Part shown: positions 1 to 64,000 of the stretch, one piece after another
Position numbering within the stretch: the stretch's first letter is position 1
Layout of the letters: every line of letters starts with the position of its first letter
Virus record (IMG/VR): IMGVR_UViG_3300045125_000071
Location: 62,001 to 126,000 of that record
Source: a virus
Reading direction: 5' to 3' (one strand)
Length of the DNA stretch: 64,000 nt
The notes under the pieces: generated by a model
What the model saw: the letters and a program-made list of their open reading frames with translations, nothing else
The model's database searches: none
Told to the model about the DNA's origin: nothing
Translations under genes and position numbers: made by a program

Positions 1-2
1 AA

Positions 3-656
3 GGAATATCAAGCATACATGCATCTTATAAAGATAAAGTTCAATTTGTTCTTTGTGGTTTTGATTTAAGAGGGACGGTAACAGAAATCAAAAAAGAAAC
101 TGGCGAGCAAGTACAAAGACCAATACAACCACTAGAAACTGTTTGGTTTAAATATGAAAGCATATTCACAGACAAATATAGAACATTAGACCAAGAATAC
201 AAAACATATTTGTTTAATTTCACAGAAGCACCGTATAATGATACTAATAAACCATATGTTAGAAGATGGACAAAAAACATTAATACATATGCAACGAATT
301 ACAATCATTTTGATGTTTCATTGGCCCCTCTTGTAGAATCAATGTTTAACGCTAACAAATCACAGTTAAAAGTTATCGAAGCTGGTTTCCATAAAAAAGC
401 TATTATTGCAAGTGAAACAAATCCTTATACCATAGATTTGGTAAATTCAATAGAAAATGGTATATTTAACAACAAGGGCAATGCGCTTCTTGTTTCATCG
501 AGAAAAAACCATAAACAATGGGCGCAACATATGAAAAAATTAATCGAAAACCCTTCCATGATTGAAGACCTGGGAAATAGATTATACGAAACAGTAAAAG
601 ACACATATTCATTAAAAAAGTGTGTAACGATAGAGTTCAATTTTTTAAAACCATAA
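3..656 (+). CDS. Glycosyltransferase family 4-like, C-terminal part (truncated by window edge)
   Basis: The frame is open from the window edge, so the N-terminus is missing. The visible part has the GT4-type donor-binding layout: SLAPLVESMFNANKSQLKV (a variant of the loop that binds nucleotide sugars), then EAGFHKKAIIASETNPY, and a helical C-terminus with ENPSMIEDLGNRL. Such enzymes move a sugar from an NDP-sugar to an acceptor; in phages they modify DNA, virion proteins or host glycans. Two more glycosyltransferases follow within 5 kb, suggesting a shared glycosylation role. Family is fairly clear; donor and acceptor are unknown. Confidence 0.7.
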   Translation, partial: GISSIHASYKDKVQFVLCGFDLRGTVTEIKKETGEQVQRPIQPLETVWFKYESIFTDKYRTLDQEYKTYLFNFTEAPYNDTNKPYVRRWTKNINTYATNYNHFDVSLAPLVESMFNANKSQLKVIEAGFHKKAIIASETNPYTIDLVNSIENGIFNNKGNALLVSSRKNHKQWAQHMKKLIENPSMIEDLGNRLYETVKDTYSLKKCVTIEFNFLKP

Positions 657-670
657 TAAACAAGTAAACT

Positions 671-904
671 ATGCATTATTTAGTAACAATCGGCTACGAA
701 ACGGAGCAAATGGACAGAAATGGAAATCCAAGACTCCAGAAATTAAAGTATGTTATTGAGGCAGAATCTGTTGAGGAAGCGACAATAATTGCTTCTAAAT
801 ACAGAGCAGAAGACATTAGGTCATCTGAAAGTATCTCTATTATGAAATTGCCAATAGAGTGTGTTATTGATTCAAAAAATACCCCGCAATACTATAAATC
901 CTAA
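671..904 (+). CDS. Small hypothetical phage protein (DUF4494-like)
   Basis: 77 residues, starting 15 bases after the previous stop. It contains LKYVIEAESVEEATIIASKY, like the short KYxVEAxSVxEA segment of DUF4494 proteins common in Bacteroidota and their phages. No catalytic motif, signal peptide or membrane segment is visible. It lies tightly between the glycosyltransferase and dUTPase genes, so it is probably co-transcribed. Function unknown; the family match is from memory of the pattern only. Confidence 0.6.
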   Translation: MHYLVTIGYETEQMDRNGNPRLQKLKYVIEAESVEEATIIASKYRAEDIRSSESISIMKLPIECVIDSKNTPQYYKS

Positions 905-908
905 TAAA

Positions 909-1688
909 ATGGAATTCTACAACAGAGACATCCAAATTTTACGTCAGTCACAAAGCAAAATGGCTTTGGAATTTGTCACTCACATGGGTTTGACAATCAC
1001 ATTCGCAGAATTACAAAGAATTACCGATGTATTTGTGGAATGTTGTTTACGAGCCCAGGATGATGAATTAAAAGAAAGAATAAAAAAATTAGACGTTTGG
1101 TTAAAAAATAAAAAGATAACAATGAATAACATAAATTTAGAAGAACTAATCTCAAAATTAAGAGATGTTGAATCATCAATAAATGATGATACTGAGAATA
1201 GTACATCTTTTATGAAAGAATTAGATGACATTATGTTATTTTTAAATCCAAAAAATAACATTGTAAATGTCAATATCAAAAAACTCCATAAAGACGCTGT
1301 AATCCCTTCATACGCTAAAGATGGTGACGCTGGTTTGGATATGACAGCAACTGAAATTATATCAGAAACTGATGAAGATATAACGTATGGAACTGGTCTT
1401 GCTATGGAAATTCCAAGAGGATATGTTGGATTGGTATTTCCAAGGTCATCAATTAGGAAATATCAATTAAAGTTATCCAACTCAGTTGGTGTTATTGATA
1501 GTGATTATAGGGGTGAAATACAAGCAACATTTAAAAAGACAAGTGGATTTTTTAGCAAAGCGTATTTAGCGGGTGAAAGAGTTTGTCAAATTATAATTTT
1601 ACCATATCCACAGATAAAATTTAATGAAGTACAAGAACTTTCTGAAACTAATAGAGGGACTGGGGGTTTTGGAAGTACTGGTTTGTGA
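909..1688 (+). CDS. dut: dUTPase with an N-terminal extension
   Basis: Trimeric dUTPase, hydrolysing dUTP to dUMP and pyrophosphate, which limits uracil in phage DNA and supplies dUMP for dTMP synthesis. All five motifs are visible in the C-terminal ~150 residues: AKDGDAGLDMTA, PRSS, SNSVGVIDSDYRGEI, GERVCQIIILP and the glycine-rich RGTGGFGSTG. The first ~115 residues (MEFYNRDIQILRQSQSKMAL...) are an unrelated helical domain, so this is a fusion or an N-terminal appendage. I chose the ATG at 909 because it follows the upstream stop by four bases; an earlier in-frame ATG lies inside the previous gene. Confidence 0.93.
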   Translation: MEFYNRDIQILRQSQSKMALEFVTHMGLTITFAELQRITDVFVECCLRAQDDELKERIKKLDVWLKNKKITMNNINLEELISKLRDVESSINDDTENSTSFMKELDDIMLFLNPKNNIVNVNIKKLHKDAVIPSYAKDGDAGLDMTATEIISETDEDITYGTGLAMEIPRGYVGLVFPRSSIRKYQLKLSNSVGVIDSDYRGEIQATFKKTSGFFSKAYLAGERVCQIIILPYPQIKFNEVQELSETNRGTGGFGSTGL

Positions 1689-1728
1689 TATTTAATAATA
1701 TAATAAGTTATATTAAATTTTTAATTTC

Positions 1729-2445
1729 TTGAGAACAAAAACTAGGGTAGTTTCAGCGGAAGAAGAAAAAAGAACACCAAATAAAGAAAGAATTAGAGAA
1801 ATCATAAAAAAACCAAAAGAAAAGTTTTTAACAAAATCTCAAAAAGATTATTGGGATATTTTGGGTGAAAATGAAATAACAATTTGTATTGGACCAGCAG
1901 GAGTCGGAAAATCATATATTGCAATGAAAAAAGCAATTGATTTATTGCATGATGATAAAAACAAATATGAAAAGATTATCATTGTTAGGCCAGCAGTAGA
2001 AGCGGAAGAAAAATTGGGTAGTCTTCCAGGCGACCTTGAACAAAAACTCGACCCATACATCTTTCCATCATATTACCTATTAAACAAGATTATAGGTAAA
2101 CAAGCGAGGGAAAGATTAAAGAATGAAGAGTTTATTGAAGTTGCAGCTCTTGCCTACATGCGTGGTTGGAACGTCGATAATTCAATTCTGATATTTGAAG
2201 AAGCACAGAATTCCACCATTGGTCAAATGAAGTTGTTATTAACAAGAATTGGTTTTAATTCTAAATTCTTTATTTCTGGTGACTTGGAACAATCCGATAA
2301 ATTCAAAAATATCGAACACTCTGGATTGTACGATGCAAAAAGGAGAATGGAAGGTCTTCCAAATATCGGTGTATATGAATTTAAAAATCCTAAGGATATT
2401 GTTAGAAATCCGTTGATTACCGAAATTTTACATAGGTACGATTAA
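1729..2445 (+). CDS. phoH: PhoH-like P-loop ATPase
   Basis: 238 residues with a Walker A GPAGVGKS, a Walker B ILIFEEAQN and the PhoH family signature IIIVRPAVEAEEKLGSLPGDL. PhoH-like ATPases are common in marine and T4-like phages; proposed roles involve RNA metabolism or phosphate stress, but none is settled. The only in-frame start is a TTG at 1729, so the true start may be obscured by a sequencing error. N-terminal residues are basic and poorly conserved. Confidence 0.92.
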   Translation: MRTKTRVVSAEEEKRTPNKERIREIIKKPKEKFLTKSQKDYWDILGENEITICIGPAGVGKSYIAMKKAIDLLHDDKNKYEKIIIVRPAVEAEEKLGSLPGDLEQKLDPYIFPSYYLLNKIIGKQARERLKNEEFIEVAALAYMRGWNVDNSILIFEEAQNSTIGQMKLLLTRIGFNSKFFISGDLEQSDKFKNIEHSGLYDAKRRMEGLPNIGVYEFKNPKDIVRNPLITEILHRYD

Positions 2446-2489
2446 AATTTATCATTTATTTTTAAATCTCCATGTGTTATATTTAATGC

Positions 2490-3097
2490 ATGGAGATTTT
2501 TATTAGTATAGATGGCGTATTAAGAAATTTCATACAGAAATTTGATTATCACTATAAAGACGCATTCTTTGATAGTGAATTTGAAAATGATAACAATTTT
2601 GAATATAAAATAACTGAACCAGTTCAGAATAATAATTTATTAAACTCGTATAATTTTCAATCTATTGAAGAATACGAGTTTTTTCTTTTTGTTGAATATC
2701 CAATAGAAATTTTTGGGCACGCTGGTTTAAGTTATCCAAATGTTTTTACAGAATTAAATAAAATTATTTATGATAATCCAGAACATAATTTTACCATTGT
2801 TGGATTAAATGAGGTTGGTAAAGCAAAACCTGCAACATTGTTCTTTTTATCTAAAAACGGTTTCTTAGGTAGTAATATCAAATTTATAAAAACAGAAGAT
2901 ATTGGTAAATGTTGGTATAAATGTGATGTATGGATAAGTGATAATATTGATATTTTAAAATACGGACACAAAAAAATTATTCACCAATAAAATTTAATAC
3001 AGATTATAATAAATTCTTTACTTGTGAAAAAGAAATATCTAAATTATCGGAAATAAAAGAATTATGGTTAAAATATTCGGAAAATACTACTACATAG
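2490..3097 (+). CDS. HAD-like hydrolase/nucleotidase family protein (frameshifted near 2985)
   Basis: Begins MEIFISIDGVLRNFIQKF, resembling HAD motif I (DxDGVL type, first Asp replaced in the read), followed by FTIVG...KPATLFFLSKNGF and a late CDVWISDN similar to the acidic motif that closes the HAD site. The frame stops at 2990, but the next frame continues as SPIKFNTDYNKFFTC... to a stop at 3097; one missing A in a run of seven at about 2972 would restore it. The 3' end overlaps the next gene. Probably a phosphatase of small substrates; substrate unknown. Confidence 0.6.
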
Positions 3098-3369
3098 ATA
3101 TTGAAGGTATTGTTGATAAATGTACGACAGTAATATCAACAGAAAATAAAGACAGTGAAATTGAAAATGAAATTAATTCAGGTCTTGAAATAAATGTATT
3201 CAAATACGAAATAATTAAAATGTGTCTAGAAAGAGTATTGAGTGAATTTCAAGAAAGGAATGAAGATGAAGATATTGGTATTTTTGCTTTATCTGATGTG
3301 AATATTTCATTAAAAATTGCTTTTAATACATTAATAAAATATAATATTTTAATTGAAGATGATGAGTAA
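3064..3369 (+). CDS. Hypothetical phage protein
   Basis: 101 residues, acidic, mostly helical in appearance, with INVFKYEIIKMCLERVLSEF and IAFNTLIKYNILIEDDE near the end. It overlaps the end of the HAD-like gene and the start of the following glycosyltransferase, which is typical of a tightly packed phage operon. No recognised domain. Confidence 0.65.
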   Translation: MVKIFGKYYYIDIEGIVDKCTTVISTENKDSEIENEINSGLEINVFKYEIIKMCLERVLSEFQERNEDEDIGIFALSDVNISLKIAFNTLIKYNILIEDDE

Positions 3370-4437
3370 AACGCAGGAAAATATAGAAAAATTAGAAACA
3401 TCGTTATTATCATTACATAACAACGATTGTGTCATATATTTTTTAACATATGATACAAAAATAATCCCAGAGCGTCTGTTAAACATATATACGACATTGC
3501 TCTAGTACTTAAAAAAACGGATTCAATTCTAAAATTTTAGTTGAAGATAAAACATATGTTGGTGTAAAAATTGGCTTGGTGACACATACAACGATTTAGA
3601 AATTGTATCAATTAAAGAAGATAAAATACAAATTAAATTAGAGGATGTGTTAGTTGTGCCTGAATTATATTCCAATGTTTTACAACAATTAAGTAATATA
3701 AAATGTACTAAAGTAATGCTTGTACAACAAAAAGAATATATATTCGAATCATTACCTATTGGTAGTAAATGGGATGATTATGGATTTGAGCAAGTAATAA
3801 CAACCACAGAAAAGGCAAAAGAGTATATTGAAGAATTTTTCCCAAAAGCAATGTATCTATCATTCCACCTATTATTGGTGACAATTTTAAAAAATCGGAA
3901 TTTCCGATTAAACCGTACATTGCAATATTAACTAGGGAAAGAGTTATTAGTAGAAAAATCATATCTGAATTTTATTTGAAATATCCACATTTACGTTGGA
4001 TTACATTTAAAGATATGGTACAATTAACATACGATGAGTTTGCCGACGCTCTTAATGAATGTATGGTATCTGTATGGGTAGATGACGAATCTACATTCGG
4101 AACCTTCCCACTAGAATCTATGAAATGTGACGTTCCTGTCGTTGGTAAAATTCCCGATACAGAACCAGATTGGTTAACAGAAAACGGTATGTGGACTTAT
4201 GATTCAAATAAGATAGTTGAAATATTGGGGACATATATTATTGCTTGGTTAGAAGGTATTGAATTAACGGCAGAAGTAAAAGAAAAAATGAAAGAAACAT
4301 TATTACCTTATTCATATGATATAACAGAAAAAAATATTGTAAAAATATTCACATCATATAAAAATAATAGAATTAATAAAATTCAATTAGCAATCGAAAA
4401 ACTTAAAAAGAGGAGGTTTCCGAATGAAAAATATTAG
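3362..4437 (+). CDS. Glycosyltransferase (family 4-like), several frameshifts
   Basis: The ATG at 3362 overlaps the previous stop. The protein must be stitched from at least three frames: MSKTQENIEKLETSL..., then LEDVLVVPELYSNVLQQL (from about 3640), then KYPHLRWITFKDMVQLTYDEF with SVWVDDESTFGTFPLESMK and CDVPVVGKIPDTEPDW to the end. The last part resembles the donor-binding half of GT-B enzymes (ESMKCDVPVVGK). The gene ends overlapping the next start. Breaks are probably sequencing indels because each frame carries matching conserved-looking protein. Confidence 0.65.
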
Positions 4438-5211
4438 CATAATTTTACCATTACATAAGTTTAACGATGATTACCATAAGATGCTTACAAAATGCCGTCA
4501 ACTCAATTGATAGTTTCCATAATGATGTTAAATTGATTATGGTTTGTGTTGAAGATATTAAAAACGATATTGATAATCTTAATTTAACTGGTCAAATTAG
4601 AAGTTGTTAAATTATACTATAAAGGAGTATCTGACTTTTGTTCTTTAGTTAATTTAGGTATTAAATCTTGTGATACAGAATGGTTTTCAATTTTAGAAGT
4701 TGATGATGAATTTAAACCAATTTGGTTGAGTTCTATGAATGAATACATGAACGCTTACAAAGACGTATCGGTATTTTTACCTATTGTTAAAGATATAAAT
4801 AGTGAAGGTAATTTTATTAGTTTTACCAACGAATCCGTTTGGGCGTATGGTTTTACTGAAAACCAGGGATTCTTACAGAATGATGTTTTGTTAGAATATC
4901 AAAATTATCAAATATGCGGCGGTCTTTATAAGACTAAAGTTTTTATTGATAATGGTATGTTAAAAGAAAATATAAAATTAACATTTGGATATGAGTTATT
5001 ATTAAGATTAACATACAACGATGTTAAAATTATTACAGTACCAAGAGTCGGATATCAACATGTAAATTTTAGAGAAGATTCACTATTCTGGAGATATAAA
5101 AACGACCCAGAATTATTGCTTAGTGAAAATGAGGCTAAATTTTGGATTGACGCAGCCAAAAAAGAATTCTTTTTCAAAAATAAACGAGATTTAAATTATA
5201 TGGAAAAATAA
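4424..5211 (+). CDS. Glycosyltransferase family 2-like, frameshifted
   Basis: Starts MKNISIILPLHKFND, the usual GT2 beginning, and contains WFSILEVDDEFKPIW with the acidic metal/UDP-binding triplet, then YQICGGLYKTKVF and LTFGYELLLRL as in GT-A fold enzymes. At least two single-base breaks occur before 4690. A near-perfect AGGAGG lies at 4410-4415, about nine bases before the ATG, which is rare in this window and inside the upstream gene's end. Third of three glycosyltransferases in this end of the window. Confidence 0.7.
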
Positions 5212-5907
5212 ATGCCGAGAAAGAGAACCCAAAAAATGTATTTTGGGGATTCTCAAGAAGAAGCGGTTGTAAGATATTTAAAATCTGATTCCGAAGAAGA
5301 AAAGAACAAGATATTCAATGAATATTTAAGAGAACCCTTATTATAATGGTCGAATCAATTATTCGACGATATAAGTTATATAGAAAAGATTATGAGTTTC
5401 AGGATATACACACCGATACTATGTCTTTTTTAATAACTAAAATAAACAAATTTGACCCATCAAAAAACCATAAAGCATACTCTTATTTTGGTACCATTTG
5501 TAAAAACTACTTAATGGGTGCCATTCAAAAAGACAATAAGGACAATAATCGAAATGTTTCATATGAAGATATTTCATCTGATATTGAAGATAGTCCAGAA
5601 CACTCATATGTTATTGACGCATATCAAATAGATTATCATAATGTTATAATTAAATTAGTAATCGAATTGGAAAATTTCATGGAATCCGAGGAATTATCGG
5701 ATAATGAAAAAAATTGGGTTATGCTCTTTAGAAATTTTTGCAAATTTTGATAAAATATTTCAGATAGGTGACGGTAATAAGTTCAATAAGAATTTAATTT
5801 TATTATCCATTAGAGAAATGACTTCGTTAAGCACAAAAGAAATCCGAATTTCTATGAGGAAATTTAAGAAACTATATGAGTGGTATTCTAATGGTTTTTT
5901 AGATTAA
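5212..5907 (+). CDS. 55: RNA polymerase late sigma factor, T4 gp55-like (frameshifted)
   Basis: Starts MPRKRTQKMYFGDSQEEAV at 5212; a frameshift near 5342 leads into MVESIIRRYKLYRKDYEFQD and another near 5745 into the C-terminus. The segment FDPSKNHKAYSYFGTICKNY matches sigma region 2 (core binding and -10 melting) of phage late sigma factors, and NKNLILLSIREMTSLSTKEI resembles a short region-4 remnant. T4 gp55 directs host RNA polymerase to TATAAATA late promoters; here the likely target is the ATATTTAT motif found before most virion genes. Confidence 0.8.
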
Positions 5908-5920
5908 TCTATTTATAATT

Positions 5921-6301
5921 ATGAAAGAAAAAAGAAATTTAATAACTCTAGAGGTTGATTCTGCATTGGCTTTAATGCAAGAAATCTATAATGATATTGT
6001 AGAACAAAAAAACTACGCCTCTATGATTATGAAAAAAATGTTGTCTTTTATGAAAGACCAGGAAGATATGAGTATGATTGGTCCAGTTATAAAAGAACAA
6101 CAAAAAATTATGAATGAATGTACAGAAAAGAAAATTTCATTAGTAAAGTTACAAGGTTTGTTATTAAAACAAACACAAGGTACTGGTAGTAAAAATATGC
6201 CAATCGGAAAACTTAATTTAACTGAAGAAGAAAGAGAATTATTAGATAAATTAGTAAAAGATGATGAAAAATCGGATGATGTAGGTAAGTATAAATTATA
6301 A
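5921..6301 (+). CDS. Hypothetical protein, probably virion-associated
   Basis: 126 residues, helical, with a coiled-coil-like middle (MKKMLSFMKDQEDMSMIG...). It ends by overlapping the start of the next large structural gene by one base, so it is probably translated from the same message. No recognised family. Confidence 0.6.
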   Translation: MKEKRNLITLEVDSALALMQEIYNDIVEQKNYASMIMKKMLSFMKDQEDMSMIGPVIKEQQKIMNECTEKKISLVKLQGLLLKQTQGTGSKNMPIGKLNLTEEERELLDKLVKDDEKSDDVGKYKL

Positions 6302-8172
6302 TGAAAAAGTACAAGAAATAAAATCAAAATTAGGTGCGATAAGAAATACATTAGATGACAATAAATTAAATGTTAATGATGTATATGACACCTATTTGCA
6401 AGATTTACCAACAACTGATTCATTATTTGGTAAAAAACCAGACCAATTTTTAAGCAAAAAATTAAAAAAAGAGAAAATAAAAAAGATATTTTTCTGAATT
6501 ATTAGATATTGTTGAAACTTTTGTTGGTACTGATAAAAAAATTAAACTTGAAGACAAGTATCAAATAAAACAAATCATAAAACAATATATTTCCGAATCA
6601 ATTCAAGTAACACAAAAAGATAGCAAACAAATTATTCAAGATAGTATAAAGAAAATTTCTTTGCTGGTGAAGGTATTTGTGGTGGTAATTCTAAAATACC
6701 GATTGATAGTATTAAAATCTCACCAAAAGAAATCGATTTTATAAACCTACTGACTTTAGACCCTACATCAAATGCTGGTAAAATATTATATGAACCACAA
6801 TCAAATGTTGTAGACAGTTTTAATAGAGAACTGTATAATGTTTTTACAAATGGTTCATACGATTTTAAAAAAAATAATGGTGATACATTATTTTCAATAA
6901 ATTGGAATGTTACAAATCAAGAATTTGAATTATCTGGATTAAAACAAAATGGTAATGTTAATGTAATGGATTTTTTCGATGATTATTTTTCATCGATAAC
7001 ATTTCCAGATATATCTGGTGTAACAAAATCAGCCATGTTATTAACAATTCAAGGTGATAAAACAGAATCTTTAGACTTTAATGTTAGTCTTAATAAATTA
7101 GATAGATTGTTAAATAAATTATTTGCGATATGTGGCCAGCAAACAAATAGGAATAGTATAAAAAATCAAAATCCTACGGATTTATTTGATGAAAATGAAG
7201 AAGATATTGAATCTTATTTTGATTTTGATAATACAGATGAAGTTGATTTTGAAGCTGAAGATGCTCGAATTAGGGGTGTTTTAAAATTTGTTGATTGTGA
7301 CAACTTTGAGATTCCAGTAAATAAAAACAATATAGAAGATTTTGTTTATTTCGTACAAAAAAGAATCTCAATGATGTTGTTAATGAAACATTAGATAAAA
7401 CAGCAAATGATGTTTATGAAAAGTCAGATAAAGTTATTAGTGCGTCACAATTCAAATTATCATTATTAAACGAATTTAATTTAAAACTGCCTAAAGCATT
7501 AATTCTTAATATATTAACGCCAAAATTATTTTTACCAATAGTTACAATATATAAAATGTTTAAATCATTAACATTACAAAAACTAGATATTAATGATTTA
7601 TTAAAAAATTATCTAAATTATTTTATACGATTGTAAAAAATTTATTCTGGAAATTTATTACTGAATTTTGGGTAAGAATAAAAGCCGAATTGTTATCCTT
7701 TGTTAAAAATTTTGTTATAAAAATATTGAAAGATAAGTATAAAAGATATGTTGATATACTAACAGCAATTTTACAATCTTTAAAGAAAGTTGGTATAAAA
7801 GAAATAGATAATTGCGAAAATCTTTTTAATATTATTTTACAAACATTAGAAAGTACTGGTATGCTAAAAGGTAAACCAAGAATACCTGGTTTATTATTAG
7901 CGGCCTCAAGTGCTTTACCAGGGTTAAGTAAAACTAAAATGATGACTGATGTTATAGAATTTTTAGAATCTAAAAACATCCCAACAGGTGATATTAATGG
8001 TGATAGAAATGAATTAATATTAACTATTGATTCTGTTTATGGTACTTTATTGAAAAATTTAGATAAATACGCTTTTGTTGACGCATCTAATAAACCTTTA
8101 GTATTAACATCACCATCTGGTCCAGTAATAGTACCACCAGGTGTTTTGAAAATATCAGGGAAACTATTTTAA
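6301..8172 (+). CDS. Large structural (baseplate/tail-type) protein, multiple frameshifts
   Basis: About 620 residues if stitched. MKK at 6301 continues into VQEIKSKLGAIRNTL after one missing A; later parts are NFGCD-like acidic DFFDDYFSSITFPDISGV (from 6966), ISASQFKLSLLNEFNLKL-type helices (about 7430), and a C-terminal half with KPRIPGLLLAASSALPGLS and SPSGPVIVPPGVLKISGKLF. At least five breaks, mostly in A or T runs. Position between the late sigma factor and an OB-fold baseplate gene suggests a baseplate or tail protein; no family was recognised. Confidence 0.6.
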
Positions 8173-8173
8173 T

Positions 8174-8377
8174 ATGACGCAAGAAAAAATTTATGAGGTT
8201 GTCAAAAATGTTCAAGACAAACCTAACAAAGATTTGATGGCATGTTTAAGTTATTTAAGCGAAGAATATGAAAAAACAAAAGAATTGATTATTGATTTAA
8301 CAAATCATATGGATAATGTTGAAGACATGTATAATATTATAAATAAAGAATTAAGTAAAAGAACAGTAATTAAATGA
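8174..8377 (+). CDS. Small hypothetical helical protein
   Basis: 67 residues, strongly helical (MTQEKIYEVVKNVQDKPNKD...), possibly a coiled coil. It starts two bases after the previous stop and overlaps the next start by four bases (ATGA-type coupling), so it is probably a small tail or chaperone component. No family recognised. Confidence 0.65.
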   Translation: MTQEKIYEVVKNVQDKPNKDLMACLSYLSEEYEKTKELIIDLTNHMDNVEDMYNIINKELSKRTVIK

Positions 8378-9902
8378 AAATAATTGATATCGCAATATGT
8401 GTTGATAACATTGACCCTAAGGGTATTGGTAGAATCAGATGTGTTCGATATAATGATTATGTTGGTGAAAAAGAAAAAGCATTAAATTATGATAAATGGG
8501 GTGATTTGGACCCATTTGTCGCTTTACCATTTTTACCAAATAATATTAATATGATTCCAGAAATTGGTCAATCAGTAAAGGTATTAAACTATAATGTTGA
8601 TAAAGAAACCGTAAACCAAGAATATATTGCAGGTCCATTCACAACAATGTATGATTATAATTCACAAAGCTTTTCTCAACAAATTGAAAATACTACATAT
8701 GGTGTTGCTGTTAAAAGAAAAGATGGTATTAGAAGAGCTACTGGAGAATATATTGAAAAAAATAGCGAATATGTTTTTGCCAAAGAAACTGATTATGGTA
8801 TATATGGTAAATATGGGTCAGATATTTTATTTACTGAAAATGGTTTGGAATTAAGAGGTGGTAAATTATTATCTAAAGACGCTGCAAATGTAACAAATAG
8901 AAAAAAACTAGTATCAAAACCAATTTATGCTAATAAAATATCAAAATTACATTTAAAAAAATATCCCAAAAGTGCTAGTTTAGTTGATTTAAAAGAACAT
9001 TAGAAAGAACTGAAAACATAAGTTTAAATTACATTATAGAATACGAAATTGATAATTTAACAACACCAACCGAAATTAAAATATATGCATACAAAATTAT
9101 CAAAGATTTAGGCGACATATATAAAACAGATAATTTTAATGATAATAGCCCAATTGCAATTATTGGTGATGCACCACCGTTAAAACTTATAAATACGGAT
9201 AATTCATTTACAGGAGCAACATATACTATTTCAGTTGATTCAGAAACAAATAAAACAATATTAGCTAAAAATATTGCAATTGAAATTAGAAATATAATTA
9301 ACCAATTAAGCCAAAGTGGGCTAAGTAGTTTAAATGCGATATATGGTGGTGGAGATATTCACCCATTTTATTTTAGAGCGGCAGAAAACTTTAAAATTTT
9401 TACAGGTACGACAGAGGAATTAAATTTCAAAGATTTAATTTTAAATGATATTAAAGTAAAAAATGTTGGTCCAGCTAATGGACTGATTTGGTCATATTCA
9501 GATGCAATACAACCTCCTAAAACTTATGATGTTTTAGAAAAAGTATTCAAATATGATAATGATGCTAAAGAACAAACTTTCGCTTCTTTATTATCAGATA
9601 GAATATTTTTATTATCCACAGACGCTAATGAAACAGAATTAAAAATTGATTTTGACGCATTAGATAAGTATGAATTTAGCCATGAAAACTATATTAAAGA
9701 TATTGAACCTAAGACATACGCATCAGTAAGAGGTGAAAACTTATTAAAATTTTTAGAAGCTTTATATATTGTTCTTATAACACATAGACATAATTTACTA
9801 AAACCTTATGCAAGAACACAATACGAAGAACATAATGTTTTAGAAAGATTATTTAATAATTTAAAAAATGACATATTAAATAACTCAATTAGAATTAACT
9901 AA
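8374..9902 (+). CDS. Baseplate hub/gp5-like OB-fold protein, frameshifted near 9000
   Basis: N-terminus DIAICVDNIDPKGIGRIRCV has the DPxxxGRIR pattern of the OB-fold in gp5/VgrG-like baseplate proteins, followed by PFLPNNINMIPEIGQSVKVL. The frame stops at 9003 and the next frame carries LERTENISLNYIIEYEID onward to a stop at 9902, giving about 510 residues in total. Neighbours are tail or baseplate genes. Role: hub component linking tube and spike is the best guess. Confidence 0.65.
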
Positions 9903-9905
9903 TTG

Positions 9906-9914
9906 ATATTTATA
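9906..9914 (+). promoter_or_regulatory. Late promoter motif ATATTTATA
   Basis: ATATTTATA 11 bases upstream of the ATG at 9925. The same 8-9 base motif precedes many virion genes on both strands (see findings). Confidence 0.55.
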
Positions 9915-9924
9915 GAATAAAAAC

Positions 9925-11298
9925 ATGTCATATTTTCGTTCATATTTTGAAAAAAATAATACTATTATTAAGGATTCTTTGGTTAATACCGCAAAAAACC
10001 CTACCACACAATTATATTACGGTGATGGTTTTTCAAAATATATATTTAAAATAGATTTTACTGATTTACAAAACAAAGTAGATAATGGTGATTTGATTAT
10101 AAATGAATATACAAAACATTATCTTAATTTAACTAATACAATTTTTGGTGATGAAACATTCCTGGGTGCAATGAGGGGGGATGGAAAAGAAAGAACAAAT
10201 TCTTTTGATTTAATATTATTTAAAGTAAATGAATTTTGGGATGAGGGTGTTGGTTTTGATTACAACGATGCTGGTTATGATTTTACCGCTGGAAATAAAA
10301 CTTATGATGTTAGAGCATCAAACTGGTATAATAGAACAACCACAAATACTTGGGCGATAAATGGTATATATTCTACGGGTGCAACAATTGTAAATACAAT
10401 ACATTTTGATAGAGGTAATGAAAATATAGATATTGATATTACAGATTATGTTAATGGAATTATCGTTTCTGGTAATACAAATCATGGTTTAGGTCTAGCA
10501 TTTGCAATAGAATATCAAGATTTAGAACCAGCAAATGAACAATCTGTTGCTTTCTTTACGAAATACACTCAAACATTTTTTGAACCATTTGTCGAATCTA
10601 TTTTTTTAGATAATATCACCGATGCCAGAAATAATTTTGTTGAGGGGGTAACACAAAATCTTTATTTATATGTCACAAAAGGAAGTAATTTTTATAATTT
10701 AGATAATTTACCATTAGTAAACATATATGATAATACAAATACAATAATTCCAGGATTATCTGGTTTAACAACCACACAAGTTAGAACTGGTATTTATGAA
10801 CTTTCTTTTGGTATTTCTGGTTTAACATGTGATGGTAAGAAATTTTTTTATGATAAATGGACAAATTTATCTATTGATGGTGTTTCAATAAGCGATGTAA
10901 CTCAAAAATTTATACCTAAACCACTTAGTTCAAAATATTCGATAGGTTCAAATCCAACAGAATCCAAGGATTACAAAATCCAATATCAAGGAATTAAGCA
11001 GAATGAAAAAATTAGACGTGGAGAACTTAGAAAAGTCTCTGTTATTTTCAAATCTATACAATCATTAAAAGCTGATATACTTGATGAAGTATATTTTAGA
11101 ATGTATATATTTGAGGGTAGAACTGAAGTTATTGTACACGATTGGACATTATTAGATGTCACAAATGAAAATTCTTTTATTTTAGATACTTCAATCTACA
11201 TACCTAGAGAATATTTTATAGAAATTAAAGCAAAATCATTTGGTGAAGAAATTTATTATGATAACATAATAAAATTTGAAATTGTATCAGAAAAATAA
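9925..11298 (+). CDS. Virion protein with DNRLRE/carbohydrate-binding-like domain
   Basis: 457 intact residues. Residues ~90-200 (SFDLILFKVNEFWDEGVGFD, ASNWYNRTTTNTWAINGIYS, IDIDITDYVNGIIVSGN, NHGLGLAFAIEYQD) follow the pattern of DNRLRE-type beta-sandwich modules found in extracellular carbohydrate-binding and adhesive proteins. C-terminal half is beta-rich and ends in FSF-type repeats (IPREYFIEIKAKSFGEEIYY). Late promoter motif immediately upstream. Likely tail or fibre component touching the cell surface; the exact location is unknown. Confidence 0.65.
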   Translation: MSYFRSYFEKNNTIIKDSLVNTAKNPTTQLYYGDGFSKYIFKIDFTDLQNKVDNGDLIINEYTKHYLNLTNTIFGDETFLGAMRGDGKERTNSFDLILFKVNEFWDEGVGFDYNDAGYDFTAGNKTYDVRASNWYNRTTTNTWAINGIYSTGATIVNTIHFDRGNENIDIDITDYVNGIIVSGNTNHGLGLAFAIEYQDLEPANEQSVAFFTKYTQTFFEPFVESIFLDNITDARNNFVEGVTQNLYLYVTKGSNFYNLDNLPLVNIYDNTNTIIPGLSGLTTTQVRTGIYELSFGISGLTCDGKKFFYDKWTNLSIDGVSISDVTQKFIPKPLSSKYSIGSNPTESKDYKIQYQGIKQNEKIRRGELRKVSVIFKSIQSLKADILDEVYFRMYIFEGRTEVIVHDWTLLDVTNENSFILDTSIYIPREYFIEIKAKSFGEEIYYDNIIKFEIVSEK

Positions 11299-11310
11299 AT
11301 ATTTATTTAT

Positions 11311-12082
11311 ATGAATTTAGAAAATAAAATCAAGAAGCAATTAATGCAATTAAAAGAAAGTCATGACGATGCTGGTCATCAAAACTACATGTTTTTTGGT
11401 AATTTACAACAAATGCATAGACAAACTAAATTGTTAATGCAGGAAGACCATAATATGATTGATAATATATTAAAAGAGCATGATTGGGCGCAAGACCATA
11501 TTGCTGAAGCAAAAGTCTTCTTGACCAAGTTTTTGATTTTTTAATGAATGAAACAAAAAAATCACATGGTCAGGAAGAACATGATATAAAAAACATGGCC
11601 ATTGGTTTTGTTGGCGATATGATGAATGAGTCGCAAGAGATTGACGAAAGTAAAAACAAACCCACAAATCCCAAATTATGGGCAGCATCTTTAGCGTGGG
11701 CAAAACGTAGATATAAAGTGTGTCCAAGTGCATATTGTAATGGTGCCGCTGCAAAACATTATAAATCAAAAGGTGGAGGTTGGAGAAAATCAACAAATGA
11801 AAGTTTGCAAGAAGAAAAGAAATCAGAAAAATCTGATGTTTATCATAAATCATACACATCCGCAATAAATTCGGCATTAGACTATGCTGAAAAAAGAGGG
11901 TATGAATATGACAAAGAAGAAACAGCAACTAAAATAGGTTCTGGACCCAAAAAACCTGCTGATGGTAAAACTAATAGATTTACAATCTCTTTATATAAAG
12001 ATGGTAAAGAGCAAAAAAATCATTACATATACAGGTCTATGGTATGGGTGAAAAATATGAATTAAATTGTTATATAAGTTAA
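11311..12082 (+). CDS. Hypothetical virion protein, frameshifted
   Basis: Reads MNLENKIKKQLMQLKESHDD..., then switches frame near 11515 into the stretch starting MNETKKSHGQEEHDIKNMA. Contains KLWAASLAWAKRRYKVCPSA and the phage-typical AYCNGAAAKHYKSKGGGWRK. A last shift near 12030 gives QVYGMGEKYELNCYIS and a stop at 12082 two bases before the next ATG. A late promoter motif (ATATTTATT, 11299-11307) lies just upstream. Function unknown. Confidence 0.6.
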
Positions 12083-12083
12083 T

Positions 12084-12448
12084 ATGAATATTAGGGTATC
12101 TAAAGAAGATTTAGAATATATCAATGAGTCATTAGAATCTGGTGAAGTCCTACAAGAGGATTTAAGAAGATGGTTTAAAGAAAAATGGGTTGATGTGAGT
12201 AGAAAAGTAGGTGGGAAACATCCGCCATGCGGAAGAAGTAAAGCATCTACAAAAGGATACCCCAAATGTAGACCATTAAAAAAAATATCTAAAGAAACCC
12301 CTAAAACTGCTGGTTCTTTTTCTAAGAAAGAAAAAAGTCAATGACAACACAAAAAAGAAAGGCAGAAAAGAAAGAACCAAAAACAGGAACTGGAAATAAA
12401 CCAACCATGACTCATTATGATGAGGGTAAACAAATAAATGAATCATAT
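12084..12448 (+). CDS. DUF5872-type small virion protein (frameshifted; boundary to next gene uncertain)
   Basis: MNIRVSKEDLEYINESLESG, then RRWFKEKWVDVSRKVGGKHP and CGRSKASTKGYPKCRPLKK, a cysteine-bearing module known from many phages (DUF5872 pattern). After 12344 the frame changes to QKRKAEKKEPKTGTGNKPTM, which is the usual end of this module. That frame runs straight into the next protein, so either the two are fused or a further indel hides the stop before the ATG at 12449. Confidence 0.6.
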
Positions 12449-13091
12449 ATGAATATTAATTTACAAAATAAAATTGTAGAACTTGTATTAGATGAAATAC
12501 ATGATTTACATGAAAATAGACCCCCCAAATTAGTTTTAAAAGAATCGATAGAAATTATATCTGAAGGTTTAATGTACCATATCAACAATAGTAAACCATT
12601 AACAGAAAACGTATATAGAGTTTATTCAAACAATTTTTTTAAATTATTTAATGAAGCTAGAGATTTATATAATTTAGGAACTATAGAATTTTTGGAAATG
12701 ATTTAGAATTAATTAAAACAGATATTGGAAAAGTAGGTATATACGAAGGAGAATACGTTTATTTAGATTTACCATTTATTGATGGTGAAGAAAACCATTT
12801 AGTTGAGGCAAAACATAGGGGTAGAAATGTTAAATTAAATAAACCATTCAGAACACCAGGTGGTCCAAAAAAATTCGCCGTATATGTGAAAACTCCAGGT
12901 GGTACTATAAAAAAGTGACATTTGGTGACCCTAATCTAAGAGTTAGAAATGCTAATAAGAAAGCTGCAAAATCTTTCAGAGCAAGACACAAGTGTAACCA
13001 AAAGAAAGATAGAACAACTGCGGGGTACTGGAGTTGTAATATTTCTAGATATAGGTCTTCCCTCGGCTTATCCTCAAAAAGAAAATGGTGA
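12449..13091 (+). CDS. Phage protein with C-terminal KSFRARHKC/GYWSC module, frameshifted
   Basis: Starts MNINLQNKIVELVLDEIHDL; one frame ends at 12706, the next continues ELIKTDIGKVGIYEGEYVYL, EAKHRGRNVKLNKPFRTPGG and, after another shift near 12915, VTFGDPNLRVRNANKKAAKS with FRARHKCNQKKDRTTAGYWS. This ending is a recurrent module in T4-like and marine phage proteins, sometimes in head-associated proteins. It is basic and has conserved Cys residues. Function not established. Confidence 0.6.
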
Positions 13092-13147
13092 GGACTAAAA
13101 TCATTTCTACCATGGTAAAATAGACTTTACTTTTATAGTTTTCTTGT

Positions 13148-13156
13148 GTATTTATA
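13148..13156 (+). promoter_or_regulatory. Late promoter motif GTATTTATA
   Basis: GTATTTATA 12 bases upstream of the ATG at 13168, matching the recurrent ATATTTAT(A/T) motif. Confidence 0.45.
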
Positions 13157-13167
13157 TAAAAAAGAAT

Positions 13168-14298
13168 ATGCAAGTCTATAAAATAACAAATGTTGTTAAT
13201 GGTAAAATTTACATAGGAAAAGACACTATTTCTGACAAAAATTATTATGGTTCTGGTGTTTTAATTAAAAGAGCAATTGAAAAATACGGTAAAGAAAACT
13301 TTAAAAAAGAAATATTAGAAGAATGTAATTCTAATAATGAATTGTGTGAAAAAGAAAAATATTGGATTAATTATTACAATTCCACAGATTTAAATATTGG
13401 TTATAACATATCCAAAGGCGGTGATGGGGGTGACACACTATCCAACAATCCAAATATTGATATTATTAAATCTAAAATTTCAAGAGTTAGAAAGGGAAAA
13501 AAATATGAAGATTTTTTACCATTAGAAAAAGTAAAATCATATAAAGAAAAATTAAGTAATATTTCAAGAAAAAGATTGAAAGGAAAAACATTCGAAGAAA
13601 GATATGGTATTGAAAAGGCAAAAGAAATAAAAAATAAATTATCTATTTCACAAAAAAAAGACAAGATAATATACAAAAAAAGTAAAAATAAAATTAACAA
13701 AAGAAGAAATAGAACAAAAAAGAATTAACAATTTAAAAATTAAATATCAATTTATTGATAATATTGAAATTTTAAAAAGAAAATATTTTGGTTTTAGACA
13801 AAGAAATAATTTAAAATTGTTTATTGAACTAATTGGGGAGGAAAAATATCAAAAAATAATTGATGAATTAAAAAAACCATTCAAACACAAAAAAGAATCA
13901 ATAGATAAAATAATTGATATTAAATTAAAAAAATATCTAAAAAGAAAAAATGAACTAATAGAATTTTTAAAAAATAATCCAACATCCACAAGAAATGACT
14001 TTTATCAAAATTTATCTTCTAAAGAAATATCTAATAGGGTTAGAAATTTATTACACAATAATTTTTCATACTTATTAACAGAAGAAGAAAAAATTTAATT
14101 AAAAAAATACCAAAACAAAAAAATAATATTTCTCAAGAAAAATTGTCAGAATTAAAAAGAAAACTTAGTCGCCCAATTATTATTGATGACATAGAATACA
14201 TATCCGCATCTGAAGCATCAAAAATATTAAATATTGATAGAGGAACGATAAGATTTAGATTGAAAAGTGATAATTATCCTAATTATAAATATTTATAG
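13168..14298 (+). CDS. GIY-YIG homing endonuclease with NUMOD-type DNA-binding repeat (frameshifted)
   Basis: N-terminus MQVYKITNVVNGKIYIGKDT carries the GIY-YIG core (Y-K-I...I-Y-I-G-K) with KYGKENFKKEILEEC as the usual following helix. After frame breaks near 13720 and 14098 the protein ends with DDIEYISASEASKILNIDRG and TIRFRLKSD, a NUMOD1/IENR1-type helix-turn-helix that binds the target. Free-standing endonucleases of this type insert between phage genes and spread by gene conversion. It separates two virion genes and is more A-rich than its neighbours. Confidence 0.85.
14289..14297 (+). promoter_or_regulatory. Late promoter motif ATATTTATA
   Basis: ATATTTATA, 19 bases upstream of the ATG at 14317; overlaps the stop of the homing endonuclease gene. 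Confidence 0.5.
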
Positions 14299-14316
14299 TT
14301 ATTATATATAGGTAAT

Positions 14317-14685
14317 ATGAAAAGACTAATAATAACTGAAAATCAATTAAAAAAATTAACTAAGTCATTGGTTAATGAACAAGTCCAAACAAGTTTATTT
14401 GATGTACCTGTCACATTAAATTTATCTGGTGATGTTGAAACTAATCCATCTTATGGTGCATTAACATTTAATGTAGGTAATAAAAAAATAAATGTAAGAT
14501 TATTTACAACAAGATATGGTAATGTAAACATTGTAAAATTAATACCAAAGGATAATGGTGCCTATATAAAAACATTAAAAGGTAGAGAACAAGTCTTAGA
14601 TAAAGATACAGTAAATAAACTTATTGATTATATTAAGAATCCTATTGGTGAAGTTGAAGTTAGATTCAAGTTTATTGATTGGTGA
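14317..14685 (+). CDS. Hypothetical virion protein with N-terminal ITENQLKKL segment
   Basis: 122 residues. Begins MKRLIITENQLKKLTKSLVN followed by E, a short amphipathic leader with an L-x-N-E end that recurs on other small proteins here (17056 minus, 55143 plus). In T4, similar N-terminal leaders target proteins to the capsid and are removed by the gp21 protease after L/I-x-E. The remaining ~100 residues are beta-rich with no recognised domain. Confidence 0.6.
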   Translation: MKRLIITENQLKKLTKSLVNEQVQTSLFDVPVTLNLSGDVETNPSYGALTFNVGNKKINVRLFTTRYGNVNIVKLIPKDNGAYIKTLKGREQVLDKDTVNKLIDYIKNPIGEVEVRFKFIDW

Positions 14686-14708
14686 TTTAATGGTCAAAAA
14701 ATTATAAT

Positions 14709-15670
14709 ATGAAATTACCATTTGAAGAAAATATTGAAAATGGATTTAATATTAGAACATTTTCATCAGATATAAATGAAAATGAACTAAAATGGCATTT
14801 TGACGAGGAAGATAGAATTGTTGTGTGTGAACATGAAACAGATTGGCAATTACAAATAGATAATGAATTACCAACAAAAATAGAAAAAAATAAAAAGTAT
14901 TTTATACCTGAAGGAGAATATCATAGAATAATAAAAGGTAATGGGGATTTAATTGTTAAAGGTAAAAAAATAAAAAATTTACAAGAACAAATCGATACTA
15001 AATTACCAAGAGTATCTAAAGATGCTACATATGTGGCTAAAAATGATTATTCACATTATAATTTAAAAGAACCTAATAAAAAACCATCATATAAAGATAT
15101 TTCATTTGATAAAATAGTAACTCTAACAATAGATAATATTGAAGGCGGTTATTATAATCCAAATACACACTATGATTCTGGTATGGGTTCTTCTGGTGAA
15201 ACCATGTTTGGTATGGATAGAAAACATGGTTCAGATTTCACAAAAAGTAGTGCTGGTCGTTTATTTTGGTCTTTAATAGATAATGATAGAAAAATAAACC
15301 CCAAAAAATGGAAGAGATATTATAAATTAGATGATAACACACAATTAAAAACAAAATTAATACAAATTATAACCAATAATTGGTTGATACCAAAATATGA
15401 GACATTAACCTCTAGGTATCTTACAAAAGAAGCAAAAAATATTGTTGATAAAGATGGTTTTCTTAAATATCATTTTTCATATGCTATCTGGAATGGTGAG
15501 GGTTGGTTTAAAAAATTTGCGAATGTGATAAATAAAATCTTAAATTCTGGATATAATGATTTAAAACCCTTCACGGTTATGCCATAAATTCAAGATTATA
15601 CAGTGGTAATAAATATTTAGCAAAATCTGGCAGAATTATTAGAGATAAAATATTATCTAATTTATTTTAA
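14709..15670 (+). CDS. Lysozyme-like protein with N-terminal cupin-like domain, frameshifted at end
   Basis: Residues 1-95 resemble a small cupin-like phage domain (LKWHFDEEDRIVVCEHETDW, IPEGEYHRIIKGNGDLIVKG). Residues ~130-290 look like a peptidoglycan hydrolase: TIDNIEGGYYNPNTHYDSGM (candidate catalytic Glu before GGYYNP), then GETMFGMDRKHGSDF and HFSYAIWNGEGWFKKFANVI, broadly like GH108-type muramidases. The frame ends at 15587, but HGYAINSRLYSGNKYLAKSG follows in another frame to a stop at 15670. Could act from the virion at entry or at lysis. Confidence 0.6.
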
Positions 15671-16104
15671 TCATAAAAAATAACTTCTACCCCACATTCT
15701 AAAAATAATTGTAAACTTCTCTTTTGAGATTCTTCCCATTTTTCTTTATTCTTTGTTGTACAGACTTCTTTACAGTAAACGATTTTTATTCCAGCATTTA
15801 CAATTGCCTTTGCACAATCAACACATGGGATACCAGATGTTATATAGATTGTCGAATCTTTAAGTTTTGTACCAACCCTAGCAGCGTTTAATATTGCATT
15901 AAGTTCGGCATGTACCATCCAGAAGTATTTTTCGGGCCTTTCCTGGCGTTCTTTTAAATTATCATCTAATCCCCTTGGAAAGGAATTATAACCTGTAGAA
16001 AGCACCTCATTGTCCTTACCAACGATAACCGCACCAATCTGTGTTGATAGGTCTTTAGATTTGAGTTTTACTGTTTCAGCTATCGCTAAAAATATTGAAT
16101 CCAT
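15667..16104 (-). CDS. dcd: dCMP deaminase
   Basis: Zinc-dependent deaminase converting dCMP to dUMP, feeding dTMP synthesis with the dUTPase. The catalytic motifs are visible: VHAELNAI (His and the proton-shuttling Glu) and SGIPCVDCAKAIVNAG (two zinc cysteines), with GYNSFPRGLDDNLKER typical of the family. I chose the ATG at 16104 (MDSIFLAIAETVKLKSKD); an upstream TTG would add 16 unlikely residues. The gene converges on the lysozyme-like gene and overlaps its end by four bases. Confidence 0.92.
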   Translation of the reverse strand: MDSIFLAIAETVKLKSKDLSTQIGAVIVGKDNEVLSTGYNSFPRGLDDNLKERQERPEKYFWMVHAELNAILNAARVGTKLKDSTIYITSGIPCVDCAKAIVNAGIKIVYCKEVCTTKNKEKWEESQKRSLQLFLECGVEVIFYD

Positions 16105-16173
16105 TCCATATTGGAAATATAAGAAAATTATCCAATAATGAAATGGATTCAAAAAATAATTATTATAAATTAA

Positions 16174-16446
16174 TTATCCCAAAGCACCATCACCTTCAGC
16201 AAATTCATCTGATACTGAAAAATCGTCTGAATCGTCGGAAACATCATCATCTTCATACATAGACATATCTTCACTAAAATCATCTGTTTCATCCATAGGC
16301 ATTTCTTCTTCAAATTTGGCCATATCAATATTTGACAATTCCTCCTCCATTTCATACGATTCATCGTAATTTTCATTAAGCAATTTTTTATTCATTCTTT
16401 TAATTGCCAATATTTCTTCTTGTAATGTTAGTTTTACTTTTTTCAT
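16174..16446 (-). CDS. Acidic hypothetical virion protein
   Basis: 90 residues, N-terminal MKKVKLTLQEEILAIKRMNK then an extremely acidic tail (EMEEELSNIDMAKFEEEMPM, DDDVSDDSDDFSVSDEF). A basic amphipathic leader ending LLNE is followed by an Asp/Glu-rich body, as in packaged or scaffold-associated proteins. Late motif ATATTTATT (plus-strand aataaatat, 16459-16467) precedes it. No family recognised. Confidence 0.6.
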   Translation of the reverse strand: MKKVKLTLQEEILAIKRMNKKLLNENYDESYEMEEELSNIDMAKFEEEMPMDETDDFSEDMSMYEDDDVSDDSDDFSVSDEFAEGDGALG

Positions 16447-16510
16447 AATTTATTTTACTAATAAATATCTGAAAATTTTTAATAACCAATTTTTTATATA
16501 TATTTTTTCA

Positions 16511-16879
16511 ATGAAATTTAATAGTAATTTTGAATATGACTTACAAATTGGTCAAGAGGGTGAACAAAAAATTGCAATGATTTTTGATTCTCCAGTTGAA
16601 AAAATTGAGGTCAAAAGAGACATGAAAGCAATTAAAACTGGAAATTTATATTTTGAATATGAAAGTAGAGGAAGAAAAAGTGGTATTGCAACAACAAAAG
16701 CAGAATATATTTTTATAATTGTTGAAAATAGTGTCGGTGGTCTATTTTTTGAAACAAATAAACTTAAAAAAGTATTAAGACCACTTATACCAACGCATAC
16801 AAAGTTAGGCGGTGATTCTGATACTAGTAAAGGAATATTAATAAGTATATCTGAATTAATGAAGTTATATACTAAATAA
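16511..16879 (+). CDS. PD-(D/E)XK nuclease-like protein
   Basis: 122 residues. IEVKRDMKAIKTGNLYFEYE contains the E-x-K catalytic pair with a following conserved TGNLYFEYES, then RGRKSGIATTKAEYIFIIVE. This pattern is typical of small restriction-fold nucleases found in phages. Probable role in DNA recombination, repair or degradation. It is a single plus-strand gene between minus-strand genes. Confidence 0.7.
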   Translation: MKFNSNFEYDLQIGQEGEQKIAMIFDSPVEKIEVKRDMKAIKTGNLYFEYESRGRKSGIATTKAEYIFIIVENSVGGLFFETNKLKKVLRPLIPTHTKLGGDSDTSKGILISISELMKLYTK

Positions 16880-16882
16880 AAA

Positions 16883-17056
16883 CTACTTTTTAGTTCCTTT
16901 TATTTTTAATGGATTTTCATTCACCAAATCTTTATGGTTTTTTACATCGAAACTTTCTTTTTTTCTTGTTAAATCTTCTTCGTTAAGATTTGTAATAATA
17001 TTTTTTATAATATTTTTCAATTCCGTTTCTGTTAGTGTTATCGTTTTTTTCGCCAT
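16883..17056 (-). CDS. Small protein with capsid-leader-like N-terminus
   Basis: 57 residues: MAKKTITLTETELKNIIKNI followed by ITNLNEE and a basic tail. The leader resembles those at 14317 and 55143. I chose the ATG at 17056 rather than an upstream in-frame start because the late promoter motif (17071-17079) sits just upstream of it. Function unknown; possibly a small internal head protein. Confidence 0.6.
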   Translation of the reverse strand: MAKKTITLTETELKNIIKNIITNLNEEDLTRKKESFDVKNHKDLVNENPLKIKGTKK

Positions 17057-17070
17057 AATAATATTTTTAT

Positions 17071-17079
17071 TATAAATAT
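17071..17079 (-). promoter_or_regulatory. Late promoter motif ATATTTATA (minus strand)
   Basis: Reads ATATTTATA on the minus strand, 14 bases upstream of the ATG at 17056. Confidence 0.5.
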
Positions 17080-17090
17080 TTAAATAAAAC

Positions 17091-17119
17091 AAAAAACCCC
17101 TCAATGTTGAGGGGTTTTT
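17091..17119. terminator. Bidirectional Rho-independent terminator
   Basis: AAAAAACCCCTCAA-TG-TTGAGGGGTTTTT: an 8-bp GC-rich stem flanked by A and T runs on both sides. It ends the minus-strand capsid transcript's neighbourhood and the plus-strand nuclease transcript. Confidence 0.85.
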
Positions 17120-17144
17120 GCTAAAATAATCTTACGGGATTATC

Positions 17145-18863
17145 TTAAAGTGTCGAGACTGAATGTAGCCAACCTTTCACATCAATTACACCGAAGTAAC
17201 GGTTGTTAACCATTTTCTTAGCGTAACGGGTCATTATACCCTTGATTGGTGTGAAATTGAATGGGTTATACATTGTTGGGGTTAATTGTAAGGGCACATA
17301 AGGTGCATATACATAACCAGCGTCTAACAAGGACTTACCCTTATGTCCGATAAGGACTTTACCAGCTGGGAAATATGGGTCACGATATACCTGATATCTA
17401 CCTGCGAGAGTACCGATTTTCTCAATACCCATGTTGTATTGGTCTTGCTCAGGATGAGCGTTAGACACATGGAAATATTCAAGGTCATCAAACACTGCGG
17501 AAACTTCAGAGGATACAACAATCCAGTTAGCACCACCTCTTAAAGTTGTTTTATGGATTTGAGCAGAAACCTGGTTGATTTTGGTAATCAATGTTTGGTT
17601 CCAGTCTTTTTGTGTATAACCCTGGAATGTACCACCGCCAGATGCGCCGTACTTCCATTCGTTATAATCCCACTTAGCTTTCCATGCAGCACCTTTTCTA
17701 AGGTCACGGAGAATTTCCCTATCAACTTCAGCTGCGATTTGCTCGGAGAGAAGTGCGGTTAATTCAGCCTCAGCGTCGATATTGTGGAACGCGCTAACGT
17801 CTTGTGCTAATTCAGGAGACCAGCTAGCTCTGAGTTTTCTTTCAGTTACAGAAACTGTAACAGACTCAAGGTCAAAAGAAACTTCACCGATAGCATCTTC
17901 AAATTCGAGAGTAGCATATTGGCGATAAGTTGCTACGAAATCAGAACCTGCTAATGTTGTAGCTACTGTATGGTCAGTGAAACCAGATGTTGCACTGTAT
18001 GTTTGTAAATCAACACTTAAGTAAATTGTACCTTCTTCATCACAAATGTCATTGTATCTGCTAAGACCAGAACCACTCTTCTGTCCGTACTCAACAATAC
18101 CTTTACCATATTTCTGAGTTACAACGTTTAATGGTAATGATGCGCCGCTTTGAACTTTTGATGCTGAAACTTGTAATGATGCTAAGAATTCTTCACTATC
18201 CATTTCATTACCGTTAGCACCAATTAATTTACCCTCACCTGTCTTGCTGAATCCAGTAATCTTTAAAATTACACTTGATACAGTGTTACCAGTTGTATAA
18301 GTAACAGCGTTACCAGCAGAACCAGCGGAGAAGGTATGAAGTGAAGTACCTGTTAATGATATTGTACTGAAATCACCTTTTGAATAATCAAAAAGACCAG
18401 TAGATGCGTCATCACTTGTTTCATAGAAACGGTCATAAAGGTTGATACCAGTGTAACCAGTAGAAGGGTCTGTACCACCAGCAGTTCCAGGAATACCAAA
18501 TGGTGAATAGTGCGCACCATTATTTCTGTCCTGGATTTTAGGTACAAAATAGAACAATTTACCAATTGGTAAGTTCATAGCTTGTACGGAAACGATGTCG
18601 TTTGCCAACAACTTGGAGAATACTCTCCTGATGATTGGGAAAACCACAGTTTCAAATGAACCAGAAGCATCAGATACTGCTGCCTCGTTGATTAAATATG
18701 ATGCTTGGTTTTCATACAATTGCGCGATGTTATCTTTCTGATGGCCATCGAGACCGTCAAGAAATCCTAAATCATCCCATTTTCTAATAGTATCTTCTTT
18801 GATAACACGAAGGTGCTTAAGACCGATGTTACCAACCATACCTGATTCTAATAATGCTCCCAT
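17145..18863 (-). CDS. 23: Major capsid protein, T4 gp23-like
   Basis: 572 intact residues. ETVVFPIIRRVFSKLLANDI and VQAMNLPIGKLFYFVPKIQ match the N-arm/early HK97-fold part of T4-type capsid proteins; LRASWSPELAQDVSAFHNID and AEVDREILRDLRKGAAWKAK match the long spine region; YVYAPYVPLQLTPTMYNPFN and KKMVNNRYFGVIDVKGW the end. It is visibly more G+C-rich and codon-biased than its neighbours, as expected for the most expressed protein. It lies downstream of scaffold and protease genes in T4 order. Confidence 0.95.
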   Translation of the reverse strand: MGALLESGMVGNIGLKHLRVIKEDTIRKWDDLGFLDGLDGHQKDNIAQLYENQASYLINEAAVSDASGSFETVVFPIIRRVFSKLLANDIVSVQAMNLPIGKLFYFVPKIQDRNNGAHYSPFGIPGTAGGTDPSTGYTGINLYDRFYETSDDASTGLFDYSKGDFSTISLTGTSLHTFSAGSAGNAVTYTTGNTVSSVILKITGFSKTGEGKLIGANGNEMDSEEFLASLQVSASKVQSGASLPLNVVTQKYGKGIVEYGQKSGSGLSRYNDICDEEGTIYLSVDLQTYSATSGFTDHTVATTLAGSDFVATYRQYATLEFEDAIGEVSFDLESVTVSVTERKLRASWSPELAQDVSAFHNIDAEAELTALLSEQIAAEVDREILRDLRKGAAWKAKWDYNEWKYGASGGGTFQGYTQKDWNQTLITKINQVSAQIHKTTLRGGANWIVVSSEVSAVFDDLEYFHVSNAHPEQDQYNMGIEKIGTLAGRYQVYRDPYFPAGKVLIGHKGKSLLDAGYVYAPYVPLQLTPTMYNPFNFTPIKGIMTRYAKKMVNNRYFGVIDVKGWLHSVSTL

Positions 18864-18895
18864 TTTAATTTTTGTTTTTTTTATTGGTTTATTAT

Positions 18896-20101
18896 TTAAT
18901 TTTTACCATCAATTCCTTCATTCTCTTGAATTGAGGATTCTCGTATGCTTTAGATTCTGCGAGAACTTCTTTTGAAGAAGAACTTTTGGTGTTGCAGAGA
19001 TTTTATCAGCAACAGATTCTGTTACTGGTTTTTTAGAATTTAATTCGCCTTTAATTGTTGAATAAAGTGTTTTAGATTCGTTCATTGTCGAAACTGAATC
19101 GAATCTCTTTAAAATATTCAGTTTCTCTTGTTTTGTGGTTGAATGCTCAGTGAATAAACGTGTAGCATATGCAAGACTAGCATTAAATACCGCAACCTCA
19201 TTAAGTTTTTCTTTAAAAAGAACTAAAGCTTTTTTATATTCTAAATTTTGTTCTTTAAGTTTTTCAACTTCTTCATTAACAACACCAGAACCCGCTTTAT
19301 ACATTTTCTTAGATTTTAAACCACCATGAGGCGCAGGTCCCTTAAAGCCATGCGGATTTGATTTTGTTCTAGCTGCTTCGGTTGCTTCTACTTTTTTACG
19401 CCCTTAGCTGCTTTAAACGGTTTTTCAATTTTGCTTTCTTTTGTTTCTTCTTCTTCAGGTTCGTCGAGTTCAATTTCATAAACAGTTTCTTCATCATCTG
19501 CTTGCATTGACTCTTCTTCCATGTCCATTTCTTCAGACATTTCTTCTTCCATATCCTCAGTCATGTCTTCTTCCATTTCTTCGGACATTTCACCACCTGG
19601 AACCTCATCCAATTTAATGACGTACTCATCGCCATCAATGTTTATATCAAGGTTGTTACCATCTCTTTTTACCACAATACCATCATCTGGTTTCATAGCT
19701 TTAAAAACTTTAACGACTTCTTCATCAGATGCATTTGTCATATCCATAACAGTATCATCGGACGCCATTTCGTCGTCTTCATCTTCTACACTAGACATAT
19801 CATCTGGTTCAACAACCCCATCTACTGAATCAGACGAATCATCATCTGCTTCCATGTCTTCTTCATCATCTTCCATTGAATTATCGTCGTTCATTTCAGG
19901 CATTTCGTCGTCGTCTTCTTCGTCGACATCTTTTTTGCTTTCATCTTCGACATCATCTTCTTCTTTCATTGATTCTTTAAGCAACCCATTGAGTTCTTGT
20001 TTCACAACTGAACCAAGTATACCTTTTGCATTTTGCTTTACAGCTTCTTCAAGATTTTCAATCTGAAGCAACGCTTGTTCTAAAATTGATTTTTCAGCCA
20101 T
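18896..20101 (-). CDS. 22: Prohead core scaffold protein, T4 gp22-like (frameshifted)
   Basis: Start MAEKSILEQALLQIENLEEA; a very acidic middle (VEDESKKDVDEEDDDEMPEM and several EEMSEEM repeats), then after a frame break near 19390 a helical part (VEKLKEQNLEYKKALVLFKE), and after another near 18970 the ending QFKRMKELMVKN. Acidic, helical, no globular domain: typical of scaffolds that are digested by the prohead protease after assembly. Sits between protease and capsid genes, as in T4. Confidence 0.8.
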
Positions 20102-20180
20102 TTTAAAAATTGTTTTATTATCAAATAAATATTACGATTTTAAAAAAATCTTTTTTAACTATATAATAACTTTATATTTT

Positions 20181-20869
20181 TTACCTTTTTGTCAAAAAAT
20201 TATCAAGTTTACCCATTAAATTTTTCATTTTATCTGTTTGTGGGGTTTTTTCTTGTATATTTTCTTGATATTGTTCTCTATCTGATGGGTCATTAAACAC
20301 ATATGCACCTGGGGTAGATGGTGATGATACTAAATCAAAACACACTAATTCAAAGTCATCTTGAACCATGTTTTGACCTTTTATTTGTTTTAATGAACCA
20401 ACACCTCTAGAGGATATACCAAGTGTTGCGCCATTCATAATAAGATTTGCTGCTTGGTCGCCTTTTGTTGATACAATACCCATTTTCTTCCAACCTGGGG
20501 AAGTGTATAATTTAATTTTACCCATGAGTATTTTACCATCCCACCATGTTTCTAAAATGGAATGTGATACTCTATCTAAATCAATATGGGATGATGTTGG
20601 GTGATTTAATTCGCTGAGAGCACCACCCTTCTTAATTAGTGTTTGATATTTTTCAATTTCTCTTTTAATATCGCCTCAGGATATATTCTTCCGTTTTTGT
20701 TTGGTGTATCATATTTCTGTAAAACAGCATAAAGGACTAGGTCTTGCGAAAAGTCCATGTCCTTTATTTCATTTATAAAATTTCTATTTTCAGATTGTGA
20801 GATATAACCAGCATCTTGCTCAATCAAATAACCCTTAACACCAAATTCGTTTGGTCCTAATATCTTCAT
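20181..20869 (-). CDS. 21: Prohead protease, T4 gp21-like (frameshifted)
   Basis: Reads MKILGPNEFGVKGYLIEQDA, DTPNKNGRIYPEAILK and, in the next frame, GALSELNHPTSSHIDLDRVS then AANLIMNGATLGISSRGVGS. The ELNHP histidine and GISSRG serine fit the catalytic His and Ser of S80/U9-type prohead proteases. It cleaves scaffold and capsid leaders, usually after L/I-x-E. A single break near 20640 separates the two pieces. Confidence 0.88.
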
Positions 20870-20906
20870 TTATAGTTTTTATACTATAAATACTTAGATA
20901 TTGATA

Positions 20907-21332
20907 TTAATTTTTTGTTTTATAAAAATTAAATAGGTTTTTATTAATTAAAGCTTGATTAATTATCTCAATACTTAAATTTTTAATATATTCTCTTACA
21001 ACATTATCCTTAATATCAAAATGATTGGTAGTATATAATGTAATCTCTAAATTCATAAAAGATTTTTTATCCGCTTTTATTCCTTTAGATTTTATATCCA
21101 AATCAACAATACTTTGTGGTCTGAATAAATTATTTGATTTGTTATAAATAATTTCTTTCACTAATCTTCTAGTTGTAGATATGATTAAATCAAAATCATC
21201 ATCATCATTTATTGGTAGCAACCAAGAATTTAATTTTACATATATTGTTTTTAAATTTCTAAAATCAACAGTACCAAATCCTAATTTTACATTTTCATAA
21301 TCACCTAATCGAATATACTTTCCTACTTTCAT
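20907..21332 (-). CDS. Hypothetical protein in head gene cluster
   Basis: 141 residues, MKVGKYIRLGDYENVKLGFG..., beta-rich with a DDDDFDLIISTTRRLVKEII helix and an ITLYTTNHFDIKDNVVREYI end. It lies between the protease and portal in the minus-strand head operon, so it is probably a virion or assembly protein. No family recognised. Confidence 0.6.
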   Translation of the reverse strand: MKVGKYIRLGDYENVKLGFGTVDFRNLKTIYVKLNSWLLPINDDDDFDLIISTTRRLVKEIIYNKSNNLFRPQSIVDLDIKSKGIKADKKSFMNLEITLYTTNHFDIKDNVVREYIKNLSIEIINQALINKNLFNFYKTKN

Positions 21333-21432
21333 TATATTTCATATTATTACATTTTTATGGTTATAATAAAATTTATAAAATTATTTTGTAAATTCCAAAT
21401 TTTTAACTATATTTAATATATAAAGAAAAACC

Positions 21433-21623
21433 ATGATTATTATTGACGTGAGCAAAGAGAGGGAATTGAATCTGCATTAAAAGTATATAAAGCTAAAGTT
21501 CTTAAATCAAAACAATTGCAGATTTTAAAAGATAGACAAACTTATGTGAAACCTTCTGTCGCAAAACGAGAGCAAATACAAAAAGCAATCTACTCTCAAA
21601 AATTAAAAAATGGTCTTGATTAA
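21433..21623 (+). CDS. rpsU: Small ribosomal subunit protein bS21 (one frameshift)
   Basis: Too short to be obvious by length, but recognisable: MIIIDVSKER, then after a one-base shift near 21464 GIESALKVYKAKVLKSKQLQ, ILKDRQTYVKPSVAKREQIQ and KAIYSQKLKNGLD. This matches bS21 along its whole ~60 residues (I-D-x-ALKxYK, R-Q-x-Y-x-KPS-x-x-R-E). bS21 binds near the anti-Shine-Dalgarno region of 16S rRNA and affects translation initiation. It is a lone plus-strand gene inside the minus-strand head operon and shares a terminator with it. Confidence 0.88.
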
Positions 21624-21638
21624 TCAAGACCATTTTTT
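21605..21638. terminator. Bidirectional terminator overlapping the end of bS21
   Basis: Perfect 34-base palindrome: AAAAAATGGTCTTGATT and its reverse complement. It includes the last codons of both the bS21 gene and the convergent minus-strand gene, so both encode NGLD at their C-terminus. Confidence 0.85.
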
Positions 21639-22360
21639 AATTCAAGTAATTTGTAATAATAGTATTTTGATGGTTTAATATCTCGTACTTCTTTTTCAAC
21701 ATTTTTTAATTTATTTTTGAGTTCATCATCTGTAGATTCCGATAATATATTTGAAAGTTTTTGTAAAATTTCTTCAGATAATTCTTGTGATTTTTGAACG
21801 ATTTCTTCATTATTTAAATTCAAAATGTTCTTTAATTTTGTTTTATCTTCTTCGGATAATGTTCTACCATAATATGAGTTAAAATCAGTACTGAATAATG
21901 ACATTAGTAATTTTTCTTTATTTGTGTGTTTTGTACTATATGATTCGTTTATATTCTTATTATTAGTTAAAAGTTCAACAAGTTTAATTTTTGCCTTAAC
22001 TTTATTTTCTAAATTTAAAATATTATCATGTTCCATTAACATGTCTAAAGTTTCATATAATTCGTTATTTTCTTGTTCCGATATATTAACTATGTTTTGT
22101 AGTTTATTACATGTTTTTGCGATGGTATTTTTTTTACCAGATAATGATTTACTTAGTTCCTCAACATAATATTTAGCCACATTTTCATTTTCAAAATTCA
22201 TATTTTCAATATTTTCATATAAAAGATATGTTTCTTTAAATTCTCTATCTTCATTAATCACATTCAATATGTTTTTTATTTTTTTGTGTCTTTCTTTGTA
22301 TATAAATCAGTAAACGTATTTAATATTGCTGATTTTGTTTTACCAAATGTATTTTTCATT
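21620..22360 (-). CDS. Hypothetical head-cluster protein (frameshifted near N-terminus)
   Basis: Start ATG at 22360 gives MKNTFGKTKSAILNTFTDLY, broken in an A run (KKDTKK) and continuing as NVINEDREFKETYLLYENIE. Rest is helical and acidic (ELYETLDMLMEHDNILNLEN, KLSNILSESTDDELKNKLKN). It follows the portal gene by one base and ends inside the shared terminator. In T4 the gp67/gp68 core proteins occupy this location, but no sequence match was seen. Confidence 0.6.
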
Positions 22361-22361
22361 T

Positions 22362-24178
22362 TTAATCGTTTAATATGTCTTTTATTTTAGTTTCCATTTC
22401 ATAAATATTCTTCTGTGCTTTTTCTATATTAAATAAATCAGATAAATTATTACCTTCGCCAAGAATATTCGTAAATTTATTTTTTGTTGATTCAGATAGT
22501 GGTGGTTCTCCCGTATCACCTGGCGGTGGTGCTGACATGGATGGACCCATTTCAGCACCTGGTGGTGCGGTTTCTTCACCACCAGTTTCATCGGCTTTTT
22601 TCTATCTTCTTCTGGTATACCATATTTTGAATCGACTTCATCAAATAATCTAGTTCTCTTAATTACATTCTGTGTGTTTGTTAATTCAAAACCAATAGCT
22701 CTTTCAAGTCTTTGTTGCTGTAAATCAAGAACTACTTCACTATCACTCATACCAAGTATATTCTTTTTAGCCCAAGTATGTGATACAGGTAATATACCTA
22801 TTTGTGATTGGTCAGATGTCGCGTCTTTATATAATGTTATTTTTTCCTTCCACTGTTCAATTTTTAACAAATCAGATTGTGATGATGGATTTGTTAATGC
22901 TAAAGTAAAATTACTTAATTCATCTTCAAGGCCTAATAAGTATAAATGAATTAACGCTATTTTATTTAATTCTTGTATTAATGATTTTTGTATTCTATTA
23001 ACAGTTCTTGCAAAACGAATATCCATCAAAGCTAATTGCTTACCATCACCAACAATTTCCTCAAAACCTAAAAACGCTTTTGGTATTCTTAATGCTGCTA
23101 GCATTTTCTTTTGAATATATTCAATATCCGCAATTTCACCCAAATTTTGAGCACCTGGTAAGGTATCTATTGGCGATGCCTGTGCTGGGTCACGAATAGG
23201 AATAAAGTAATCTTGGTCGATAGCCATTTGATTATAACGCATATCTACTTGACCATTTCTTGGGTCTTGTATAGGGTCTCTTTTAAACTTGTTTGCTACT
23301 CTTTGTACGTATGGTTCAATATCCTTATCGTCCATATTACCCACAAAGATTTTGAAAACTCTTCTTTCTGGTGCTCTCGATGTTCTATAAATTAACATCG
23401 CATCTTCAGCAAGAAGTAATTGTTTCCAAATCCTTCTGATTTTATCCAACATGGATGTACCATATGGTAGTTTTCTATCATCACCTAAAAGCCTGAAATG
23501 TGCTATTTCCCATGATTGAAATTCCATTTCTTTATTAGACCACTTGAATCTCAACTCACGACTAGGCATTGTTGTTTCAATGTTATTTGGCGTTTTTGAA
23601 GATGCTCCTTCCCATCTTTCAATTTCAATATTTGGTAATTGTTGACAACCAACAATACCTTCGTTTTGGTCTATCTTAAGATAAACAAAATTATCACCAT
23701 ACTTACACAAACCTCTCGTCCACATTTGTAGATTCGTATTGACATCTAATTTATTAATAAATAAATCTGTCAATATTTCTTTAACTCTATCCGACTCTGA
23801 ATATATTGATAATATTTCACCTTTTTCTGACATTGTTGTTGATTCTTCAGCATATATATCCAATGCTGCCGATATTTCGGGCGTGAACTCCATCGATTCA
23901 TAATCATAATACGCTGATAATCTATTTGGTTCGTAATAAACAGATTGATTATATAATGATTGGTCTAATTTCGTCCACTTATCTGCAATATATTGTGATT
24001 GTTGTGCTTGTAATAAAGCTTTTTCAAACTCCTCTTGCTTTGTGTTTTTAACAATTCATCTTTTCTAAAACTTACTTTTGGTACAGATTGCTGTTGTTCT
24101 CTGTCTTTTTTCATTAGGAAAACCAAATACTTGTGTAAGTTTTTGATATACTGTTAAATCTTTTTTAATATCTGCCAT
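22362..24178 (-). CDS. 20: Portal vertex protein, T4 gp20-like (frameshifted)
   Basis: Start ATG at 24178 (MADIKKDLTVYQKLTQVFGF). Two breaks near 24050-24110, then YYEPNRLSAYYDYESMEFTP, the portal wing and stem FMDDKDIEPYVQRVANKFKR-type region, DYFIPIRDPAQASPIDTLPG, and IADIEYIQKKMLAALRIPKA with FLGFEEIVGDGKQLALMDIR, classic gp20 features. A break near 22590 leads to the Pro/Gly-rich tail ending KIKDILND. The portal is the 12-mer gate for DNA packaging. Confidence 0.93.
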
Positions 24179-24180
24179 AT

Positions 24181-24190
24181 GTATAAATAC
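24181..24190 (-). promoter_or_regulatory. Late promoter motif GTATTTATAC (minus strand)
   Basis: GTATTTATAC on the minus strand two bases upstream of the portal ATG region; the closest spacing seen for this motif. Confidence 0.4.
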
Positions 24191-24230
24191 CTTTTTATTT
24201 AATATAAAACAATTAATTTATATATTGTAG

Positions 24231-25436
24231 TTATCTTTTCCTACCAAATAACCAAGAATATTCTTTATACATCTCTTTAGTGTTATTCATTGGGTTATTA
24301 GCATGAAATAAACTATCATTTGTTTGTAATGCACCTAATGGGTCCATTGTTTGTCCATATGAATAAAATGATTTATTGACTTCATATGTTCTTTCAGATA
24401 ACATCCAGGAATCAATAACCGCCTTATTAACAGAATCTGTTCTTTCCAATTGATTAAAACACAAATCACCAGCATATAATGCAACGGATAAACTCATAAT
24501 AGAGTCATCATGCGCACCTTTCATGTGGTCTGGTCTACCATTTATATAGACAAATGTATTTAATTCGTTCAATAATCTACTTGACCTGATTTGAAATCCT
24601 TTTCTTAATTGTTCCTCAAATGCTGCAATAATTTGTGTTCTTTTATTATTGAAGTTGATACCAGGAATTTTTTCTAAAGTCTTTTTGTTGTATTCCCAAA
24701 TATTTTGAGTATTGATACCGTCGATGAATAAATTTTTATAATTCATTTCTTGCAACTTTCTAGATGTTGCAATACCCATACCACCTGTAATATCTATAAC
24801 AATAAAAGCATTACCATATAAAATACCCCATTTATATGCAATAGCGGCTAAATCATCTGGCGGTATTTTTCCAATATATTCAACAACTTGTTCTCTTTCA
24901 TCAAAATCAATTATATTAATAGAGGAAAAGTCTTCACTATCCCCTCTTGATACGTCGATTCCAGCAATATATCTATGACCTTGAATTGGTTCTTTCCATT
25001 GCCAAAATGTACCTTGCATATATTTTTCTTTCGGAACTCTAATCATGTTCTTGGCAATGTTTTCCTGTACATCATTTGGTATAACACCATCACCCGAACC
25101 TAAAAAGTCACAGTTATGTGATACAATATTATTTGTAAAATATAAATGCATTTCACCTGCGTCTACAATATCATAAACATCGCTTTCATATTCGTAATCA
25201 ATTATTTTTTCAATTGTAAAATACCCATCGTGTGATTTAATTAAATCTTCTTTTTTTACATTTTTTATTAATATCTCATTACCATCGAAATCAAATATTT
25301 TGTGATTATAACTTGCTCTTAATGTTAATCCATTAGTAAAAAATATTTCTCTTGTTTTCTTTTTCAATTTTTGTATACCCAAAAAGTCAACAAACCCTTC
25401 GGGTGATAATATTTCATATTTTGTATTAAGTTTCAT
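24231..25436 (-). CDS. 17: Split intein C-half fused to C-terminal part of terminase large subunit (TerL nuclease domain)
   Basis: Residues 1-108 are a C-intein with its own ATG: NTKYEILSPEGFVDFLGIQK, the block F ending YDIVDAGEMHLYFTNNIVSH then N, and +1 Cys. Residues from C109 are the terminase nuclease half: CDFLGSGDGVIPNDVQENIA, IAGIDVSRGDSEDFSSINII (RNase H-fold Asp) and HMKGAHDDSIMSLSVALYAG (third Asp pair). It is separate from the N-terminal half at 26628-27613; trans-splicing would rejoin ..AQELE with CDFLGSG. The C-intein closely resembles the AceL-TerL class by motif. Confidence 0.9.
   Translation of the reverse strand: MKLNTKYEILSPEGFVDFLGIQKLKKKTREIFFTNGLTLRASYNHKIFDFDGNEILIKNVKKEDLIKSHDGYFTIEKIIDYEYESDVYDIVDAGEMHLYFTNNIVSHNCDFLGSGDGVIPNDVQENIAKNMIRVPKEKYMQGTFWQWKEPIQGHRYIAGIDVSRGDSEDFSSINIIDFDEREQVVEYIGKIPPDDLAAIAYKWGILYGNAFIVIDITGGMGIATSRKLQEMNYKNLFIDGINTQNIWEYNKKTLEKIPGINFNNKRTQIIAAFEEQLRKGFQIRSSRLLNELNTFVYINGRPDHMKGAHDDSIMSLSVALYAGDLCFNQLERTDSVNKAVIDSWMLSERTYEVNKSFYSYGQTMDPLGALQTNDSLFHANNPMNNTKEMYKEYSWLFGRKR
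25113..25436 (-). other. C-intein (108 residues) of an atypical split intein
   Basis: From ATG 25436 to the final Asn before the Cys of CDFLGSG. Penultimate SHN/C is the standard C-terminal splice junction. The long C-half with a very short N-half is the unusual split seen in AceL-TerL and VidaL inteins. Confidence 0.88.
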
Positions 25437-26588
25437 CTATTAAAAATTTTATACATTTTTCAATTAAATTATTTGGTTTCTTTTTTTGTTGTATTCATCC
25501 GAATCAATTACAAGTAATTTGTAACCATGATTTGTATAAAATTGGTTTCTTTCATCGTCCTTATCTTTGTTATGCCAATATTTTCCATCATATTCAATAA
25601 TTTTATTTTTATATACAAAATCAGGAAAATATAATTTACCATCATTATGTAAAAAAATTTCTTTATTTAATTCATGAAAATAACAATTGTTCTTATCTGA
25701 TAATCTATTATATATTTCCCAAAATAATTCTTGTGAAATTTTAGAAACTCTTTTAGTTTTTAATTTTAAAATTCTTTCAACTTGACTATCAATATATTTT
25801 TTTCTTTTTTCTTCAAAATCATCACCATATTTTTTTATAAACCAATTAACACTATTCACTTTAAATTCAGTAATTTTGTCTCTATTAATTTTATAGTGAA
25901 CTTCCCATTCTTCACCATATTTTTCTTTGAACCATTCTTTTTGTGGATATTTTATTATTTTTTCATTAAAACATTTTTTACAATATTTGTTAAAATAGTT
26001 TTTTTCATAACTAAATAAACAATAATTTTTATTACATATCGGACATTTTAATTTATTAAAATCACCATTATAATCTCTTATAAATAAAACTCTTGATGGA
26101 AATTTTTTTGTGGGTGTATTTAAAATATCTAATGATGATGAATAATGGTATATTGATTTATATAATTTAGGATTTTTCGACATTATTTTTCTGTTTGTTG
26201 ATTTACCAAATATTTCATTATCAGAAAGACTTTTTTAAAATTTCTATCGTTTCTTCTAAAGAAAATATATCAACAGACTCTATTATTTGATTTTTTCTTC
26301 CCATCCAGTTTTAGCGGAATTTTTTGATTTTTTTACGAAATCATCTTTTTTTCTGTCAAAAGTTAACCATCTATCATCATATCTTAAAAGATTCAAATTA
26401 TTTTTATATTTTAAAAGAAAAATAACTCTACTTCTTAATGTTTTATTTACACAATATGTTTTTTCAATTTGACTTGTTAATTTATATATTTCTGTAAATA
26501 ATTCAGGGTATTTCATGTGGAATGACATACCAATTTTTTTATTTTCTAAATATCCAGTATCAATTATATCTTTAATTATTTTTTCCAT
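25426..26588 (-). CDS. Free-standing Vsr-like (EDxHD/PD-DEXK) homing endonuclease in split terminase, frameshifted
   Basis: Start MEKIIKDIIDTGYLENKKIG at 26588, preceded by a late promoter motif. One break near 26290 and one near 26200 join it to MSKNPKLYKSIYHYSSSLDI. Two CxxC pairs (CPICNKNYC and YCKKCF) suggest a zinc finger; the catalytic part is YFPDFVYKNKIIEYDGKYWH with D..R and GYKLLVIDSDEY, a Vsr-like nuclease core. After another break near 25465 it ends KCIKFLIDET, overlapping the C-intein ATG. This is the known fractured-gene layout where the endonuclease sits between intein halves. Confidence 0.85.
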
Positions 26589-26591
26589 ATT

Positions 26592-26600
26592 AATAAATAT
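26592..26600 (-). promoter_or_regulatory. Late promoter motif ATATTTATT (minus strand)
   Basis: Four bases upstream of the homing endonuclease ATG on the minus strand; implies separate transcription of the part downstream of the N-terminal terminase half. Confidence 0.4.
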
Positions 26601-26627
26601 TGAAGAATCACACAAAAGATAGTACCA

Positions 26628-27613
26628 CTACAAACTATTGTATAATTCTTCTATAGTCATATTTATAATTTCATTAGTTTCTTTATTTCTTACGGTAACA
26701 GTAGTCGAACCATCAACACATTCCAATTCTTGGGCAATTTTTCTTCTATCGTATTTAAATTTTTTAGACATTGATTCAAACCACGAAGAAAATGGTTTAT
26801 ATCCTTGCTCTTCGTATTCTCGATATTTTTCAATGTCAAAATCCCACAACGTAACTTCATCATCATTGTATAGTTCTCTATTTAACATATAATGTACAAT
26901 GTCATTACATTTTACCCATTTTAAATCTTTTGTATAACGAGGGTCTTTAAACCAACGTAAATCTGTTATATGAAAATCATTTATTCTTCTTATTGCTTGG
27001 TCATATACACCATAATAAATTGGGTCGTAGCCATTAGGTGTTGAAATAAGAATAATCTTACCACCAGTTGAAAGAGATGCCATAGATGCGGCCCAAAAGT
27101 CCTCACCAGCCTCAATATATGCAGCCTCATCAAATACTAGAATGGTTGGTGTATAACCACGAAGTGCGTCAGGAGAAGTTGCTACCGCCTTTACTTCACA
27201 ACCATTGTTTAATCTAAATCTACTTTCAGAGTTCTTATCTGGTGAAAAACCCACATTAATCCATTCTGGCCATTGGTCTAAAAAGTTTCTTATCTTGTTC
27301 GCCATTTCAATGGCGGTATCTCTTTATTCGCAATAATCAGAACTCTCTCAGGATTCTCAGGTTTTGCCACTTGCAATAGTTTTGATACCCATGCTGCGGT
27401 TACAGTTGTAACACCCGCTTGTCTATATTTTCTTGTTATATTTTCATTATATCTTTCATAATCATTAATGAGTTGTATCTGGTCAGGAAATAATTCTAAT
27501 GGTACATATCTTTTTTGCGTATTATCATATGTTTGCAAATATGTTCTTAATGCGTATGGAGTGTCTCTGATAATCTTCGCATATTCTTTTAATTGTTCTA
27601 ATTTTTGATTCAT
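26628..27613 (-). CDS. 17: N-terminal part of terminase large subunit (ATPase) fused to split intein N-half (frameshifted)
   Basis: Start ATG at 27613 (MNQKLEQLKEYAKIIRDTPY). Walker A-like KYRQAGVTTVTAAWVSK, then a break near 27300 into AIEMANKIRNFLDQWPEWIN, Walker B ILVFDEAAYIEAGEDFW and coupling motif IILISTPNG. It ends FKYDRRKIAQELE followed by a 30-residue N-intein (CVDGSTTVTVRNKE... to ELYNSL) and a stop. Packaging motor subunit; activity requires trans-splicing or non-covalent assembly with the C-half at 24231. Confidence 0.9.
26631..26720 (-). other. N-intein (30 residues) of an atypical split intein
   Basis: Starts with Cys after AQELE: CVDGSTTVTVRNKETNEIIN, then MTIEELYNSL and a stop. 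It contains only intein block A (C-x-x-G-x-T). Such short N-halves (about 25-37 residues) define the atypical split class. Confidence 0.88.
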
Positions 27614-27616
27614 ATA

Positions 27617-27625
27617 TATAAATAT
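27617..27625 (-). promoter_or_regulatory. Late promoter motif ATATTTATA (minus strand)
   Basis: ATATTTATATA on the minus strand just upstream of the terminase ATG at 27613. Confidence 0.45.
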
Positions 27626-27628
27626 AAA

Positions 27629-27655
27629 AAAAGTGGTCAAATTTGACCACTTTTG
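27629..27655. terminator. Terminator between gene 27675-28935 and terminase
   Basis: AAAAGTGGTCAAATTTGACCACTTTT, a near-perfect palindrome with T runs in both directions. Confidence 0.75.
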
Positions 27656-27674
27656 AAATTCATGATGTTTTTTG

Positions 27675-28935
27675 CTATTTAGATAAACCAATACCTAATC
27701 CTGCAAGCATGTTATTTATATCATCATCTGATGTTTTATCAGATAATTCTTTGATTAGTTTTTTAAATTCTGATTCTTCCTCAGTAACAGCGTCCTGACT
27801 CCTTAACCTTGACATATCATAGTGAAGCGCAGCCATTAACTTTTTTGATTCTTTACTGTCCGAGAATATTTCTTTATATAAAATCAAATATTCTTTAGTT
27901 GGTAAATTTGCTACGTTAGAAACCAAATAAAAAATAAATTTTCTTTTATCATCTTCAGTTCTTAATGATAATGGTAATTTAGAATAGAATTTTCTCCATA
28001 TTGCTGGACCTAATCTTATATCCCAAGTTTCAGCCTTTAAAGTATCTTCCAATCTTTTAGCTTCAACGTATGTTGGTTTATGCTGAGGTTTTCTTTTATC
28101 CCCAAGATATGACATTACACCTTTAATCCCTTCATGTATTAAAAATGGAAACACAACAGCTTCAGCCCAAACTTTTGGCGGTTTTTCCTTGTTGTGAATC
28201 CGCTCTTACCACCAGCACTCGCTTCATTTATAGATATTTTAGATTCTTCTAAACCCATTTGTGATTCTGACATTTGCCAATATCCAAATAACATAACTGA
28301 AGTAAAAAAACCATATTTTTCAATTATTTTATCATCACCAGTCAATTTTATTAATTCATCTTTAGAATTTTCATAAATCCAATGCCCATCAACAGATAAT
28401 CCATGTGTCATGGCATTCTGTATTCTCCTTTGCATTCTCTCCTCATCTAGATTAACTAAATCTTCAGCCAATTTTTCTTCCTTTTTTTGTAATTCCATTT
28501 CACTTGGCTCATCATCAATTTTAATTGACTCCCTATTCAATTTTAATTCTAAAACCAACGCTTGTTTTGGTATTCCAAAATAATCTCTTAATATCTTTTC
28601 TGCTAATTCTTCTAATTCATCTTTTTTATTGCTTTCTAAAGCTATTATTTCTTGCATAATTTGAAATGCTTTAGAAGATAATTCAAAAAACTTACCAGAA
28701 GTACCAGTACCAATATCACCAACACCAGTATATTGAATTAATTTTGAAAGTGCATTTTGATATTCATCTGATGCTAAAAATTCTTCATAATTTGAATAAT
28801 CAGTGTCTTTATGCTTTGGAAAATCTATTTTACCATAATCGGTATCCCTGGCTTGTAATTTTTTTCAACCTCAGGATTAGGACGACTTCCATGATAAAAT
28901 TTCATCGCTTCATTTTGCTCTCCGTGTTTTGGCAT
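27675..28935 (-). CDS. Hypothetical virion protein (frameshifted)
   Basis: About 420 residues when stitched: MPKHGEQNEAMKFYHGSRPN at 28935, EFLASDEYQNALSKLIQYTG, MQEIIALESNKKDELEELAE, then SINEASAGGKSGFTTR, a break near 28150 and FLIHEGIKGVMSYLGDKRKP to AGLGIGLSK. Helical, no catalytic motif seen. It lies upstream of terminase in the same direction and has its own terminator. Not recognised; head or neck protein is a guess from position. Confidence 0.6.
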
Positions 28936-28936
28936 A

Positions 28937-29834
28937 TTATTTATTTTGGTTATAATAACGAATTAAATTATCTAATTTCATAAACTCAGGCATTTCAGAA
29001 TCACTTTCATATTTAGGTGCTTCATCTGGGTTTTCTCCTGGTGTTTTCCACGGGTCAAAAAATGGTTCATCATCGGTATCTGGATTTGGGTCAAAATCTG
29101 GCGATGTGTATGGTGCTACTTCAGGCGCAACTTCAGGTTCGGCAATAGCTGGACTTTGTTCATTTAACTTCAACCTGATTAAATCTAAAATTTCTTGTTT
29201 AGATGTTATAGGATGATATTCCATTTCAACTAAAGCGTTTAGCCAATTTCCAACTTCATGGTTTTCTCTTTTAATATTTTTCCACATTGCAGCAGCAGCA
29301 ACTTTTTTACCCTTTTCTTCGCTACCATATTTCTCAGCGGCTTTAGATGCTATTTTTTCAAAACCCTTACCTTTTTTACCAATATCTTTACCTGTTTTTG
29401 CGGCTTTTACTACTTCTGATTTTTTCTTATCTGTTAATCCAGCCGATGGTTTTTTCTTTTCTTCAACTGATTGCTTTTTAGATTTTAAAATTTTAAAATC
29501 TTGTGCATCAATTTTACCATTATGATTTTTATCTAATTTTTTTGATTACCTTTCAAATTCTCACTCACTTCTGCTTGTCCTTCACCAGTCGTAACAACCA
29601 TACTACCATTTGGCTGTAATGATACTGTGCCGTCTTTAACACTAACACCCTGTCCCTTTTGTTTATTGGTATTAACTTCTGATGGTGAGTAAACAGTTTT
29701 TTAACAACAGATTGTGTTGCTTCATTAAGCATTCTTGATGCTAATGCGTTAATTTGTTTATCACTAAAATTTGCTAAAGTTTTCTCAGTCATACCTTCTT
29801 TGACCAATCTTTTTATAATGTCTTTACGATTCAT
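28937..29834 (-). CDS. Hypothetical virion protein, proline/acidic C-terminus (frameshifted)
   Basis: MNRKDIIKRLVKEGMTEKTL at 29834, SRMLNEATQSVVKK, a break near 29700 into VYSPSEVNTNKQKGQGVSVK, another near 29540 into a Lys/Gly-rich EKGKKVAAAAMWKNIKREN segment common in phage proteins, then the tail NPDTDDEPFFDPWKTPGENP. Ends one base before the next gene's start. Leader ends RMLNE, a possible prohead-protease site. Confidence 0.55.
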
Positions 29835-30232
29835 ATGTCATTAATTTTAATTTCTTGATTTATTAAAAAATAATTTCTTTCTTTCAATTTTCTTGAAACA
29901 TTTTCAATTGTTTCACCAAAACGAAAATAAAGTCTGTCTTCCTCTAATTCATTATCATACTTTTCCCACGCCAATGAAACAATACCATCAACAGCATCTA
30001 TAACACCAAAATAATCAGAGTTTTGTATCAACTCTAATTGTAAATTAGTATCTTTTAATAAACCTACTGCATTTATATATTCTATATCTGGTGATAAAGA
30101 TTCTAATGAGGAGGATGCGGGTATTGTAAACCAACCATCTATATCAAGTTCGGTAGATTTACTAAAAACAAATTCATATTGTTTTTGTCCTTTATAATCA
30201 ATACCGATTTCATTGACATATATGAGTTTCAT
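29831..30232 (-). CDS. Hypothetical phage protein
   Basis: 133 residues: MKLIYVNEIGIDYKGQKQYE, GWFTIPASSSLESLSPDIEY, VDGIVSLAWEKYDN. Beta-rich with a conserved-looking FGETIENVSRKLKERNYFL. Overlaps the next gene's ATG by four bases (coupled translation). No family recognised. Confidence 0.65.
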   Translation of the reverse strand: MKLIYVNEIGIDYKGQKQYEFVFSKSTELDIDGWFTIPASSSLESLSPDIEYINAVGLLKDTNLQLELIQNSDYFGVIDAVDGIVSLAWEKYDNELEEDRLYFRFGETIENVSRKLKERNYFLINQEIKINDI

Positions 30233-31265
30233 TTATTTGAAATATTTACCCAAAGTTTCATTAACGCTTTTTGCGATTTGTTTCTTAATTTCATCCATAT
30301 CTATTTCAACAACCTCTTCTTTTTCATCAGCCATACCTTCAGTTTCTTTTATAGCATATGTCGCAAGGTCGTCAGTCCTCATTCATGTCATAAGAATTAT
30401 CAGAAATAAATCTTTCTAGTTTCATCATAGGGTCATCTATTTCACCTAAATCTTCCTCAGGTTCTTCTGGTTCTTCTTCTGGTACCTCTGGTTCTGCTGG
30501 CATTTCTTCACCACTTTCAATACCCTCTTCTTCCCTTTCAAATTTTTTTACCGATTTCTTCTAAATCTTCTAAATCTAATTTATCTAAATCAACAGCAGA
30601 AATAATCATATTAAGAACATACTTAATATCGTCACTTTCCATTTTTCGCCCTGGTCTCTAATTTCTTGACCTAATTTCCCAGCATATTTTTGTATTTCCG
30701 CCATATAATCGGACTTCTTAGCAGCTTCAGACTCACCACCTTCGGAACCGATACCTTCTGGTTCTGCAGGCATTTCTTCACCACCCATATCATCTACTGG
30801 CGGCATTTCGGCTGGTACATCAGCAGATGGTATGTCACCTCCTGGTGGGGGTGGCATTTCATCAGATGGTGGCGGCATAGGAGCGTCCATTTCAGGTGCT
30901 GGGGCAACGCCCTCTTTGGGTTTTTGTTTTAAAACATATTTAGTTGCTTCCTGTATTTGCTCTTGACCTTTTAATAATTCTAATCTTTTTAATGCCTCAG
31001 CATATGAAGAAAATTTATTTTTGTTCTTCATAAACATACCACCGATATAATCTAAAGATGATTCATTAATACCTTTTTTTACATAATATTCATCTTTTTC
31101 TTTAACGATACCGTATACGCCGCCAGAATTAGATTCTTTTACCAATTCTGCTTTTGTATTTTTATTTTTTGCATTATCTCTATTGTAGTATGTTAACTCT
31201 AGAATTCTTTTTAACTTTTCATCAGAATTCAATTTTTCACTACCTAGCGGTTTGTATTCTCCCAT
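30233..31265 (-). CDS. Hypothetical virion protein, Pro/Glu-rich (frameshifted)
   Basis: MGEYKPLGSEKLNSDEKLKR at 31265, GGVYGIVKEKDEYYVKKGIN, SSLDYIGGMFMKNKNKFSSY, then a proline- and glutamate-rich linker (APEMDAPMPPPSDEMPPPPG), YMAEIQKYAGKLGQEIRDQG, breaks near 30640, 30550 and 30380, and the ending AKSVNETLGKYFK. The low-complexity acidic part suggests a flexible head or core protein. Family seen before in related phages as an unknown structural protein. Confidence 0.6.
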
Positions 31266-31298
31266 TTTAGTTTTATTAATTAAAATTATTCTTATCTA

Positions 31299-31307
31299 AT
31301 AAATACA
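31299..31307 (-). promoter_or_regulatory. Late promoter motif GTATTTATT (minus strand)
   Basis: GTATTTATT on the minus strand about 34 bases upstream of the ATG at 31265. Confidence 0.35.
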
Positions 31308-31333
31308 TAGATAATATAAAAAATATGTTATTG

Positions 31334-32074
31334 TTACTGTTTAAGCGATAATTTTTTGTCTATTGAATGGTTTTTTAAATTTATTAATTTTTCAATTGTA
31401 CCATTTCTTCTCAAAAGTTTAAATGTTAAATTTTCATATGAAAACTCACCATTTTTAGTTAAACCACTTTTTCTGAACTTAGAAAGTTTTTTTAATAATT
31501 TATCTACACGCACACTTATATCTTTTTGTTTAGATAATTTTAATAAATTTTCATATTGTAAAAAAATATCGTCAGCTTTATCTAAAATTTTTTTGTCATC
31601 TATATTTGCCTTTACTTTTATTGGTTTTCTCACCCATTTATTTCTTAATACCGAATAAATACCAGAAGCGGTATGTGTTTCATTCACATCCTGAACATAA
31701 ATCTCAACCTCAAAATTTTTAATTTTTATATCGTGTGTATTATTCCATGACGATTTTTTAGCTGCAAAAAATTCTTTTAATAATTCTAAACTATATTCAC
31801 TATCTTCAAAATCGACTAATATATGTAAATCAACATCCGAATACTCTGACCACATATAATTAGATAAAGAACCTGTTAATATTATATCATGAATAAAAAA
31901 TTCAATCCCAAGATATTCTAAAAAATTATCTGATATTTTTAATAATTTATTTCTAACATCTTCATGCATTTTTTGATTTTTATCAAAAATAGAATCAGAT
32001 AATGTACTCCTAATATCAAAAGATTGTATTATATTTTCATCTTCTTTTGTGTATTCTTCAAGTTCTTTATTCAT
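31334..32074 (-). CDS. Nucleotidyltransferase-fold protein
   Basis: 246 residues. DIILTGSLSNYMWSEYSDVD followed by LHILVDF gives the GS-x9-10-DxD signature of nucleotidyltransferases, with a possible third Asp in NFEVEIYVQD. Likely transfers a nucleotide to a small molecule, RNA or protein, as in minimal NTases. Substrate unknown. Overlaps the KTSC gene start by four bases. Confidence 0.75.
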   Translation of the reverse strand: MNKELEEYTKEDENIIQSFDIRSTLSDSIFDKNQKMHEDVRNKLLKISDNFLEYLGIEFFIHDIILTGSLSNYMWSEYSDVDLHILVDFEDSEYSLELLKEFFAAKKSSWNNTHDIKIKNFEVEIYVQDVNETHTASGIYSVLRNKWVRKPIKVKANIDDKKILDKADDIFLQYENLLKLSKQKDISVRVDKLLKKLSKFRKSGLTKNGEFSYENLTFKLLRRNGTIEKLINLKNHSIDKKLSLKQ

Positions 32075-32316
32075 TTTACTTTTTGATATTGATATTTTCT
32101 CGCTATATTAACATTAAAATATTTTCCCTGGGATTCTGCTATTCTTAATTTAACAAACACTTCCCATGGAACATCTTTGTATAAATAAATACTTTCATTA
32201 ATAAATGTGATAGTCAAGTCTTTAGTTTCTGTATCATATTTAGCACTCTTCAGATTTGTTGAATTAATATCAACCTCTATTGTTTTTCCTTCAATACGTT
32301 CAGATAAAATTGCCAT
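32071..32316 (-). CDS. KTSC domain protein
   Basis: 81 residues matching the KTSC domain: STNLKSAKYDTETKDLTITF then YLYKDVPWEVFVKLRIAESQ and KYFNVNIARKYQ. This small module is named after lysyl-tRNA synthetase C-terminal-like proteins and is common in phages; role unknown. Late promoter motif (TATTTATAT, 32334-32342 minus) lies upstream. Confidence 0.85.
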   Translation of the reverse strand: MAILSERIEGKTIEVDINSTNLKSAKYDTETKDLTITFINESIYLYKDVPWEVFVKLRIAESQGKYFNVNIARKYQYQKVK

Positions 32317-32354
32317 AATATATTTTTTATATAATATAAATAATTAAAACAAAA

Positions 32355-32388
32355 TAAAAAACCCCTCAATTAAAAGGGGTTTTTTATT
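32355..32388. terminator. Rho-independent terminator
   Basis: AAAAAACCCCTCAATTAAAAGGGGTTTTTT: a CCCC/GGGG-centred stem with A and T flanks, separating the minus-strand block from the Clp gene. Confidence 0.8.
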
Positions 32389-32477
32389 ATTCTATCGGTA
32401 TTAATCTTTAACAGATATACATAGTTATTATTTTTATATGCGAATATTATCAAAATATTTACCAAATTACTAATATA

Positions 32478-32521
32478 TGACATTATGTCAGCTATATCTA
32501 AAAAATTATGACATAATGTCT
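32478..32521. promoter_or_regulatory. Pair of palindromic operator-like sites
   Basis: TGACATTATGTCA (32478-32490) and TGACATAATGTC (32509-32520), centres about 31 bases apart (three helical turns), just upstream of the Clp promoter. Arrangement suits a cooperative dimeric repressor. Confidence 0.5.
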
Positions 32522-32524
32522 TAC

Positions 32525-32554
32525 TTGATTTTGTTGATTTTTTTGTTATGTTTG
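32525..32554 (+). promoter_or_regulatory. Bacteroidota-type promoter for the Clp gene
   Basis: TTG (32525-32527), 19-base spacer, TATGTTTG (32547-32554), matching the TTTG/TAnnTTTG consensus; 22 bases before the ATG. Confidence 0.55.
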
Positions 32555-32576
32555 TAATATTAAAATCAAATAAAAT

Positions 32577-34592
32577 ATGTCTGTAGATTATTTTGAGGAA
32601 GGACAAACTATGAACCCAAAAAGAGTGAAAAAAGTTCATCAACACCTATTCTTGATACATTTTCAAGAGATTTGACAAAATTAGCTGGAGAAGGTAAAAT
32701 AGACCCAGTTGTTGGTAGAGATAATGAAGTTAAAAGAATTGCACAAATTCTTTCAAGGAAAAAGAAAAATAATGTTGTAATTGTTGGTGACGCTGGTGTT
32801 GGTAAATCCGCATTGGTTGAAAAATTGGCATTAATGATTCATAAAGGTGATTGCCCAACCAACCTCCTAGATAAGAGAATCGCTTCTTTAGATTTAACGT
32901 CATTGGTTGCTGGTACAAAATATCGGGGGCAATTTGAAGAGAGGATTAAGGCAATTTTGAATGAATTGGTTGAAGCACCAAATGTTATTGTTTTCATTGA
33001 CGAATTACATACTATGGTTGGCGCTGGAAATGCTAGTGGCGCAATGGATGCTGCAAATATTTTAAAACCAGCATTAGCAAGAGGTGAAATTCAATGTGTT
33101 GGAGCAACAACATTTGATGAATATAAAAAACACATTGAAAAAGATAGTGCGTTGGTAAGAAGGTTTCAAAATTAATACTCAAAGAACCAACAATAGATGA
33201 AACCATAGAAATTCTAAAAAATTTGAAAAAAACATATGAAGAATTTCATAAAGTATCCTATCAACCAGATGTTATTGAAACAACTGTGAAACTCTCCCAT
33301 AGATATATTACCGATAGACAATTTCCCGATAAAGCCATAGATTTATTAGATGAATTAGGTTCGGAAAAGAAAGTAACAAGTAAAATACCAGAATCAATTG
33401 AATTATTAAAAAAGAAGTTGAAGAAATAAAAAGAAAAGAAACTGCACGTTGTTAAATCTCAAAATTATGAACAAGCGGCAAAATTAGAGAGATGAAGAAA
33501 GAAAAGTTCTAAAAAAATTAGAACAAGAAAAACAAATTGGGAATCAAAGTCAAAAGAAAATAAGAAGCCAATTAGTATTGATGATGTTTATGAAATGATA
33601 AGCACTAACACTGGTGTACCAATCAACAAATTGGATGCTAAAGAAAGTAAAAAATTATTGGAATTAGAAAAAGACATTACAAGAAAATATTATCGGTCAA
33701 GACGAAGCTATTAATCTTATTTCCAAAGCAATTAGAAGAAACAGGGTTGGTATTAAAGATTATAATAAACCAATTGGTTCATTTGTTTTTCTTGGTTCAA
33801 CTGGCGTTGGTAAAACACATTTAGCTAAAACATTAGCACAAGTTTTATTTGGAGATAAAGACAAAATCATAAGAATTGATATGAGTGAATATATGGAGAA
33901 GCATAATGTTTCTAAATTAATTGGTGCACCTCCAGGTTACGTTGGTATATGATGAAGGGGGCAATTAACCGAAAAAGTTAAAACAAACCCATTTTCGGTC
34001 ATTTTATTAGATGAGTTAGAAAAGGCACACGGAGATGTTTATAATATTTTATTACAAATTTTAGATGAGGGGCATTTAACAGATCTTTTGGTCGAATGAT
34101 TAATTTCACAAATACACTCATTATCATGACATCAAATGTTGGTGCCAAAGCGGTATCTGATTTTGGTGATGGTATTGGTTTTCAATCCTCAACAAGTAAC
34201 AAACAGAATTACGAAGTTAAAAAATCAATTATTCAAAAATCATTAAAAAACAATTTAATCCAGAATTTTTAAATAGAATAGACGATATTATTTTATTTAA
34301 TTCTCTTGATGAAAATGTTTTGAAAAAAATTATTAATATTGAAATTGATAAATTGTTAAAAAGATTGAATGAAAAAAATTATAAAATAACGTTTGATAAA
34401 TCGGTAATAAACAGAATTTTTGAATTAAACAGTGAAGAACAATATGGTGCAAGACCAATAAAAAGAATTATTCAAAATTTATGTGAAGATTTTATTAGTG
34501 AAGAAGTATTAAAAAATAACATTAAAGAAAATCAAGAAATTATCATTAAATACAAAAACGATAATTTATTTATACAAAAAGTTGATAAATAG
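32577..34592 (+). CDS. Clp-type AAA+ ATPase (ClpA/ClpC/ClpB-like) without N-domain, many frameshifts
   Basis: About 660 residues once stitched. First AAA+ domain: [20 protein letters not shown] (Walker A), [20 protein letters not shown] (Walker B and pore region). Second: [40 protein letters not shown] and [20 protein letters not shown], ending [20 protein letters not shown]. It lacks the Clp N-domain. At least eight single-base breaks. A phage Clp could unfold host or viral proteins, alone or with host ClpP; no ClpP is visible here. Confidence 0.9.
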
Positions 34593-34615
34593 TTTGTCTT
34601 TTTGAAATTTTTTAT

Positions 34616-34624
34616 ATATTTATA
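34616..34624 (+). promoter_or_regulatory. Late promoter motif ATATTTATA before a candidate small RNA
   Basis: ATATTTATA, about eight bases before the first hairpin of the candidate RNA at 34632. Confidence 0.4.
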
Positions 34625-34631
34625 TTTTCAA

Positions 34632-34731
34632 GGGCAGTCTTTGCCGTATGCTCTTTTCGTTTAAAATTACAAAGTGGTGTTGAAGCCACGCATGACCTTA
34701 AAAACCCTAACACCTAGTTGGGGTTTTTTAT
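34632..34731 (+). ncRNA. Candidate small structured RNA with terminator
   Basis: About 100 bases between genes: hairpin GGCA-GTCTT-TGCC, a conserved-looking block TTTTCGTTTAAAATTA (34654-34669), hairpin GTGG-TGTTGAAG-CCAC, then a terminator (AACCCTAAC..GTTGGGGTTTTTT, 34700-34731). The TCTTTGCCG plus TTTTCGTTTAAAATT pair recurs at 59020-59058. No protein fits. Function unknown. Confidence 0.45.
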
Positions 34732-34766
34732 TTTATTCAAAAACACTATATTTGTAAAAAAGAACT

Positions 34767-35183
34767 ATGGTGAAAATTTATCTCGATGATGTTAGAGTTC
34801 CAGTTGATAAAACGTGGATTGTTGTTAAAAACTATGATGAATTTGTATTAAAAATAAGATATATTGGTTTAGAAAATATACAATTAATTTCTTTAGACCA
34901 TGATTTGGGTAAGCAAGCAATGCAAGAATACTATAATAATGTACAAAATAATTACACATTAAATTATGATAATATCGTCAATGAAAAAACTGGTTATGAT
35001 TGCGCAAAATTTTTAGTGGAACAAAGCATTGACAAAAATATACCGCTACCTAAAATCCAGGTTCATTCAGCAAATCCAATAGGTTCTGCAAATATTATAG
35101 GTTATGTAAATAATTATTTGAAAAATTGTAGACTACCACAAACTTGCGATAGGGCTATTGTTCAACATTTTATAAACTATTGA
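34767..35183 (+). CDS. Cyclic-phosphate processing receiver-like protein (cREC)
   Basis: 138 residues with the receiver-like core KIYLDDVRVP (acidic pocket), LISLDHDLGKQ and KIQVHSANPIGSANIIGYVN. This combination (DDxRxP, DHDLG, VHSANP) is typical of the phage/bacterial cREC proteins linked to RNA or signalling nucleotides. Preceded by TATATTTG (34747-34754), a -7-like element 12 bases before the ATG. Role inferred only. Confidence 0.7.
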   Translation: MVKIYLDDVRVPVDKTWIVVKNYDEFVLKIRYIGLENIQLISLDHDLGKQAMQEYYNNVQNNYTLNYDNIVNEKTGYDCAKFLVEQSIDKNIPLPKIQVHSANPIGSANIIGYVNNYLKNCRLPQTCDRAIVQHFINY

Positions 35184-35240
35184 CGCTCTTTAATAGTTTA
35201 ACCCTATTTTTTGAAAAATTCGCACTAAAAACGCAAAACC

Positions 35241-35576
35241 ATGAAAAAAATTGAATCACAAAAAATTAAAACACTCAAAATCGATGGTAAATACAATGAT
35301 TTCCATACTTTCTATGAAAAAAATAAAAAAATTATATATGATTCAATATTAGAAACTTTTTGATGAATTTGTTGATAATTCAGAAAACAAACATCTAATA
35401 CTTTTTATATCAACAAATATCGAAGAAGAGGGTTGGGATACTGAATTTAAATTCAAAAAAGAAGATTATATAATTTTGAAAAGGGATTTGAATGCCGATA
35501 TTATGAAGAAATCGAAGATTATGAAATGTGTTCAAAAATAATTGAATTGGATAAACACTTTACATCTACATTATAA
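35241..35576 (+). CDS. Hypothetical protein (frameshifted)
   Basis: MKKIESQKIKTLKIDGKYND, break near 35358 into LFDEFVDNSENKHLILFIST, NIEEEGWDTEFKFKKEDYII and another near 35500 to the end ELDKHFTSTL. Acidic, about 110 residues; no family recognised. Followed by a terminator. Confidence 0.55.
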
Positions 35577-35628
35577 TTTTATAAATTATATTATATAAAT
35601 GTAAAGTACGTTTATTATTTTTTTGTCG

Positions 35629-35660
35629 AAACCCTAATGTATCCACATTAGGTTTTTTTA
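35629..35660. terminator. Rho-independent terminator
   Basis: AACCCTAATGT-ATCC-ACATTAGGTTTTTTT; stem of about ten pairs with one bulged C and a T run. It also abuts the end of the convergent minus-strand gene. Confidence 0.8.
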
Positions 35661-35950
35661 ATCAATTACCTCATCATCACCATAAGATTGGACTGATGAA
35701 TTTTCATCTTTCTCTTTATCTTCTTTTTGAATTAATGTACTTATCAACAGATGCTATTCCAAAACACCTCTAATGTTAAAATTAAAAATGAATTAAAAAT
35801 AAAATCTGTAATTATCAGTTCTTTCCCTATATAACCAGTTACAATATCGGCAATAGCAAATATTGTCATTATTGTAAAAGATGCGAAACCGATGATTGAT
35901 TTTTCATTAATATGATTATCGTCAGAAAATAAATTTTTAAAGAATCCCAT
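35658..35950 (-). CDS. Small membrane protein, two transmembrane segments (frameshifted)
   Basis: Start at 35950 MGFFKNLFSDDNHINEKSII, then hydrophobic SIIGFASFTIMTIFAIADIV and ELIITDFIFNSFLILTLEVF, a break near 35755 into GIASVDKYINSKRR and an acidic end GDDEVID. Short charged ends and two TM helices are compatible with a holin or other small phage membrane protein; a more typical holin is at 50978-51166. Confidence 0.6.
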
Positions 35951-36034
35951 AGTTATATTTTTTTGTCTACATATAAATATACACAAAATCAGTAGAGCAA
36001 TTGTTTATTTCTAATTAATATTTTCTTACCTAAA

Positions 36035-36361
36035 TCAATCCTGGTTTCGATTTGTGGTATAGAAAAAATCAATAATTTCGACGATTTCATATATTAAATG
36101 ATTCTCTAAACCTTTTATTTTAGAATTATTTTCAAAATAAATGTATTTGTGTTTTTCTAAATTGAACTTTACGTCTTTATATATAAATTTAAAATTATTT
36201 AATTCATTCCTAATTTTTTCCAAATTTAATAAATGAGGAGACAATTTTTTCTCAATAAACGAATTATCAACCTTTTGTAAGTAATTTAATAAAACATATT
36301 GTTTATGTTCGAAATCTATGGGGGGTTCTATGTACCAATCAATTTTTAATATATCCAACAT
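36035..36361 (-). CDS. Hypothetical phage protein
   Basis: From MLDILKIDWYIEPPIDFEHK: about 108 residues, helical, with QYVLLNYLQKVDNSFIEKKL and PHLLNLEKIRNELNNFKFIY. I prefer the ATG at 36361 because the MLDILKIDWYIEPPIDFEHK start is the pattern I associate with a family in Bacteroidota phages; upstream residues are Lys/Asn-rich and look untranslated. Confidence 0.55.
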   Translation of the reverse strand: MLDILKIDWYIEPPIDFEHKQYVLLNYLQKVDNSFIEKKLSPHLLNLEKIRNELNNFKFIYKDVKFNLEKHKYIYFENNSKIKGLENHLIYEIVEIIDFFYTTNRNQD

Positions 36362-36467
36362 CGCATAATTTCTATATAAATATTTTTTCAAAATTAATAT
36401 TGCTCTTATGTTTTTATTCTTTTTTTGATTATTTATTGTTGTAATAATCATAATAAAGATTCACTAA

Positions 36468-37533
36468 ATGTATTTGGAGCCTAAAGTTTTATTCATCCTA
36501 AAAAGAAGACATGATTATAATTCAGAAAAACATATAAATGTTAATTTAAGTACTGGATTATATAATTCAGCATCATTCATGAATGATATGTTAAATGAGA
36601 ATGAGTGCTGAGTCTAACATTGTTGTTGTGCTTGATAATAATGAAATAGATAAGTATGTTACAAAATACAAGCCAACACATGTTATTATTGAAGCATTAT
36701 GGGTTGTACCAACAAAATTTCATATATTAAAAAGCTCCATCCAAACGTAATCTGGATTATAAGATTACATAGTGAAACTCTCATTTTAGCAAATGAAGGT
36801 ATTGCATTTGACTGGTTAGGTGATTATTTAACATTTGATAATGTAATTATTGCAGTAAACGCTAAAAGAATATTGAACGAATTAAGGGAATTTATAAAAA
36901 GTAAATTTCATCCTTACGTTCATATAGATTTTATTGAAAATAGAGTTATATATTTACCTAATTATTATCCACAAACATATACAATAAAAGAATTTGATAG
37001 AGAAAAAGACCATGTGGATATTTCCTGTTTTGGCGCAATCAGACCATTAAAAATCATATGGTACAAGCATTAGCTGCTCTAAAATTTGCTGAAAGTATTG
37101 ATAAAAAATTGTATTTTCACATAAATACTGGCAGAATCGAACAAAAGGGGGATTCAATTTTAACTAATTTACAATCACTTTTTCACATATTCATAATAAC
37201 GGACATAGGTTGATTAACCATGGCTGGATGCCAAGAGAAGAGTTTTTAAAGGTATGTAAAACAATAGATATTGGTATGCAGGTTTCTTTTTCAGAAACAT
37301 TCAATATTGTTGCGGCAGATTTAATTACACAAGGTGTGCCAATTGTTGGGTCTAATGAAATTCCCTGGACAACAAAATTATTTAGCACGAATCCAACTGA
37401 CAGTGATAAAATATCTGATAAACTTTATTTCACCTATAAATTCCCGAAATTGAATTTAAAAATACATAAATATTTATTAAAAAGATATACTAATAAAACC
37501 ATAAAAATATGGTTAAAATTTCTAAACAGATAA
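36468..37533 (+). CDS. Glycosyltransferase, GT4-like (frameshifted)
   Basis: MYLEPKVLFILKRRHDYNSE, break near 36600 into SAESNIVVVLDNNEID, KPTHVIIEALWVVPTKF, then HPNVIWIIRLHSETLILANE, FGAIRPLKN, HGWMPREEFLKVCKTIDIGM and the donor loop SFSETFNIVAADLITQGVPI. GT-B type. At least four breaks. Separate from the glycosyltransferase group at the left end. Confidence 0.75.
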
Positions 37534-37536
37534 AAA

Positions 37537-37731
37537 ATGAACATAAAATTAAGACTTACAATTTTTGATTGGGATAATGGTGTATGGGGTAATAGAAATT
37601 ATTATTTTGCAACATTGGAAGAAGCGAAAAAAAGAATGAAAAAAGAAAAAGGTAGAGGAAAAATTTACAACATGAAAGGTCAGGTTATTCATTCTGAAAA
37701 CAACACAGGCAACAATTATTCCGAAAACTGA
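37537..37731 (+). CDS. Small hypothetical protein
   Basis: 64 residues: MNIKLRLTIFDWDNGVWGNR, ATLEEAKKRMKKEKGRGKIY. Beta then basic helix; starts four bases after the glycosyltransferase stop. No family recognised. Confidence 0.6.
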   Translation: MNIKLRLTIFDWDNGVWGNRNYYFATLEEAKKRMKKEKGRGKIYNMKGQVIHSENNTGNNYSEN

Positions 37732-37735
37732 TATT

Positions 37736-38629
37736 ATGAAATTAGCCAATTTGCTAACAGAAGATAATAGTTACAAGGTATCATATTCTGGCGTTATCCT
37801 TGACGAAAATTCAAAAAAGATTTATTAAATCATGTTCAAATCCCATCTGGTTGGAAAACATATGCCCACCATATGACAATCTGTTTAGGACCCTTACCAG
37901 AAAATCTTAAAGATTTAAAAGGGAAAAAACAAACATTAAGAATAACTAAGATAGGTAAATCAGAAAAAGCAATAGCATTTGGAATTGAAACCGATTTATC
38001 ATTGAATAAAATACCTCATATTACAGTTGCCATAAATACATCTATCGGTGCGAAACCAAAAGACAGCAATGACATAACCGAATGGGAAGACATTGAACCA
38101 TTTGTTGTGTACGGACGAGTTGATGAGGTTATGGTACAACCACCATTTAGACCAAGCGGACAACCCTTAATACTAAATGTTTTGATTTTGATGGTACACT
38201 TATGGATTCACCCACACCAGAAATTGGTAAACCGTTGTATAAAGAATTAACGGGTTCTGACTGGAAATATAGAGGTTGGTGGGGACAAGTTGACAGCTTA
38301 AAACCTTTTGATGTAAAACCAATAGAGAAAACACAAAAATTGTATCACGCTTATACTTCATTACCCAACTCGGTGAGTATATTGATGACAAACAGAATAC
38401 CCAAGTTTGAACCTGTTGTCAGAGAAAAACTTAAAGATTATTATATCTTCGATTATTATGATTTCAAAATGACCATAGAGAAAAACCTGATAGGATTATG
38501 GACATTTTGAGGTTAAACCCATCAATTAAAGTAATAAATATCTTCGATGATATGGATGAACAAATCGCCAGGTTCCAAATATTCAAGGAACAACATCCAG
38601 AATATGAAGTGAATATTTATCAGATTTGA
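37736..38629 (+). CDS. 2H phosphoesterase-HAD fusion, probable RNA-repair enzyme (frameshifted)
   Basis: MKLANLLTEDNSYKVSYSGV, a break near 37818, then two H-x-T motifs of the 2H phosphoesterase fold: HHMTICLGPL and PHITVAINTS. After about 38180 a HAD domain: CFDFDGTLMDSPTPEIG (nucleophile DxD), TSLPNSVSILMTNRIPKFEP, and INIFDDMDEQIARFQIF (late acidic motif). This pairing matches the Swiss-Army-knife RNA repair families (2H plus HAD_SAK). It would trim 2',3'-cyclic or 3'-phosphate ends of broken RNA. It sits immediately before the tRNA-rich locus. Confidence 0.7.
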
Positions 38630-38699
38630 TTGATTATCAATGAGTTATACATTTTTTAAAAAAATCTATCAAAATTCTTTTTTATAACCATTATTTCCC

Positions 38700-38745
38700 T
38701 ATATTTGTTATAGAAATGTCACAAACGACATTGTTCTTTGACATA
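38700..38745 (+). promoter_or_regulatory. Promoter, boxB-like hairpin and boxA leader of the tRNA locus
   Basis: TATATTTG (38700-38707, TAnnTTTG type), then AATGTC-ACAAAC-GACATT hairpin (38715-38732), then GTTCTTTGACA (38733-38743), matching the boxA of Bacteroidota rRNA leaders. Its -33 element is weak. Implies Nus-dependent antitermination of the long untranslated RNA locus. Confidence 0.6.
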
Positions 38746-38756
38746 ATGGTAAAGAT

Positions 38757-39047
38757 GGTCGAGTGATGAAATTGGTAGCACATGCAAGACTTATACAATT
38801 TGAGTGCACAAGAGGAAACTCTTGATGTAGAATTCCGTAAATTCGGTGAACCCTGTAAAATGGGAATACCGAGCCAAGCATCAGCAATGATGAAGGTGTA
38901 GAGACTAGACACGGAACACCTAAATCGTAAGATATGGTGAAGGTATAGTCCAGAGTACAAACACAGCAATGTGGTAGTGAAAACTATAGTACTAAGAAAA
39001 TCTTGTGGGCAGTAATGCCCGTGTGGGTTCGAACCCCACCTCGACTA
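38757..39047 (+). tRNA. tRNA-Leu(UAA), interrupted by a group I intron
   Basis: 5' exon 38757-38792, 3' exon 38997-39047. Joined: acceptor GGTCGAG/CTCGACT (one G-U), anticodon stem CAAGA/TCTTG, loop CTTAAAA with anticodon TAA, long variable arm GGGC-AGTAAT-GCCC, T arm GTGGG-TTCGAAC-CCCAC, discriminator A. No encoded CCA. The intron lies between U34 and A35, the same position as in cyanobacterial and plastid tRNA-Leu(UAA) introns. Confidence 0.9.
38793..38996 (+). mobile_element. Group I intron (204 nt) in tRNA-Leu
   Basis: P1 pairs exon ACTT with intron GAGT (U-G at the splice site). Core elements are visible: ATTCGGTGAA..CCGAGCCAAGC (P4-P6), AGAGACTAGAC (P7 5' strand) and GGTATAGTCCAGAG (P7 3' strand), ending in the usual G (38996). 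No ORF inside; the nearby GIY-YIG gene is outside the tRNA. Confidence 0.9.
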
Positions 39048-39093
39048 CAGGACGTATTTTGTACTTTTTCGTGGTATTTATTATAAAAAATAA

Positions 39094-39723
39094 ATGCCAA
39101 GAAAAGAACATGATTATCACTACATTTATAAAACAACCAATCTATTAAATGGTAATTTTTATGTTGGGATGCACTCAACAAGTGATTTAAACGATGGTTA
39201 TTTAGGTAGTGGTGTAAGAGTAACAAGGTCAATAAAAAAACATGGTAAAAAAATTTTAGTATTGAAATACTCGAATTTTTACCCAATAGAAAAGCCTTAA
39301 AAGAAAGAGAGAAAGAAATTGTAAATGAACAATTTTTACAAAATGAAAATTGTTTAAACCTCCAACCTGGAGGTGGTGGTGGGTTTGTCAATAGTAACCA
39401 CAAAGAAAAATTTTTTGAAGGTTCCAAAAAATATCAGTTTAAGACTGAAGATGCTGCAAAAGGAAAAAAGATTTTTTAGAGCGTTATTATAATGACGAAG
39501 AATTTAGAAAATATTATAAATCAAGATTAAGACCTTATAATTGGACAGGTAGAAAACATAAAGAAGAAACAAAATTCAAAATAAGTATAATCAATTCTGA
39601 AAAACAAAAGGGAGACAAAAATTCCCAATTTGGTACTTGTTGGATTACCAATGGTATAGAAAACAAGAAAATAAAAAAACAGACGAAATACCTATGGGTT
39701 GGAGATTGGGTAGAGTAGTTTAA
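39094..39723 (+). CDS. GIY-YIG homing endonuclease (frameshifted)
   Basis: MPRKEHDYHYIYKTTNLLNG then NFYVGMHSTSDLNDGYLGSG, the GIY-YIG core; breaks near 39250, 39470 and 39680. C-terminus NSQFGTCWITNGIENKKIKK is nearly the same as in the intact protein at 49703-50383, so they are paralogues. Inserted straight after the intron-bearing tRNA-Leu; the intron may depend on it for homing, though the ORF is not inside the intron. Confidence 0.82.
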
Positions 39724-39738
39724 AATATCGTACTTTTT

Positions 39739-39805
39739 GATTAGAGCAGTTGGGTTCATCAACCCTTCGGAATGCAGACAGCGGAGATGAGCGACCCGTC
39801 TAATC
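39739..39805 (+). ncRNA. 67-nt stem-closed RNA element
   Basis: Closed by a perfect 7-bp stem GATTAGA/TCTAATC like an acceptor stem, with an internal hairpin GGGTT-CATC-AACCC near the 5' end. The arms do not fit a canonical tRNA (T-arm-like hairpin is on the 5' side). Could be a degenerate or rearranged tRNA. Confidence 0.35.
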
Positions 39806-39815
39806 ATTTTTACAT

Positions 39816-39894
39816 AGTCAGGTGGCGAAATTGGCAGACGCAATGTGAAACGGTACAACTTATACTAAAGTAACATGGAGAAGTCCACGTACTA
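39816..39894 (+). ncRNA. tRNA-like unit, 5' part only
   Basis: Starts with the shared 5' block AGTCAGGTGGCGAAATTGG and continues almost identically to the unit at 43040 (same central ACAACTTATACTAAAGT), but lacks the T arm and 3' acceptor strand. Its 3' hairpin AGTA..TGGA-GAAG-TCCA..TACT differs from the 43040 copy in a compensatory way. Confidence 0.5.
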
Positions 39895-39919
39895 TTAAAA
39901 TAATTAAAAACAAAAAGGT

Positions 39920-40087
39920 ATGAAAAAATATCATTTAACAATTTTGAGAAACGATAACTATGAAACTGTTTTTGGTGAAATGAGTTCAATAGTGAGTTTC
40001 TTACTGATAGAGAAAGAAATTGGAAATAAAACCCATATATTGTATTCGCGAGAACTAACTGAGTCAGAGTGGGAATTAGTTAAGTAA
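39920..40087 (+). CDS. Small hypothetical protein in tRNA array
   Basis: 55 residues: MKKYHLTILRNDNYETVFGE, SSIVSFLLIEKEIGNKTHIL, ESEWELVK. One of several tiny ORFs in the gaps of the array. No family recognised. Confidence 0.55.
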   Translation: MKKYHLTILRNDNYETVFGEMSSIVSFLLIEKEIGNKTHILYSRELTESEWELVK

Positions 40088-40094
40088 AACAAAT

Positions 40095-40223
40095 AGTCAG
40101 GTGGCGGAACGGGGTATCAGATACTCTTTGGCAGACGCTAATATGCTGAGTCCTTTTGGAGCTAACATCCTTTCGCGATTGGATTAAATGGGGGACGTAT
40201 AGGTTCGAATCCTGTCCTGACTA
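40095..40223 (+). ncRNA. tRNA-like unit (129 nt) with insert in the D-arm region
   Basis: Acceptor AGTCAGG/CCTGACT, T arm ATAGG-TTCGAAT-CCTGT, discriminator A. The D-loop region is enlarged by a GTAT-CAG-ATAC hairpin, and the middle holds further structure instead of a plain anticodon arm. No reliable anticodon. Confidence 0.5.
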
Positions 40224-40401
40224 CAAAAACTATAAATCGTGGAAAAAATAAAAGTAAAATATCCTCACTTATTAAAGTTCCTAATAGGGTTTTACAAGCC
40301 TCTTTAGCTTTTTATATGATTTATCATTTTAACTTTTTACACTTAATAGGTTATTTAATTTTATTAATAAGTCTTCATAGTATTAAAATGTATAACATAA
40401 T

Positions 40402-40425
40402 CAGGTTCGAATCCTGCCCTGACTA
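40402..40425 (+). ncRNA. tRNA-like unit, 3' part only
   Basis: CAGGTTCGAATCCTG followed by CCCTGACTA, the shared T arm and acceptor strand, without a 5' partner directly upstream. The orphan 5' half at 39816 lies 0.5 kb upstream, with a complete unit nested between them. About 180 bases before it (40224-40401) show nothing convincing except AT-rich sequence. Confidence 0.4.
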
Positions 40426-40441
40426 CTTAAAATTTAAAAAA

Positions 40442-40633
40442 ATGGAAAGATATAAGTGTATTCGTAATTATCCTGGTGGACCTGGAAAAGACGTGGTAGT
40501 ATACCATCCACATAAAGAAGTGGCCTATAAGGATAGATATTTCAAACAAAAGAATGAAGAAAATTCTCGTAACTATATTTTTTTTGATGAAGACTACGTA
40601 AAAAAGTTTCCGAAATATTGGAAAAAAATATAA
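40442..40633 (+). CDS. Small hypothetical protein in tRNA array
   Basis: 63 residues: MERYKCIRNYPGGPGKDVVV, YHPHKEVAYKDRYFKQKNEE, FFDEDYVKKFPKYWKKI. Aromatic and charged, an SH3-like feel but no family assigned. Starts 17 bases after an orphan tRNA-like 3' end. Confidence 0.6.
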   Translation: MERYKCIRNYPGGPGKDVVVYHPHKEVAYKDRYFKQKNEENSRNYIFFDEDYVKKFPKYWKKI

Positions 40634-40641
40634 TCTAAAAT

Positions 40642-40745
40642 AGTCAGGTGGCGTAGTGGTATCGCAGCACCCTCACGGTTGAGACTAACGGCTAATGGCA
40701 CTCTGTATGATAAAGCTGACGCAGGTTCGATTCCTGCCCTGACTG
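40642..40745 (+). ncRNA. tRNA-like unit (104 nt)
   Basis: AGTCAGGTGGCGTAGTGG, D-arm-like GGCGTAGTGGTATCGC, then a middle of about 55 bases without a canonical anticodon arm (CTCA-CGGT-TGAG hairpin), T arm CGCAGG-TTCGATT-CCTGC, CCTGACT, discriminator G. Confidence 0.5.
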
Positions 40746-40765
40746 CTAATCATATTATCTTCTTT

Positions 40766-41105
40766 GAAACAACTGTTGGTCAACACTGAACAAGTAACAG
40801 ATAAATCAGGTATGTAGAACCTAAAATTCTATAAAAGAATGGATGGTGTCTACATTGAAATTATCTACAATCCTCAACGTCAAGGTTGGAATTAATGACG
40901 AAATATAAAGGACAAAAACCTTTGCAGCTCCCACTGCTAAAGAGATGGGTAGAAACAAGTGTAGAACTATATTATCTGTTTAGTCTCATGGTTCTAAGAC
41001 ATGAGTAGGGTTTGGGTTGACGTGTAGTTTATTGTAAGAAAACTGAGCAGTACCTTTTATACTGGTACAATTAAATTTCCCGTCTTAGAGGGCGACAGTT
41101 GTTTC
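40766..41105 (+). ncRNA. Structured RNA, family member 1 (340 nt)
   Basis: Closed by an 11-bp helix GAAACAACTGT (40766-40776) with ACAGTTGTTTC (41095-41105). Contains hairpin CTCATG-GTTCTAAGA-CATGAG (40985-41005) followed by GGGTTTGGGTTGACGTG, and CTTAGAGGGCGAC near the 3' end. A shorter homologue lies at 42186-42370 with the same blocks in the same order and a covarying closing helix. No ORF fits. Function unknown. Confidence 0.7.
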
Positions 41106-41224
41106 TTTCTTATGTGCTTTACACTAGAGATGGTAACACAGAATGTGTGTATTGCAGTCAATAAGATGTGTGTTGTTCTCTTGAGAAAGGAATGAAGGAG
41201 TAACAAGTTTATCGTTAACACCAC

Positions 41225-41250
41225 TGGGGACTTCTCATCCCCATTTTTTC
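41225..41250 (+). terminator. Rho-independent terminator
   Basis: TGGGGA-CTTCTCA-TCCCCATTTTTT; five-pair GC stem with a T run, 120 bases downstream of the structured RNA. The stretch 41106-41224 shows no ORF. Confidence 0.7.
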
Positions 41251-41273
41251 TATTCTGACTAAAAATTAAAATT

Positions 41274-41429
41274 ATGGAAAACGAATTGGAGAAGAAAGAA
41301 AAATGTAAATGTGGTAATTCACCACAAGAATTGCATACATGTCCTTATGCGGAAGATGTACAAGGGGATAGTATAACCTTGTGCAATTGTTGTTCGGATT
41401 GTGAGAATCAATGCATTGCAGACATATAA
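41274..41429 (+). CDS. Small zinc-ribbon-like cysteine-rich protein
   Basis: 51 residues with eight cysteines: KCKCGNSPQELHTCPYAEDV and LCNCCSDCENQCIADI. This CxC...CPYA...CNCCxxC pattern is a widespread tiny phage/Bacteroidota protein. Likely binds zinc; role unknown. Confidence 0.75.
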   Translation: MENELEKKEKCKCGNSPQELHTCPYAEDVQGDSITLCNCCSDCENQCIADI

Positions 41430-41447
41430 AAATAGCCAGGTGGTATC

Positions 41448-41467
41448 AGTTGTTTCTTTTTTATGTG
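41448..41467 (+). repeat. Second copy of the 3' strand of the RNA closing helix
   Basis: AGTTGTTTCTTTTTTATGTG repeats 41097-41116 with one mismatch. It begins the same way as the 3' closing strand of the structured RNA, but no separate 5' strand was found nearby. It follows a partial unit start AGCCAGGTGG (41434). Confidence 0.5.
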
Positions 41468-41486
41468 TTAATGTTCATATTTTCTC

Positions 41487-41507
41487 TTGTTCACGTAACG
41501 TGAACAA
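41487..41507. promoter_or_regulatory. Perfect 21-bp palindrome
   Basis: Ten-base arms TTGTTCACGT / ACGTGAACAA around a central A. As DNA it would suit a dimeric regulator or recombinase; as RNA the loop is too small for full pairing. Lies just before a pseudoknot-like RNA. Confidence 0.5.
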
Positions 41508-41517
41508 AGAAAAATAA

Positions 41518-41586
41518 AACAGACCCACGCTTCCCATCTCGAAGGATAATGAGAGGGAATAATACGTCCTTTAAGGTCTGTTTTTA
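41518..41586 (+). ncRNA. Small RNA with terminal stem, hairpin and pseudoknot
   Basis: Terminal stem AACAGACC/GGTCTGTT followed by T5 (terminator-like). Inside, TTCCC..CTC pairs with GAG.GGGAA, and the loop AAGGA can pair with downstream TCCTT, giving a compact pseudoknot. 69 bases, no ORF. Confidence 0.5.
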
Positions 41587-41590
41587 ATAT

Positions 41591-41720
41591 AGTCAGTGGC
41601 GGAATTGGTTAGACGCGGTAGAGTCCGAAAGGTTAGCACTCTATGACTGCAAGCGAAACTCTGACTGCTAACACAAAGAGGAGTATAATTGCAATGCAGG
41701 TTCGAATCCTGTCCTGACTA
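41591..41720 (+). ncRNA. tRNA-like unit (130 nt)
   Basis: AGTCAG(G)TGGCGGAATTGG, one G short in the acceptor. Insert pairs TAGAGT with ACTCTA (enclosing a CC-GAAA-GG hairpin) and GTTAGC with GCTAAC in an interlocked (pseudoknot) order. T arm TGCAGG-TTCGAAT-CCTGT, CCTGACT, discriminator A. Anticodon not assignable. Confidence 0.5.
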
Positions 41721-41857
41721 CCGATGGTTAAAGTCCCTACGAGTTGTGACAATTAAAACGATGTTGTCATTATCGAAAGATACCTCACCATAAAACTCTG
41801 GGCAAACTCCCCTAACAGGAAACTGAACGGGTTGACAGCTTGGAAAGACAAGCAAAT

Positions 41858-41947
41858 AGTCAGGTGACGGAATGACATCCGTTAGAAAAGGTGTGAGGGC
41901 GAACGTGGTCGGAAAGCACCTAGTAGGTTCGAATCCTGCCCTGACTG
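41858..41947 (+). ncRNA. tRNA-like unit (90 nt) with enlarged anticodon-type loop
   Basis: Shared acceptor; D-arm ACGG..CCGT lacking the GG pair; stem AGGTGT/GCACCT enclosing 21 bases where seven are expected; T arm TAGG-TTCGAAT-CCTG; discriminator G. Preceded by hairpin GCTTG-GAAAGA-CAAGC and AAAT (41838-41857). Confidence 0.5.
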
Positions 41948-42065
41948 CTGATTCAGTTTGCCCGTGGTAACGGATTGATGGGAGAAATCCTTGCAATCTT
42001 CTGTAATCAAAATCCAATTATTGTCTCACTGGTAATTGGGCTAAATGTGAGAAAAAACGGGACAT

Positions 42066-42183
42066 AGTCAGGTGGCGGAATGGTGCCAAAGTATAAAACA
42101 AAGGGCAGGACACAAAGTCACTGAACACAGAGGAGAGGTTGAGGAACTCCCATTACTTACAGGTTCGAATCCTGTCCTGACTG
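42066..42183 (+). ncRNA. tRNA-like unit (118 nt)
   Basis: Shared acceptor and T arm, discriminator G. D-arm GGC..GCC; long stem AAGTA/TACTT enclosing about 60 bases with a GGAG..CTCC hairpin like a long variable arm. No clear anticodon. Confidence 0.5.
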
Positions 42184-42185
42184 CT

Positions 42186-42370
42186 AAAACAACTAAGTTG
42201 ATTAACACCAGACAGTAACAAGAGGAAGCAGCACTATACCAGTTAAAGTCTGGGATTGTTACCTCATAATCTAAGATATGAGTGGTTTGGGTTAATGTAT
42301 GACAGTTTTGAACAGAGAGTGGTTCGACTCCACTATTCATACTCTACTTAGAAGGCAGCTTAGTTGTTTT
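42186..42370 (+). ncRNA. Structured RNA, family member 2 (185 nt)
   Basis: Perfect 12-bp closing helix AAAACAACTAAG (42186-42197) with CTTAGTTGTTTT (42359-42370). Shares with member 1: AACAACT..GTTG.T.AACAC, AGTAACA, hairpin CTCAT-AATCTAAGAT-ATGAG, GGTTTGGGTT and CTTAGAAGGC before the closing strand. Unlike member 1 it also holds a T-arm-like hairpin GTGG-TTCGACT-CCAC enclosed by GTATGA/TCATAC, a tRNA-like minihelix. Confidence 0.7.
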
Positions 42371-42468
42371 AAACTTATACTGGTTTTTGATACCGCTTTA
42401 CCGTTAGGAACGGGTATACCCCAAAACAGAATACAAAATGGTATGACAAGCCTGGAGAGACAGGCAAA

Positions 42469-42608
42469 TAGTCAGGTGGCGGAATTGGTAGACGCAGGGT
42501 CTACCTCAAGCGATTAGAGTATACGAGACGGGTGAAAGTTCCTCATTCCAAGTTGACCACGCTTACCCTTTAAAGGCAATTATACAGGTTCGATTCCTGT
42601 CCTGGACT
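42469..42608 (+). ncRNA. tRNA-like unit (140 nt)
   Basis: AGTCAGGTGGCGGAATTGGT, then stem AGGGT/ACCCT where the anticodon stem should be, followed on the 5' side by seven bases CTACCTC and a further helix AAGCG/CGCTT; about 60 extra bases in all. 3' acceptor has one extra G (CCTGGACT). Preceded by hairpin GCCTG-GAGAGA-CAGGC and AAAT. Confidence 0.5.
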
Positions 42609-42722
42609 GCAAAAAATTAAACATATAGTGTATATCGATAAATGCATCGTTAATTATTTTGGCGATTATGGGTATTGTGTTTTTGGGGTATTGTTACACA
42701 AAAAGGTGGATTATAAAGATAT

Positions 42723-42799
42723 AGTCAGGTGGCTGAATTGGTGACAGAGGCACACCGTTAAACGACGGGTGGATGCGGGTTCGAATCCTGTCCTGACTG
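42723..42799 (+). tRNA. tRNA-like gene of normal length (77 nt), isotype unclear
   Basis: AGTCAGG/CCTGACT, D-arm region GGCTGAATTGGTGACAGAGG, anticodon hairpin CCGT-TAAACG-ACGG (loop not seven bases, possibly an indel), T arm ATGCGGG-TTCGAAT-CCTGT, discriminator G. One of the few array members without a large insert. Anticodon not called. Confidence 0.55.
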
Positions 42800-42885
42800 C
42801 TAGGTAAGTTGCAAGTAAATGTCGTGATTCATGAACTTACGACCACTAGAAAGGAGCTGACTGCTGGGAAACGAGACAGCACTAT

Positions 42886-42962
42886 AGTCAGGTGGTGTAA
42901 TTGGTAGCACAACATCCGACAAGGGATGGAGGAGTCTAAAGGTTCGATTCCTGTCCTGACTA
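42886..42962 (+). tRNA. tRNA-like gene of normal length (77 nt), possibly Val(GAC)
   Basis: AGTCAGG/CCTGACT, D-arm GTG-TAATTGGTAG-CAC, anticodon stem CATCC/GGATG with a six-base loop GACAAG; a missing U33 would give anticodon GAC. T arm AAAGG-TTCGATT-CCTGT, discriminator A. Preceded by CTGCTG-GGAAACGA-GACAGC hairpin. Confidence 0.55.
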
Positions 42963-43039
42963 CGATTAGAGGTATAGGGGTACCCTGAGGCGAAGTACAA
43001 GCCATGGTCACTGAATGTAAACCAACTCTAAACTAATTT

Positions 43040-43140
43040 AGTCAGGTGGTGAAATTGGCAGACGCAATGTGAAACGGTACAACTTATACTAAAGTAGCTT
43101 GGAGAAGTCCACTTTACAGGTTCGAATCCTGTCCTGACTA
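43040..43140 (+). ncRNA. tRNA-like unit (101 nt)
   Basis: Shared acceptor and T arm, discriminator A. Between them, ATGTGAAACGGTACAACTTA and a GGA-GAAG-TCC hairpin; nearly identical to the truncated unit at 39816 except for compensatory changes in the hairpin base (AAAG..CTTT here, AGTA..TACT there). Confidence 0.5.
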
Positions 43141-43157
43141 CAAAAAACAAAAAAACT

Positions 43158-43337
43158 ATGAGCAACAATTCAAGTTCCAGTGGTATTGGTTTACCAACAA
43201 TTCTTTTTATTGTATTTTTGGTATTAAAACTAACTAATTACATTGATTGGTCATGGTGGTGGGTAACTTCTCCATTATGGATTTCTGCAATATTATATAT
43301 CATTCTCATTGTTGTTATTGAGAAAATTTTTCGTTGA
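43158..43337 (+). CDS. Small membrane protein
   Basis: 59 residues, two hydrophobic segments: GIGLPTILFIVFLVLKLTNY and WWWVTSPLWISAILYIILIV, separated by a Trp-rich turn. This looks like the tiny transmembrane proteins common in Bacteroidota phages. Function unknown. Confidence 0.65.
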   Translation: MSNNSSSSGIGLPTILFIVFLVLKLTNYIDWSWWWVTSPLWISAILYIILIVVIEKIFR

Positions 43338-43355
43338 CTTTGAAAATTAAATAAA

Positions 43356-43583
43356 ATGGACTATTCGGATGCAAGAATAAAAGCATTGTATCTTAAATGG
43401 AAGACATCTACATGTGACCAAGGAGAAAAGTGTTGGTGTCGTGTGATTAAATGCGAAGAATCATTGATGTATAAGGAGTATGAAGGTGATGATGAACAAG
43501 AATACAATGTGGTGGGCCCAGGGCTATTGGACAAAGAAACTGTTGAACATATTGTCAAACTTCACAACGATTCAATTAAGTGA
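43356..43583 (+). CDS. Small hypothetical protein
   Basis: 75 residues: MDYSDARIKALYLKWKTSTC, DQGEKCWCRVIKCEE, ETVEHIVKLHNDSIK. Three clustered cysteines and an acidic middle. No family recognised. Confidence 0.6.
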   Translation: MDYSDARIKALYLKWKTSTCDQGEKCWCRVIKCEESLMYKEYEGDDEQEYNVVGPGLLDKETVEHIVKLHNDSIK

Positions 43584-43599
43584 ATCTCAAAAAACAAAC

Positions 43600-43945
43600 A
43601 TGAACAAAGTCGTAATTAACGGAAACACAGTAAGTGGTAATTTTGCTGCCGACAACCTTATTATAATTAACGGAAAGGTTTTTGTCAATGGGAAAGATGT
43701 TACACCTGATGCAAAAGAAATAAACATTACCATTCAAGGGTCTGTTGAAAAATTGGAGGTCGATGCTTGTTCAAAAATAACCATTGATGGTGATGTCCAT
43801 AATGTCACAACCAAAAGCGGTGATGTCGATATTTCGGGGAACGTTAGCGGTAATGTTCAAACCATGTCTGGGTGATGTTGATTGCGGAAATGTCAGTGGT
43901 TCGATTTCAACAATGAGTGGTGACATTAAGCACAAACATATTTAA
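43600..43945 (+). CDS. Bactofilin/beta-helix-like repeat protein (frameshifted)
   Basis: MNKVVINGNTVSGNFAADNL, then repeats such as VHNVTTKSGDVDISGNVSGN and, after a break near 43870, GDVDCGNVSGSISTMSGDIK to HKHI. Short parallel-beta repeats of the GDV.GNVSG type are like bactofilins and DUF4097-type proteins. I chose the ATG at 43600 because it starts the repeat pattern; an earlier in-frame start overlaps the previous gene. Confidence 0.6.
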
Positions 43946-43952
43946 ATAAAAC

Positions 43953-44068
43953 AGTCAGGTGGCGGAGTGGTAGACGCAGAGTTTAGGGTTACTGATGTAG
44001 ATAGGTAACTGGTCACGCAGCGAGATAGCGTACTCTTTCTATCGCAGGTTCGATTCCTGTCCTGACTA
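43953..44068 (+). ncRNA. tRNA-like unit (116 nt)
   Basis: Shared acceptor and T arm, discriminator A. Stem AGAGT/ACTCT in anticodon-stem position encloses 48 bases with hairpins GTTAC..GTAAC and CGC..GCG; GATAG inside can pair with CTATC just before the T arm (interlocked helix). Confidence 0.5.
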
Positions 44069-44137
44069 CTAATCTTTTTTAACTTCAGATTAACCATAAA
44101 AAGAAAAGTTAATGACATCTTGGAAAGACAAGAAAAT

Positions 44138-44227
44138 AGTCAGGTGGCGCAAGTGTGAAGAATAATCACCATGGGTAAGCGAGCTGTGGAAACACGGAGG
44201 TTGTGGGTTCGAATCCCACCCTGACTA
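44138..44227 (+). ncRNA. tRNA-like unit (90 nt) with variable arm
   Basis: AGTCAGG/CCTGACT, variable-arm-like hairpin CTGTG-GAAA-CACGG, T arm GTGGG-TTCGAAT-CCCAC (different from the other units), discriminator A. Preceded by TCTTG-GAAAGA-CAAGA and AAAT. Anticodon region not canonical. Confidence 0.5.
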
Positions 44228-44241
44228 CAAAAATAAAACTT

Positions 44242-44394
44242 ATGAAAAAGTATAACGTCCTATTGGGTATTATTGGGTATATTTTGACAGTGTGTGTAGC
44301 GCCAGCATTGTTTATTGAAAAACATTACATATTAGCACTAATATCTTTTATAGGGGGAATTGCAGTAATCGATTATAACAGAGGTGGCAATTAA
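44242..44394 (+). CDS. Small membrane protein
   Basis: 50 residues: MKKYNVLLGIIGYILTVCVA then PALFIEKHYILALISFIGGI, two hydrophobic segments and a short charged end. No family recognised. Confidence 0.55.
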   Translation: MKKYNVLLGIIGYILTVCVAPALFIEKHYILALISFIGGIAVIDYNRGGN

Positions 44395-44400
44395 TTACAT

Positions 44401-44547
44401 AGTCAGGTGGCGCAATGGTAGACGCTGTAAAAGTAAGATATGGGGATTGTGCACTCGGTGTTATCCTACGCACAAGGCTTAGATAGTTTTAGCAAAAACG
44501 GAAAGTCTTACAAAACTATTATACAGGTTCGAATCCTGTCCTGACTG
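44401..44547 (+). ncRNA. tRNA-like unit (147 nt, longest)
   Basis: Shared acceptor and T arm, discriminator G. Insert holds hairpin TTGTGC..GCACAA and two strong interlocked helices, GTAAGA/TCTTAC and ATAGTTTT/AAAACTAT, in the order a1-b1-a2-b2 (a pseudoknot). No anticodon identified. Confidence 0.5.
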
Positions 44548-44562
44548 CAAAAAATTAAAAAT

Positions 44563-44778
44563 ATGAAACAACCTAAAATACAAATTACGGACATCCACGG
44601 AGAAGATTGGGGTGTTAAAAAAGTCACACATCTTGGTTGGAATATTAATGGAAACTTAGTCGAAATAAAAGTTGACTTTATGGGTAATTATTACGACTTG
44701 ATGGTAATGTATGATATTGATTGTACTGGTACATTTACCAATATTCATGGTAACTTAAAAGGTAAACTAATTTTTTGA
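44563..44778 (+). CDS. Small hypothetical protein
   Basis: 71 residues, beta-rich: MKQPKIQITDIHGEDWGVKK, WNINGNLVEIKVDFMGNYYD. Lies between two tRNA-like units. No family recognised. Confidence 0.55.
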   Translation: MKQPKIQITDIHGEDWGVKKVTHLGWNINGNLVEIKVDFMGNYYDLMVMYDIDCTGTFTNIHGNLKGKLIF

Positions 44779-44788
44779 ATAAAAAAAC

Positions 44789-44895
44789 AGTCAGGTGGCG
44801 GAATGGTAGACGTAGAATCGGAAACCTAATGAGGTAGTGAACGAAAGATTTGGATAACTGCGGTTATCGTACAGGTTCGATTCCTGTCCTGACTG
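44789..44895 (+). ncRNA. tRNA-like unit (107 nt), class II-like with insert
   Basis: Clearest tRNA-like plan: D-arm, anticodon stem GAATC/GATTT enclosing 27 bases (seven expected), variable arm GATAAC-TGCG-GTTATC, T arm, CCTGACT, discriminator G. Suggests a roughly 20-base insertion in the anticodon loop. Confidence 0.55.
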
Positions 44896-44909
44896 CAAAA
44901 AGGAAAAGT

Positions 44910-45252
44910 ATGATACTTTGGAAGTGGCAAAATGGAAGACAACATAATTGCGAATATCAGAAGTTCCCACTATGGTATTTTAAGTTATGGAAGTTTGGGT
45001 TTGATTGTTACATTCTCAGTTATAATGAGAACCAAACATTACCCAAACATAAAGACCCTATTGTGAATGGAAAACACTGGAGATTGAATATCGGATATGG
45101 TAATTCAAATTTTCTTTGTGAAAAATTAATTTTTGGTAAAAAAGATTGGATTATTATCCGTATATTTGTTTAGGCCTGATTTATATGAACATTCCCTTCA
45201 TATAATTGGGAAAACAAGAAAACTCTCTATTGGGTTTGCAAAGTATATGTAA
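44910..45252 (+). CDS. 2OG-Fe(II) oxygenase-like small protein (frameshifted)
   Basis: MILWKWQNGRQHNCEYQKFP, LPKHKDPIVNGKHWRLNIGY (candidate H-x-D), and after a break near 45170 RPDLYEHSLHIIGKTRKLSI with a candidate distal His and Arg. The pattern resembles small phage oxygenase-fold proteins. Activity is inferred; metal ligands need confirmation. Confidence 0.55.
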
Positions 45253-45258
45253 GTAAAT

Positions 45259-45374
45259 GGTCAGGTGGCGAAATAGAGCAGACGCATGATGATAAAGTAG
45301 GGTCCGAATGTACTCGGAGGAAATTGATTCAATTAGGTTGCAAACTAATATAGGTTCGAATCCTGTCCTGACTA
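45259..45374 (+). ncRNA. tRNA-like unit (116 nt), class II-like
   Basis: GGTCAGG/CCTGACT (G-U at first pair), D-arm AAATAGAGCAGACGC, hairpin TCCGA-ATGTAC-TCGGA in the middle, variable-arm-like ATTAGGTT-GCAA-ACTAAT, T arm, discriminator A. No reliable anticodon. Confidence 0.5.
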
Positions 45375-45491
45375 CGAGGGAAATAATCTTAACCAGCCTC
45401 AAATGTTGAATCTTGTTGACCATTCCTGGTTTATACAAGTGCGAACGGGCCTAATGATGGTAAGGTTGACAGCGGGGAAAGACCCGACCAT

Positions 45492-45577
45492 GGTCAAGTA
45501 GCTTATAATGGGTATATGGGTATTAACTCTTCCTTTAAGTAGGTTTAGCATTGTGGGTTCAAATCCCATCTTGACCG
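45492..45577 (+). tRNA. tRNA gene with different acceptor stem, possibly Lys(CUU)
   Basis: Acceptor GGTCAAG/CTTGACC, T arm GTGGG-TTCAAAT-CCCAT, discriminator G. The anticodon arm is poor: TTAA around CTCTTCC would give CTT. Preceded by a GGGG-AAAGA-CCC hairpin like other array members. Confidence 0.5.
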
Positions 45578-45591
45578 CAAAATAAAATGTT

Positions 45592-46206
45592 ATGAAAAGC
45601 AAGACAGTGGAACGCATCATGGGAGAAATGGAAAAAGACCCGTGGTATGTCAAACTAAGAAGGTGGTGGAATCTGAAGGTGTGGACATGGAAATGTTTAT
45701 CCAGGAAATATTGGGACAAAACACATTCTGGTTATATCTTTAGAAAAAGAATCATGATTTCAAAAGAAACATTGGAAGCAGTTCGGGTTGGAATACTAAC
45801 GGACAAGCAATTGAATGAAGCAATTGAACACTATACTAAGTTAGAAGAACTTCTAAGATGTCATGGAGAAGTATATTCTCTTGTATGGAGCAATGTTTTT
45901 TATATACTTCATACGCTTGAAGGATATCAAACATCAAGAAAAAAGAGGGTTGATTGGGAAGGGATATACAATAACCTGATGGTGGAGGTAGTATATCTGG
46001 AGTTTGGAATCATCATAGTAATGCCAATCGTAAAAGGAGTTGTCCACGGAACCATCTTCTCCTTTCCTTTTTCATATAAAACAATTATTATGTTTTCAAA
46101 AACAAGAGTCAAGTTCAGACTTAAAGGAAGTGACGAAATCCAATTGGGGTTTTTGGAAAAAAATAAAGAATACAAAAAACAAATATCGTGTTTTATCCAT
46201 GGATAA
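45592..46206 (+). CDS. Hypothetical protein, possibly two fused genes
   Basis: 204 residues in one frame. The start MKSKTVERIMGEMEKDPWYV and the part from MISKETLEAVRVGILTDKQL look like two separate small phage proteins I have seen apart, and the last third (YLEFGIIIVMPIVKGVVHGT) is hydrophobic. A hidden indel may join them. Function unknown. Confidence 0.5.
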   Translation: MKSKTVERIMGEMEKDPWYVKLRRWWNLKVWTWKCLSRKYWDKTHSGYIFRKRIMISKETLEAVRVGILTDKQLNEAIEHYTKLEELLRCHGEVYSLVWSNVFYILHTLEGYQTSRKKRVDWEGIYNNLMVEVVYLEFGIIIVMPIVKGVVHGTIFSFPFSYKTIIMFSKTRVKFRLKGSDEIQLGFLEKNKEYKKQISCFIHG

Positions 46207-46270
46207 AAAATCTGGATATTGTATTTCTTTGTTAGATATGTTGGAAAAATTTAAATATTTAATAGAACAT

Positions 46271-46345
46271 AGTCAGGGTGGCTGAATGGCAACGGCAGTT
46301 CACGAGGTGTTACGAAGAATGCAGGTTTGAATCCTGTCCTGACTG
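46271..46345 (+). tRNA. tRNA-like gene of normal length (75 nt), isotype unclear
   Basis: AGTCAGG with an extra G after it, D-arm GCTG-AATGGCAA-CGGC, T arm GCAGG-TTTGAAT-CCTGT, CCTGACT, discriminator G. The anticodon arm does not fold cleanly, perhaps because of a sequencing error. Confidence 0.5.
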
Positions 46346-46349
46346 TAAA

Positions 46350-46461
46350 CAACCTGTACCCTTGGGAAACTCGTATTATTCAGCAGGGTCCAGCTTCAAC
46401 GCTGGACGTTCTACTAAAGAGGAGCGGAGTTTTAAGGAACGGCTGATAGATAAGCAGGTTG
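46350..46461 (+). ncRNA. Candidate structured RNA (possible third family member)
   Basis: CAACCTG (46350-46356) pairs with CAGGTTG (46455-46461), enclosing strong hairpin GTCCAGC-TTCAAC-GCTGGAC and TACTAAAGAGGAGCGG, which resembles the CTTAGA.GGC block of the two larger RNAs. Directly after the last tRNA-like unit. No ORF. Confidence 0.45.
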
Positions 46462-46496
46462 GTCCCGATATAAAAGGGTAAGAGAATAGGGACACT

Positions 46497-46529
46497 TTTT
46501 GGTGAATTGATTTAAAAATTTTACATTTG
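46497..46529 (+). promoter_or_regulatory. Bacteroidota-type promoter
   Basis: TTTTG (46497-46501), 20-base spacer, TACATTTG (46522-46529); 19 bases before the ATG of the HNH gene. Confidence 0.6.
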
Positions 46530-46548
46530 TCATGTAAAAGTTACTACC

Positions 46549-46829
46549 ATGATATTACCAACAGATTATACCGAATTAACAATTAAAGAAAGAAATTCAA
46601 GTAAGGGAACAATACATAAAAGAACAAAATAACAATTGTATGTATTGTGGTGAAAATTTATATGCTCCACCACCCGAAAGAATTACAAATAAACCCATCG
46701 ATTGGAATTTATTTCCACCAAATTTTTTAAAATATCCAATACATCTCCAACATTGCCACAAACAAATATGACCGAGGTGCTGTTCATAGTTATTGTAATG
46801 CGGTAATGTGGCAATACGAGGGTAGGTAA
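46549..46829 (+). CDS. HNH endonuclease (frameshifted)
   Basis: MILPTDYTELTIKERNSSKG, break near 46615, then CMYCGENLYAPPPER (zinc Cys pair) and YPIHLQH...CHKTN with GAVHSYCNAVMWQYEGR. The C-x-x-C, H-H and final C-N-x-x-x-W pattern fits small phage HNH nucleases (ca. 90 residues). Function may be packaging-linked nicking or homing. Confidence 0.7.
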
Positions 46830-46850
46830 TTATAAAACAAATCAAATGCC

Positions 46851-47105
46851 ATGGAAGGTAAATTTTATTCCGAAGAAGAAATGAAACACTTATTGGACAC
46901 AATGTATGCCCAAACAATTAAAGGTTTCATGGAATGGGTTGAAAAAGAAACAATAATTATCAATAGAGACACGAAAAGAACCAATATTAGATTGTGTTAC
47001 GGTTTAAAACCAGACCCCAAAAAGCCAAGCGAATACATTTTTCCAAAATTGAAGGAACATGGAATAACCATGAACAACAAATTTGAAATAACCGATGGAA
47101 TATAG
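46851..47105 (+). CDS. Hypothetical protein
   Basis: 84 residues: MEGKFYSEEEMKHLLDTMYA, GFMEWVEKETIIINRDTKRT. Helical start then mixed. It follows the HNH gene by 21 bases. No family recognised. Confidence 0.6.
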   Translation: MEGKFYSEEEMKHLLDTMYAQTIKGFMEWVEKETIIINRDTKRTNIRLCYGLKPDPKKPSEYIFPKLKEHGITMNNKFEITDGI

Positions 47106-47123
47106 AATTGTTGAAAAGTTAAG

Positions 47124-47351
47124 GTGATTTTCACAGAAGAAGAGTCTTTTTGTCCCCAATATAAAAAATGGTTGTTTTGGCGAAGTTTGAAAGAACTGAT
47201 GCTCAAACCATTGAGGAATTTTTATACCACATATGATGATGCGTTATCATTCTTGAAAGAAAAAATATCAAAAACCGTGTATCATTGTAAATGTGTTGAG
47301 AAACAAAGAATTGACAGAAATAAAAATTCACAATATCACCAAAGAGTAATA
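47124..47351 (+). CDS. Small hypothetical protein, end uncertain
   Basis: MIFTEEESFCPQYKKWLFWR, TTYDDALSFLKEKISKTVYH then CKCVEK. The open frame continues into the next gene; I place the likely end before the ATG at 47352. A hidden indel is probable. Function unknown. Confidence 0.45.
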
Positions 47352-47770
47352 ATGAAATACAGAGAAGTTAAAAAACTGCTCAATGATGCTGGATTTGCAC
47401 CCTTGAGGCAATTCAAACATCTTCAGAACTTGAAATGTTAAGTTTTGGCATCCAACAATCAAAGGTGAAATCTTTGTCGATTTCGGTCTTGATGTTAATA
47501 TACCACAAGATATATTGGATGGTAAAGAATTCTCATATAACGATGAGAAGGAAGAATGGTTGATGAATACCAATGTCAATATGGTTTCGTTTGACATAGA
47601 TGTTTCAATGTCATTTATGTCTGAAGATATTTTGGATACTTGTGGAAATACAAGCGAAAATAAAATCATTTTTATTTGGCGAAGATGTTGATTTAACGCC
47701 AAAGGTTCTATCAATTACGAAAAGCAGGACCGCGATGTGGGTTTATGAAATTTCAAAAAGAACACTCTGA
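47352..47770 (+). CDS. Hypothetical protein (frameshifted)
   Basis: MKYREVKKLLNDAGFAPLRQ, break near 47420 into GEIFVDFGLDVNIPQDILDG, VSFDIDVSMSFMSEDILDTC, another near 47650 into FLFGEDVDLTPKVLSITKSR and the end EISKRTL. About 135 residues; overlaps the next start. No family recognised. Confidence 0.5.
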
Positions 47771-48108
47771 AGAAATGAATAAGTTCTTTGCATGGGTTGG
47801 AAACATTCTTTCCCATACTTGAGAAATACAATTTAAAACTCGAAGCATTTTCAACAAGTGGTAATGAAGGAACATTATATAGAAATATTGCGTTAAGATT
47901 CTCGAAATCAAATATGGAATATATTGATTTTTATCTTGATATTTTAACATGGAGAAAGAGTATCACAATAAATATTGAACCAGGTTTTCTTGAAGATTCT
48001 GCATTTTTGAAAAGTGATTGTTCTCTTGGAGAATTTAAATCGGAATTGGAAAAACAATGGGATGTGTTAATTAAATTTGAAGAAAAAACAAAAAATTTTA
48101 GGTTTTAA
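47745..48108 (+). CDS. Hypothetical protein (one frameshift)
   Basis: MKFQKEHSEEMNKFFAWVGN, break near 47800, LETFFPILEKYNLKLEAFST, NMEYIDFYLDILTWRKSITI, ending FEEKTKNFRF. About 120 residues, no family recognised. Confidence 0.55.
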
Positions 48109-48163
48109 AATGTCTGAAAAATACAAGAGAAATTACCATTCGGTAAGTTTTAAAATAAAAATT

Positions 48164-48236
48164 GACTCGTGGCGTAACTGGTTAACGCGGCTCGCTCATA
48201 ACGAGAAGATTGTGGGTTCAAGTCCCTCCGGAGTCA
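48164..48236 (+). tRNA. tRNA-Met(CAU)
   Basis: Acceptor GACTC(C)G/CGGAGTC with one base missing on the 5' side, D-arm GGCGTAACTGGTTAACGC, anticodon stem CTCG/CGAG, loop CTCATAA with CAT at 48197-48199, T arm TGGG-TTCAAGT-CCCT, discriminator A. Ordinary tRNA, unlike the array. No encoded CCA. Confidence 0.88.
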
Positions 48237-48332
48237 ACTTTAAAATTCGTATAAAAAGGCGATAATAAAAAATATCGACAAATAATACGAATTATTGATT
48301 TTATCTATATTTGAATTACAAAAACAAAGTAT

Positions 48333-48850
48333 CATGAAAATCAATCTACAAGAAAGGCTTGACCTTGAAAAGAAAAAAGACATGGAGGTCTTGATTCCGT
48401 TAAGGAAGTCAAACTTCTGTTAGCTGGAGACAGAATCTGAAGATACCAGGATTTTAAGGGACTTATCCGAAAATTCGAAATCAACAGGGTTGAAAAGATT
48501 ACCCAAACGGCATTGGAGATTGAAAAAATAGAATCCCAATACACTGGAAATGTCTTTACCATTTCAATCAAATCAAAAAACTTGCTGTCGAGTATCGTTT
48601 GAGATTTTTGAACACTCAGGTATTTCACTGGTAAGTTTGATGTTGAGGTTGCCGCAAAAATAAAAGAATTCGGAAAGGATAATAATATTTCATTTCAAGA
48701 TTATCAACTGAAAAACAGTTTCTTTGTTCTTGGTCCAAAAGAACAATTTGACCTCAAAAGAAGAAAAGTATATTGACCCAAGACCAGTCGACCCAGTTCT
48801 ATTCTACAGAGATAGATGAGAACCATTATCGTTTGATTCACAAATGGGAG
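48333..48850 (+). CDS. Hypothetical gene, heavily frameshifted
   Basis: Starts MKINLQERLDLEKKKDM, breaks near 48385, then GLIRKFEINRVEKITQTALE, TGNVFTISIKSKNLLSSIV, and further pieces (KEFGKDNNISFQDYQLKNSF, VLGPKEQFDLKRRKVY) to about 48850, after which MGVRLHRYEVPEGFKWKN continues in another frame. Could be a real gene with poor sequence or a decayed one. Sequence 48851-49255 shows only short unconvincing frames. Confidence 0.4.
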
Positions 48851-49255
48851 TCAGACTTCACCGTTATGAGGTACCTGAGGGTTTCAAATGGAAAAATACT
48901 CTAAATCTATTTTTGGTACACCATTGTTTGCATGTCTTCCAATATTTCGCATTTTTGGTTGGACTTTTATATAGACTATCAATTGTTACAATTAAGCGAT
49001 TAGTAATATATTACTTAATTTATTTTTCATAGCTTTCCCAACGTTAGGATTGGTCACATTCAGAAATATCAGACAGAAAATCAGATGGTGATTGGGATGC
49101 TATTCGAGAATTCTTTACAACTGGCAATTGGACAAGCTCAAAAAATCTAATACGATGAAAAAAGCAATCATTTTTGGATACTTTATTGGAATGGCGATTA
49201 CTGACATATTTCATGTTCCATCTTGGTGTGTGGCTTGAGAAACGGTGATGGTGAA

Positions 49256-49372
49256 ATGGAAATAAGTATACGTGAAGCTAATTTAAGTGTCAAAGAAGCG
49301 ACAGAAAAGGGATATTTAGACCCAAACATGATGTATTCACAAAAATATCAATGTTCAGTATACCTTTCATAA
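49256..49372 (+). CDS. Tiny hypothetical protein
   Basis: 38 residues: MEISIREANLSVKEATEKGY then LDPNMMYSQKYQCSVYLS. Reads like real protein but may be the tail of the broken frame upstream. Low certainty. Confidence 0.35.
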   Translation: MEISIREANLSVKEATEKGYLDPNMMYSQKYQCSVYLS

Positions 49373-49552
49373 AACAAGGTTTGGGTATGATATTCAAGAA
49401 GACACTCTTGATGTGACAGACATTTCATGAAACTCGTAGGTAACATATTTATGTAAATGAAATTTGTTATTATATCATTGTTTATAGCGTTTGCAATTGT
49501 CAGACTTATTGCCGTTCTGATTAATGACAATGATAAAAAGGGATAATATGTT

Positions 49553-49625
49553 GCGGCCATGATGTAATGGATTAGCATGAAAAACTTCTAATTTTTCCGT
49601 ACAGGTTCGAATCCTGTTGGCCGTA
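49553..49625 (+). tRNA. tRNA-Arg(UCU)
   Basis: Acceptor GCGGCCA/TGGCCGT (G-U first pair), D-arm GATGTAATGGATTAGCAT, anticodon stem GAAAA/TTTTC, loop CTTCTAA with TCT at 49587-49589, T arm TACAGG-TTCGAAT-CCTGT, discriminator A. Ordinary fold. Confidence 0.88.
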
Positions 49626-49702
49626 CAAAATTTTTATTACTTTTGGTTCGATTCATGATATTGGTATAATTTAAAATAAATTCGAGTTTTGTTGGGGGCT
49701 AT

Positions 49703-50383
49703 GTGACTTTTTTAAATTTTGACCATACTTATAATAAGTATGGCAAATTTAAACACAAAAAAAAGTATCATTTTATTTACAAAACAACAAATTTAAAAAC
49801 TGGTCATTTTTATATTGGGATGCACTCAACCAATAATTTAAATGATGGTTATTTGGGTAGTGGTAAAAGATTAACACGTTCCATAAGAAAGTATGGTAAA
49901 GAAAATTTTAAATTAGACATTTTGGAATTTTTACCAGATAGAAAAACATTAGAATTAAAAGAAAAAGAATTAGTCAATGAAGAACAATTAAAAGACCCAT
50001 TATGCATGAATATATGCGTTGGGGGTCAAGGTGGTTTCATATCAATAGAAGGATGCACTAAAGGTGGTGTAATCGCAGCAAAAATTCATGTTGATAGAAT
50101 AAAAAATGATTCAGAATATAGGGAAAAACATATATTGAGGTTTAGTGAAAAAGTAAAAAAACTTTGGAGAGATGGTGTTCTTAAACAACACGATTTTAGA
50201 GGTGGAAAACGGAAAGAAGAAACTAAAAGAAAAATAAGTGAAACAAATAAAATAAAACAAAAAGGAATTTTAAATTCACAATTTGGAACTCGATGGATTA
50301 CTGATGGTTCTGAAAATAAAAAAATAAAAAATACCGAGACAATACCAAATGGATGGGTCTTAGGTAGAAAAATGAAAAAATAA
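49703..50383 (+). CDS. GIY-YIG homing endonuclease (intact)
   Basis: 226 residues. KKYHFIYKTTNLKTGHFYIG then MHSTNNLNDGYLGSGKRLTR, the GIY-YIG core (Y-x9-YIG, Arg, Glu in ...KYGKENFKLDILEF), a GGQGGFISIEG linker and ending NSQFGTRWITDGSENKKIKN. Paralogue of the broken gene at 39094-39723. Starts at GTG in the read; the true start is uncertain. It lies just after tRNA-Arg. Confidence 0.88.
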   Translation: MTFLNFDHTYNKYGKFKHKKKYHFIYKTTNLKTGHFYIGMHSTNNLNDGYLGSGKRLTRSIRKYGKENFKLDILEFLPDRKTLELKEKELVNEEQLKDPLCMNICVGGQGGFISIEGCTKGGVIAAKIHVDRIKNDSEYREKHILRFSEKVKKLWRDGVLKQHDFRGGKRKEETKRKISETNKIKQKGILNSQFGTRWITDGSENKKIKNTETIPNGWVLGRKMKK

Positions 50384-50404
50384 TTTGAATTAAAATAAAA
50401 AACT

Positions 50405-50856
50405 ATGAAAACAATTTTATTAATTTTTGCATTTTTGTTAATCGGAACAACATCAACATTGAACACAAAGACGATTACTCATGAAATTTTTTATGAGAAA
50501 CTTGTTGAATATGATATAAAACATCCTGATGTTGTTTTTGCTCAAGCACTTCTGGAAAGTGCAAATTTCACATCCAAATTGTTCAAAACACAAAACAATT
50601 TATTTGGTATGAAATTGGCTATGAAAAGAAAAACAACCGCTGTTGGTAAAAATAAAAGTGGTTATGCAAAATACAATAGCGTTGACGATAGTATATATGA
50701 TTACTACTTATTCCAGGAATATGCTATGAGGAAAAAGAAATGAGTAAAAAGGAATACATATCATATATCGGTAGAAACTATGCATATGATAAAGCATATG
50801 TGCAAAAACTAAATAAAATAATTAAGAATTATACGGAGATTCTGTATAAGGACTAG
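50405..50856 (+). CDS. Glucosaminidase (GH73-like) with signal peptide (frameshifted)
   Basis: Signal peptide MKTILLIFAFLLIGTTSTLN; catalytic region VVFAQALLESANFTSKLFKT (candidate Glu) and QNNLFGMKLAMKRKTTAVGK, with YAKYNSVDDSIYDYYLFQEY. After a break near 50740 it ends YVQKLNKIIKNYTEILYKD. FlgJ/LytD-type N-acetylglucosaminidase likely acting on peptidoglycan at lysis. The stop overlaps the start of tRNA-Pro. Confidence 0.8.
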
Positions 50857-50926
50857 GGTGTATATCAATCGGTAGATTTCGCGTTTTGGGTACGTGAGGT
50901 TGCCAGTTCGAGTCTGGCCACCCTAA
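50854..50926 (+). tRNA. tRNA-Pro(UGG)
   Basis: Acceptor TAGGGTG/CACCCTA, D-arm TATATCAATCGGTAGATTTC, anticodon stem CGCGT/ACGTG, loop TTTGGGT with TGG, T arm GCCAG-TTCGAGT-CTGGC, discriminator A. No encoded CCA. Confidence 0.88.
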
Positions 50927-50933
50927 CAAAAAA

Positions 50934-50958
50934 GGTGCAATAATTAGCACCTTTTTTT
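50934..50958. terminator. Rho-independent terminator
   Basis: AGGTGC-AATAATTA-GCACCTTTTTTT after tRNA-Pro. Confidence 0.85.
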
Positions 50959-50977
50959 ATTTAAAATATTGCAGATA

Positions 50978-51166
50978 TTATTCTGCTGGATTTTCAGGTG
51001 CGACAGCTTTTTTAGAGGTCACTGACCATACAGCACCAACCAATGTCATAATTGCACCGAGAGCTTCTTGTAACATTCCATCGTCTAAAAGACCTTTGGT
51101 AACCAAAAAGCCACCTATGAATGTCAACCCGTGTCTAATAACACCTAATACTTGTTCTTTTGTCAT
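50978..51166 (-). CDS. Pam3/gp28-type holin-like protein
   Basis: 62 residues: MTKEQVLGVIRHGLTFIGGF then LVTKGLLDDGMLQEALGAIM, TLVGAVWSVTSKKAVAPENP. Two short hydrophobic helices and a charged tail match a small phage holin family. Would form the membrane pore that releases lytic enzymes. Located next to the glucosaminidase gene. Confidence 0.75.
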   Translation of the reverse strand: MTKEQVLGVIRHGLTFIGGFLVTKGLLDDGMLQEALGAIMTLVGAVWSVTSKKAVAPENPAE

Positions 51167-51228
51167 AATTGTTTTTTTAAGATTTATTATATACCATAAA
51201 TATCTTATACTTATAAATAAACAACATT

Positions 51229-51608
51229 ATGTTTTCAATTATTGCAGATATGACGATGAAAATCGTCGATTTGATTAATCAAAATGAAAAATTAAAAAAG
51301 AAGACAAAGAAAAAATAAGCAATGTTTTAAATGAAATATCTGAAATTATTTTAGATACATCGGTTAAATTAAAAAAAGACGAATATCCACATAATAATTG
51401 TATCGTTTTGGAGCGTCTATCAAATAGTTTACATTTTAGTTTGATTGATTATATCGAACAAAACGAATTGGATAAATTACATCAACTACTAGTTGAATCT
51501 TCAAATATTGAAAAATTATACGCTTATAGACATAATAAAGATATTATCAGAGATTTAATGAAAATTTCTGGTGAATTTAAAGCTATGTCAATTTTGTTAT
51601 TAGTTTAA
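51229..51608 (+). CDS. Hypothetical helical protein (frameshifted)
   Basis: MFSIIADMTMKIVDLINQNE, break near 51300 into KEKISNVLNEISEIILDTSV, then VLERLSNSLHFSLIDYIEQN, ending MKISGEFKAMSILLLV. About 125 residues; no family recognised. Confidence 0.55.
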
Positions 51609-51639
51609 TTTTTCTTATATTTTTATAAAAATCATTTGT

Positions 51640-52104
51640 ATGGTTGACAAATTCAGAACGTTATATGGTAGAACAATTCCCAACATTGTTGAGTATATAA
51701 AAAATTTCATGTCTGAAAATCCGAATTCAGAATTATTAATTGGCGCGGATTCCCAATCTTATGAGAATAGGATAACAAAATACGGTATTGTTATTGCACT
51801 TTATACACAAGGTAAAGGGGCGCACGTTGTTTGCATGAGAGAAATTGTTCCCATTGAACATAATATGCAAATGAGATTAATGAATGAAGTTTGGAAATCG
51901 GTTGAGGTTGCTGAATTCTTAAAGGAAAACAATTTACCGAAACCTAAATTCATTGATATTGATTTGAATCCAGACCCAAAATATAAATCAAATACAATAT
52001 TGCGCCAGGCTATTGGTTTAGTTGAGGGTATGGGTTATAATGTGAGATACAAGAAGAACGGCGCAGCTATTCAGTATGCGGCAAATCATTTGGTAAGAAT
52101 TTGA
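51640..52104 (+). CDS. YkuK/DUF458-type RNase H-like protein
   Basis: 154 intact residues: NSELLIGADSQSYENRITKY (core Asp), GIVIALYTQGKGAHVVCMRE, KFIDIDLNPDPKYKSNTILR (second Asp) and VEGMGYNVRYKKNGAAIQYA. Matches the YkuK-type RNase H-fold family. Possible nuclease or nucleic-acid binding role; not established. Confidence 0.8.
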   Translation: MVDKFRTLYGRTIPNIVEYIKNFMSENPNSELLIGADSQSYENRITKYGIVIALYTQGKGAHVVCMREIVPIEHNMQMRLMNEVWKSVEVAEFLKENNLPKPKFIDIDLNPDPKYKSNTILRQAIGLVEGMGYNVRYKKNGAAIQYAANHLVRI

Positions 52105-52153
52105 TACTTTCTTTTTAGAAATAATTTCTTATAATTAAACATATATAATTAAC

Positions 52154-52548
52154 ATGGAAAAATTTGAACAATTTGAACCGAAAACAAAAAATAGATTTAT
52201 TATAAATGTTGTGGGAACCGATATCCCGCATCATTTATTTAAAAGCTATAAAATGTATAATCAGGGAAAAACAATTGTTGTTGATGTGGAATTTTATGAA
52301 ACAACTGAATGGACATTCAACCCCAAGAGTTTTTTGATATTGAGGATTTATTGATTCAACACGTAAACGCTGTGGGCGATGTAATCACAACATTAGATTT
52401 TAAGGTTGATGAAATTGAATATGAACAAGTCGGTAGTTATGCTGATGATGGATTATTAATGAATAAACTAAAGTTTATAACTAGCAATTGTGAACTAATT
52501 AAAACAGATAGTGAAATCATAAAAACAAAAGAAAATGAAGTGTATTAA
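52154..52548 (+). CDS. Hypothetical phage protein (one frameshift)
   Basis: MEKFEQFEPKTKNRFIINVV, GTDIPHHLFKSYKMYNQGKT, IVVDVEFYETTEWTFNPQEF after a break near 52320, then LMNKLKFITSNCELIKTDSE. The pattern recurs in related phages as an unknown virion-associated protein. Overlaps the next start. Confidence 0.6.
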
Positions 52549-52888
52549 AGTAATCAAAGAATTGAAAACCCAGAAGATAGGGGATATCAGTAGAGTATCT
52601 AATGAAGATGCTGATGAAAAAGTAAAGTCTGGATATTTTATGTATGCCCCAAAGTCAGAATGGAAACAGATGACAAAACAAAAGGTTGAATCCACTGAAA
52701 CATCTAAAGAAAACACTAAAACATTGAAAAAAATCAAAGAAATAACGAAACCGATAAAAAAACTAAAAATCCTAAAAAAACAAAGCAAAATAGTTGATTA
52801 TATCAGAATTAGTTCTTACTTTTGTATTGTTATCGGAAACGAAACAAGCTCTTTGAGAAAAAATAAGCAAACGAAGACTGTGGTGTAA
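52535..52888 (+). CDS. Small hypothetical protein, C-terminus uncertain
   Basis: MKCIKVIKELKTQKIGDISR, VSNEDADEKVKSGYFMYAPK, SEWKQMTKQKVESTETSKEN look real; from about 52740 the frame becomes Lys-rich and runs over a promoter and leader, so an indel probably hides the true stop near 52790. Confidence 0.5.
   Translation: MKCIKVIKELKTQKIGDISRVSNEDADEKVKSGYFMYAPKSEWKQMTKQKVESTETSKENTKTLKKIKEITKPIKKLKILKKQSKIVDYIRISSYFCIVIGNETSSLRKNKQTKTVV
52794..52858 (+). promoter_or_regulatory. Promoter, boxB-like hairpin and boxA for the 181-nt RNA
   Basis: TTG (52794-52796), 20-base spacer, TACTTTTG (52817-52824); hairpin TCG-GAAA-CGA (52833-52842); boxA GCTCTTTGAGA (52848-52858). The leader is homologous to the one at 53058-53124. 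Confidence 0.6.
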
Positions 52889-53045
52889 CCCCACGGTATA
52901 TGAATCCTAAGACCCGTTTTATTCGCGGTATGGGCGGTGAAGGTAGAGACCACTATAAGTTGGGAGTTGCTGCCTAATACGAAATGTGGCCGCTGGCGCA
53001 GGGATGTGTTAGTCATGATGTGTAACGGGCACGAAAAGTTTGCTT
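52865..53045 (+). ncRNA. Structured RNA of about 181 nt
   Basis: Closed by AAGCAAAC (52865-52872) with GTTTGCTT (53038-53045), followed by T8, so the closing helix doubles as terminator. Other pairings: CCCGTT with AACGGG, GTGG..CCAC hairpin. GAGACCACT (about 52945) is also perfectly complementary to AGTGGTCTC (about 53200) in the next RNA. 6S-like size but no 6S hallmarks confirmed. Confidence 0.6.
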
Positions 53046-53057
53046 TTTTTTAAAATA

Positions 53058-53124
53058 TTTTGGTAATTCGATTTTTTTACTTACCTTTGTTTAAGAATCG
53101 GAAAACGATAAAAGTTCTTTGAAA
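53058..53124 (+). promoter_or_regulatory. Promoter, GAAAA boxB-like hairpin and boxA for the large RNA
   Basis: TTTTG (53058-53062), 19-base spacer, TACCTTTG (53082-53089), the best Bacteroidota promoter match here; hairpin ATCG-GAAAA-CGAT (53097-53109) with a lambda-boxB-like pentaloop; boxA GTTCTTTGAAA (53114-53124). Confidence 0.7.
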
Positions 53125-53327
53125 ATATAAATGGGCGGTCTATAGTCCAGTAATGACTCGAAAGAGTTGTTATAAAAATAAACTATGAAAGTAGTATAAA
53201 GTGGTCTCCTTGGTTAAAAGAGACTGCGGTTTATCGCAAGATGAACTTGAGTAGAAAAGCGAGACATCGTTTGACCCGTAGTAGCGAGGGTAACACTGTA
53301 GTGAAAGGGGTTGAATGACTGGGCGAT

Positions 53328-53771
53328 GTGGGTCGTCTGGTTGAGGTGGGAACACCAATAAGAGTAACTCGTAGGGTAGTTGCAAGAAATATGGTCATCC
53401 AACTATATGATTGCGGTATCCAATACAATGGGTGTCTTAAAGTTGAAAGACATGATGAAAAACAGGTGGTGCTGTTATCATCCTTAGTTAGAATCTACCA
53501 AGGTTCTGATTATGAAGAAATCCAAAAGTATGGAGGTAGGGATATCTCAGAGAGTAGTTGTGTATTTTGCGGTTCAAAAGACTGTGAAGCACTGGTGACG
53601 GACCACTACTTTCAAAATCCACAAACCAAAAACTGTTACTTTTGACTAACAAGTTTAAAAAAGCAGGAAAAGTGTCCGTCAGTCATCAGAGACAGGTGGC
53701 TACTCAGTAACGAGTTGTTCGTTGCCACAAAGGGTCCCAAGCCCAATGTGATTTTTGTGAAAGTTCTCTAA
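53328..53771 (+). CDS. HNH-like endonuclease within the large RNA (frameshifted)
   Basis: MVIQLYDCGIQYNGCLKVER (probable start at the ATG 53391) then SSCVFCGSKDCEALVTDHYF, a Cys-x-x-Cys plus D-H typical of HNH nucleases, QNPQTKNCYF, a break near 53646, and SVIRDRWLLSNELFVATKGP to VIFVKVL. About 130-145 residues. HNH proteins inside structured RNAs are typically intron homing endonucleases or RNA-guided relatives; this one lacks any RuvC part. Confidence 0.6.
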
Positions 53772-53983
53772 TCCCGCAAGGATGAGTTGGTGAGGCATCA
53801 TCGAAGAGCAGCGATTAGCAAGAGAGTATCTGGTGACTCAAGGATTGGTTAATCTAATTGACCGCCATTGATTGGTACTACTCAAAAGGTAGTGGATAAG
53901 AAGAGAACCTCAAAAGGGATAATGCTTCGAAAGTCAATCACAAGAACTTGTAATCTCAGAGTTTTTACTTTAATTGCTTACCC

Positions 53984-54007
53984 AACCCAATCGGTTGGGT
54001 TTTTTAT
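53984..54007 (+). terminator. Rho-independent terminator
   Basis: AACCCAA-TCGG-TTGGGTTTTTTA ending the large RNA unit. Confidence 0.88.
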
Positions 54008-54065
54008 TTTTATATATTTATGAATATATTTGGCTCGAATTTTGTACTTTTACCATAAAATTCAT

Positions 54066-54074
54066 ATATTTATT
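54066..54074 (+). promoter_or_regulatory. Late promoter motif ATATTTATT
   Basis: ATATTTATT two bases before the ATG at 54077 region. Confidence 0.4.
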
Positions 54075-54076
54075 TT

Positions 54077-54535
54077 ATGAAAGAAAACATTATCAACTTG
54101 AATAAAGCAATGCCCAAAAATAAGTCAGACAAACAATCAATAACCTCCAGGTTAATTGAATTTATAATATATGTGATGAGTGCTGCTGTCATCATGTATT
54201 ATCTTTTTAAAATTGTTTTTGGGTCACCAGGTCAACTTAAAGAAAACAATGAAACTATTGGTGCGATAAATAGTAAAATAGATTCGATATATGCATTACA
54301 AGATTTAACGCAACAAGGGATAACTAATTTAAAAGATGACCAAATCGAATTAAAAAATATGATTAACAATAATCAGATAATGATTAAAGAGAATAATGAG
54401 GAAATTTCAGCGTTAAAAAAAGTTGTTAATCAAAAAATCAATATGGCTAATCAAACTATTAATACACAAAATAGAAGAATAGTTGAATTAGAACAAAAAA
54501 GTTACAATAGTCTTGATAGTTTTTTTAGAGCATAG
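54077..54535 (+). CDS. Membrane-anchored coiled-coil protein (i-spanin-like)
   Basis: 152 residues: one transmembrane helix LIEFIIYVMSAAVIMYYLFK then a long coiled coil (NNNQIMIKENNEEISALKKV, VNQKINMANQTINTQNRRIV). N-in single TM plus periplasmic coiled coil is the layout of inner-membrane spanins. No outer-membrane partner recognised. Placed next to lysis enzymes. Confidence 0.6.
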   Translation: MKENIINLNKAMPKNKSDKQSITSRLIEFIIYVMSAAVIMYYLFKIVFGSPGQLKENNETIGAINSKIDSIYALQDLTQQGITNLKDDQIELKNMINNNQIMIKENNEEISALKKVVNQKINMANQTINTQNRRIVELEQKSYNSLDSFFRA

Positions 54536-54567
54536 ACAAAATAAAAATAAATAATTTTTTATGACTT

Positions 54568-55029
54568 ATGAAAAAAGTAATTCTATTATTATTTTTATTA
54601 ATTTCATATGTACAAGTAAATTCTCAAGATTTTATATCTAAAAATAGATATGCTGGGGATACTCTTTTGATTTTATTCATAATTGGTGGGGAACTAAATA
54701 CAGATACGGGGGTACAACAAAAAAAGGGATAGACTGTAGCGCTTTTACATTGAAATTATTTAATGATGTTTATGACGTTAATTTACCCAGAACCGCACAC
54801 GAACAATACAGAGCAACAAAAGAATCTCAAAAGAAGATTTAAAAAACGGAGATTTGGTTTTTTTAGAACCAGATACAAGTCTGGTTGGCATGTCGGTGTT
54901 TATTTAATCGATGGTTGGTTTGTACATTCAAAATCAAGGGTTGGGGTTGCTATTGACAATTTGAGAAATCCTTCTTATACTAGAATTTACTATGGTGCTG
55001 GTAGACATAATGAAATAAAACAATTTTAA
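54568..55029 (+). CDS. NlpC/P60-type peptidoglycan endopeptidase with signal peptide (frameshifted)
   Basis: Signal MKKVILLLFLLISYVQVNSQ; after breaks near 54660 and 54835: WWGTKYRYGGTTKKGIDCSA (catalytic Cys), ARTAHEQYR-type stretch, KNGDLVFF and SGWHVGVYLIDGWFVHSKSR (catalytic His). Cleaves peptide cross-links of peptidoglycan; probable endolysin or entry enzyme. Shares the lysis neighbourhood with the spanin-like protein. Confidence 0.82.
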
Positions 55030-55087
55030 TTTTCCTTATTTTTTAAAATAAGGTGGTGGAAGCATAACTATAACGGTTTGCCCAATA

Positions 55088-55113
55088 AAGTCAGGTTTTC
55101 CTGACTTTTTTAT
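55088..55113. terminator. Rho-independent terminator identical in stem to the tRNA-array acceptor
   Basis: AAGTCAGG-TTTT-CCTGACTTTTTT. The 7-bp AGTCAGG/CCTGACT is exactly the shared acceptor stem of the array. Another AT-rich hairpin CCTTATTTT-TT-AAAATAAGG lies at 55033-55053. Confidence 0.85.
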
Positions 55114-55118
55114 TTGAT

Positions 55119-55127
55119 ATATTTATT
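55119..55127 (+). promoter_or_regulatory. Late promoter motif ATATTTATT
   Basis: ATATTTATT 16 bases before the ATG at 55143. Confidence 0.45.
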
Positions 55128-55142
55128 TAATAAAGAGTTATA

Positions 55143-56041
55143 ATGGGTAAATTTATATTAACAGAAGAAGATAGGAATAGAATAAAAAAACTACATAATA
55201 TACAAGAACAATCAACAATTTTAGCACAAGTAAAAGGTGACTATACTGCTAGCAATTGTGATGAATTACATGCGTTCCAAGGTACTGGTGGTAAAACAAT
55301 TGGAAATATGAATGGTATCGTTAAAGATAAGATTTTGGAATTAAACAAACAAGGTCATAAAGTAAAAGTCACAAAAGTTAGTGTTGTTGTAAAAGGAATG
55401 AATGTTATTTGGACGGTTGATATAAGTAAAAGTGATGATAATAAAAATTGGGTAGGGTTTACTAGTAGAGGTGCTGGATGTAATAGTGATATTCAAAGAA
55501 GATGGAATAATGATAGTGTCGGCAATGGTGCTGCCTCAATAAAAAATAAAATTGAAAGTTCTGGATATGGTGCTGTTGATGAAATTGAATTAGTAAACAC
55601 ATTTACACATACGAGTGATGAGAATTCTTTCATTCAAGGATTTTATAGGTATTGTTTAATGGAAAATAATCAATCAACAAATATACAACCATCAACCAAT
55701 CAGCAAACAAACCAAGAAGAATATATTGTAGCATCATCAAATGATGCGAACACTTTTTACAAGAAATTAAAAATAAAACAAGAAATCAAAATATTGATAC
55801 AAGCTCAGTAAAAATTTCTTTTGAACCAGCGAGTAATTATTACAAATTAAAAATAAAAAAAGGAAAAACAGCTGTAAAACTTTTAGTATTAACATTAAAT
55901 ACAATTGATGATGATAAAGCTAACGTGTTTCCATCGAAAGATAATATATTAGCAAAAAATCCTGGTTCATATGTTATTAACCAAGAAAGATTTTCAGATA
56001 CCAATGGTATGAGAAGTTGGGCATTAATTGCTATTATCTGA
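55143..56041 (+). CDS. Virion protein with capsid-leader-like N-terminus (frameshifted)
   Basis: MGKFILTEEDRNRIKKLHNI then QEQ is the leader pattern also seen at 14317 and 17056. Body: GDYTASNCDELHAFQGTGGK, NVIWTVDISKSDDNKNWVGF, SDENSFIQGFYRYCLMENNQ; after a break near 55780, SVKISFEPASNYYKLKIKKG and GSYVINQERFSDTNGMRSWA. Likely packaged or head-associated. No enzymatic motif seen. Confidence 0.6.
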
Positions 56042-56042
56042 T

Positions 56043-57515
56043 TTATTTTATCAAATATTTCATTATTCTTTTCATCTCGTTGATTTGATTATCAACTTGT
56101 GTTCTCTTTGCAATTTCAATTGCATCATCATAACTTAAATTAGGATTTTCATAATATGCATCCTCAACCGCAGCCATAGCAGCACCAATAGCTTTACCTT
56201 GTTTAAACCCGATGTTTATCAAATCATTTCCATTAATTGGTAATTTTGGCTTATTCTTATCCAATTGCATATTTAATTTTTCTAATCTATTCTTAACAAT
56301 TTCAATTTGTTCTGGCATGGAAGAATGTTCGCTATGCGCAATATTGTCCGCATGAATTAAATCCAAAATATCCTCAAGATTTTGACCAACTGTAACAACG
56401 AATTTCCTTAATGTCTTATCTGATATATTTGCAGCATCTGGTCCTCCATGTTTTAATCTCATATGGTTTTTTACACCAGCAACGACAGCATCAATCAATT
56501 CATTTGGATATTTTAACCTTATCATAATTTTTTTGACCATATCAGCCCCAACTTCCTCATGTTGATAAAAATGGACCGAACCTTCTGGTGATACAGTCTT
56601 CGTTAGAGTCTTGCCAATATCGTGAAATAACCCCATTAGACGCGTTTTAAGCCTGGGCGGTGTCTTTGATAGAACATCCATGCTGTGCATGAAAACATCG
56701 TCTTTATGGTGCGCATTTTGCCTCATACCAACAGCAGAATCAAACTCCCCTATGATATGTGACAATAGACCCGTAACCTTCATTAATCTGAACGCTTTTC
56801 TTGGGTCAGTAGTCATTAACATCTTATCTATTTCATCTCTAATTCTTTCAGATGAAATTGTTTTAATAAGTTCAGCATTCTTTTTAATATTTTTTATTAC
56901 GCTGGTTTCCATATCGAACCCATATTTGCAAGCAAATCTAATTGCCCTTAACATCCTCAATGGGTCTTCTTTGAATATTAATTCAGCGTCCTGCGTGGTT
57001 CTTATAATACCATTTTTGATGTCATCAATACCTTTACCACTAATATCTAAAATTTCACCTGTTGAAACATTTTTTAATAATGAATTTATAGTTAGGTCTC
57101 GCCTCAAAGCATCGTCCTCAATTTTACCAGCAACAACTTCAGGTTTTCTTGAACCAGGTGTATATTCTTCTTTTCTTGGTGCAACAAATTCTAATTCAAT
57201 TGATGGTAAATCTTGATTGTTATTATTAAGTGACAATTTGGCAGTTCCAAACTTAGGATATATGACAGGATTGCTGTCTTGTTTAAAATTACCCAATTCT
57301 TTACCTAACCATGTTGCGAAATTTATACCAGCATCTAAATTACCGATAACAGTAAAATCTAAATCCTTTGCTGGTTTACCCATTATTTCATCTCTCACAG
57401 CACCACCAGCTAAAAATACTTTATTCTCCCATTCTGTACCTTGAATTTTATTTTTCAAAAATTCTAATACAGTATATTCATCTGTTGATTCTAAAATTAA
57501 TTTTTTATAATACAT
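56043..57515 (-). CDS. cca: CCA-adding enzyme (tRNA nucleotidyltransferase) with HD domain
   Basis: 490 intact residues. NTase head: VFLAGGAVRDEIMGKPAKDL then DFTVIGN (G-G-A-V-R-D, D-x-D), RDLTINSLLKNVSTGEILD, ELIFKEDPLRMLRAIRFACK (neck), and an HD domain LMGLFHDIGKTLTKTVSPEG. Adds CCA to tRNA 3' ends. No tRNA in this window encodes CCA, and all end in a discriminator base, so the enzyme fits the array and tmRNA. Preceded by ATATTTATT (57521-57529 minus). Confidence 0.93.
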   Translation of the reverse strand: MYYKKLILESTDEYTVLEFLKNKIQGTEWENKVFLAGGAVRDEIMGKPAKDLDFTVIGNLDAGINFATWLGKELGNFKQDSNPVIYPKFGTAKLSLNNNNQDLPSIELEFVAPRKEEYTPGSRKPEVVAGKIEDDALRRDLTINSLLKNVSTGEILDISGKGIDDIKNGIIRTTQDAELIFKEDPLRMLRAIRFACKYGFDMETSVIKNIKKNAELIKTISSERIRDEIDKMLMTTDPRKAFRLMKVTGLLSHIIGEFDSAVGMRQNAHHKDDVFMHSMDVLSKTPPRLKTRLMGLFHDIGKTLTKTVSPEGSVHFYQHEEVGADMVKKIMIRLKYPNELIDAVVAGVKNHMRLKHGGPDAANISDKTLRKFVVTVGQNLEDILDLIHADNIAHSEHSSMPEQIEIVKNRLEKLNMQLDKNKPKLPINGNDLINIGFKQGKAIGAAMAAVEDAYYENPNLSYDDAIEIAKRTQVDNQINEMKRIMKYLIK

Positions 57516-57564
57516 ATTTTAATAAATATTTGGTTTTTTATGTTCAATTTGTTATATTTTAAAT

Positions 57565-58321
57565 ATGAGACTCGTCTGCATATCGGATACCCATACAAAA
57601 CATAGGGAAGTTTTCAATGATTTAAAAAATATATTAATCCGAATGACTTCAATGTTTTGATTCATGCTGGTGATATTTCTTTTAGGGGTACTGAAAATGA
57701 AGTTACAAGATTTATATATGACTTGATGAATATTGATTTTTTGATTATAAAATATTCATTTCAGGTAATCATGACTGGTGTTTCCAAAAGATAAATGAAC
57801 CACATCATAAAGGTGATTATGATTGGTTTAAACATTTGATATTTGAGGAGAACTTAGCACAATCTAATGTAATTTATCTTGAAGATAAACAATTAATAAT
57901 TAAATCACCAGAGTTATCTAGACCCATAAAATTTTATGGTACACCATGGCAACCTGAATTCCATAATTGGGCTTTCAATTTACCCAGAAATGGTGAGGAA
58001 TTAGAATCTAAATGGAGCAATATTCCTGAAGATACTGATGTCTTAATTACACATACACCACCATATGGAATTGGTGATTATACATTAAGTAATCATCGCG
58101 CTGGATGTGAATTATTAATGTTTCGTTTGGAGCAAATAAATCCATTAGTCCATATATACGGACATATCCATGAAGGATATGGTGTCCAAATCAAAAATAA
58201 AACGATATTTGTAAATGCGTCAACTTGTGATAGAATGTACAACCCAACAAATGCACCGCAAATAATAGATATTAATGAAATATATGGTGAAGTTATTGCA
58301 TCACATTTTTATGCAGAATAA
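57565..58321 (+). CDS. Metallophosphoesterase (frameshifted)
   Basis: MRLVCISDTHTKHREVFNDL (D-x-H), VLIHAGDISFRGTENE (GD), GNHDW after a break near 57765, LITHTPPYGIGDYTLS (H) and IYGHIHEGYGVQIK (GHxH). All metal-ligand motifs are present. Likely a phosphodiesterase; substrate unknown. Confidence 0.85.
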
Positions 58322-58338
58322 CATTTACAATATCCTAA

Positions 58339-58347
58339 ATATTTATT
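58339..58347 (+). promoter_or_regulatory. Late promoter motif ATATTTATT
   Basis: ATATTTATT 20 bases before the ATG at 58367. Confidence 0.4.
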
Positions 58348-58366
58348 AATTATATACAAAAACAAT

Positions 58367-58552
58367 ATGGTAAAGAAATTTTTAGATTTTTTGAAATTGT
58401 CTTTTGCAAAAACACCAATTACTAAAAATGTAGTTGATGTCGAATTGAAAAATTCCGTATCTTTGTCATCTGAACCAGCAACAGATGTTGTTGAAAAAAA
58501 GAAAAGAGGTAGGAAGAAAAAGAAGAGTCTGCACAATAATATATGGGGGTGA
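58367..58552 (+). CDS. Small basic protein overlapping the tmRNA start
   Basis: 61 residues: MVKKFLDFLKLSFAKTPITK then SVSLSSEPATDVVEKKKRGR and a Lys-rich end like an AT-hook. Its last codons overlap the first bases of tmRNA. TATCTTTG (58458-58465) inside it may be the tmRNA promoter. Function unknown. Confidence 0.5.
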   Translation: MVKKFLDFLKLSFAKTPITKNVVDVELKNSVSLSSEPATDVVEKKKRGRKKKKSLHNNIWG

Positions 58553-58941
58553 CAGGTTTTGACAGGTAGTTGAATGGCAAACAGGCATGTCGGAGCAGAT
58601 TTAACTCCGTATAATCTGAATCAAAAAACAAAAGGCGAAGTTTATCGCAACATGGAAATTGCAGGTCTTCTTGCAACTTCTAAAGTGGCTGCCTAATTAG
58701 CACCTACTTAACGGGTCGATGGACACATAACCTTGGAACAGAAGTCCCTACGGTGTGGTTTCTACCAAAAAAGGAATAAAGGTCTCGTTAGGGGTACTAC
58801 CGATTAAAGTGAACCCCCACAGTTGTAGGTGATGATGGAAAAATAAGAACCTTCTATTTGTTGGTTATGAACTAATCAAATAAGCATGTAGGCTGTTTGT
58901 TAATCATTACTCTGGACTTGGCTTCAATGCCAACACCTCCA
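58545..58941 (+). ncRNA. ssrA: tmRNA (ssrA), about 397 nt
   Basis: Acceptor GGGGGTG (58545-58551) with CACCTCC (58934-58940), discriminator A; 5' conserved GGGGGTGACAGGTTTTGACA, 3' T arm TTGGC-TTCAAT-GCCAA. Tag frame GGC at 58634 encodes GEVYRNMEIAGLLATSKVAA then TAA (58694). Tag ends VAA, a degradation-type end, but is longer than most. Rescues stalled ribosomes. CCA not encoded. Confidence 0.9.
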
Positions 58942-58945
58942 CTCA

Positions 58946-58975
58946 AAGGAGTCACAACTGTGACTCCTTTTTTTT
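58946..58975 (+). terminator. tmRNA terminator
   Basis: AAGGAGTCACA-AC-TGTGACTCCTTTTTTT, strong stem and T run. Confidence 0.9.
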
Positions 58976-59019
58976 GTTTATCAATAAGGTATATAACGAA
59001 CAAAGAGACCTTTAGGGCC

Positions 59020-59058
59020 TCTTTGCCGAGATTGAATACCTCCTTTTCGTTTAAAATT
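59020..59058 (+). repeat. Second copy of paired motif TCTTTGCCG .. TTTTCGTTTAAAATT
   Basis: TCTTTGCCG (59020-59028) and TTTTCGTTTAAAATT (59044-59058), also at 34638-34646 and 34654-34669. Preceded by hairpin AAAGAG..CTCTTT. Between the tmRNA and the convergent virion genes. Confidence 0.45.
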
Positions 59059-59112
59059 TATCATCTAACGGTGACCAAACCAATTAGAGTCTATAATAAA
59101 TATCATGAATTT

Positions 59113-60051
59113 TTATAAACTTTGGGCTAAATTTTTTAAAAATTGTAAACCAAAAAATTTTCCAAAACCACCTGTTTTAGTGGGCGCATTTTCGGACCTA
59201 GAACCTATCATAGAAAGTTCATCTTCTGTTGTAACATTACCAACTAAATTTGAAAATGCTGGATTTCTAGCTAATTCATCTCTAAAATCAGCATCATTTT
59301 CAAATCTTTCTTCAAATGTTGTTATGCTCGGTATACCAAACGTATCTAATAAATTATTTGCCATTATAAATTTTCGAATATATGCCTTTCTATCTCTTGA
59401 ACCTTTGTATACAATGTTCCACCAATAAGATAACCAATTAGATGGTACTTTACCATTTTTTTCTAAATATTTTGCAAGTCTATCACCTCTAAAATATTTT
59501 TTTACACCCATAGCAACTGGTCCAGTACCAGTAACGGTTTTTAAAAGTGAACCAGTATTTGTTTCTAACTCTTTACCTATTGATTTACCAATATTAATTG
59601 GTTTTTTAAATATTCTTTCTAATACACTAGCATGTTGCTTAATAGATTCTCTCATACCTTCAGCCGCCTTTACACCAATGCCTGGAACCTTTTCTACCTG
59701 ATTGATTGTTTTACCAATTAAAGGGCTATCAATGTGGTTAGCTAACCTCATATACATTTTTTTCGCTTCAGGATTTTTTCTAAATATCTTATTAAATCAT
59801 CAGTACTCCTAAGAGCCAAACTAGTTGCTTTTCTACCTTTTTAAAAGATATATAAATGGTTTTGCTATTATATCACCAACAGTTGGGATTAATGCAATTA
59901 ACATAAGACCCGCATAAAGATATTTTCCTTGTAACAAATATCTGATAATAAGAATTATATCGGCTATTTCACCTATAACTGGTACAAAACCGACAACCAT
60001 TAAGGCATTCTCTATAAAATCTTCATTTATTAATATCTTTTCGTTTTTCAT
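59113..60051 (-). CDS. Virion protein with N-terminal hydrophobic hairpin (frameshifted)
   Basis: MKNEKILINEDFIENALMVV then GFVPVIGEIADIILIIRYLL and AGLMLIALIPTVGDIIAKPF, a double hydrophobic segment like the pre-toxin or membrane-insertion segments of secreted polymorphic toxins and phage ejection proteins. After a break near 59835, GRKATSLALRSTDDLIRYLE and a long helical part. Possible DNA-ejection or internal protein. Overlaps the next gene's end. Confidence 0.55.
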
Positions 60052-60758
60052 TCATGAATAATTTTACATAATTGATTTGCTATTGCTTCTGATGTTGGTG
60101 TCTTTCTTATAACATCACCAACAATATTGCCTAATCCTATTTCTGGAATATCTGACCAATTGTATTCATCATAACTTAACATAGGTGTATATTTTTTACC
60201 TTCTTTTTTTGCAAGTTTAGCTTTTTCTAACTCAATCTCATCTTCCATTTTTGTTTTCTTAAACCTCAACTTCTTATTCATTATATCTCTAATTATTACT
60301 TCTAAAATTGCATCTAATATATTCGGTAAATGTTTATTACAATATTCTCTGTTTTTGAATGGTATAAGTAAATCTTTATATGATAAATCCGCAAGTGCTA
60401 TTCCTAATTTTGTTGAAACTGATGGGCTGAAACCTATATATTCTAAAATGAATTTGATAGCAAATTCTTTTGCCATTGAATACATAGAGTCTTTAAACGC
60501 CTGACCATAATCAAATTTTGTGTTTGTTAAATCTTGTATGGAATTGCTTGCTTTATCAATATAATCAGTTATTTCATTAATATCATATCCCTCATTGATT
60601 AAATTAACAGCAACTATTGCATGTTTTTTAATCAATTCGTTATATGTGTTAGTTTCATTAATAGCAAAAGATTCCTCTAAAATCTCATTTCTTTTTTGAA
60701 TAAGATTTTTTGATACAATGTTTTTAACACTTAGATTTATTTGATTATTATTTCGCAT
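60048..60758 (-). CDS. Hypothetical virion protein
   Basis: 236 residues: MRNNNQINLSVKNIVSKNLI, QKRNEILEESFAINETNTYN, a hydrophobic-helical middle (MAKEFAIKFILEYIGFSPSV), and SDIPEIGLGNIVGDVIRKTP. Leader ends ILEES/INET, compatible with prohead-protease sites. No family recognised. Confidence 0.55.
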   Translation of the reverse strand: MRNNNQINLSVKNIVSKNLIQKRNEILEESFAINETNTYNELIKKHAIVAVNLINEGYDINEITDYIDKASNSIQDLTNTKFDYGQAFKDSMYSMAKEFAIKFILEYIGFSPSVSTKLGIALADLSYKDLLIPFKNREYCNKHLPNILDAILEVIIRDIMNKKLRFKKTKMEDEIELEKAKLAKKEGKKYTPMLSYDEYNWSDIPEIGLGNIVGDVIRKTPTSEAIANQLCKIIHE

Positions 60759-60769
60759 TTGGTTATAAC

Positions 60770-61573
60770 TTATTTTAACGAATCTGGTGTTTTTATTGGT
60801 TCTGGATTAAACTTACGATACCCTTGAGTTTGATAGTCTTTTTAAATTTATCCATAACCGCACGTTTTATATTTTCCGATGCTTCAGGTTCAGTTGTTTG
60901 TTTACCAGGACAATTTGCCATTATAGTATCATACATATCTTTTGTAATTACTTCTTGACCAGTTGTTGTTCCAAATAATTTTCTTCTTGTTTTTGGTCCA
61001 AAATATCCCCAAGCTGGTTCGATACCCTTACATATTTGAATATCTTTAATCATATCATTTTTACAACCATATGGTATATTATCTTTAATATCTGGACAAT
61101 CGCGGTATCTTGGTTCAGTACTTTTACGTTTTTTCAGAATCATCGTCAGTTTTGACTGGTTCTTCACCAAATTTAAAATTAATTTTACTTAAATCATCAT
61201 CTGTTGTTTCTCCGCCACTAACAACTTCACCACTTTCACCAGATTCTATTTTATCAATTAAATCTAATAATTGTTTTTTGATTCTGGAACCTTGTGCGGT
61301 TGTCATATATGATGATTTCACATCACTTCTTAACTTTGTTTTTGGCAAGACCAGCATCATAATATGCGTCTAAAAATTTTTGTCCTTTATTTGCGTTACT
61401 ATATCGCAAGAGTGTATTATATGCGTTTATCAAATTATTAGTAAATACTGGAGTATCTAACCAATCTATCATTTTTTCAACATCAGCATCCATAGATTCG
61501 TCAGATAATTCTGGATTAGTGGTTGCTTCGTTAATGAGATTTAAAAATATGTTTTGTAATTTATTTTTTCCAT
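60770..61573 (-). CDS. Virion protein with peptidoglycan-binding-like segment (frameshifted)
   Basis: MEKINKLQNIFLNLINEATT at 61573 (broken in an A run), a helical middle, break near 61350 into TKLRSDVKSSYMTTAQGSRI, and the C-terminal RYRDCPDIKDNIPYGCKNDM then ICKGIEPAWGYFGPKTRRKL, which follows the PG_binding_1 pattern. It ends KFNPEPIKTPDSLK. May contact the cell wall during entry. Confidence 0.55.
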
Positions 61574-61594
61574 TTTAAAATGTTTTATTTACAA

Positions 61595-62422
61595 TTATAA
61601 CTTGTTGATTCCCCAGTTTTTTGCGTTTATTACGTTTCCGTTTAGATAAAATTTAAGTCCATCTGGATATGTTGGTGTTTTAATAAATGCATATCCTTCA
61701 TCAAATAATTGAGCTTTATTTGCATCAATTAATTCAGCTACACAAGGTGGAAACCCTTCTGATTTTTTTGGTGCAGGTCCTTTATTTGGGTCGTCACTTC
61801 TATTCCACACAAGAAACGCTGGAATACCAATAACGGCTAATGCAGTAGCTGCTGTTTTATATGGATTTTTCTTAATGAAGTCTTTCCAATTACCAATAGA
61901 AAATTTACCACCGCCTCCAGGACCAGGACCAGGTGTTGGTCCACTACCTCCTGGTCCTGGTGTTGGTCCACTACCTCCAGATGCGGCACCTTGCGCTGCT
62001 TTTGTTTCAGCTGCAACAGCAAATTGTCTACTTTTAGCTTTGTTTTTTTCTATTATTTTTATTATATCATCACCATTCAATACTGTTTTAGAATCCATTA
62101 TTTCCTTAACAGCTAGCATTTTTGACGCTTCTTTTGTTTTTGGACCAACAGAAATACCTTTACCTAAAAATCCTGCTCTAATATCTGCATTAATAGCTGA
62201 TTTTAATTCTTTTTCTAACAAAGAGAACTCTTTACCTAATGCTGCATTTATAGCTTTTTCAGTTGTTATGAATTCTCTCGCTAACAATGAAATTTTAGCA
62301 TCTCTACTTAATGTTTTTAATTCTCTAGCAACTTTACTAATATCAACCTCACTCACCTCAAATTTTGATTCATTGATAAAATCACTAATTGTTTTTTTTG
62401 GAATGGTTATATCTTTTTTCAT
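61595..62422 (-). CDS. Virion protein with Gly/Pro-rich linker and hydrophobic segment
   Basis: 275 intact residues: MKKDITIPKKTISDFINESK, coiled-helical first half, a GPTPGPGGSGPTPGPGPGGG linker, then KTAATALAVIGIPAFLVWNR (possible membrane or signal-anchor segment) and a C-terminal globular part with a lone PPCVAEL. Internal or tail-tip protein is a guess. Confidence 0.55.
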   Translation of the reverse strand: MKKDITIPKKTISDFINESKFEVSEVDISKVARELKTLSRDAKISLLAREFITTEKAINAALGKEFSLLEKELKSAINADIRAGFLGKGISVGPKTKEASKMLAVKEIMDSKTVLNGDDIIKIIEKNKAKSRQFAVAAETKAAQGAASGGSGPTPGPGGSGPTPGPGPGGGGKFSIGNWKDFIKKNPYKTAATALAVIGIPAFLVWNRSDDPNKGPAPKKSEGFPPCVAELIDANKAQLFDEGYAFIKTPTYPDGLKFYLNGNVINAKNWGINKL

Positions 62423-62442
62423 ATTAAATTTTTTATTTTTTT

Positions 62443-62847
62443 TTAATCAAATGGGTCTTTACCACCATAATATTGGCGTATATTACTTAAAGTTTCTAAA
62501 TTTTTTCGTTGTGTTTTATTTAATCCTGTTTTGTATGTTGCATATGTATCCACACCTTTTTCAAAACCATACAAAACACCACTAGTTGATGCACCAGCTT
62601 TTAAAGCTGCTGGTGATTTCTTGCCTAATAATGATTCCAAAGATGATACAAACCTTTTCATTATTGATGAAAACCAGTCTAATGCTTGTGAAATAAAGCT
62701 GGCACCTTTAGGAAAAGTTTTTGCCATTGCTGATTTTGCCTGAGTTAAAAATTTAGGAACTTTACTTGCACCAGAAATCATAGATTTTATTAAACTAGCT
62801 AATTTAGGATTTTTACTTACTGCTACCTGTGCTTGTACTGGACTCAT
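62443..62847 (-). CDS. Hypothetical virion protein (helical)
   Basis: 134 residues: MSPVQAQVAVSKNPKLASLI, KSMISGASKVPKFLTQAKSA, basic and helical, ending ETLSNIRQYYGGKDPFD. Its ATG overlaps the previous stop by three bases; a homopolymer of seven A could instead make the two genes one. Confidence 0.5.
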   Translation of the reverse strand: MSPVQAQVAVSKNPKLASLIKSMISGASKVPKFLTQAKSAMAKTFPKGASFISQALDWFSSIMKRFVSSLESLLGKKSPAALKAGASTSGVLYGFEKGVDTYATYKTGLNKTQRKNLETLSNIRQYYGGKDPFD

Positions 62848-63292
62848 TTTTTTAGCGGTAATAAAGACGCTCTAGCGTTTTTTGCTAATACGCCAGTTGT
62901 GACTAAACCTAAAATATCAGTACCTAAATCAAAAAAATGCCCTAGCATAGAATCATTTTTTCATTTTCTGGCCAATCATTAGAAGTAATCTGATATATAT
63001 CTAATGCGGTTATTATTGCCCATGGTATCCAATGAAATGCTAAACCAACACCCGTGGCAATTAAAATTGCGTCAGCAATCATAACAACTGTGCTATACAT
63101 AGCTTCTTTTAATTTTCTGAAAACCCAACGTACACCCTTTGCTAAGGAAACTAAAATTTCTTTCCACTCACCTTTTGAGATTACAACACCAAATTCTTTT
63201 AATCCTTCCCAACCTTCTATAAACGCATCTTTTACACCCTTCCCAGCATCAGCTAATTTTTCACCAAACCACGTATCTTGAAAAAATTCCAT
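62844..63292 (-). CDS. Virion protein with hydrophobic helices (frameshifted)
   Basis: MEFFQDTWFGEKLADAGKGV, KDAFIEGWEGLKEFGVVISK, then STVVMIADAILIATGVGLAF and HWIPWAIITALDIYQITSND; break near 62950 into HFFDLGTDILGLVTTGVLAK. Two or three hydrophobic segments. Possibly part of a membrane-penetrating ejection complex with its neighbours. Confidence 0.5.
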
Positions 63293-63614
63293 TCTAATAA
63301 TATATTTCTTAGACCATGTAAATTTTGCTTTTCTTCAAATATTGGTAATTTTAAAATATTTTCTTTAATATTTTGATATTCTTTATTATTTTCTAACGAT
63401 ATGTTATTAAATATTGTTTTGAAGATATCAATTGAATCCCATAAGTTACCCAAACTACGTTGTTCTTTTATATCAAATACATCATCTTGTAGAATGAAAT
63501 ATCTACCATCAACGGTTGTACATAATTCAAAAATGTAATTTCTTTTGTTTTTTAAATTATACAATCCCTTAATTCTATTTTTTCGGATTCGTTTAAGTTA
63601 AACGGTGTATACAT
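63253..63614 (-). CDS. Hypothetical protein (frameshifted)
   Basis: MYTPFNLNESEKIELRDCI, break near 63560 into NLKNKRNYIFELCTTVDGRY, FILQDDVFDIKEQRSLGNLW and NIKENILKLPIFEEKQNLHG. Its end runs into the start of the next gene, which could be continuous with it. No family recognised. Confidence 0.45.
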
Positions 63615-63644
63615 TTTTCTAGTTTACAATATATAAATATACAA

Positions 63645-64000
63645 TTATAGTAAAGTGTTCCCCTTTCCTCTTTTAAAGATTGTCCAACAACATCTTTCCA
63701 TTTTGTAACAGCAATTTGATTTGCAGGACCTCTTGTAACACCGCTTTCCCATTTTGTTACTTGTGGGTATCCAGTACCACCGCCTTGTGTTGGTGTTGTT
63801 GATGCAGCAGCTGCGGCATCCTGTTCTTTCATTTCTTTTTTATTATTATAATAATTCAATATAAAATCATTTCCATACCCAGTACTAGATATTTCTTCTA
63901 TTGAAACTTCAATTGGTTCAATATTATTTTTTTCTCTTTATAATCTTCTAATTTTTCGGCACCAAAACCCTCAAAATATACTATAGGTTTACCATTAACC
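63645..64000 (-). CDS. Virion protein, partial (N-terminus beyond window)
   Basis: Window-edge partial. Readable: GKPIVYFEGFGAEKLEDYKE, AAAAASTTPTQGGGTGYPQV, TKWESGVTRGPANQIAVTKW, KDVVGQSLKRGKGNTLL (after breaks near 63675 and 63935). The WESGVTRGPANQI..VTKW motif recurs in virion proteins of marine T4-like phages. Function unknown. Confidence 0.5.

Follow-up and report, generated by a model that had tools for sequence, protein, structure and literature searches.

Viral tRNA-framed units in which exchangeable structured cores take the place of the anticodon arm

Introduction

Stable RNA species 1 of bacteriophage T4 (rnaC) is a 139-nt RNA of a T4-like phage, encoded within a tRNA cluster, in which a large structured core is combined with a T-arm at the 3′ end and an imperfect acceptor stem. 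Its homologue in phage phiR1-RT has a perfect 7-bp stem (CAGTCCG/CGGACTG). To our knowledge, no function has been assigned to the T4 RNA. Other RNAs also join tRNA-like parts to additional structures. YrlA, a bacterial Y RNA, consists of a tRNA-like module and a Ro-binding stem, and may resemble the units described below. In engineered tRNA scaffolds, foreign RNA replaces the anticodon arm and is stabilised by the tRNA frame. TMERs are eukaryotic pol III transcripts, with miRNA hairpins situated 3′ of the tRNA part. Encoded by murine gammaherpesvirus 68, these tRNA-like non-coding RNAs have a role in infection (PMC8223928, PMC4838037). Phage tRNAs, some with altered anticodon loops, evade host defences that cut tRNA (PMC10264068, PMC11555353).

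The locus analysed here is an array of tRNA-like units in a 64,000-nt stretch of viral DNA, referred to as the window. Its source is a large bacterial virus; hundreds of other carriers of such units are known from metagenomes alone.

Results

The array in the window

An array of units with shared ends had been predicted between positions 39816 and 46345, and its existence was confirmed: 15 complete units and two halves, with ends AGTCAGG and CCTGACT, were extracted. The complete units are 75–147 nt in length with the discriminator base and 74–146 nt without it, and can be recognised by their ends, AGTCAGGTGGCG..TTCGAATCCTGTCCTGACT. Counted together with its complement, AGTCAGG has 32 occurrences in the window, as compared with 2.7 expected; for the T-arm motif the corresponding figures are 18 and 4.8.

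All of the units lie on the + strand. The first element (39816..39889) is a 5′ half, with the 5′ acceptor strand, D-arm and start of a core, but lacking the T-arm; over its 74 nt it is 96% identical to the 101-nt unit at 43040..43140. A lone 3′ half (T-arm, CCTGACT and A) is found at 40402..40425, between a 129-nt unit (40095..40223) and a unit (40642..40745) whose core family, C1, has 14 members including this copy. The unit at 41591..41720 has candidate interlocked helices and an acceptor/D-arm junction that is 1 base shorter. Leader hairpins accompany the units at 41858..41947 (at approximately 41834–41854) and 44138..44227 (on the upstream side). The core at 42066..42183 belongs to a family of five (C7), and in the unit at 42470..42610 the 3′ acceptor strand is longer by 1 base (CCTGGACT). 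In the unit at 43953..44068 the core shows covariation; at 44401..44547 a candidate pseudoknot (GTAAGA/TCTTAC with ATAGTT/AACTAT) was identified, and at 44789..44895 a variable-arm hairpin (GATAAC-TGCG-GTTATC). The 5′ base at 45259..45374 is G rather than A, a related unit at 45492..45577 has its acceptor re-written to GGTCAAG/CTTGACC, and the unit at 46271..46345 is 75 nt long. One more unit lies outside the window (G000:C1:163945-164056).

Small ORFs alternate with the units in the window; the next ATG lies 10–30 nt 3′ of the unit in 133 of 571 cases.

Retention of the tRNA frame

Across viral sequences, the superfamily comprises at least 634 distinct units from at least 345 loci, with lengths of 44–248 nt. 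The units have retained, with covariation, the acceptor stem, the T-arm and, in most cases, a D-arm that carries the elbow GG. Pairs of the 7-bp acceptor stem are 96–100% paired across units, with 15 compensated changes, and one core family sits in a fully re-written stem, AGTGCAG/CTGCACT. The T-stem is likewise 96–100% paired, with several pair types, and its loop is TTCRANT. GG is present within the D-loop zone in 605 of 634 units, A73 in 563 and U48 in 508, while a Leu-type D-arm was scored in 269–346. The Rfam tRNA model RF00005 recognises the majority of the 15 AGTCAGG units by their ends, with widely varying E-values. In an unbiased T-arm scan, CCTGACT was the top acceptor, at 24 of 80 loci (runner-up, 5), with lengths of 69–180.

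U-1 and C74 are also retained, as in the phages' own true tRNA genes: U-1 occurs in 522 of 634 units and 442 of 663 true tRNAs, and an encoded C74 in 620 of 634 and 658 of 663, respectively. A complete CCA is encoded in 13 of the 634 units. The nearest true tRNA within 2 kb of a unit is on the same strand in 280 of 280 cases.

Absence of a canonical anticodon arm

A canonical anticodon arm (5-bp stem, 7-nt loop, U33 and R37) was found in none of the 15 window units. Two of these, at 42723..42799 and 42886..42962, had been regarded as near-normal, a description that does not hold: the former has no clean arm with a 5-bp stem and 7-nt loop, and the latter closes a 6-nt loop with its 5-bp stem. 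In the superfamily as a whole, only 5 of 634 units have such an arm, as compared with 1003 of 1292 other tRNAs of the same loci; the canonical tRNAs there are intact. The five are true-looking tRNAs, three of them tRNA-Lys UUU.

The original prediction allowed that correction of indels might reveal ordinary anticodons. This was rejected: contigs of independent origin contain the same cores with compensatory changes, and the canonical arm is missing from 629 of 634 units. Sequencing error was likewise rejected as the source of the inserts, as separate assemblies yield the same cores. ARAGORN called two elements in the array, one of them without an anticodon. With introns of up to 150 nt allowed it reported 205 of 282 units, the anticodons and insertion points being scattered across all amino acids; hidden anticodons behind such introns were rejected, as the calls are scattered and inconsistent.

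Structure and covariation of the cores

Where a tRNA has its anticodon arm and variable region, each unit contains one of hundreds of structured cores. Approximately 400 core families were distinguished among the 634 units, 294 of them singletons; the Chao1 estimate, from biased and incomplete sampling, is about 1100 families. In 99 families, 98 double-changed base pairs were counted, versus 23.1 ± 4.7 (maximum 32) after column shuffling. The core folds were more stable than shuffles in 88 of the 99; only 8 of 99 families individually beat all of their own shuffles. The final core helix tends to end 2 nt before the T-stem (237 vs 99.5), a position resembling that of the class II variable arm. 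Structure was demonstrated in this way for part of the core families, most of which have one or few members.

A pattern search restricted to the core of unit 43953 located this core in 6 further contigs. In this family 34 pairs are 100% paired, with 5 double changes, as compared with 28–42% paired in slid controls. The interlocked helix predicted there is compatible with the alignment (100% paired), but it is invariant, and covariation neither proves nor excludes it. The cores of units 41858, 44401 and 44789 recur at other loci (L179, L438 and L512, respectively), the first with compensatory changes. RNAalifold found no structure in the 14-member family C1, so the support does not extend to every core family. 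Minimum free energy folding of single units 43953 and 44401, under a model that excludes pseudoknots, was no better than for shuffles. No known Rfam families were found in the cores at the loci scanned, where Rfam matches arose only through the tRNA ends. The longest antisense complementarity to the rest of the window did not exceed that of shuffles once the number of tests (15) was taken into account (lowest values, 4/100 and 7/100). Taken together, the data support the inserts being structured RNAs under selection.

Exchange of cores and ends

Individual cores were encountered repeatedly, in genomic contexts unrelated to one another and with re-assorted end variants. In 47 families, 102 pairs were found whose cores are at least 90% identical and whose 60-nt flanks on both sides are unrelated; mean identity of cores in unrelated surroundings is 0.95. 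The T-loop variant is the same in 0.54 of the pairs with unrelated flanks; the value is 0.89 where flanks are related and 0.39 for random pairing. End variants are therefore largely uncoupled from the core, although part of this could stem from rapid mutation in the T-loop and at the discriminator. Homology often breaks off at the unit borders, and it is the internal core of the unit that moves and not the adjoining ORF.

Since cores lie in unrelated flanks and the ends are largely uncoupled from them, the ends that the units share act like handles for recombination. Of the two readings offered by the original prediction, homogenisation of the ends by recombination and a role as carriers of RNA inserts, each is supported in part: the histories of insert and ends differ, as would be expected if recombination took place within the shared ends, and the inserts are structured and the maturation signals kept.

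Distribution and neighbouring elements

The superfamily is virus-specific: among 84,980 bacterial and archaeal genomes, only 6 contigs match, all of them MAG contigs. Indirect evidence points to T4-like phages of Bacteroidota as carriers. No cultured phage with these ends was present among the blastn matches listed for full-unit and end queries, and pattern scans of Flavobacterium immuto, Microcystis Mel-JY01, Rhodothermus RM378 and T4 gave no hits; the 735-kb LR756501 gave only three, with 2–3 mismatches.

A phage CCA-adding enzyme (tRNA nucleotidyltransferase) is encoded at 56043..57515 on the − strand. It is a possible partner of the units, not a required one; across phages no association was detected (7 of 50 unit records vs 5 of 17 controls). 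GOLLD (RF02032), at 53550–53962 and outside the units, likewise showed no association (9 of 50 vs 2 of 17). A separate phage tmRNA is located at 58545, and a group I intron lies upstream of the array (38787–38976).

Discussion

The units are probably genes for non-decoding, structured small RNAs built on a tRNA frame, which are processed and exchanged as such; this reading is drawn from sequence comparison. RNase P and 3′-end maturation would excise the RNAs from tRNA/mRNA transcripts, a host or phage CCA-adding enzyme would finish them, and the tRNA frame would stabilise them. Homologous recombination in the shared ends (approximately 25 nt each) would move cores among loci and phages, the ends thus doubling as RNA-processing module and DNA handle. 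Least certain is the role of the cores, which may form a fast-changing set of RNAs directed at the host, most plausibly at its defence, translation or tRNA-handling factors. This anti-host role is an inference, and the broader picture of a plug-in system, in which phages trade a large pool of cores that mostly act against host defence or RNA machinery, is put forward tentatively.

A doubtful alternative, whose likelihood overlaps that of the preferred explanation as a sub-case of it, is that the units are tRNA-Leu-like RNAs linked to translation, being leucylated or bound by EF-Tu, LeuRS or the ribosome while the core blocks decoding. They would then serve to inhibit or divert host translation or the defences that sense tRNA. 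The frequencies of A73, U48, the D-loop-zone GG and the Leu-type D-arm given above are in keeping with this, and E. coli LeuRS does not read the anticodon. There is precedent in the phage tRNAs that counter tRNA-cutting defences (PMC10264068, PMC11555353). About half of the units, however, have a D-arm that is not of the Leu type, and one common translation target would not require hundreds of different conserved cores.

It is improbable that the units are decaying tRNA pseudogenes, i.e. a duplicated array with drifting interiors, gene-converted ends and functionless cores. Truncated copies do occur (39816 and 40402..40425), and the ends are common to the units and exchanged, but drift would not preserve cores, which distant phages keep with compensatory changes and at 0.95 identity in unrelated surroundings, and the canonical tRNAs of the same loci are intact. 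Elements acting at the DNA level, with ends that serve as recombination or integration sites (attC-like or tRNA att) for swapping small genes and with incidental RNA, appear just as unlikely. The alternation with small ORFs, the downstream ATGs and the homology that ends at unit borders would fit such elements; yet it is the core that moves, the T-arm, C74 and U-1 are kept, and the cores covary as RNA. By eye, no integron attC core sites (RYYYAAC/GTTRRRY) were seen in the ends AGTCAGG/CCTGACT. That the units are translation tRNAs whose introns are spliced out to restore an anticodon is very improbable, for despite the ARAGORN intron-mode reports and the group I intron nearby, the anticodons and insertion points are scattered, no Rfam intron model, including Intron_gpI, matches within units, and canonical arms are confined to 5 of 634.

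If the preferred explanation, non-decoding RNAs on a tRNA frame, is true, a single architecture, a natural counterpart of the engineered tRNA scaffold, would be common to hundreds of new families of structured RNA. This bears on two old questions, the role of non-decoding stable phage RNAs such as T4 species 1 and the large size of phage tRNA arrays. The uncoupling of core and ends suggests that viruses swap RNA modules much like small protein domains, and the frame makes such RNAs recognisable, sequenceable and expressible, and hence testable.

Comparison with known systems

With tRNA (RF00005) the units share the acceptor stem, T-arm, usually the D-arm, U-1 and C74, but they differ in length and, in 629 of 634 cases, in lacking the canonical anticodon arm. 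Defence-evading phage tRNAs, in contrast, still decode. In tmRNAs, as in the units, tRNA-like ends flank a large domain that includes pseudoknots; the tmRNA identity pair is G3-U70, whereas units have U-A at 3-70 in 621 of 634 cases and U-G in 12, and many unrelated cores. Neither the tmRNA model RF00023 nor the GOLLD model RF02032 matched the units. Unlike in TMERs, the payload of the units is inside the tRNA and falls into hundreds of families. Engineered tRNA scaffolds are man-made, whereas the units are natural and widespread.

The closest analogue is T4 species 1. It is a single RNA with a single core, another acceptor sequence and no D-arm seen, and evidence of core exchange comes from the units, not from species 1. 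Among the blastn matches listed for rnaC were only T-even-type phages, with acceptor and core different from those of the units; the final 32 nt of the rnaC query match the 3′ part of tRNA-Asn from phage AV115. In both species 1 and the units, a tRNA-like 3′ end is joined to a core that is large and structured, and both are encoded in tRNA clusters of phages.

Array of tRNA-framed units

The array of tRNA-like units with a common acceptor stem, as first predicted, was confirmed at 39816-46345, where 15 complete units and two halves, all on the + strand, have the ends AGTCAGG..CCTGACT. This motif is far more frequent in the window than expected by chance. The 5′ part of a unit is usually TGGCGGAATTGGTAGACGC, which is similar to the D-arm of tRNA-Leu, and the 3′ part consists of a T-arm whose loop reads TTCGAAT or TTCGATT. 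These shared ends frame a variable interior (core), and no two units in the window share the same middle. The Rfam tRNA model matched several of them via their ends, and ARAGORN called just two array elements, of which one lacked an anticodon. An extra AGTCAGG unit, likewise without a normal anticodon arm, lies approximately 56 kb from the array (G000:C1:163945-164056, in coordinates of the virus record). This record is 251,358 bp long, and the window covers its positions 62001-126000.

Distribution and probable absence of decoding

Pattern scans of IMG/VR for the unit ends matched at least hundreds of contigs. At least 634 distinct units, from at least 345 loci, were extracted from the matches listed, with a median length of 104 nt (5-95% range 71-149). 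The 3′-end pattern was also run against 84,980 genomes of bacteria and archaea, where it occurred in six contigs only, all from MAGs and four labelled Bacteroidota; all six bear the same kind of non-canonical unit. As a control free of acceptor bias, a scan was performed by T-arm alone. Of 80 loci, 24 had CCTGACT directly after the T-arm and 5 had the second commonest acceptor. The CCTGACT units spanned 69-180 nt, and those with another acceptor and its exact partner 70-93 nt, with two exceptions. Given this dominance and wide length range, the AGTCAGG/CCTGACT acceptor stem is the mark of a virus-specific superfamily with abnormal interiors. Similar non-canonical units with the acceptors AGTAAG/CTTACT (crAss-like cr4_1, NC_055893.1 67838-68050) and AGTTAAG/CTTAACT (a 735-kb phage, LR756501.1 near 204050) suggest that the class is broader than AGTCAGG. 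Literature searches, limited to open-licence papers, found no description of this class.

Among the matches listed, a canonical anticodon arm was detected in 5 of the 634 units, versus 0.4 in shuffled sequences, and tRNA-Lys(UUU) accounts for three of them; none was found in the window units. The same detector accepted 1003 of 1292 other tRNAs of the unit loci, so these phages carry ordinary tRNAs with diverse acceptors beside the superfamily. The superfamily units themselves are probably not decoding. Intron-containing tRNAs were also considered as their identity, and rejected.

Structured cores

When the interiors of the 634 units among the matches listed were clustered by BLAST, they formed at least 401 core families, 294 of them singletons; Chao1 on this biased sample is approximately 1,146. 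Covariation was assessed in the 99 families represented by two or more distinct members, leaving out acceptor, D-arm and T-arm. Both sides had changed in 98 consensus pairs, versus 23.1 ± 4.7 (maximum 32) in column-shuffled alignments, and 88 of the 99 families were more stable than their own shuffled mean. Since just 8 families individually beat all of their shuffles, the evidence for core structure is pooled. Some families have an additional D-loop hairpin.

The clearest case in the window is the unit starting at 43953. A search pattern drawn from a single part of the core, which asked for neither end, matched six contigs, and the core was always inside the same frame. In the five distinct sequences of this family, 34 pairs were 100% standard, with five double changes and A-U, U-A and G-C alternating at one pair position; slid controls were 28-42% paired. 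Interlocked helices had been predicted here, and the loop-to-3′ helix is indeed fully paired, but its pairs are invariant and it therefore remains a proposal. Units 41858, 44401 and 44789 have one relative apiece among the matches listed, with double changes seen by eye, such as GTAAGA/TCTTAC in 44401 against ATAAGA/TCTTAT in another unit-bearing locus (L438).

Exchange of cores

In 83% of 332 same-family core pairs from different contigs, neither of the 600-bp flanks was related, and 72 of 86 families contributed one or more pairs of this kind. Outside the unit, homology dropped close to background (0.59 versus 0.54-0.56) over no more than 15 bases. Core identity was 90% or higher, with neither flank related, in 102 pairs from 47 families. 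T-loop variants agreed in 54% of these pairs, 89% of pairs with related flanks and 39% of random pairs; the corresponding D-arm values were 25, 56 and 5%. This disagreement between the ends around near-identical cores indicates that a core is inherited more stably than its own frame. The pattern is as expected from crossing over within the shared ends, which would move cores between frames; fast end mutation could contribute.

Maturation signals

Among the matches listed (634 units), 96-100% of acceptor pairs are standard and 15 changes in them are compensated, the T-stem covaries, and U48 and A73 are present in 508 and 563 units, respectively. The acceptor is entirely re-written, as AGTGCAG/CTGCACT, around one core family in the published record MW202828. 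The units encode C74 in 98% of cases, and true tRNAs from the same loci in 99%; for U-1 the figures are 82% and 67%, and full CCA is seldom encoded. The last core helix tends to stop two bases short of the T-stem, in which it resembles the variable arm of class II tRNAs. Where a true tRNA lay no more than 2 kb from a unit, the two were on one strand in all 280 cases, and many units are tightly placed between small ORFs. The simplest reading of these sequence features is that RNase P and the tRNA 3′-end pathway would mature the unit RNAs.

A conserved leader hairpin, TGACA-gctYG-GAAAGA-CRagc-AAYAT, with compensatory changes in its stem, lies a few bases 5′ of approximately 27 of the 634 units among the matches listed. 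In the window it occurs at 41834-41854 and 44114-44133, with variants close to 42445 and 45468; many other loci (e.g. L206, L419, L058 and L478) also have it in front of units.

Carriers and neighbouring genes

The closest capsid and portal relatives of the window phage are from phages such as Rhodothermus RM378, Flavobacterium immuto and Microcystis Mel-JY01, and of 50 large unit-bearing records, 32 have a T4-like Gp23 capsid. Long ORFs of unit loci have a Shine-Dalgarno-like site in front in 3.9% of cases, versus 26% for control loci; in the window none of 31 has one. Such scarcity is expected for Bacteroidota hosts. The window also contains a GOLLD RNA (53550-53962, 307.7 bits), a phage tmRNA (58545-58944, 85.5 bits) and a phage CCA-adding enzyme (56043-57515; domains PolyA_pol, RNA-binding, HD and tRNA_NucTran2_2). 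No enrichment of GOLLD or the CCA-adding enzyme was found in unit-bearing records.

A group I intron (RF00028; 38787-38976, 41.2 bits, E 4.8e-9, under the gathering score) lies 5′ of the T-arm GTGGGTTCGAACCCCAC and of CTCGACTA, both within approximately 39022-39046, and this stretch is conserved in four other unit-bearing loci (L418, L413, L156 and L111); the intron possibly sits in a tRNA or tRNA-like gene. A related pair of GIY-YIG homing-endonuclease-like genes (39094-39480 and 49703-50383; DNA identity 81% and 74% in blocks) adjoins the tRNA region. The first looks frameshifted, and the SegE/GIY-YIG matches of the second are close to the cut-off. Non-coding stretches at 40745-41270 and 42183-42469, with a common TCTAAGAnATGAGT..TTTGGGTT segment seen by eye and short pieces kept in other phages, are probably additional structured RNAs. 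A minimal tRNA-like element, GTATGA..TCATAC around the T-arm AGTGGTTCGACTCCACT without D or anticodon arm, is possible at approximately 42295-42337; single-sequence folding of part of it gave this no support.

Possible function and known systems

We consider it probable that the units are a common RNA chassis bearing many different effectors. The narrower reading by analogy, that most cores may have an anti-host role, carries about half of that confidence. A role linked to translation, with the units as charged or EF-Tu-bound non-decoders, seems unlikely. The cores resemble anti-defence repertoires in being highly diverse, turning over fast, being exchanged horizontally and lying among small phage genes.

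Both tmRNA and GOLLD were considered as identities for the units and rejected. The gammaherpesvirus TMERs offer an analogy (PMC8223928, PMC4838037), and phage tRNAs are known to counter tRNA-cutting defences (PMC10264068, PMC11555353). The nearest known counterpart is the species-1 RNA (rnaC) of phage T4; the last 32 nt of the rnaC query match part of tRNA-Asn in phage AV115. The likeness points to an analogous way of working: species-1 RNA is stable, its core is large and structured, and its end is formed by a T-arm and an acceptor stem with imperfect pairing, which in the phiR1-RT homologue is a perfect stem of 7 bp.
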